Shown piece by piece: positions 1 to 25,318 of a stretch of DNA of 25,318 nucleotides. The notes beneath the pieces were generated by a model that saw nothing but the letters and a program-made list of their open reading frames with translations, made no database searches and was not told the DNA's origin. The DNA is taken from the IMG/VR virus record IMGVR_UViG_3300046011_007450, positions 1 through 25,318 of that record. One strand, 5' to 3'. Position 1 is the first letter of the stretch. Each line of letters starts with the position of its first letter. A program made the translations under genes and the position numbers. The DNA comes from a virus.

Positions 1-1
1 G

Positions 2-172
2 ATAAGGACTGGGCGTAAGACTAGCCGCGATGAGTTCAATCTGGGTGGCCAGAAAGTTGATAACGGCATTGATGCTGTTGGTGGCACTCTTACCACGGAA
101 CTCACTTGCGTGATTAAGAACCCGCCTGCCAACGCAATCCTCACCAACCTGACTGCTGCGGCTGCTGGCTAA
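2..172 (+). CDS. C-terminal end of an unknown late (probably virion) protein, partial
   Basis: The frame is open from the left edge and ends with TAA at 170-172, leaving 56 visible residues, so the start lies outside the window. The visible part has alternating polar and hydrophobic stretches (TELTCVIKNPPANAIL) and an Ala-rich end (LTAAAAG). It has no membrane segment and no motif I recognise. It is followed 12 bases later by the next + strand gene, which has a clear GGAG ribosome site, so both probably belong to the late operon. A capsid or head-accessory role fits the position just upstream of the adaptor-like gene, but that is inference from location only. Confidence 0.7.
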   Translation: MRTGRKTSRDEFNLGGQKVDNGIDAVGGTLTTELTCVIKNPPANAILTNLTAAAAG

Positions 173-184
173 TCTGGAGTACTT

Positions 185-427
185 ATGACCATCCTTCAAC
201 TTAATCCGGTTGGGATGGTCAGTACTGATGTTGGCTACATTTCGTCGATTACAATTCGATACAATGGCGCTAACAATGTACTGACTCCAGACGACAATAA
301 CCAAATCACTCTTCCCAACGTAACTACTGGTGCAATCCAAGCTGCTGACCGAATTACTGGAGCCGCCGCAGGAGTTAATCCTGGCCCCAATGGAACTGGT
401 ATTCGAGCAGTTAGTACGGCTGCCTGA
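185..427 (+). CDS. Small unknown protein, 80 aa, probable virion-associated
   Basis: The ATG at 185 is preceded by GGAG at 176-179, a good ribosome site. The 80-residue product is rich in Gly, Ala, Asn and Thr, has no Cys and no membrane segment, and ends in a glycine/proline-rich tail (AGVNPGPNGTGIRA). The composition resembles a small beta-rich phage surface or cement protein, but I recognise no family. It lies between the truncated upstream gene and a 73-base structured gap. The TGA stop at 425-427 is only three bases before the first stem of that structure. In the -1 frame the reading stays open to about 641, but no slippery heptamer is evident and I do not call a frameshift. Confidence 0.65.
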   Translation: MTILQLNPVGMVSTDVGYISSITIRYNGANNVLTPDDNNQITLPNVTTGAIQAADRITGAAAGVNPGPNGTGIRAVSTAA

Positions 428-430
428 TTC

Positions 431-493
431 CTCCTGAGGGAACTCAGTTTTGGTGGGGTCTGAGTAATAAAACCCTGCCGCCTACCTCAGGAG
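431..493 (+). promoter_or_regulatory. Structured intergenic RNA element capturing the next gene's ribosome site
   Basis: CTCCTGAGG (431-439) pairs perfectly with CCTCAGGAG (485-493), a 9-bp stem containing the GGAG (490-493) that serves the ATG at 501. Inside it, ACTCAG (442-447) pairs with CTGAGT (460-465). GGTGGGGT (452-459) in that loop can pair with ACCCTGCC (472-479, two G-U pairs). Together these have H-type pseudoknot geometry, with a TTTT first loop and an A-rich last loop. A competing fold is CTGAG-GGAA-CTCAG (434-447), a tetraloop hairpin that breaks the outer stem. There is no T-run, so it is not a simple terminator. Control of translation of the 146-aa gene, or an mRNA processing/stability site, is inferred. 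Confidence 0.55.
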
Positions 494-500
494 TTATCCA

Positions 501-941
501 ATGTCTGAAATCGCTGAAACCCAAGTTGCTGATAAGCGACTGTATAAAAGTACGATCAAGTTCTGCAACATCATTCTTCCAGATGGCACTCGCCTTGACT
601 TCAAAGGCGGGATTTATATCACGGGAGATGAGAGTGTGATTAGCTATCTTGATCGTGCAATTGCTCGTAATGAATATTCTGGCAATATCTATATTGATCC
701 AAATGCTCGTACCGTAACAGCCGAGCAAGAGAACCCGATGCTAGCTTTGCGTAAAAAGATGTTTGCAGAGTTTATGGCTGAGCAGGCTAAGATGATTGAT
801 CCTTCCAATAACATGGGAGAATCTAAACAAGGTCCGCTCAAGGCTGCATCCACTACGGATATTGCTCCTGTGACTATTGGTGGTCCTTCTGTTGCATCTC
901 TCATGAGCGCTGCAGCAAAGCTTGGTCAGCAAACTAACTAA
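501..941 (+). CDS. Unknown phage protein, 146 aa, head/neck region
   Basis: The ATG at 501 has GGAG at 490-493, which lies inside a predicted stem. The N-terminal half (about residues 15-70) has the pattern of a small folded domain: a Lys/Phe strand, then LPDGTRLDFKGGIYITGD, then a helix (SVISYLDRAIARN). The middle (about 78-100) is a charged helix (LALRKKMFAEFMAEQAKMID) and the C-terminus is low-complexity Ser/Ala/Gly. Similar small proteins with a 'PDG..L.F.GG.Y.T' pattern occur among phage structural genes as far as I recall, but I cannot assign a function. It lies nine bases upstream of the adaptor-like gene in the same direction. Confidence 0.75.
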   Translation: MSEIAETQVADKRLYKSTIKFCNIILPDGTRLDFKGGIYITGDESVISYLDRAIARNEYSGNIYIDPNARTVTAEQENPMLALRKKMFAEFMAEQAKMIDPSNNMGESKQGPLKAASTTDIAPVTIGGPSVASLMSAAAKLGQQTN

Positions 942-950
942 TCTACCATC

Positions 951-1541
951 ATGACGCTGACCGAACTACGGCAAGAAGTTTACAATCTCACCAATCGTCC
1001 CAGCTTGGTGGCTGAGACTCTTACCGCCATTCGGTCAGCTACTTTAAAGCTGCATCAGTTAGATTATTTTTACAAGGATATTGTAGAGCAAGGAGTGTCG
1101 TTTTCTCCTGCTGCATTTGTTCAGCAGATTGAATACCGCACACTTTTTCCGCGTTGGAGGGCTCTTAAGTATATTCGTAAAACTGATTTCACTGGAACTG
1201 AACAAGGACAGATTTTCACAATTATTACCCCAGAAGCTGTTTTAGATCAGTTTGGACGTAACCAAGATAATGTATGTTATGTAGCAGGGGCGGCAATTCA
1301 AATCCGCTGCTCTGATGCTTTTCAATATTGTATTGTCGGGCGCTACGATAATCCTGACATTACAGAGACCGGATACAACTCTTGGATTGCTTTAGACCAC
1401 CCGTATGCCATTGTTTTTGAGGCGGCTGCCACGGTGTTCAAAGCAATCGGGGACACAGAAAAGTTTGCTGCATACACTTCTCTAGCTGCAGTTCAGGCTG
1501 CAGAAGTTCGTATGTCTAATATTCAATCTTACGGATACTAA
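951..1541 (+). CDS. Head-tail adaptor/gatekeeper-like protein, 196 aa
   Basis: The N-terminus is mostly helical (LTELRQEVYNLTNRPSLVAE, then a helix ending near KLHQLDYFYKDI). A beta-rich middle follows, with RTLFPRWRALKYIRK and a Tyr/Trp-containing segment (YNSWIALDHPYAIVFEAA), then a C-terminal helix (TSLAAVQAAEVRMSNIQ). This helix, beta-insertion, helix plan and the length match podoviral adaptor or gatekeeper proteins of the T7 gp11 / P22 gp4 kind, which join the portal ring to the tail. The assignment rests on architecture and position before the tail genes, not on a diagnostic motif. No clear Shine-Dalgarno precedes the ATG, so coupling to the upstream gene nine bases away is likely. Confidence 0.6.
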   Translation: MTLTELRQEVYNLTNRPSLVAETLTAIRSATLKLHQLDYFYKDIVEQGVSFSPAAFVQQIEYRTLFPRWRALKYIRKTDFTGTEQGQIFTIITPEAVLDQFGRNQDNVCYVAGAAIQIRCSDAFQYCIVGRYDNPDITETGYNSWIALDHPYAIVFEAAATVFKAIGDTEKFAAYTSLAAVQAAEVRMSNIQSYGY

Positions 1542-1542
1542 T

Positions 1543-2919
1543 ATGAGCGCATCTATCTGGAATCCTGGATCTAATATTCCATCAGGGGGAACCATTGCCA
1601 GGGCAGTAGAGCCTAAAACAGTAGCTGCTGGGCAAACTGTTGTAACATTTTCTACTTTTGAATATGTTCCAGGCACCGGCAGTTTATTCATCTTTGTTGC
1701 AGGTTTCTACTACTCAGACTATGTAGAAACCAATGGCACCTCTATTACTCTTAACACTCCTTTCACAGAGTCTGTGGAACTAGTTGCAGTTGCCGGTATT
1801 CCTTTGAATGAAGGAATCTCTGGTCTGTCGGTTTCTTATCTTGCACCCGGCGCAGATTCTGTATCTCGCACAGTGCAGAGTAAGCTGCAAGAAAGCTCTT
1901 TCATCTCTATTGTTGATAAAGGTGCCACGCCTTCTGCAGACGCTTTCTCTGCTGTGCAGTCTGCTCTAGATTCTGGGGCGGAAATTGAAATTCCTGCAGG
2001 TGCCTGGTCTGCCGTAGGCACTGCTACAGTAACCGGATCTAAAATTATCAAAGCCAGAAATGGTTCTGTACTTTCTGGAAGTGCTTTCAGTAATCTTGGC
2101 TTTTACACGGGTGGAAATGGGATTGAGCAAAATGTTCACCAAGGTGGTGGACCTGTAGATAGCGCTTCATTCTATTTTCGTCGAGAGACTAATTACGCAG
2201 GCGGCACACCTGGATATGTAAATAGCGCAGTTCGCGCAGAAACCTATGTAAGAAATCCTGCTTCCACTTCTTTTGAGTGGACTTCCTGTTTTGTGCTACA
2301 TAACTTTGCAACAGGCGGAGAGAACGTAGCAGGTTACAGGCAAGGTATTAAGTATACTGGAGCTGGTCCCACGTGGGCAGGCTGCGATGAAATTATTGAT
2401 TGGAACATCAATCCTACTAGCGGAGTTGTAGGTACTGAGCTGTCTTTTACAGCAAATGGTACAGATAATAATAGAGTTCGTGTAGCTTATGATGTGGCTT
2501 TACGTAAACGTAGTGCTGCAGGAGCATCTCCTACACTGACTTGGGGCTATCGCATTCAAACTGAGGCTGGATCCACTGTTGATAGAGGTTACGGGTTTGC
2601 CCCCGGAGCTTCTGTACTTAAAGCTTTTGATACTACAGAAGCTACTGTTCTTCAGTCTGCACTCTCTATGGCAGACGGACAAGCCATCACCTTCAATACG
2701 CTTCAAACTAAAAAGCTATTCTACGACGGCGTAGGTCTAAAGTATGAAAATGCTGCAGGGGTGCTAGGTTTTAGAGCAAATGATACTGGTGTACTGCAAG
2801 TTGGTAATATCAATACAGCGGCTACAGTGCCCGGTAACTTTATTCCAAATAGAATTATCCAAATTCAGCAAAGAGATGGTACGTCTCTTTATATTCCTGC
2901 AATGCTTGCAACCTGGTAA
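1543..2919 (+). CDS. Tailspike-like receptor-binding protein, 458 aa
   Basis: Residues 20-90 form a beta-rich virion-attachment domain like those at the N-terminus of many podoviral tailspikes. It is followed by the connector SVSYLAPGADSVSRTVQSKL (97-116) and a stretch 'D-K-G-A-x-P-S-A-D-A-F-x-A-V-Q-x-A-L' (125-142). That second pattern matches the 'VKDFGA...D.T.AIQ.AL' opening of pectate-lyase-fold tailspikes. The remaining 300 residues are Gly/Thr/Ala/Asn-rich with no helices evident, consistent with beta structure. It probably binds, and may cleave, a surface polysaccharide; catalytic residues cannot be identified by eye. The gene starts one base after the preceding stop, with only a weak ribosome site. 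Confidence 0.75.
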   Translation: MSASIWNPGSNIPSGGTIARAVEPKTVAAGQTVVTFSTFEYVPGTGSLFIFVAGFYYSDYVETNGTSITLNTPFTESVELVAVAGIPLNEGISGLSVSYLAPGADSVSRTVQSKLQESSFISIVDKGATPSADAFSAVQSALDSGAEIEIPAGAWSAVGTATVTGSKIIKARNGSVLSGSAFSNLGFYTGGNGIEQNVHQGGGPVDSASFYFRRETNYAGGTPGYVNSAVRAETYVRNPASTSFEWTSCFVLHNFATGGENVAGYRQGIKYTGAGPTWAGCDEIIDWNINPTSGVVGTELSFTANGTDNNRVRVAYDVALRKRSAAGASPTLTWGYRIQTEAGSTVDRGYGFAPGASVLKAFDTTEATVLQSALSMADGQAITFNTLQTKKLFYDGVGLKYENAAGVLGFRANDTGVLQVGNINTAATVPGNFIPNRIIQIQQRDGTSLYIPAMLATW

Positions 2920-2928
2920 GGAAAAATC

Positions 2929-3108
2929 ATGATTGTCAAAAATGCCCACCATCAGCAGTTTCTGCTGGAAGCCCTTCAACAGCTCAGTATCCCTGGCAAG
3001 TATCTTGATCTTGCTTTTGAGGTGAAACAAGAACTTGCTTCAGCTAAGTTGGAGAGCCAAGTTATTGTAGCAGATCGTCCTAAAGATGAGCCGACTCCTG
3101 CTGCTTAG
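2929..3108 (+). CDS. Small unknown protein, 59 aa
   Basis: The ATG at 2929 is preceded by AAGGA (2917-2921) and the frame ends with TAG at 3106-3108. The product starts MIVKNAHHQQFLLEALQQLS and ends DEPTPAA. It looks like a single amphipathic helical bundle or coiled coil followed by a short charged/proline tail. It fits exactly into the gap between the tailspike-like gene and the next fibre gene, with spacings of 9 and 11 bases and a ribosome site of its own. This supports it as a real gene. A fibre chaperone or small connector would suit the location, but nothing in the sequence proves it. Confidence 0.65.
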   Translation: MIVKNAHHQQFLLEALQQLSIPGKYLDLAFEVKQELASAKLESQVIVADRPKDEPTPAA

Positions 3109-3119
3109 GAGAGCATTTC

Positions 3120-4124
3120 ATGAATGCAAAAGACAATGTATTCAAACTTAGCCGCTGGGAGCAGCCAACTCAAGTTGCTGTACCTGGCTCTAAGATGCAG
3201 ATTAGTAACATCTTTGGAGACCCTACCAATGGAATTGAAAATGAAGGCTCTATTTGGGCTGATAGTACTTTTGCTGAAGTAGCTTTTAGTAAGACTTTTA
3301 CAGCTACGACTGTAGGCTCTCAAGGAGGATCTCCTCTAACTACTGGATTCTTTTTTGCCAAGAATGAGAATGCTACAGGAGATGTTGTTGCAATTCTCGG
3401 TACAACTCTGGTTAAATCCAACAACGGGGTTGGCTTTGCAGGGAACCTGATTGCAAGAAATGAAGCTGGAACTACAGGGACTAAGTTAGTTGGCCTGGAA
3501 ATTGATGTTGAGCCCGCTGCTGGAACTACAGATTCTACTGCATCTAAGGGTATCATTTTCAATGTATTTAACATTGCATCAAACGCTGCAGTTAGTTTGA
3601 TTGGCGGAGTCGGTGGGGGCACTTGGGCAGATGGATTTTTAAGTTCCCAAATCCGCGGAACTCATTATGGAGTAGCCTCTTCAAACACTACTACATCTCA
3701 AAGTTTCATTAACACACTCTCGGGTACATTCAGTGAAAATGCTATTCGTCTAGGGTCTGGAGCTAGCCAGGGTATTTCTTTTGGAAACGCAGGTTATGGT
3801 GTTGCTCCGTTTATCTTTGCTCTGGGAGATGGCACACAGGTTCTCACCTCTGGAAACACAGACCTTTTGACTTTGAGAAGTAAAGCAGATACAAATAGAT
3901 TTATCTTTAACACAGCTACAGGAGTATTTAATCTATCCGCCGGCGGTGCAATTCAAGTAAACGGAATTCAAGTTTTGACTTCTCGCATCACTGGGTGGGG
4001 TGCAGCACTCAACGGAGCTAAGTTTGCAGCTTTTGATGCTTCGACTGCAACGCCCTCACAAACTGCTCAAGCTGTCGCTGAGTTGATCAATAATTCTAGG
4101 TCTCACGGTTTTATTGGAAGTTAA
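3120..4124 (+). CDS. Tail fibre/appendage protein with conserved C-terminal tail motif, 334 aa
   Basis: The protein is rich in Gly, Ser, Thr, Asn and Phe with no apparent membrane segments, as in fibrous phage appendages. The C-terminal 45 residues begin TGWGAALNGAKFAAFDAST and end in VAELINNSRSHGFIGS. This matches a short block found at the end of many phage fibre or appendage proteins ('TGWG......F......L...V.aLi.dLr.hGLIG'), where it is probably an assembly or foldon-like helix. GGAG at 3108-3111 supports the ATG at 3120. It sits in the first adhesin block, directly after the 59-aa gene. Its receptor is unknown. Confidence 0.7.
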   Translation: MNAKDNVFKLSRWEQPTQVAVPGSKMQISNIFGDPTNGIENEGSIWADSTFAEVAFSKTFTATTVGSQGGSPLTTGFFFAKNENATGDVVAILGTTLVKSNNGVGFAGNLIARNEAGTTGTKLVGLEIDVEPAAGTTDSTASKGIIFNVFNIASNAAVSLIGGVGGGTWADGFLSSQIRGTHYGVASSNTTTSQSFINTLSGTFSENAIRLGSGASQGISFGNAGYGVAPFIFALGDGTQVLTSGNTDLLTLRSKADTNRFIFNTATGVFNLSAGGAIQVNGIQVLTSRITGWGAALNGAKFAAFDASTATPSQTAQAVAELINNSRSHGFIGS

Positions 4125-4127
4125 AAA

Positions 4128-5810
4128 ATGGGACAAGTAGCTTACCGCGCTAACCTTTCCTCTGCCACTTTCCCAATGACAATTGCGGACGGCGGCAGAA
4201 CTGTCATTGTCCCGGGCCCAGATCAAAACTTTGATAGGCGAGTTGACCCAGAAGGTGAACAAAAAGATGCAGGCATTCCTCAGGCTCTCTATATGGAGAA
4301 TGTGGTACCTACTGTTAATGGATATCAGAGCGTAGGATATATTAGACCTACGCTTAATATGACTCTTGCCTCAGGTAGAACTATTGTTCACAAGATTGAG
4401 GTAATGGCTGTTACGAGTTCTAATACAAAGTTACCTGTTACATTGTATGTAGATAGCACTGGGGTTTTTAGTGTTGGAATTGATGGCAGAAGCTCGGTCA
4501 CTTTTTCTGGTACTGCTCCAGGCTCGTCCGTTCTCTTATCCACTGCAATGGTGGGGAATAAATCATATCTCTACGATGCTATTTCGAACAGACTCTATGA
4601 GATTACTGCAGCTCCCGGTATCACACTTACCAATGTAACCGCTTCTGTTACTCCTGCTAGCTTCTTTTCTACCAACACTATCTCTTCTATCGCAGGATCA
4701 AATAACTACCTTATTGCATCCGCTTTTGATAGAATCTATTACTCGTCTCTGACTACTCCTACCGATTTTGTCGCCTCTTTAGTTTCAGGGGCCGGCAGCA
4801 TTATTCCTAACAATCTAAGTGGAGCAATTCGTAGAGTTGTTTCGAGCGTTGTAGGTTTCTACGTCATCACTTCCGATGTTGTAATTGCCGCAGAATATAC
4901 TGGTAATGCTAGGTATCCCTGGAAGTTTATTGTTGTCAAAGGATTGAGTGGAGTTAAATCTACGGCCAATTCGACTGATTTACAATACTCTATCTATTCT
5001 AATGCGTACACTCAATCAGCTATAATTGTTGGAAAGAATGGCGAGATTAAAATTCTGCAGCGGGATCAGGCGCAATCTCTATTGCCAGAACTTGATGACT
5101 TTCTGACAAATAAAGTACAGCAAGATTCCCTGAATTATACAACAAGTGCAATTACCTCTCAAGCTCTATTCACACTAGAGCCGAGAGTTTTTGTTGTTGG
5201 TGCTAGATATTTTATTGTATCCATCAATGACAGCTCTACTACCACAGCCTTTGCAGGTCAGTATACCCATGCAATGCTGTATGATTCTATGACTCAACGT
5301 GCAGGTAAGTTAAAGATTACCCATGATTTCATCACAGAGGTAGATCTTGAGATTGCTGCATTCCCTGGCCCTGAGCCATCTTTCCAAGGTGGCAAAAATA
5401 AGAAACTCATTGCTTTCGTGGATGGAGTTCTGGGCACAATTGCATACGTGAATTTTGATATCTATAATTTCACAGCTTTGAATAATGCTAGCTATGAAGC
5501 TGCACAGGGCGCACTGATTCTAGGCAAGTTCCAATATGTTCGCTCCCGTATGATGCAGATGGAGGAGATTGAAATTGAAGGGCCGCAAAACACTGCGATT
5601 GTTCCTTCTCCTAATTTCTCTGTTGCTCTCCTCCCTAGCACAGATGGTCGCAATTTTGATGCTCCTGTCCCGCTGACACCTCGATCAATTAATGGCGGCT
5701 TGGCAGTTTATAACTGTCACCACACAGCTCAGAACCACTCGATTCTAATCAAGGGTGCTTTCTCCATTAACACCTTGCAGCTCAAATTTGTTCCTGGAGG
5801 TGAGCGATGA
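4128..5810 (+). CDS. Large virion protein, possible tail nozzle/hub-like beta protein, 560 aa
   Basis: The ATG at 4128 has GGAAG (4115-4119) upstream. Residues about 50-71 read IPQALYMENVVPTVNGYQSV, a pattern I associate with large podoviral tail or DNA-stabilisation proteins in which each repeat lists 'A..M.N..P..G'. The rest alternates short hydrophobic strands with Ser/Thr/Asn turns, consistent with a beta-propeller or stacked beta domains, and has no coiled coil. Comparison with T7 gp12 (nozzle) or P22 gp10 is by size, composition and position after the adaptor and fibres, not by a diagnostic residue. It overlaps the next gene by four bases (ATGA), so the two products are probably made together. 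Confidence 0.6.
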   Translation: MGQVAYRANLSSATFPMTIADGGRTVIVPGPDQNFDRRVDPEGEQKDAGIPQALYMENVVPTVNGYQSVGYIRPTLNMTLASGRTIVHKIEVMAVTSSNTKLPVTLYVDSTGVFSVGIDGRSSVTFSGTAPGSSVLLSTAMVGNKSYLYDAISNRLYEITAAPGITLTNVTASVTPASFFSTNTISSIAGSNNYLIASAFDRIYYSSLTTPTDFVASLVSGAGSIIPNNLSGAIRRVVSSVVGFYVITSDVVIAAEYTGNARYPWKFIVVKGLSGVKSTANSTDLQYSIYSNAYTQSAIIVGKNGEIKILQRDQAQSLLPELDDFLTNKVQQDSLNYTTSAITSQALFTLEPRVFVVGARYFIVSINDSSTTTAFAGQYTHAMLYDSMTQRAGKLKITHDFITEVDLEIAAFPGPEPSFQGGKNKKLIAFVDGVLGTIAYVNFDIYNFTALNNASYEAAQGALILGKFQYVRSRMMQMEEIEIEGPQNTAIVPSPNFSVALLPSTDGRNFDAPVPLTPRSINGGLAVYNCHHTAQNHSILIKGAFSINTLQLKFVPGGER

Positions 5811-6148
5811 CACAGGGAACAAATGCTGTATCACCTTTCATTGATCCCAATCTACGGGATTTAGCTGATTCTATTGGTATCACTCAATTCCAGGGAGCAG
5901 ACAAGTGGTACCAAACAATTGGTGGAATTCTTATCCAAGGTGGCCTAGTAACTGGAGTAGGCTCAGGAGCAACTGTTGTTGTACCTTTTAATGTTGGCTT
6001 TCCTACTCAAGTTCTAGGTGTATTCGTACAAGCCCTCGGAACTTCAGTCTTAGGCTGGTCTGTAAATAACATCACAACTGCACAATTCGAATTAGTTAAT
6101 GCAGCAGTAGCGGCCAGATCATTCAACTGGTGGGCGATAGGTGTCTGA
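5807..6148 (+). CDS. Small tail fibre tip protein with gp53-like C-terminal domain, 113 aa
   Basis: Residues about 37-113 match the gp53-like fibre C-terminal domain by pattern. The strand IGGILIQGGLVTGV is followed by a hydrophobic VVVPFNVGFPTQVLGVFVQA, then a Trp-containing strand, then FELVNAAVAARSFNWWAIGV at the very end. In the known family this is a knob that closes phage fibres and touches the host. Here the domain makes up nearly the whole protein, preceded by only about 35 residues, so it could cap the 560-aa protein or another fibre. A strong ribosome site (GGAGGTGAG) lies inside the end of the upstream gene, and the two genes overlap by ATGA. Confidence 0.7.
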   Translation: MTQGTNAVSPFIDPNLRDLADSIGITQFQGADKWYQTIGGILIQGGLVTGVGSGATVVVPFNVGFPTQVLGVFVQALGTSVLGWSVNNITTAQFELVNAAVAARSFNWWAIGV

Positions 6149-6192
6149 CAGTATCCCTTCTGTCTATCTAACCTATCTCCTGTATCCTATCT
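6136..6192 (+). promoter_or_regulatory. Intergenic stem-loop followed by CTATCT repeats
   Basis: GATAGGT (6136-6142) pairs with ACCTATC (6171-6177), and inside it GACAG (6147-6151) pairs with CTGTC (6160-6164) around an eight-base loop. The hexamer CTATCT occurs three times at 6164-6169, 6173-6178 and 6187-6192. The structure straddles the stop of the fibre-tip gene (6146-6148) and precedes the holin gene. There is no T-run, so it is not a normal intrinsic terminator. An RNA processing or stability site separating tail from lysis genes is a reasonable inference only. Confidence 0.4.
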
Positions 6193-6216
6193 AAAATCAC
6201 CGGAAGTATCACCGAT

Positions 6217-6489
6217 ATGTCCGATCAATCTGAAGTTAAACTAACTCTTAAGGAAACAATTGTGGGACGTTTATCGCCTCATGATTCCTCTATTGAAGGA
6301 ATGTTGGCTAAGACATTTGCAGCTTGGCTAGGCTTTTTCGGAGGTGTGACACTCTCAGATGTGTTCACATTTGCTAGCATAGTGTATGTGTGTTTAAACA
6401 TTTTTGTGCTTGTCCGTGATAAGCTCCTGAGGAATAAGGGAGAAAAAGTTACGGGTGAGAGTAATGGTAAAGATTCTTCAGGAGAATAG
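6217..6489 (+). CDS. Class II holin, T7 gp17.5-like, 90 aa
   Basis: A polar N-terminus of about 28 residues is followed by two hydrophobic segments: a moderate one at about 29-45 (MLAKTFAAWLGFFGGVT) and a strong one at about 49-67 (VFTFASIVYVCLNIFVLVR). The tail is basic then acidic (RDKLLRNKGEKVTGESNGK). The order FFG, a short loop, aromatic/hydrophobic helix, then Asp-Lys and a basic tail closely resembles T7 gp17.5, a class II holin that forms inner-membrane holes to time lysis. No endolysin or spanin gene is recognisable beside it. The ribosome site is modest (GGAAG, 6202-6206). As in T7, the holin lies close to the ejection and fibre genes. Confidence 0.72.
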   Translation: MSDQSEVKLTLKETIVGRLSPHDSSIEGMLAKTFAAWLGFFGGVTLSDVFTFASIVYVCLNIFVLVRDKLLRNKGEKVTGESNGKDSSGE

Positions 6490-6492
6490 ATT

Positions 6493-7137
6493 ATGGGTAT
6501 TAACACTAACCTCAGTCTTGACCTAGGTACTCTGCTTCCCGGCACCACTTCAATGTCGGGGTCGGGAAGTAAAACTTCTCAGCGAGTTCTTTCCGAAGAA
6601 GCTCAGATGCGAATGATTACGCAGGCTCTTTCTGCTGATCAAGGTTTGGCTCAGCTTCTTTCTTCTCAGAATCTTGCAGGTGGAAATTCCAGCTCTTCGG
6701 CCACTCTGCAAGCTCAAGATTTTATGGCTAAGGTGATTGCCGAACTTGCAGCAGTGACTGCCCCCCTGCAGGAAACTCAGGAATCTGGGCAATCGAATAA
6801 GAAGAAGATGTCTGTGATTTGCACTGAGCTGGCGCGCCAAGGGAAACTTCCACAAGAGTTGTATGCTGCAGGGCATGCACATTTTGAAGCTATCCCGGAA
6901 CTTACGAAGCGTGGTTATTGGAGTTGGGCTACTTCTGTAGTTCCTCTCATGCAACGCTCTGAGCGACTTTCTTCTATTCTGGCTCCTGTTGTTCTGGGTC
7001 GCTATAAGATGATTACTGGCCGCGGCTGGAATCTTCTGGGCGCTCTGACAATTTATCTGGGCCAGCCAATCTGTTTCCTTATTGGTGCCATCCTCTCGCT
7101 TGGAGATTCTTATGGCCGAACCCAATCCGGTAATTGA
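6493..7137 (+). CDS. Small internal virion/ejection protein candidate, 214 aa
   Basis: The first 100 residues are Ser/Gly/Gln-rich and probably flexible or helical. Residues about 104-155 contain KKMSVICTELARQGKLPQEL, then a helix, then KRGYWSWATSVVPLMQRS. I recognise this as a recurrent block in phage virion proteins ('CTEL.RQG.lP.e.y.a...f....GY..WA.Pvv..M..S') without a known function. The C-terminus (about 180-205) is hydrophobic (LTIYLGQPICFLIGAILSL) and could insert into a membrane. Position, size and the membrane-like tail suggest the smallest of three ejection proteins, analogous to T7 gp14. AGGAG at 6479-6483 supports the start, and the end overlaps the next gene by 26 bases. Confidence 0.6.
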   Translation: MGINTNLSLDLGTLLPGTTSMSGSGSKTSQRVLSEEAQMRMITQALSADQGLAQLLSSQNLAGGNSSSSATLQAQDFMAKVIAELAAVTAPLQETQESGQSNKKKMSVICTELARQGKLPQELYAAGHAHFEAIPELTKRGYWSWATSVVPLMQRSERLSSILAPVVLGRYKMITGRGWNLLGALTIYLGQPICFLIGAILSLGDSYGRTQSGN

Positions 7138-8770
7138 ACTGATTCGTGGATTGACTGGTAATGCAGTTCAGTCCACTGGTTCATTAGCTGCAGCCAGAAC
7201 AAGAGCTGCTACTCAGACTACTGATCTGATTTCTGAGCAAGTAGATCTTGTTCGGGATGTAGCTGCTGCTAAGCAGATTCAAGTTTCAGCAGAACGCAGT
7301 GCTCAAATGGCTGCGCAGGATCAAGCCATCCAGATTATTTCTGGCAATCGTGGCATGGAAACTCTCAGTAAGCTTCTTGGGGAAACCACTCGAGTTGCTG
7401 ATGAGGTGGTTGGCCTAACTCAAACTGTTCGTAAAGAGCAAGAGACTCGTCTGATCGATGATCCTCTTACCTGGATTAAAGCTCAAGTTGACTGGGACAA
7501 TAACCAGGAGAAACTTCAGGGGGCTGTTAGCCAACTTCAAGTTGTACAAGCGGCTGCTCAAAGTGTGGCATCCCAGATTGGGCAAGTAGGTGAGAAGAGT
7601 AAAGCTCTTGCTCGCACCATTACTCAGGTCGGTATCCAGGCTGAGAATGATCAGATTCGTCTGACCGCTGAAGGGCAGCGAGCGAATCTTGCAATCGAGG
7701 GGATTAAACTAAACCTCGGTGGCGTGGAAGCAGCAGCTAATGCAGATGATAGGATGTTGCAACTTGCAACTTCTATTTATGGAGTTGAAAGAGCCGAAGC
7801 TCAGTTCCAGCTTGGTTTGGAAGCAGCCGAACGAGATCGTGCTCGTGATACTGCTGCGCGCCGGAAAGATGAAGATGAGCGACAATACAACGAAAGAGTA
7901 GTTGCCACAATTCAAGCCGGTCAAAGATCCCGTGGGGTTCTTCCTGAATCTGCTCAGGCCATTAAAGATAAGATCCGCGCAATGGGCGGTGTGATTAAAG
8001 ATGATTATAAAGATCTTTACGACAAGGGAGAAATCTATCTTCGTAGCGGCCAAGCAATTCTAGGATACTCTCCTGGAGAATCTGCAGCCATCCTTTCTAA
8101 GGATCCTACTCTTCTGGAAAACCTTGATGCTAACCAGCGTAAGGTTGCTGATGTTCTGGCAGAGGCTACCAAGGTTCTGGGAGATAAGGCTGTCCGTACC
8201 AAGGAAGGTTTGGATGATGACAAAACTGGAGCTAAGGCTCGCCGCGTAGTTGCAGAGCAGACTAATCAACTCATTCAACAGCAGCTTGCTTTTGTTGGAA
8301 ACAATCCGGATAACCCATTCTATGTGGGCGATCTGAGTGCATACATTGGATCATCGAAAGCTCCTGGAGTTTCTACCTTCCAGAACTATCCGATTACAAA
8401 GTTGGTACTTAATCCTGCCATTGAATCAGGTGTGAGTCTGGCTGATCCGAGTGTTGTCTACAAACTGGCACTAGGTGCAGTTAAAGAAGGTAAGATTACT
8501 TCTATTCAAGCTGCAGCAGATCTTACCAATATCTATACTCGAGCGGGTGCTATTAATAGAGCAGCTACAGATTGGCGTCGCTTTGGTATTTCGCTTCCTC
8601 CGAATGCTGGACAATACAAGGTTAAGATCAACGGAGAGGTTGTCAACTTGACTGACTTTCCATCAGTTGCAAATGCTATGGCTCGACAATTGCGAATTGA
8701 CGCATTTAATGAAAAGTTGAGCCAGCGTAATGTTCCTGCCGGATTCCTTGGTCGAATGAATAAGGAATAA
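7112..8770 (+). CDS. Internal virion/ejection protein, long coiled-coil, 552 aa
   Basis: I choose the ATG at 7112 (MAEPNPVIEL...) because GGAG lies at 7103-7106; the upstream in-frame TTG/GTG codons at 7082-7085 have no ribosome site. The product is very rich in Ala, Gln, Glu and Arg. Long heptad-like helices run from about residue 20 to 290, with a strongly charged stretch (ERDRARDTAARRKDEDERQ) near 250-270 and a more globular C-terminal third. This matches the middle-sized ejection proteins (T7 gp15 type) that stack inside the capsid and then line the channel across the periplasm. It overlaps the 214-aa gene and is two bases from the 1644-aa gene, forming a tight three-gene set. Confidence 0.7.
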   Translation: MAEPNPVIELIRGLTGNAVQSTGSLAAARTRAATQTTDLISEQVDLVRDVAAAKQIQVSAERSAQMAAQDQAIQIISGNRGMETLSKLLGETTRVADEVVGLTQTVRKEQETRLIDDPLTWIKAQVDWDNNQEKLQGAVSQLQVVQAAAQSVASQIGQVGEKSKALARTITQVGIQAENDQIRLTAEGQRANLAIEGIKLNLGGVEAAANADDRMLQLATSIYGVERAEAQFQLGLEAAERDRARDTAARRKDEDERQYNERVVATIQAGQRSRGVLPESAQAIKDKIRAMGGVIKDDYKDLYDKGEIYLRSGQAILGYSPGESAAILSKDPTLLENLDANQRKVADVLAEATKVLGDKAVRTKEGLDDDKTGAKARRVVAEQTNQLIQQQLAFVGNNPDNPFYVGDLSAYIGSSKAPGVSTFQNYPITKLVLNPAIESGVSLADPSVVYKLALGAVKEGKITSIQAAADLTNIYTRAGAINRAATDWRRFGISLPPNAGQYKVKINGEVVNLTDFPSVANAMARQLRIDAFNEKLSQRNVPAGFLGRMNKE

Positions 8771-8772
8771 AA

Positions 8773-11700
8773 ATGAGTGATCTTTTCTCCTTTGTTCGTC
8801 CTCCTCAATCCACCCCTGCACCTGTTGAGGAAGAGGAGGGTGATTCTCCGTCCCTTCCTTTTCAGATTGCGGACCTCCATAACATTTCCAATGGCGGCGT
8901 AAGTTGGACTAATCCACTTAGCTGGGGAGAGAAGTTACAGGATATGGGCCGCTTCATTGCGGTTTCTGGCCTTTCTGGAATCAACTCTTTCTTCAATACC
9001 GCTGCATATGTTGGCCAGTTCTTTGATCCTGGTATCCAGGAACGAGATACTGCGGACTGGATTACAGAACTTGATACGGATCTGGGAAACTATTACCGGA
9101 TCAATCAGGAATCTGCGGATGTTACCGGCTTTATTCTGGGTGCAATTGTTCCTGGGTTGGGAGGCATTCGTGTATTTAATGCAGGCCAGATTGCACTAAA
9201 GACTGCCATTAATACTGGTAAGGTTGGTGGAACTACTGGGCGCGCATTAGGTTTGTTGGTGCCGAAAACTGATGAGTTCATGGATCTTGCCATGAAAGAT
9301 ATCACTGCATCCACCACGACTTTAAATCTGGTGAATGCAAATACCACCAAAGCCATCGGAGCAGGGCTGTGGCAGAATGTGATGGAGGCGGCGGCCTTTG
9401 AAACTATGGTACAAGCTACCATGTTCCGCTCTCCTATTTTGCAGCAGCAAGATGGCTGGGATATCGCACAGAACATTGCAATCGGCGGCCTGTTAGGTGG
9501 TGGCGTTGCAGGAGTTTTTGGTGCAGCCCGTTTGCGTGGTCGGCTTAAGACTGCTATTCGAGAAGAAGAAGTTCTGCGGCGTCCTTTTCAGGAACGTGTG
9601 CAGTTCTCTGTAGCTTCTCCGGATGCTAATCGTTTGATCCAACTCAGCTTTGATTCTGAGATGGCAGCAGTTCCTATTACTCTCAGGGCCGCTGATGGCA
9701 CACTGATTGAGAATAACTTTGCTGCTACCAAAACTTTATATGAACAAAAGATCCAAGCTAATGCTCTAGATCAGCGCACCTCTTGGAATAATCTTTCCAC
9801 AGATTCCCAGCTTGGTAACACTGTTGCCAATCTGATGTCACCTGTGATTAAAGATGGCCGCCTGGTTCCTGGGTTTGCGCAACAAACTTATGAGTCCGCT
9901 TCAGGAGCTGTGAAGATTCTACGTGCAGGTGACCAACATCCTCTGGAACTTGCTCAAGCTAAAGCTCTTGCCAAAGGCGAGCAGGTTGAGAATCCTATTG
10001 CTATCCGTTTCATCAAACTCCAAGGTGATGATTCAGGTGGCGTGTTCGATTCTCCTGGAGCCTATCTTAGTTTTGCTGATCGGTATGCGACACCTGATAA
10101 GGTGCGGGCAGCGATTCGGGAATCTTTTGGATTCAAGCAGAAGTTCGAGGCTACCAATCGTTGGAGCGCTTTGAAACTTAAGGGAGCCAAAGCTGTAGAA
10201 GAAGCTGAAGCTCGCCATATCTGGGCCGCCCGTAGTTCTGGGATGCTGAAAGAGATTCCAGAGAATGCTGTGATTGATCGTCATGATCTTCCTATGCTTC
10301 AGCGAGCATACGCTGATGGTAGGACAGATATCAAAATTGTTTCCGGAGAGGGTCCGACTGTTTCTATTGATCCTGTAACTTCCTTAGAGGAACTCTATAA
10401 GATTATCAAGCAGTCGAAGAATGAGACGATTGAACATTTTGGTCGCTCATTCCTCACCAAGAAGGGTAAGGCTAAGAAAGGAAAAGAGCCTGGGCTGATT
10501 CCTAAAGCTCAAGCTCAGGATGGAGCGATTGGAATTATCGCAGATGTAAGGAAAAACTACCTGGACGGTAATCCTTCCGGCGTAGAGGCTGATGATCTGT
10601 TTGCAATGTCAGCGGCTGGTAGGAAATACCAGAACCAACTCTCAGCTCGCGGCCTTTCTCTGACAACTCCTGAGGCTGCAACTCCTGTGCAGTTCCTTCC
10701 GAAGTACGCGAAGGTAGTCTACGAACAGTCGAAAGATATTGCTGCCCTGAATGAGAATGTTCTTGATGGCATTGCTCATTATGCGGCCATGGAAAAGATC
10801 TATGTTGAATCTGCGCAGCGGGCATCAGCGAAAGTTCTGGGCGGCTGGGCTGAACAACTGCCTGCACTGAAGAAAGATAAGCTTGTAACTGCTACGCGTG
10901 ATGATCCTTCGGCGGGTCTTTTCTCCAACGATTCCTCTGCCTATGGAACTATTGGATCCTCGATGAGCTTTATCGGATCCATTGTTCGAGCAATTAAACA
11001 AGATTTCCGTAAGAATCTAAATGATACACTTGCTCCTGCCATGACTCGGATGGCAGGAAAGACTGAGGCTGTCTTTGAATTTGAAGGTTTGAATCAGAAG
11101 ATCACTCGCACTGGTAAGCAATTCTATCTTCGGGAATCTGAGGATGGTACGCAGGTTCTGATTGATAAGAAACTGGTGAAGAGGAATAAGGCGGGTGAAG
11201 AGGAAATCAATTGGGAAGCAGCCGAAGATGGTGTGAATGCTTTCAACATCCGGAATGTGGAGACTGCTGAATTCATTCGTGCACACATTGCAGCTTCTGG
11301 CCGCAGGACTCAAAACTTCCGAGAGATTCGTGCAGCGCAGGGGAAGGTAGATAACAAGGACCCAGAAGTTTTCCGTCCTATTCGTCCTGACCTTAAACAG
11401 TACGCACACTTCGCATTTGTCAAAGATCCTCGTGTCACTGGCACTGGGCACATGACAATGATTCATGCAGCATCTGAGAAAGAACTCGCTCAGCTTGCTG
11501 AACGTGTGCCGCCACAATACAAGGTGATCTATAAGCGGGACACTGAAGATTACTTCAAAGCTCGCGATGAGTATGATTATCAGCGCACTCTGAATGAGAA
11601 CTATCTAGATTCAGAGCTGGCTAACAATGGCGTGTTCTCGAACTTCTTCCCGAAGTCTGATCCCCAGAAAATCGCTGATGACATTCTCCAGCAACATTAC

Positions 11701-13707
11701 CGTGAATCCGACACTCTGGTTTACGAATCAGTTCGCCTGAATTACGAGCCTCAGTTTGCTCTCCTGGAAGATCTAGGCCGCCAGTATTCTCTGGTGGAGA
11801 CATCTAAGTTCGCCTCCCGCGCGGACATGATTGAAGCACAATCTAAGAATCCGTACTTCAATCAGATTAAGACAGCTCTGGATATTTCCAAGATCAATGA
11901 GCACCCACTAGTCTATGGAGCTAATAAGCTTCTGGATACTGCGGTGTCTAAAGCCTGGGCATCCATTACTCGTACATTCGATGAGATTAAATCTCCAGGC
12001 GAGCTTGATAAGATCAATGCACTTACGGCGGAGTATGGTATTCAGCCAGCTTACTATGATGCTGCAATGCAGGCACTTGTAAATCATACAGCGCCGCGTG
12101 GAGCATTGACTCGCTTTGTTCGTGGAGCCAATGCAATTCTCTCGCGATTCACTCTGGGCCTGGATCCTCTTAACGCACTGAACAACGTTATTGGATCTAA
12201 TGTCCTGCGTGGAACTGAGATGGGATTGTTGACTCGTGCGATTCGAGAGGGTAATCAAGCAGTTGCTGGTGATCTGTCAGCTCTTGCTAAGATCAAGCTT
12301 CCCGGCGTAGAAGCTGAAGTTCTCTCTCCCACGAAACTTTTGGCTCAGGCAATTACGAATTTCTGGAAAGATGCTAAGCAGCCGGGGCAGCAATATGGTC
12401 CGCTCATGGCTAAGTACCGTGATATGCAGATCATTAAAGATCGTGCAGAGCAGCTTAAAATGCTGGTAGATGATTTCACCCTGAAAGGAACTGAGTCTGC
12501 CGCTGAACTTGATACTCGGATGGCACGCGGATTTGCTCGTGCTAAAGAGCTTACATCTGAGAAACTCGACACCGCAGAGAAGCTGACTGGTAATACTTTC
12601 GCAGAAGAGTTTAACCGATTCATTTCTGCGAATGTGATGGATCAGATTACATCCATTGCAGTAAAACACGGATTGATGGATGATGCGACTGCTCGTACTT
12701 ATATTAATACATTCGTGAATCGAGTGGAAGGGAACATTGTTGCTAGCCAGCGGCCCCTGATTTTCCAGGGTCCAATTGGTCAGGCAATCTCGCTCTTCCA
12801 ATCTTATCAATTCAACCTTATCCAACAGCTTCTTCGTTTTACTGCAGAGGGTAAAGCGAAAGATCTTGCTATGTTGGCTGGCCTGCAAAGTACGCTATAT
12901 GGGTACCAATCTCTCCCGGGATTCCAGGCAATCAATGTCCACATCATTGGACAGCTCGGCGGGAATGATGCGCACAAGGATTTGTACGATATCACATATG
13001 GAGCAGTTGGAAGAACTGCAGGAGATTTCATCCTCTATGGAATTCCCTCAACCCTTCTCGATACCAACATCTACTCTCGCGGCGATGTCAATCCACGACA
13101 TCTGACTATTCTTCCTACCAGCCTTCAGGAAACTCCGATCGTTGCTGGTTGGGGAAAGTTCTTTGGTTCGATCTACGAGACATCTAAAAGAATTGCAGGC
13201 GGTGGAAATGTGTGGGAGACTTTCCTGCAAGGTGTGGAACACAATGGTATCAATCGCCCGCTAGCAGGACTGGCTCAAACTGTGCAAGCCTTTGGGCCTG
13301 AAGGCATGGCTTATTCCACATCTAACAAGGGAACTATCCTCTATCAAAATGATTTGATGAGTCTTGCTACACTTACACGTCTTGCTGGCGGTAGGCCAAT
13401 GGACGAAGCAATTGTGAACGATGCTTTGTTTCGAGTGAGAACTTACGAAGCAAGGCGCCGGGAAAAATTGCTGAGTCTGGGAGAAAAAGTTAAGGGCACT
13501 CTCATTCAAGGAAATCAACCAACTGAAGAACAGATCAATCAGTTTGCTGAAGAGTATGCAAAACTCGGCGGCAAGCAGAAACAGTTCAACAAGTGGATGA
13601 TGGAAATGTATAAGAATGCAAACACGGCGCAGGCTGAGAAGCTTGCAGAATCTTTAAACAATCCGTACTCTTATAAGATTCAGCTTCTTATGGGAGGAGG
13701 CGAGTAA
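8773..13707 (+). CDS. Giant internal virion/ejection protein, 1644 aa
   Basis: This is the largest gene in the window, with AAGGA just before the ATG. Residues 1-35 are proline/acidic-rich. Two Gly/Ala-rich hydrophobic segments follow at about 116-141 (VTGFILGAIVPGLGGIRV) and 230-252 (IAIGGLLGGGVAGVFG). The remainder is mostly helical and charged. Size, position after the other two ejection genes and the membrane-like segments fit a T7 gp16-type protein that enters the cell first and helps draw in the DNA. I do not see the N-terminal lytic transglycosylase region (catalytic Glu-Ser block) expected of T7 gp16, so wall cleavage must come from another part or another protein. Some relatives carry other embedded enzymes; none is recognised here. 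Confidence 0.72.
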   Translation: MSDLFSFVRPPQSTPAPVEEEEGDSPSLPFQIADLHNISNGGVSWTNPLSWGEKLQDMGRFIAVSGLSGINSFFNTAAYVGQFFDPGIQERDTADWITELDTDLGNYYRINQESADVTGFILGAIVPGLGGIRVFNAGQIALKTAINTGKVGGTTGRALGLLVPKTDEFMDLAMKDITASTTTLNLVNANTTKAIGAGLWQNVMEAAAFETMVQATMFRSPILQQQDGWDIAQNIAIGGLLGGGVAGVFGAARLRGRLKTAIREEEVLRRPFQERVQFSVASPDANRLIQLSFDSEMAAVPITLRAADGTLIENNFAATKTLYEQKIQANALDQRTSWNNLSTDSQLGNTVANLMSPVIKDGRLVPGFAQQTYESASGAVKILRAGDQHPLELAQAKALAKGEQVENPIAIRFIKLQGDDSGGVFDSPGAYLSFADRYATPDKVRAAIRESFGFKQKFEATNRWSALKLKGAKAVEEAEARHIWAARSSGMLKEIPENAVIDRHDLPMLQRAYADGRTDIKIVSGEGPTVSIDPVTSLEELYKIIKQSKNETIEHFGRSFLTKKGKAKKGKEPGLIPKAQAQDGAIGIIADVRKNYLDGNPSGVEADDLFAMSAAGRKYQNQLSARGLSLTTPEAATPVQFLPKYAKVVYEQSKDIAALNENVLDGIAHYAAMEKIYVESAQRASAKVLGGWAEQLPALKKDKLVTATRDDPSAGLFSNDSSAYGTIGSSMSFIGSIVRAIKQDFRKNLNDTLAPAMTRMAGKTEAVFEFEGLNQKITRTGKQFYLRESEDGTQVLIDKKLVKRNKAGEEEINWEAAEDGVNAFNIRNVETAEFIRAHIAASGRRTQNFREIRAAQGKVDNKDPEVFRPIRPDLKQYAHFAFVKDPRVTGTGHMTMIHAASEKELAQLAERVPPQYKVIYKRDTEDYFKARDEYDYQRTLNENYLDSELANNGVFSNFFPKSDPQKIADDILQQHYRESDTLVYESVRLNYEPQFALLEDLGRQYSLVETSKFASRADMIEAQSKNPYFNQIKTALDISKINEHPLVYGANKLLDTAVSKAWASITRTFDEIKSPGELDKINALTAEYGIQPAYYDAAMQALVNHTAPRGALTRFVRGANAILSRFTLGLDPLNALNNVIGSNVLRGTEMGLLTRAIREGNQAVAGDLSALAKIKLPGVEAEVLSPTKLLAQAITNFWKDAKQPGQQYGPLMAKYRDMQIIKDRAEQLKMLVDDFTLKGTESAAELDTRMARGFARAKELTSEKLDTAEKLTGNTFAEEFNRFISANVMDQITSIAVKHGLMDDATARTYINTFVNRVEGNIVASQRPLIFQGPIGQAISLFQSYQFNLIQQLLRFTAEGKAKDLAMLAGLQSTLYGYQSLPGFQAINVHIIGQLGGNDAHKDLYDITYGAVGRTAGDFILYGIPSTLLDTNIYSRGDVNPRHLTILPTSLQETPIVAGWGKFFGSIYETSKRIAGGGNVWETFLQGVEHNGINRPLAGLAQTVQAFGPEGMAYSTSNKGTILYQNDLMSLATLTRLAGGRPMDEAIVNDALFRVRTYEARRREKLLSLGEKVKGTLIQGNQPTEEQINQFAEEYAKLGGKQKQFNKWMMEMYKNANTAQAEKLAESLNNPYSYKIQLLMGGGE

Positions 13708-14960
13708 TGCCCTCTACCTCAGTAGTAGAAACAAATACAGGGCGAGTCATTAATGTAGACCAGGTTCATCCTAACCTGCCACTACTGTATGATGAAGTCC
13801 TAGGTACTTGGCATCCTCAGCTTGGCGTTGAGGGTATTGCTAAGTCTGCTAACTATGTTTGGGATACTGGATCACTTAGCTGGGTTGTAATGACTCAGCC
13901 TAGCGGAGGAGGTGGAGGAGGGGGTGGAGGAGCTGTAACTGTAGCTAATGGAGCTGACGTAGCTCTTGGATCTACTACAGATACTGCTGTAACTTCTGAT
14001 GCCGCTGGAACTGTTTCAGGAAAACTTCGTGGTCTAGTGGCTATCTTAGCTGATGTTTGGGATAATGCAAATAATCTTCTCCGTATTGGTGGTACAGTAT
14101 CTGTAGATAACTTTCCGGCGAGCCAAACAGTCAATGGTACCGTAGCAATCTCTAATCTGGCTGGATCACCTATTGCAGGAAAACAAGTGTTTGTCTACAA
14201 AGTAGGTACAGCTCCTGAAGCTGCTGGCGTATTTTATTGCTGGGCTAAAGATACAGGAAGTCCTGGAGCTTGGGCACCTGGAACTCCTGGATTAAATGGG
14301 CGAGCCACTGATGGAACTCTTGCAGCGGATGCTGGGTGTTTGCGCATTCCGAATCCTACGCTCGGAGGAAACTATCTTTCTCAGTGCTCTCTTGGAACTA
14401 CAGTAGCTTGCTTTCTTAACATCTTCGATTTTGTCTGGGTTAATAGTGGTCTGGTAGTAACTACTACAACTGCCCAAGCTATTACCAGTGTAGCTTTTCC
14501 TGCACGGGATGCAGCAGGCACCGCGAATGGACAAGGTTTTGGTATTGGTATCCTTGTTACCACAGCCACAACCAATGCAGCCGCAATTGCTACAATCACA
14601 ATTAACTACACGAACCAAGCAGGAACTCCTGGACGTACCGCCACCATTTCCTCTTTCCCTGCAACTGCTGTAATTGGTACTGTTGTTCTTGCTCAGCTTC
14701 AGGCAGGAGATACTGGAGTTCGTAGTATTCAAGGTGTGACACTTGGTACTAGTTTAGTGGCGGGAGCAATTTCACTTTTTGTGTATAGTGGAATTATCTC
14801 CCAAAGTTCTGCCACTCCTAATGCTGGCGGACCTGCTCTTACTAATGTGCTTGATCCTGGACCAAGACTTTACAACGGAGTTTGTTTGCTTCCTGTAGGA
14901 TTGATGTCAGGAACTGTAGCAACTACTCTTGTTGGAACAATCATTGCAACGGAGCGATAA
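13707..14960 (+). CDS. Virion/tail appendage protein with a nine-glycine linker, 417 aa
   Basis: Residues 1-65 form a small N-terminal domain with several Trp and Tyr (YVWDTGSLSWVVMTQPS). It is joined by Gly67-Gly75 (coded at 13905-13931 by mixed GGA/GGT/GGG codons) to a beta-rich body. The body opens AVTVANGADVALGSTTDTAV and includes VSGKLRGLVAILADVWD, a pattern common in phage and prophage virion proteins. The last 240 residues are Gly/Thr/Ala-rich strands. The start overlaps the ejection gene stop by one base (TAATG), with GGAGGAGG just upstream. It opens the second adhesin block. Its exact location on the virion is not shown by the sequence. Confidence 0.65.
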   Translation: MPSTSVVETNTGRVINVDQVHPNLPLLYDEVLGTWHPQLGVEGIAKSANYVWDTGSLSWVVMTQPSGGGGGGGGGAVTVANGADVALGSTTDTAVTSDAAGTVSGKLRGLVAILADVWDNANNLLRIGGTVSVDNFPASQTVNGTVAISNLAGSPIAGKQVFVYKVGTAPEAAGVFYCWAKDTGSPGAWAPGTPGLNGRATDGTLAADAGCLRIPNPTLGGNYLSQCSLGTTVACFLNIFDFVWVNSGLVVTTTTAQAITSVAFPARDAAGTANGQGFGIGILVTTATTNAAAIATITINYTNQAGTPGRTATISSFPATAVIGTVVLAQLQAGDTGVRSIQGVTLGTSLVAGAISLFVYSGIISQSSATPNAGGPALTNVLDPGPRLYNGVCLLPVGLMSGTVATTLVGTIIATER

Positions 14961-14961
14961 C

Positions 14962-15198
14962 ATGAAATCTCACGTAGTTGTTATTTCTCGTAAGTGGGCA
15001 GCTCCTGAAATCTCAGTCACTGTGACAAATAAAGAGATTGGAATGGAGATGTCTTTAGAGCAATTCATTGAGAGTGTGGTGAGCGAAGTAGGTAATCCCG
15101 CTCTATTGCTTACTAGATCTGCACTGGCCGCTAAGGTAAGTCAGGCAGTAGATAAAGTTGTAGCGGAAATGAAAGACGCTACGAAACACGCTGTTTAA
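14962..15198 (+). CDS. Small unknown protein, 78 aa
   Basis: The ATG at 14962 is chosen because GGAG (14951-14954) lies at correct spacing. An upstream in-frame start near 14929 would overlap the previous gene without a ribosome site. The product begins with a beta-like segment (MKSHVVVISRKWAAPEISVT) and continues as acidic, amphipathic helix (SLEQFIESVVSEVGN and VSQAVDKVVAEMKDATK). No motif or membrane segment is seen. It lies one base after the Gly-linker protein's stop and 17 bases before the 101-aa gene. A small accessory or connector for the adhesin block is possible, but this is inference. Confidence 0.6.
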   Translation: MKSHVVVISRKWAAPEISVTVTNKEIGMEMSLEQFIESVVSEVGNPALLLTRSALAAKVSQAVDKVVAEMKDATKHAV

Positions 15199-15215
15199 CT
15201 TGATAGGAGTTTATC

Positions 15216-15521
15216 ATGGGACCTAGTTTAGAGATTTCTTTTGTTCCTAACGAAGGTGGCAGATCTGAACTTGTAGCTGTGACTACTACTTCAGCCCAAT
15301 CCACTGTATTGTATACAAGTAATGATGGGTATGTAAATCTCATTTCTACTATCGATTGCTTTATGCGTATGGGTGTTAATCCCACTGCACTTAGTACCGG
15401 AGTGGATCAATTCATTCCTGCAGGTAATCTGCTGAGAACAGGTCCGGTGCCAGAAGGTTTTAAGCTTGCCTTTATTGCAGCCTCCGGATCAGGCACTGTG
15501 TATATTACAAAGGAGAGTTAA
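15216..15521 (+). CDS. Small beta-rich virion protein candidate, 101 aa
   Basis: AGGAG at 15205-15209 gives a clear start at 15216. The sequence is dominated by short strands with Thr/Ser/Val and tight turns (VAVTTTSAQSTVLYTSNDGY, then VDQFIPAGNLLRTGPVPEGF, then a final GSGTVYITKES). This resembles small jelly-roll or sandwich proteins that decorate phage tails or heads. The pattern 'dqfIPAg...rt.pVp.G.klaFia..gsGtVyIT' looks like a defined domain, but I cannot name its family. It stops one base before the C1q-like gene starts, suggesting joint expression. Confidence 0.62.
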   Translation: MGPSLEISFVPNEGGRSELVAVTTTSAQSTVLYTSNDGYVNLISTIDCFMRMGVNPTALSTGVDQFIPAGNLLRTGPVPEGFKLAFIAASGSGTVYITKES

Positions 15522-15522
15522 T

Positions 15523-16341
15523 ATGATTGGGCTTGCACGCAATCAATTCATTCAGGGGGCGAGTTTGCCTTTTGATTCTTCTTGGGTAAACTTTGTCCAG
15601 TCTGGGTTTATTCTTCCTACTAGTGGCACAATCGCATCTCGGCCTGCAATGACTGCAGGAGTTGCTTATATTGAAGGGGCTAAAGTATCCCTCTCGGCTG
15701 TGCCTTTAGTTCTTACAGCTTCCAGAGATAACTACATCGATATTAATCGTTTTGGTGCAGTGACTGTCAGCCCAGTAGTTATTGCTGCTACTGCGCCGGC
15801 CATCCCAGTTAATGCTATGCGGATTGGCTTTGTCACAACTAACGCCACCAACGTTACTGGATCAACATCTAATGCCTTTGATAATCAAGGCAACTGGATG
15901 GCCAACACTAGTAGAGCCCAGGCCTGTAGACTTCGTAGCAATACTTTACAAGGATCTGGGGGTGCAGAAATCTCAGTCAATTTTCCGGATGCAGATGTTT
16001 TTGATAATGCAGGACTTCATGACCCTGTAACGAACAATAGCCGAATTACCTTTCCTGCACCCGGAGTTTATTTTTTATCTTGCGCAATTGCATTTAGTGC
16101 TCCTCAAACTCCTTTGTCTTCGTTCTCTTTGTATCTTCGCCTGAATGGAGCTACAGAGGAAACAACTTTTCCTCAAGACTCTAGAGGAACTGCGGGAGCT
16201 GTTATCAATATGCAGACTTCTGGATTTGTGGTAGTGCCACCTTCCTCCGTTCCTCAGTATGCAGAGTTCCGCTTCATTCCTAACGGAGTTGCCACTGCTA
16301 CCTTAGCAGCGGCTTGGCTTCAATGTGTTAGGGTAGCTTAA
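15523..16341 (+). CDS. Adhesin with C-terminal C1q-like jelly-roll domain, 272 aa
   Basis: The ATG at 15523 follows AGGAG (15511-15515); an in-frame start further upstream would lie inside the previous gene. Residues about 45-110 match a common phage fibre module ('AG.AYIEG..V....', DNYIDINRFG). Residues about 131-271 follow the C1q/TNF-like jelly-roll pattern: ACRLRSN, F-x-D-x-D-x-F-D-x-x-G-L-H-D, then NNSRITFPAPGVYFLSC, SLYLRLNGA, and a final hydrophobic strand (AAAWLQCVRV). C1q domains trimerise and are used by phage adhesins to bind surface glycans. The stop overlaps the next gene by one base, linking it directly with the glycosidase-like protein. Confidence 0.75.
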   Translation: MIGLARNQFIQGASLPFDSSWVNFVQSGFILPTSGTIASRPAMTAGVAYIEGAKVSLSAVPLVLTASRDNYIDINRFGAVTVSPVVIAATAPAIPVNAMRIGFVTTNATNVTGSTSNAFDNQGNWMANTSRAQACRLRSNTLQGSGGAEISVNFPDADVFDNAGLHDPVTNNSRITFPAPGVYFLSCAIAFSAPQTPLSSFSLYLRLNGATEETTFPQDSRGTAGAVINMQTSGFVVVPPSSVPQYAEFRFIPNGVATATLAAAWLQCVRVA

Positions 16342-17333
16342 TGGCCAAGTTACGCATACCAGACGGGCGTAGATTATTTGGGGCTAATATTATCCCAACT
16401 CAGGCGGACGTTGCACCTGCGGCTGGACAGCTTGCATGGAGTAATCTTTTTCTGAACTGGGATGCACGTTGGCCTGTGTGGATCAAACCTCAGGTAGATT
16501 ATCTTGTAGGTAACAATGTTGGAGCTAACTGTCTTAGAATGATTGGCGGGCTAGATGGCGTAGCTGCTGGATTATACACTCAAAGTTATCATGACGATAA
16601 ACTAGAACAACTTGTTTCATATGTTGACTCTCTTGGAGCCCACTTTTTTCTATGTGGAAGTGGTACTCAGAGTCAGTTAGTAACTGCAATTGGAGGTGGA
16701 CTTACTGGGGCTCAGTACGGTACTATGCAGGGTACTACAATTACTAGGATGCAGAAATATCGCGGGGTTATTGGAGCAGATCTGATCCAAGAATCTCAAG
16801 GTGGATCCATTGGAAATTCTTTTCTTATTCCAATGTTGCAAGCCGCTAGAGATAGAGGAGCTACAATTCCATTAACATGCTCTGCTGCAGTGGCTACATC
16901 TCAGGGAGAAAATTGGCTTCTGGGAATTACACAGGGCGCAATTCTTCAAGCGTTTGATTTCATCAGTATTCATTGTTATTTCCGGGCAATCGATGCAACT
17001 TTTTGGGATCAATTCTTTGCTGCTGCTCCCGATTACGATGTGATTATTGGAGAGTTTGGAAGAGCACTTAGCGCAGGTGCGGCTACTCCATCAGACCCTG
17101 TAAGTAAGGCGCTACAAGTTTCTGATTTCACTCGTTGGATGGAAATGGGAAATGCTACAGATAGGCGTGTTAGAGGTGCGTTACTCTGGGCGTGCAGTGA
17201 TCAACGCACCGACGACAACACAGAACGCTGGGGAGTCTATGATGAAAACTTTGTTCCACGTCCTTGGATGTTAGATGTAGTAAAGAGATATACACTAGGC
17301 TCTTTAGCTAAAAACAATCAGGCCATTCGTTAA
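16341..17333 (+). CDS. TIM-barrel glycosidase-like protein (clan GH-A/GH5-like), possible surface polysaccharide depolymerase, 330 aa
   Basis: Several landmarks of a clan GH-A barrel occur in order: LRMIGG (65-70) on an early strand, a candidate acid/base Glu151 (GADLIQES), SIHCYF (209-214) with the His-x-Tyr of strand 6, a candidate nucleophile Glu238 in VIIGEFGRA, and a strand-8 Trp283 (ALLWACSDQ). The acid/base position reads Gln-Glu rather than the usual Asn-Glu, so activity is likely but not certain. No signal peptide is seen. As the last late gene, overlapping the C1q-like adhesin by one base, it may be a virion enzyme that cuts capsule or exopolysaccharide. It is less likely to be the endolysin, because GH5-type barrels are not usual peptidoglycan hydrolases. 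Confidence 0.7.
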   Translation: MAKLRIPDGRRLFGANIIPTQADVAPAAGQLAWSNLFLNWDARWPVWIKPQVDYLVGNNVGANCLRMIGGLDGVAAGLYTQSYHDDKLEQLVSYVDSLGAHFFLCGSGTQSQLVTAIGGGLTGAQYGTMQGTTITRMQKYRGVIGADLIQESQGGSIGNSFLIPMLQAARDRGATIPLTCSAAVATSQGENWLLGITQGAILQAFDFISIHCYFRAIDATFWDQFFAAAPDYDVIIGEFGRALSAGAATPSDPVSKALQVSDFTRWMEMGNATDRRVRGALLWACSDQRTDDNTERWGVYDENFVPRPWMLDVVKRYTLGSLAKNNQAIR

Positions 17334-17351
17334 CTCAATAGCTCTAGACGT

Positions 17352-17393
17352 AAAAAAGCCCCCAAAGGATTTCTCCTGAGGGGGTTTTCTTTT
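17352..17393. terminator. Bidirectional intrinsic terminator between converging operons
   Basis: CCCCC (17359-17363) pairs with GGGGG (17380-17384), and inside it AGGA (17366-17369) pairs with TCCT (17374-17377) around TTTC-like bases. On the + strand the stem is followed by TTTTCTTTT. On the - strand it is followed by a run of six T (the A-run at 17352-17357). It lies 18 bases after the last + gene and 9 bases after the last - gene, exactly where both operons end. Confidence 0.88.
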
Positions 17394-17402
17394 GCCTGCT
17401 GA

Positions 17403-17714
17403 TTACTCACCTTTGAATGGAATCACAATCTGTGTTCGTTTTTCATATAATGCTTTGGTAAGCTGCTCACAGAGGAATAGAACATCTTTTAGTGTGTGAA
17501 CCTCAGCTACCACAAGAACATTCGCGTAAGTTGCGATTTCAAGGAGCCGGATATATACATCCTTTTGTGGCTGATTCTCTAGGATGGTACAGAGAGCTGG
17601 ATGGAAAGCTACTTCTCGATTCAGTGCGATGATCTCATCCTGAAAAAGTTCGTACTTGAGTTTCGCATTCGGCGGCAGAGACTGTACCTGGAAAGGTTTA
17701 TCACTTGTGCTCAT
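17403..17714 (-). CDS. Small unknown protein at the end of the replication operon, 103 aa
   Basis: The start at 17714 has GGGAG just upstream and lies three bases after the exonuclease stop. The product is mostly helical with two hydrophobic-rich helices (PQKDVYIRLLEIATYANVLV and LKDVLFLCEQLTKALYEKR) and a basic end (TQIVIPFKGE). No membrane topology, zinc site or enzyme motif is visible. As the last gene before the terminator it would be among the last transcribed of the early operon. A small regulator or host-interaction protein is possible, but nothing supports a specific role. Confidence 0.65.
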   Translation of the reverse strand: MSTSDKPFQVQSLPPNAKLKYELFQDEIIALNREVAFHPALCTILENQPQKDVYIRLLEIATYANVLVVAEVHTLKDVLFLCEQLTKALYEKRTQIVIPFKGE

Positions 17715-17717
17715 GTA

Positions 17718-18239
17718 TTACTCCCACTGTAGGTATTGGTTGTATGCGAAAATCTGAGCTAGGTGTGTAGCTTGATTGATTGCATCTTGTAGAGCATGAT
17801 GAGGAACAGGATTAGTCAGGTAGTTAAGTTGTGGGTGTAGTTTCTTCAATGTGCGCATGTCTCGTACATTATTGTATTTCCAGGGAACAGGAAGTTTGTA
17901 TTGCTGGTACGCGTTGGAAAGAATGACTGTGTCGAAATCTGTACCTTTGCACCAAATGATAGGTTCGGCGCGCAGAGAGTGCAACCAGTAACTAAATTCT
18001 TCCAGCCCTGTGTAGAGATTAATTACTCCTTTAGGCTGCTGGATAGTTTGCTGTGCCCACCAGGCCAGAGTAGACTGAGATTGAGTGCGCCCGGACTGCG
18101 TGTCTGGATTATACTCTCCGTAGAATGTTTGTTGATCTTCTCTGTGCATAGTCACTGCGCCAATACTCAAAATCACAGCACTCAGATTTGTGTCGAGTGT
18201 TTCAATATCTACCATGATATGTACTTTATCTGAGCTCAT
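17718..18239 (-). CDS. 3'-5' exonuclease, DEDDh/DexA-like (RNase-T fold), 173 aa
   Basis: The start at 18239 is preceded by AAAGGA at good spacing and lies 14 bases inside the upstream gene's end; a longer upstream start has no ribosome site. Asp11-x-Glu13 in VDIETL is the first metal motif. A hydrophobic strand, GTDFDTVIL (99-107), carries the second Asp. His147-x4-Asp152 in HHALQDA is the third motif. TLAWWAQQ (57-64) matches the 'T..WW..Q' seen in T4 DexA/Rv2179c-like exonucleases. These trim single-stranded DNA or RNA 3' ends. A role in nucleic-acid turnover or recycling fits the MazG and dNMP kinase genes nearby. The preferred substrate cannot be read from sequence. Confidence 0.82.
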   Translation of the reverse strand: MSSDKVHIMVDIETLDTNLSAVILSIGAVTMHREDQQTFYGEYNPDTQSGRTQSQSTLAWWAQQTIQQPKGVINLYTGLEEFSYWLHSLRAEPIIWCKGTDFDTVILSNAYQQYKLPVPWKYNNVRDMRTLKKLHPQLNYLTNPVPHHALQDAINQATHLAQIFAYNQYLQWE

Positions 18240-18645
18240 GAATGATTCCTTTCTCTGTTTGGATAATCTTAGCGCCAACTTTCTTTTTCAGGCGCCACTC
18301 TTTACACGATTGTTTCATAGGCTTAGGAGCGGGCTTGGGAGCATCGTACATTCCATAGCCTAGTTTCCACAATGCTACAGGATGACCTTTCTGTCCTGAC
18401 TTGCCCCAACTTTCAATGTATACCAGATTCTTAATCTCACCCTTACGAGTGGCTAGTAGATTCATCCAGCGACACACTGTTGTTCTTTGCAGCCCTGTAA
18501 TCTCAGCAATCTGGTCTTTACTTCTAGGGGTCTCTGCGATAGCTGAAAGCATTACCTTAAGTATCGCAGCATTCTGAAGACTATTTGTTTTCTTTCTTAT
18601 CGGCCCGCGCGATTGCTTGCTCGTCGGAGTATCGGAGACTGACAT
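18226..18645 (-). CDS. Winged helix-turn-helix DNA-binding protein, 139 aa
   Basis: AGGA about eight bases before the ATG supports the start at 18645. A basic N-terminus (SRGPIRKKT) leads into a helix (LQNAAILKVMLSAIAE), then a helix-turn-helix at about 41-62 (RSKDQIAEITGLQRTTVCRW). A wing-like segment follows, LVYIESWGKSGQKGHPVALW (74-93). Residues 101-139 are Lys/Pro-rich, which may add nonspecific DNA contacts. This is the usual plan of small phage or plasmid winged-HTH regulators. Its start lies 65 bases inside the MazG gene, so the two are strongly coupled. It could control the early-to-late switch or assist replication, but the target is unknown. Confidence 0.75.
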   Translation of the reverse strand: MSVSDTPTSKQSRGPIRKKTNSLQNAAILKVMLSAIAETPRSKDQIAEITGLQRTTVCRWMNLLATRKGEIKNLVYIESWGKSGQKGHPVALWKLGYGMYDAPKPAPKPMKQSCKEWRLKKKVGAKIIQTEKGIIHELR

Positions 18646-19210
18646 AACGTTTTCCTAGCTTCTCTGCATTAGCTTGAATGATTGCCTTACGATGTTCTTC
18701 GCTTGTTTTAGTGAGCCCAAGAAATGATTCCCGGTAAAGATAGAGAGCGTGTTCAAAGCGTGCACATAATACCATCAGAGAAAATGTATCTCGCGGCTTA
18801 TTATAAATATATTCTCGCTTGATTACATCACAGATTTCGCCGCATGCAATAATCAATCGATCAGTTACAGTGCAGGTAGGTTCAAAAGAAGGAAATGCGC
18901 TGGCACAAATAGCTGCACGAGAAATACCATAGTGATTCCGTAGCGCTTGAAGATAGAATTCAATATCACCTAGTTCTTCGTAAGCATTCTTATGATCTTC
19001 AACTAGCTCACCAACTTCTCCGGCTAGACCAATGGCACAATGCAATGCCATAACTTGATCTGTACCAGGCTTGAAAAGCCAGCGAACAAACTGATCGTAA
19101 CGTACAGTTTCATGAGTGGGAGCTACATCAGGATCAGTGTGGGGAAGGAGGACAGCGACGAAGATATCGGTGTCGATATTAGGAGAGTGGAGTTGTGGGG
19201 TGCCGTTCAT
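18581..19210 (-). CDS. MazG-like nucleotide pyrophosphohydrolase, 209 aa
   Basis: Residues 57-90 carry the MazG metal motif: Glu65-x2-Glu68 (GEVGELVED), then Glu79-x2-Asp82 (EELGDIEFYL). The C-terminal part ANAEKLGKRY ... DEQAIARADK is a familiar ending of this family. Known MazG enzymes hydrolyse dNTPs or alarmones; phage versions are thought to adjust host (p)ppGpp or dNTP pools. A second MazG-like half seems to lie at about 115-160 (ACGEICDVIK ... ALYLYRE), where the Glu-x2-Asp pair is replaced. An unaligned N-terminus of about 50 residues contains Pro/His/Asp. The start overlaps the ATPase stop by ATGA, and the end overlaps the HTH gene by 65 bases. Confidence 0.8.
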   Translation of the reverse strand: MNGTPQLHSPNIDTDIFVAVLLPHTDPDVAPTHETVRYDQFVRWLFKPGTDQVMALHCAIGLAGEVGELVEDHKNAYEELGDIEFYLQALRNHYGISRAAICASAFPSFEPTCTVTDRLIIACGEICDVIKREYIYNKPRDTFSLMVLCARFEHALYLYRESFLGLTKTSEEHRKAIIQANAEKLGKRYVSLRYSDEQAIARADKKENK

Positions 19211-20466
19211 CGCTTCATATCCCTTTCTTCTTGCGTCAGCAAGTTTGGATTAAAAATATCCGGCCGCAGTGCAGCCAGTGCTTTCTTACAGGGGAGAAAT
19301 CCTCCCACCTCAGGAATTGTTTGAATCTTATCTGCCTGCTGCAGACCGATCAGAATATCTTGGAGCTGAGAAATCTTTTCCAGATCAGCATGTACTTCTC
19401 GCCAGATGTCTTTTAATCTTACAACACCTCGGGCATTGTGGATGATTTCTAGAACCTTATGTGTCACATCCGAGTTGCGGGCTTTTCCGAATTCTCCAAG
19501 GGCGCGCGGCATAAATTGCTCTGCGTGGCTAAGTATTGTGTTTGCATAGATAACATCACGCTCTGTAATTTCTGAAGATAGTCGATTTGCACTAACAATG
19601 AGACAGAGTTTAAGGAGGTGATCGAACCTGCGGTTTGAGTAACTTGCAAATCTAACATCATCAACTTTAGGATCGAGGATATAGATGTCAGCAAGGAGTT
19701 TCTTTGCTGTTCCAGTAAGCTGGGCTGGTCCGAATACTGTGGACTTAATCGTTCTAAGAAGCTCGACAAGTGATTGAGTTGTACTGGGATCTGGGATTGG
19801 TGGAAAGGGAATTCGTTTTCCATTAGGCTCACCGTAGATTAGGAGGATACGTGAGAAGAAACCTTGACCTAGAATTTCTGGGGGAAATGCAAGAGAGAAG
19901 CCAGTAGGAGTATTGCCACCGAGAATAGAAACAGTTGGATCGAGAATAGAAACACTCTTCCCATTCTTAATTCTGTTCTGGTAGATACCTGAAAAATCCC
20001 AAAGAGTGCCAAGCAAAGAAATGAACTCAAGGTTACCATTCCCGAAAAAATCATTAAACTCATCAGCCATGATAAACATTTCTCTAGCATCTCCATCGCC
20101 TGTGTCCTTTCCAAATAGATTCTGCTCTAAGATATCATCTACATTCGCCGCTTCACCCGGGCCAGACTCGCCGGCCAGATCAAGCATAAACTTTTCTTTC
20201 GTACTCTTATCTGCTGCTATTGTATTATACCCCGCTTTTAAGAGCAGGGATCGCATTAGTTTAATCGATGTTGATTTTCTGGTGCCGGGTGAGCCAATCA
20301 ACATGCAGTATGTATTCGGATAGATTGTCTTAAAGCCGTGTTGAAAATAGTATTGTCGCCCTAGTAGGGCACCTAATCCTGCAATCGCACACCAACGCTG
20401 GAACACTGCCGGAGGTTCAGAGTCTGATGTGTATTGTAGGTAGGATGAAAAGAAATCCTCCGGCAT
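19207..20466 (-). CDS. DUF3987-like P-loop ATPase, possible replicative helicase, 419 aa
   Basis: The N-terminal block PPAVFQRWCAIAGLGALLGR (18-37) followed by PNTYCMLIG matches the opening of DUF3987-type phage/mobile-element ATPases. Walker A is GSPGTRKST (58-66) and Walker B is MFIMADE (130-136). A sensor Asn sits in ILGGNTP (185), with an arginine-finger-like Arg206 in GFFSRILLIYGE. The C-terminal 80 residues look like a winged helix (VRLKDIWREVHADLEK). Such proteins replace DnaB-type helicases or primase-helicases in some phages. The location between polymerase and MazG genes supports a replication role, but helicase activity is inferred. CTGGAG before the ATG at 20466 is a clear start site. 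Confidence 0.78.
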   Translation of the reverse strand: MPEDFFSSYLQYTSDSEPPAVFQRWCAIAGLGALLGRQYYFQHGFKTIYPNTYCMLIGSPGTRKSTSIKLMRSLLLKAGYNTIAADKSTKEKFMLDLAGESGPGEAANVDDILEQNLFGKDTGDGDAREMFIMADEFNDFFGNGNLEFISLLGTLWDFSGIYQNRIKNGKSVSILDPTVSILGGNTPTGFSLAFPPEILGQGFFSRILLIYGEPNGKRIPFPPIPDPSTTQSLVELLRTIKSTVFGPAQLTGTAKKLLADIYILDPKVDDVRFASYSNRRFDHLLKLCLIVSANRLSSEITERDVIYANTILSHAEQFMPRALGEFGKARNSDVTHKVLEIIHNARGVVRLKDIWREVHADLEKISQLQDILIGLQQADKIQTIPEVGGFLPCKKALAALRPDIFNPNLLTQEERDMKR

Positions 20467-20493
20467 GTGTGCTCCAGAATTGGAGAGGGCAAG

Positions 20494-20844
20494 TTAGTCT
20501 GAGGTACCTTTCAGTACCTTATGAGCAGTTCCTTCTCGGATGTGCTGCTCCCAATTTTCAATTCCTCGCTGCTCAATATAGTTCGCGATGATGACTCGCT
20601 CACCGGGAATGTAGTAATCAGTGTTTTGTTTCGTGTTGATCGGAGTATAAGTGTGGTCTTGAGTGATACGATCATGAGTTAGCATATCACCTAGATCTTT
20701 CAATTCCTTGGGCGCGCTATCCCAACAATTCAAGCCTCGATCTACTAGGGCTTTGAACAGTGGGATGGATGATTCATCCACCTCGATACGGATAAGGTGG
20801 AGAGAATTGTTGTCGTTACGGGTAACGCGTGCGGTAATGGTCAT
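20494..20844 (-). CDS. Small unknown protein in the replication operon, 116 aa
   Basis: The start overlaps the polymerase stop as ATGA, so translation is probably coupled to the polymerase. The product has a strand-rich start (MTITARVTRNDNNSLHLIRI), a middle of charged helices and a Tyr-containing block (TDYYIPGERVIIANYIEQ), and a mixed, polar tail. No Cys pairs, membrane segment or nuclease motif are seen. It is placed between the DNA polymerase and the DUF3987-like ATPase, so it could be a replication accessory protein, but I recognise no family. A 27-base gap holding the next gene's ribosome site follows. Confidence 0.62.
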   Translation of the reverse strand: MTITARVTRNDNNSLHLIRIEVDESSIPLFKALVDRGLNCWDSAPKELKDLGDMLTHDRITQDHTYTPINTKQNTDYYIPGERVIIANYIEQRGIENWEQHIREGTAHKVLKGTSD

Positions 20845-23225
20845 TCTGTTTCACTCCAGTATTTAGCTCTAACAAATTCCCCAGTAGCCTTGTCTTTCTT
20901 ACCAAGTTTCAATGCTGCTGGGACGGTGAATGTTCGATCAACTCCAGATACGTCGCGGACCGTAACAGGAATCTCCATTGCGGCCCTGACCTTACCTGGC
21001 AGATCTTTTCTAAGTCCTTCCTCAGAATACGAGAAGAGGATCGAATCATGAATCTGAGCGTGCAACCTGAAATCGAGCGGGTTTGGTAATGCAATCTCAT
21101 AGAACACTCTCATGAATGCTTCATTAAGCGTTCTTGCATTAAGGCTTTGAGGGCAGTGAGCAACGTACGCGTTGAGATCAGACTTCGATGAGTTTGGTCG
21201 GCCAAAGCAATATCTTGTCCAATCTCCGCTGGAAATGTACTCACTAGCCTTGTAATGTCTCTTGTTGTATTCTGTATGGTGATAAGCTCTGCTTGCAAGT
21301 CTTTTAGCAATGGTGATTTCGGAGGCAACCCATGCATAATAAGTTCCTTCAGTGAAGGGGAGCTTAGGCCCCCGGAGTTTAGGATATGTACGATGAAAAG
21401 ATGCGAGCAGGTGCTCTGCAATTTTAGTGGGATCAGTGTACGGAAGGCGAAGTAATCGGGCAGCCTCCCAAATCTTAGCAAGTCCCATCGTGGAAATCAG
21501 GACCGCCGCTCCCATGTTATAGTTCGCTCCGTGGTTTACGCGCTTCGCCAAGTCTCGCAACGCTTTATCCAGAGTTTTCTTGTGTTCGTCAGAATAGATA
21601 GCTGTGTAAGGCACGCCGAAAAAAGCCGAAGCGTTAACACTGTGGAAATCTCTGGTTCCTGATACGGCGGCAATGAGGGAAATATCGCCAGCAATGTGCG
21701 CTGTGTCTCTGGATTCAGCTTGTTCCAGATCGCACTCTCCCAAGAAGAATCCATCATCGGCACAGATTGTCTGTTTGACTTCTGGACCTCTAGGAATGTT
21801 TTGTACTTGCAACCCTGCCCAGAAATGGTGCTCTCTGCTAGCCAAGCGTCCTGTGTCTGTTCCGTGAGGATTGAGAGCGTATAGAACACGGCCGAAGAAT
21901 TCTTTAGCCCCACCCTCTCCGGCGTGGGTTCCTGATTTGACTGCATCATCATCTGTCCTAAGATAGGTTGAAGCTAGTTTCCTGAGGCCGCGTATGTCTA
22001 GGATCTGATTAAGGATTCGAGCATTGAGCGGATGGCGATAAGCTGCTTTTTGAAGCTCGGCTTCTCCGGAGGAAGTAATATCACGGCACCCGAGGATAGT
22101 GAGGAGTTGAGTAACTTGCTTGGGAGAGTTTGCATTAAATCCAGGGGAACCAAGGCAGGATCGTAAAGATACCGTGGCGGCTTCGATCTGTGAATCAATC
22201 TCTTTCCGCGCCTGTTTAAGTTTCTGTCCATCTCTCTTCAGTCCTGTCATTTCTGCCAGCAGGCAAGGAAAAACGAGCGGGAATTCCAGCAGGTAATTTC
22301 TCCTGGCCCAGTCTGGCATTTCATCCATTTGCCTAAGCCAGACATTAGCTGTTGCCCACGTATCCAAAGCGCAATATCTGTAATACTCGCTGAGGTCTGT
22401 GGTTTCGGCCAAATCCTTCCAATATACCACCTTGCGTAGAAAGAAGGCATTAAGGAAAGCAAGATCTTTTGGTAGTTCGGAATAGTAACAGTGAAATAAG
22501 TGTGCTGTGTCCCAGAGCCAGTTGATAGGCGCAGCGTTGTAACGAAGAAGATATGAATTGTCGTACTTGCCATTTTGAAATATCTTAGGAGGTGACAGTG
22601 CGTGGAGTTTTCGGGCTGCTGCTAGAGCCCACTCGGAATCCATGGGCAGAACAACTGAAACAGTCCTAGGCCGATCAGTGCCAGAGATATAGATAGCAGT
22701 ATAGCCAATGCACCGAATCGATAGAGGGTCACGGAAAGTCTCGATATCAATTGCGATAGCATCTGAGCAGATGAACTCATCATAAATCTCCTGAAAATTC
22801 GTGGCAGTAAGAAGAGCCCACTTGAAATCAGAAGGCTCTGCCCACTTAGATGGTGTGATTACCTTAGAGATGAATCGCTCTGCAATGAACTTACCATAGG
22901 TAACTGTGAAGAGTTGCTTCAGAGGAGAGATAAAAACGATTTCGATTCCGCGGTATTCAAACAGAGAGCCCTGATAATCTGCCAGAGAAGGATTGATCCT
23001 TACATTCCCCTCGCGCGCCAGAAGTGCCGTAAGAATATCAGTATTAGTAGACACCACACGAGTAATGTTCTTACTCGGTTGTTTGCAATAGTGCTCAAGT
23101 TCATAAAGAAGCTTGATAGGATGAGTGTTTACAAAGGTTGTGACACCACCGAAGAGTCCACGAAGTTGTGGTACATAAGTTGCGTCTTCGGACGTGCCAA
23201 GAAAGAGTGCGTTACCTTTTGTCAT
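20841..23225 (-). CDS. DNA polymerase, family A, with 3'-5' exonuclease domain, 794 aa
   Basis: An N-terminal domain of about 150 residues is followed by the proofreading exonuclease: Asp160/Glu162 in AIDIETF, NGKYDNSYL (218-226, Asp222) and CALDTWAT (285-292, Asp288). In the polymerase part, motif A is GECDLEQAESR (Asp499, steric-gate Glu504). Motif B is R557-x3-K561-x7-Y569 in RDLAKRVNHGANYN, and motif C is QIHDSI (His726-Asp727). All catalytic positions are present, so replication and proofreading activity are expected. At the O-helix position corresponding to E. coli Phe762/T7 Tyr526 there is His565. No good ribosome site precedes the ATG at 23225; it overlaps the upstream gene by 14 bases, so coupled translation is likely. 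Confidence 0.95.
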   Translation of the reverse strand: MTKGNALFLGTSEDATYVPQLRGLFGGVTTFVNTHPIKLLYELEHYCKQPSKNITRVVSTNTDILTALLAREGNVRINPSLADYQGSLFEYRGIEIVFISPLKQLFTVTYGKFIAERFISKVITPSKWAEPSDFKWALLTATNFQEIYDEFICSDAIAIDIETFRDPLSIRCIGYTAIYISGTDRPRTVSVVLPMDSEWALAAARKLHALSPPKIFQNGKYDNSYLLRYNAAPINWLWDTAHLFHCYYSELPKDLAFLNAFFLRKVVYWKDLAETTDLSEYYRYCALDTWATANVWLRQMDEMPDWARRNYLLEFPLVFPCLLAEMTGLKRDGQKLKQARKEIDSQIEAATVSLRSCLGSPGFNANSPKQVTQLLTILGCRDITSSGEAELQKAAYRHPLNARILNQILDIRGLRKLASTYLRTDDDAVKSGTHAGEGGAKEFFGRVLYALNPHGTDTGRLASREHHFWAGLQVQNIPRGPEVKQTICADDGFFLGECDLEQAESRDTAHIAGDISLIAAVSGTRDFHSVNASAFFGVPYTAIYSDEHKKTLDKALRDLAKRVNHGANYNMGAAVLISTMGLAKIWEAARLLRLPYTDPTKIAEHLLASFHRTYPKLRGPKLPFTEGTYYAWVASEITIAKRLASRAYHHTEYNKRHYKASEYISSGDWTRYCFGRPNSSKSDLNAYVAHCPQSLNARTLNEAFMRVFYEIALPNPLDFRLHAQIHDSILFSYSEEGLRKDLPGKVRAAMEIPVTVRDVSGVDRTFTVPAALKLGKKDKATGEFVRAKYWSETE

Positions 23226-23487
23226 GTTGTTTTTGTGCTGTCATTGAATCAAAGAAAAAACCTGTTTGTTGTGTATAAAGTTTTTCTTTTGCAAGCTGGC
23301 GTCTGTGCTGTTCTGCCCAGATGATTTCCAGATCCCCTGCAACTGAATGAATCAAAGCCGGCCAGGGTACACATTTTTGCAGGCCCGCAATCCTATTCTG
23401 AAGTTTGGTTTCACTCTGAAGTAAAGTTTTATCAGACATTCTTGTTACAGCGGCAAGAAGTTTATCTCTTGACATAAGATGTGCCAT
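23212..23487 (-). CDS. Small unknown protein upstream of DNA polymerase, 91 aa
   Basis: I choose the ATG at 23487 (MAHLMSRDKLL...) because GGAG lies six bases upstream. Further upstream ATG/TTG codons in the same frame have no good ribosome site. The product is helical and basic, with SDKTLLQSETKLQNRIAGLQ, a Trp-containing middle (VPWPALIHSV), and a charged helix (WAEQHRRQLAKEKLY). No known motif is visible. Its last 14 bases overlap the polymerase start, so it may set polymerase translation. It is preceded by a 75-base gap containing a hairpin. The short length and lack of homology signals keep confidence moderate. Confidence 0.6.
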   Translation of the reverse strand: MAHLMSRDKLLAAVTRMSDKTLLQSETKLQNRIAGLQKCVPWPALIHSVAGDLEIIWAEQHRRQLAKEKLYTQQTGFFFDSMTAQKQHDKR

Positions 23488-23517
23488 CACACTCTCCATT
23501 GAATGAGCTAACAAATA

Positions 23518-23542
23518 CGCCCCAGAGGATTAGTCTGAGGCG
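23518..23542 (-). terminator. Intercistronic stem-loop, possible weak terminator or attenuator
   Basis: On the - strand CGCCTCAGA pairs with TCTGGGGCG over nine pairs (one G-U) around a seven-base loop. Only a broken T-rich stretch (TATTTGTTA) follows, so full termination is doubtful. It lies in the 75-base gap before the 91-aa gene and the polymerase, where it could reduce transcription or protect upstream mRNA. Function is inferred. Confidence 0.42.
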
Positions 23543-23562
23543 CAGGGAGTTAGATCACTAGA

Positions 23563-23769
23563 TTAGAACACGACGTTCTGGTAAAGATCAACTGGATGAT
23601 CGAGAACATTCAATGCTTCGAGCTTTGCTTTGGTGATACAAAGATCTTCCACATTCTTACGAGCTACTTCAATGCGTCGATCAAGAGTTTCACCGATGGT
23701 TACAGGCTTGGCAACCATACGACCAGTATCAGTGCCTTTAGTGGCAAAGTTCTCAGAGAGGCAGCCCAT
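23563..23769 (-). CDS. Small unknown protein, 68 aa
   Basis: The frame starts two bases after the stop of the 166-aa gene and has a weak ribosome site (GGTGG). The product begins MGCLSENFATKGTDTGRMVA and continues with an amphipathic helix (TLDRRIEVARKNVEDLCITK). It ends with a mixed hydrophobic segment (VLDHPVDLYQNVVF). No motif is recognised. Tight spacing and same-direction coding suggest a real operon member. A 75-base gap with a stem-loop follows it. Confidence 0.58.
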   Translation of the reverse strand: MGCLSENFATKGTDTGRMVAKPVTIGETLDRRIEVARKNVEDLCITKAKLEALNVLDHPVDLYQNVVF

Positions 23770-23771
23770 GA

Positions 23772-24272
23772 TTATACCACCATCAACGTGTCAATCTGAG
23801 CATACACAACCGGCGAACCATCATCTTGCTTCTTGTTCTTATCCTTCCGATGCTTGATCGAGATAACAACTTCAGCATTCTGAGAATCAGCGATCAGTTC
23901 ACGATTGCTCTTTGCACCGTAATGTTCAGCCAGAGACTTCATCAGAGCCTTGAAAGAACCCTGTGCGTATTCATTGCTCAGATCGAAGAGTTGACGGAAC
24001 TCAACGCCAGCTTCCAGAGGAGCGTCCGTAGAACCTGCGGGCAGTTCCACAGTTTCAATGGCTTTACCTTCCAGAGCAATGAATCGCTTCAGGCCACTAG
24101 ATTCCTTACCCTTCTCATTGAACACATTCGGAATGGTGTATGCCAGATTCCAGCTCATAAGAATCTTATGTGCGCCGATAGGGTAAGTGCGGTATTCAGG
24201 AATATCGGCCAGATCATCCAGCGTGCCATCCAGAAGAGCGTCCATTTGGTCGAGCATATTGGTTTGTTCCAT
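23772..24272 (-). CDS. Unknown replication-region protein, 166 aa
   Basis: An acidic N-terminus (MLDQMDALLDGTLDDLADIP) is followed by a mixed alpha/beta body with aromatic positions (RTYPIGAHKILMSWNLAY) and a basic patch near the end (ISIKHRKDKNKKQDDGSP). The last residues are a short strand (VYAQIDTLMVV). Location between the dNMP kinase and polymerase genes, plus the acidic/basic halves, would suit a single-strand DNA-binding or recombination accessory protein. I see no diagnostic OB-fold motif, so this is a weak guess. The ribosome site is distant (AAAGG about 11 bases upstream of ATG). A 36-base gap separates it from the dNMP kinase gene. Confidence 0.65.
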   Translation of the reverse strand: MEQTNMLDQMDALLDGTLDDLADIPEYRTYPIGAHKILMSWNLAYTIPNVFNEKGKESSGLKRFIALEGKAIETVELPAGSTDAPLEAGVEFRQLFDLSNEYAQGSFKALMKSLAEHYGAKSNRELIADSQNAEVVISIKHRKDKNKKQDDGSPVVYAQIDTLMVV

Positions 24273-24308
24273 GATGGAGATTACCTTTGATTGATGAAAG
24301 AAAGAAAG

Positions 24309-24989
24309 TTAAAAAGAAGTACGTGCAAGTTGAAAAGGGAGTTTGTCGAGGATAAGAGTTAGCTGCGCATAAAGAACCTCCAAGGTAGAGTCGTTGTAAA
24401 TGAGAAAAGTTTGCTCGGGCTGGTTGAAGTTGATTCCACTTTCAGATCGATGACTTGGAATTCCTACCTTACCATCGTGATGTGGACGGAGGATGTGGAA
24501 AACTACTCCACCATTATTACAAATCCAATCCGCCTCATCCTGGAAACGAACATCAGAAATGATTACTGTGTCACCTTCTTCGTAATGTCCTTCTCCTGCT
24601 GGTGGGGCAGACTTACCGATGAGGCGAGATTCCATGAGTTGGATCCAATGACTACTGAATTCACCATCATATAGTTCATTAACAAGATCACGGAACATCT
24701 CAGTTCCAACGAACTGTGCAATCTGTCGCGGGCTCACACCCCAGAATGTCTCTTGTTCTTTCAGCCCTGAGTCATTGAAATGATCAATCGGCAATCCAAA
24801 AGCAGCGGCACATGCAGCCTTCAATGGTTTAGCAAAAGCTTCGCCGTAACAATTCTCATAGTTCTGTGTAATCCAGGCGGCTGCCGTATCTTTACCTACA
24901 CCAGCATGGCCATGAATTCCGATAAGTTTCAGAGAACGAATGTCGATGATATCATTACCCATAATTCCTTGGGCAGGGGTGATACTCAT
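24309..24989 (-). CDS. Deoxynucleoside monophosphate kinase, 226 aa
   Basis: The P-loop is GHAGVGKDT (27-35) after a hydrophobic strand (LIGIHG). Further family features are AFAKPLKAACAAAFGL (51-66), SPRQIAQFVGTEMFRDL (86-102), the strand-loop VIISDVRFQDEADWI (142-156) and SHRSESGI (179-186). The set matches phage dNMP kinases of the T4 gene 1 / T5 dmp type, which phosphorylate dNMPs to dNDPs to feed replication. The ATG at 24989 overlaps the upstream stop (ATGA); a second Met at residue 10 is an alternative start. Nearby MazG and exonuclease genes also concern nucleotide supply. Confidence 0.88.
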   Translation of the reverse strand: MSITPAQGIMGNDIIDIRSLKLIGIHGHAGVGKDTAAAWITQNYENCYGEAFAKPLKAACAAAFGLPIDHFNDSGLKEQETFWGVSPRQIAQFVGTEMFRDLVNELYDGEFSSHWIQLMESRLIGKSAPPAGEGHYEEGDTVIISDVRFQDEADWICNNGGVVFHILRPHHDGKVGIPSHRSESGINFNQPEQTFLIYNDSTLEVLYAQLTLILDKLPFQLARTSF

Positions 24990-25318
24990 TTGCTCATACC
25001 TTTCTCTTTCATGCGTTGTTGAAGAGTCGAGAGACCAGTTACAGCATTCTGTGCTGGAGTTTGAGCACTAGAAATAACAGGTTGCGCTTTAGGTTCCTCA
25101 GTGGGCGGAGCATCTGCGGCGACGATCAAAGGAAATAGCGGAGCTAGATCAGGCTCAGGCAGATCTTCAATCCGGAAATCGGTCCTTGATTTAGTGAGAC
25201 AATCATTGGAATATGTACTACTCGAATAAGCTCGGTGTTTCTTATTCTTCACCTCCATATAGATAACATGAGAGAAATTTTTCGCAATGGTCAGTGCCAT
25301 TCCCTTGGAGCCGATTTT
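24986..25318 (-). CDS. C-terminal part of a possible AAA/Sak4-like ATPase, partial
   Basis: The frame is open to the right edge, so the start lies beyond the window; the ATG at 25300 is probably internal. The visible part begins KIGSKGMALTIAKNFSHVIY, then KNKKHRAYSSSTYSNDCLTK and SRTDFRIED. This resembles the C-terminal part of phage nucleotide-binding proteins (AAA_24/Sak4-like annealing ATPases), where a Tyr/Lys-rich strand pair is followed by 'K.R...'. The Walker motifs would be in the missing part, so the assignment is tentative. A disordered Pro/Gln/Ala tail (EEPKAQPVISSAQTPAQNAV) and a Lys-rich end complete the protein. It overlaps the dNMP kinase start by ATGA. Confidence 0.55.
   Translation of the reverse strand, partial: KIGSKGMALTIAKNFSHVIYMEVKNKKHRAYSSSTYSNDCLTKSRTDFRIEDLPEPDLAPLFPLIVAADAPPTEEPKAQPVISSAQTPAQNAVTGLSTLQQRMKEKGMSK

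What the first reader, a model, noticed from the sequence alone, without database searches (positions are those of the whole stretch)
428..500. Pseudoknot-containing RNA element with competing folds over a ribosome binding site
In a 73-base gap, CTGAG occurs at 434 and 460 and its complement CTCAG at 443 and 486, so two pairing sets exclude each other. In one, CTCCTGAGG (431-439) captures the Shine-Dalgarno stretch CCTCAGGAG (485-493) while 442-447 pairs with 460-465. In the other, 434-438 pairs with 443-447 across a GGAA tetraloop. In addition 452-459 can pair with 472-479 to give an H-type pseudoknot with a T-rich first loop and A-rich last loop. This is more structure than chance would usually give, and it suggests a translational switch, a ligand- or temperature-sensing leader, or an RNase-resistant element.
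Basis: partly seen in the sequence, partly recalled or inferred. Interest (0 to 1): 0.68.

Follow-up and report, generated by a model that had tools for sequence, protein, structure and literature searches.

The report
Conserved phage RNA pseudoknot after capsid gene
Between the coat-protein region and the next gene of an uncultured virus of bacteria lies a small folded RNA (a pseudoknot closed by a stem that hides the next gene's ribosome-binding site); its shape, though not its sequence, has been kept across dozens of related viruses and it matches no known RNA family.

Summary
The structure is real and evolutionarily conserved: a 9-bp stem P1 (431-439/485-493, holding the Shine-Dalgarno) closes an H-type pseudoknot (S1 442-447/460-465, S2 452-459/472-479; U-rich loop 1, A-rich loop 3). 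Across 31 distinct homologues, 13 of 17 pairs change on both sides (covariation 0.652, shuffled 0.172; slid controls at most 0.112). G.U outnumbers A.C 24:1, so the RNA is read from the + strand. The 65-nt core is identical in a relative whose fourfold-degenerate sites are only 61-65% identical. The 'switch' part fails: the competing pairings occur at shuffled level. The element sits at one locus, just after the stop of an SU10-type major capsid gene (or a small ORF inserted behind it) and before one small gene, usually one copy per genome. P1 covers the Shine-Dalgarno in 27 of 39 P1-bearing slots. In relatives the same slot holds an intrinsic terminator or a plain hairpin. No Rfam match and no paper found. 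Most likely an intercistronic expression barrier between capsid and downstream head/tail genes, with an SD-hiding lid that a terminating ribosome can open. Structure near certain; mechanism inferred.

The parts
185..427 (+). 80-aa ORF between the major capsid gene and the element; its stop codon is 425-427, three bases before P1
   Evidence: same ORF in L150-L154, absent in L155 and L156 where the element follows the capsid gene directly
431..439 (+). P1, 5' arm CTCCTGAGG
   Evidence: TCCTCCTGAGGGAA identical in loci found by protein similarity alone, L106-L117; compensatory change to CCTAGG/CCTAGG in L187, L195, L197 and, with one G-C pair now G.U, in L186, L189, L214
442..447 (+). S1 (pseudoknot stem 1), 5' strand ACTCAG
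   Evidence: all five S1 pairs counted have changes on both sides
448..451 (+). loop 1, U-rich (TTTT)
   Evidence: loop 1 is 124 of 162 T over 35 elements
452..459 (+). S2 (pseudoknot stem 2), 5' strand GGTGGGGT
   Evidence: all six S2 pairs counted have changes on both sides
460..465 (+). S1, 3' strand CTGAGT
466..471 (+). loop 3, A-rich (AATAAA)
   Evidence: loop 3 is 152 of 204 A over 35 elements
472..479 (+). S2, 3' strand ACCCTGCC
485..493 (+). P1, 3' arm CCTCAGGAG; contains the Shine-Dalgarno AGGAG (489-493), 7 nt before the start codon at 501
501..941 (+). gene directly downstream (146 aa, no named family); the element precedes homologues of it

Best explanation
It is a cis-acting intercistronic RNA element of phages with an SU10-type major capsid protein: an H-type pseudoknot closed by stem P1, placed right behind the stop codon of the capsid cistron (or of a small ORF inserted after it) and in front of one small gene of the head-to-tail block. 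Proposed mechanism: the element keeps expression of the downstream gene(s) separate from, and lower than, that of the abundantly needed capsid protein. In this window P1 hides the Shine-Dalgarno; the pseudoknot holds P1 closed and forms a compact barrier; a ribosome that terminates at 425-427 would cover part of the 5' arm 431-439 and let the downstream gene be translated only at a limited, coupled rate. In lineages where P1 does not cover the Shine-Dalgarno, the pseudoknot is presumed to act as a barrier alone. Shown here: structure, conservation, strand, locus, SD overlap, alternation of the slot with terminators. Inferred: the effect on expression and the opening by terminating ribosomes.
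For: Covariation in all three stems, 13 of 17 pairs changed on both sides, 95.8% of cells paired, slid controls 33-48%. G.U 24 against A.C 1, p about 1.5e-6, so the transcript is the gene-sense strand. 65 of 65 bases identical to L103 where fourfold sites are 61-65% identical; 63 of 65 to L106, whose downstream protein is only 54.5% identical. Shine-Dalgarno inside the P1 3' arm in 27 of 39, with the arm ending 5-13 nt before the start, even where the arm changes register (L155, L161) or sequence (L179, L195, L197, L214). P1 begins 2-7 nt after the stop in most, within reach of a terminating ribosome. The same slot holds intrinsic terminators in cultured relatives (P5, EBPR podovirus 3, Tiera, PaP2, CRP-810, VS-ABTNL-3) and in some close relatives (L184, L191, L207, L215, L219, L224, L225); on the capsid tree the labels swap repeatedly (at least 5 changes forced for terminators). 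That points to a shared task of separating capsid from downstream expression.
Against: In 12 of 39 P1-bearing elements the Shine-Dalgarno lies outside P1, and several relatives keep a pseudoknot without P1 (L198, L202, L209, L228), so SD masking is not the conserved core. The short stop-to-P1 distance is similar whether or not the SD is masked, so it does not speak specifically for coupling. Some slots hold a plain hairpin without U-tract (L211, whose MCP is identical to that of L209). No expression data exist for these phages.
Confidence: 0.5

Rival explanations
1. The pseudoknot is mainly a 3' barrier that protects or defines the 3' end of the capsid mRNA (block to 3'-5' exonucleases, or a transcription pause/processing site); P1 over the Shine-Dalgarno is a secondary addition.
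For: Common to pseudoknot, bare pseudoknot, plain hairpin and terminator slots is a stable structure right behind the capsid-side stop codon; the pseudoknot persists without P1 or SD masking; a few pseudoknots are followed directly by a U-run (L173, L174, L195, L198, L212).
Against: The element stays next to the downstream gene when ORFs are inserted behind the capsid gene; most elements mask the SD at normal spacing; the window's element has no U-tract, so it is not an intrinsic terminator.
Confidence: 0.25
2. Operator for a regulatory protein (the downstream 146-aa protein, the capsid protein, or a host RNA-binding protein), as T4 gp32 binds a pseudoknot upstream of its own ribosome-binding site.
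For: Pseudoknot before an RBS is the T4 gene 32 arrangement (PMC535899); the 14-mer TCCTCCTGAGGGAA is identical in all loci that were found by protein similarity alone and carry the element, and such sequence constraint could be a binding site.
Against: Stem sequences S1 and S2 vary freely; the invariant part is P1 and its junction; P1 itself changes in other lineages. No known domain was recognised in the downstream protein.
Confidence: 0.15
3. Ligand- or temperature-sensing switch (riboswitch or thermometer) with two exclusive folds.
For: Compact pseudoknot with U-rich loop 1 and A-rich loop 3, an architecture shared with small riboswitches (general knowledge).
Against: The competing pairings are not conserved; the conserved folds do not exclude each other; the element occurs at one locus before one structural-block gene, usually once per genome; no Rfam riboswitch match even at E 10.
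Confidence: 0.05
4. Stimulator of frameshifting or stop-codon readthrough that extends the capsid-side protein.
For: A pseudoknot begins about 15 nt after a stop codon.
Against: The distance from stop to element varies in frame and the frames beyond are not kept open; the upstream gene differs between lineages (capsid or unrelated small ORFs).
Confidence: 0.03
5. Chance complementarity.
For: The single-sequence folding z-score is only about -2.3.
Against: Covariation and conservation.
Confidence: 0.01

Closest known systems
T4 / RB69 gene 32 translational operator (pseudoknot 5' of the RBS; PMC535899)
   Same: Phage mRNA pseudoknot in an intercistronic region upstream of a ribosome-binding site
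   Different: There the pseudoknot nucleates gp32 binding and the RBS region is largely unstructured; here an outer stem P1 masks the Shine-Dalgarno itself, the gene is in the head-tail block, and the sequence and locus are unrelated
Translational coupling through SD-masking structures (mechanism class, general knowledge; coupling by termination-reinitiation studied in PMC6728339)
   Same: SD paired with sequence just downstream of the preceding stop codon, so that a terminating ribosome could free it
   Different: An H-type pseudoknot is nested inside the masking stem, and the element persists in lineages that do not mask the SD
Intrinsic terminator behind the major capsid gene (T7 T-phi, from general knowledge; here seen in PaP2, P5, EBPR podovirus 3, Tiera)
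   Same: Same slot behind the capsid gene, same presumed need to express capsid protein more than downstream genes
   Different: No U-tract in the window's element; pseudoknot instead of a simple hairpin
Small H-type pseudoknot riboswitches (preQ1, SAM-II; general knowledge)
   Same: H-type pseudoknot; U-rich loop 1 and A-rich loop 3 recalled for some of them
   Different: No Rfam match, one locus only, no conserved alternative fold
L17 downstream element (PMC2864571) and Mu-gpT-DE (recalled from memory)
   Same: Structured RNA located downstream of a gene for an abundant protein
   Different: No Rfam match to either; their structures were not compared here

Membership tests
Any Rfam 15 family | Covariance-model score at or above the gathering threshold | tested here: not met
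   No hit in the window, none relevant at E up to 10 in 380-560, none in 20 related loci
H-type pseudoknot | Two crossing stems supported by covariation | tested here: met
   S1 and S2: all 11 counted pairs have changes on both sides
SD-sequestering regulatory RNA | Shine-Dalgarno of the downstream gene lies within a conserved stem | tested here: met
   Met in the window and in 27 of 39 P1-bearing elements; not in the other 12
SD-sequestering regulatory RNA | Stem opening changes translation of the downstream gene | not testable with these tools
   Needs a reporter assay
Riboswitch / RNA thermometer | Conserved, mutually exclusive alternative structures | tested here: not met
   Alternative pairings occur at shuffled level
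Riboswitch / RNA thermometer | Ligand binding or temperature response | not testable with these tools
   Needs probing
Intrinsic terminator | GC-rich hairpin followed directly by a U-tract | tested here: not met
   The sequence after S2 is GCCTACCTCAGG and after P1 TTATCC. The scan's only hit here, 434-447 followed by TTTT, is the non-conserved competing hairpin
Frameshift or readthrough stimulator | Conserved frame and open extension beyond the stop | tested here: not met
   Stop-to-element distance varies in frame and the extensions hit stops
T4 gene 32-type operator | Specific binding by the encoded protein | not testable with these tools
   Needs binding assays

The most novel reading that the evidence does not exclude
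A previously undescribed, fast-evolving class of phage intercistronic pseudoknot that repeatedly trades places with intrinsic terminators behind the major capsid gene, so that a purely post-transcriptional barrier does the job that other phages give to a terminator.
Probability: 0.4. Interest if true: 0.7.

Novelty: new variant of a known kind. Interest (0 to 1): 0.55.

Why it matters
It adds a structured RNA family with very strong covariation that Rfam lacks, at a place where phages must solve a general problem: hundreds of capsid copies against few head-completion and tail proteins from one operon. The alternation with terminators makes a testable case of two mechanisms for one need, and the contrast between SD-masked and unmasked elements separates translational from mRNA-end effects in a natural experiment.

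Tried and rejected
The two competing pairings (434-438/443-447 and 460-464/486-490) were tested on 31 sequences and rejected as conserved features. Frameshift/readthrough was rejected because spacing and frame vary. Rfam gave nothing. BLAST of the region and tblastn of the downstream protein in the phage collection gave nothing, so cultured relatives were reached through the adaptor and the capsid protein. The pattern hits in bacterial genome contigs were read by eye, show no element, and are taken as chance; likewise L130 and L133. My automatic pseudoknot finder also reports false pseudoknots on plain terminators (L210, L215, L219, L224); these were not counted. It misses elements with internal mismatches in S2 (L164, L171, L178), which were read by hand. 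One scan failed for lack of a conserved stretch; one pair count failed on string length; one script failed on a name clash (redone; 78 stopped before its last two optional comparisons). Two literature calls failed on a character.

Full report
What was claimed. All the stated matches are present at the stated coordinates.

Setting. The window is a 25.3-kb phage fragment held as a single viral record with DNA polymerase and primase genes on one arm. The gap lies between an 80-aa ORF (185-427) and a 146-aa gene (501-941). The next gene (951-1541) is an adaptor-like protein with a weak, sub-threshold match to PF24175, SU10_adaptor. In relatives the gene before this region is a major capsid protein of family PF17236, SU10_MCP; the window begins inside its last codons.

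Structure in the window. The nested part folds at -27.1 kcal/mol (z -2.3, 5 of 200 shuffles as good). It consists of P1 431-439/485-493, which contains the Shine-Dalgarno AGGAG at 489-493, and S2 452-459/472-479. S1, 442-447/460-465, pairs the loop of S2 with the strand between P1 and S2 and makes an H-type pseudoknot with loop 1 TTTT and loop 3 AATAAA. The pseudoknot score exceeds 100 of 100 dinucleotide shuffles in the window and in 17 of the 19 relatives tested (the two exceptions are L131 and L132).

Relatives. Protein searches gave near-identical relatives first. A pattern scan that fixed only the P1 arms then showed divergent elements before homologues of the same gene, with new sequences in S1 and S2 that still pair. 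Because that search fixed P1, two searches that ignore the element were added: by the downstream protein and by the capsid protein. In the protein-only set the 5' arm TCCTCCTGAGGGAA is identical in every locus that carries the element (L106-L117); L118 and, from an earlier protein search, L019 do not carry it. In the capsid-anchored set P1 is seen to change in a compensatory way, CTGAGG/CCTCAG to CCTAGG/CCTAGG (L187, L195, L197; L186, L189 and L214 with a G.U in place of one G-C pair).

Covariation. Six P1 pairs, five S1 pairs and six S2 pairs from 31 distinct elements were put side by side without gaps and counted: 95.8% of cells pair, 13 of 17 pairs have changes on both sides, covariation score 0.652 against 0.172 in shuffles and at most 0.112 when the partners are slid. 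These stem segments were picked for each sequence by pairing, which favours pairing; the shuffle tests on whole slots address that bias. G.U pairs number 24 and A.C 1, which puts the functional RNA on the gene strand.

Constraint. Against L103 the core 429-493 is 65/65 identical while fourfold-degenerate sites of the two following genes are 65% and 61% identical; against L106 it is 63/65 although the downstream proteins are 54.5% identical.

The competing folds. They are accidents of the window's S1 sequence. P1 and the pseudoknot do not exclude each other, so there is no evidence for a switch.

Locus and copy number. In the element-based scan of viral contigs all hits except two chance matches inside another reading frame (L130, L133) sit in this one slot. 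Eleven records of 27-45 kb hold one such site each, and two of them a second match on the opposite strand. Different small ORFs (61-114 aa) are inserted between capsid gene and element in different lineages, and the element stays next to the downstream gene.

Shine-Dalgarno. Of 39 P1-bearing slots (35 with automatically called P1 plus four read by hand), the Shine-Dalgarno overlaps the P1 3' arm in 27, the arm ending 5-13 nt before the start codon; in 12 the Shine-Dalgarno lies farther downstream or is not recognisable, and the element is kept. SD masking is therefore frequent but not the conserved core. Several relatives have a pseudoknot without P1 (L198, L202, L209, L228).

What else occupies the slot. 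Cultured phages with the same capsid family have a hairpin with a U-tract there: Aeromonas phage P5, EBPR podovirus 3, Polaromonas phage Tiera, Pseudomonas phage PaP2, Roseobacter CRP-810 and Vibrio VS-ABTNL-3. Some close relatives do too (L184, L191, L207, L215, L219, L224, L225). On the capsid tree these states interchange, with at least five changes forced by well-supported branches for terminators. L209 and L211 have identical capsid proteins but a pseudoknot in one and a plain hairpin in the other. Labels were assigned by me, partly by eye.

Interpretation. The shared feature of the slot is a stable RNA structure directly behind the capsid-side stop codon. The simplest reading is that it separates expression of the abundant capsid protein from that of genes needed in few copies. 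In the window's lineage this is done, by inference, with an SD-hiding stem clamped by a pseudoknot, within reach of a ribosome terminating at 425-427. A 3'-end barrier for the capsid mRNA is the main rival; a protein operator of the T4 gene 32 kind (PMC535899) is the next. No expression data exist, so mechanism confidence is about one half while structure confidence is near certainty.

Novelty. No Rfam family matches the window or 20 related loci, and the paper searches found no description of it; most subscription papers are not in that library, and only part of the literature was searched.

Noticed in passing
window 185-427; L157-L196: A family of 64-80-aa ORFs (MAVIQVNxPGMxSTDPGYISSIT...) sits between the capsid gene and the element in many lineages and is absent in others; unrelated ORFs (97, 61, 114 aa) take the same place elsewhere. 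The window's copy has no Pfam or PHROG match.
   Followed up: partly
L209 and L211, slot after the capsid gene: Two contigs with identical capsid proteins carry quite different RNA structures in the slot (a pseudoknot in one, a plain hairpin in the other), suggesting fast exchange.
   Followed up: partly
L173, L174, L195, L198, L212: The pseudoknot's S2 stem is followed directly or nearly so by a U-run, i.e. pseudoknot and terminator features are combined.
   Followed up: no
L116 / L162, between S2 and the P1 3' arm: An extra hairpin (CCGG-TTTTT-CCGG) is inserted inside P1 without disturbing the pseudoknot.
   Followed up: no
window 17359-17384: A hairpin with U-tracts on both strands between two convergent gene blocks, probably a bidirectional terminator; it contains CTCCTGAGGGGG by chance resemblance.
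   Followed up: partly
window 13707-14960: The ORF encodes a run of nine glycines (PSGGGGGGGGGAVTV); such a G-rich tract could vary in length.
   Followed up: no
G005 13769-13779 (-) and G006 2208-2218 (-), the records of L113 and L112: A second CCTCCTGAGGG about 1.1 kb downstream of the element on the opposite strand.
   Followed up: no
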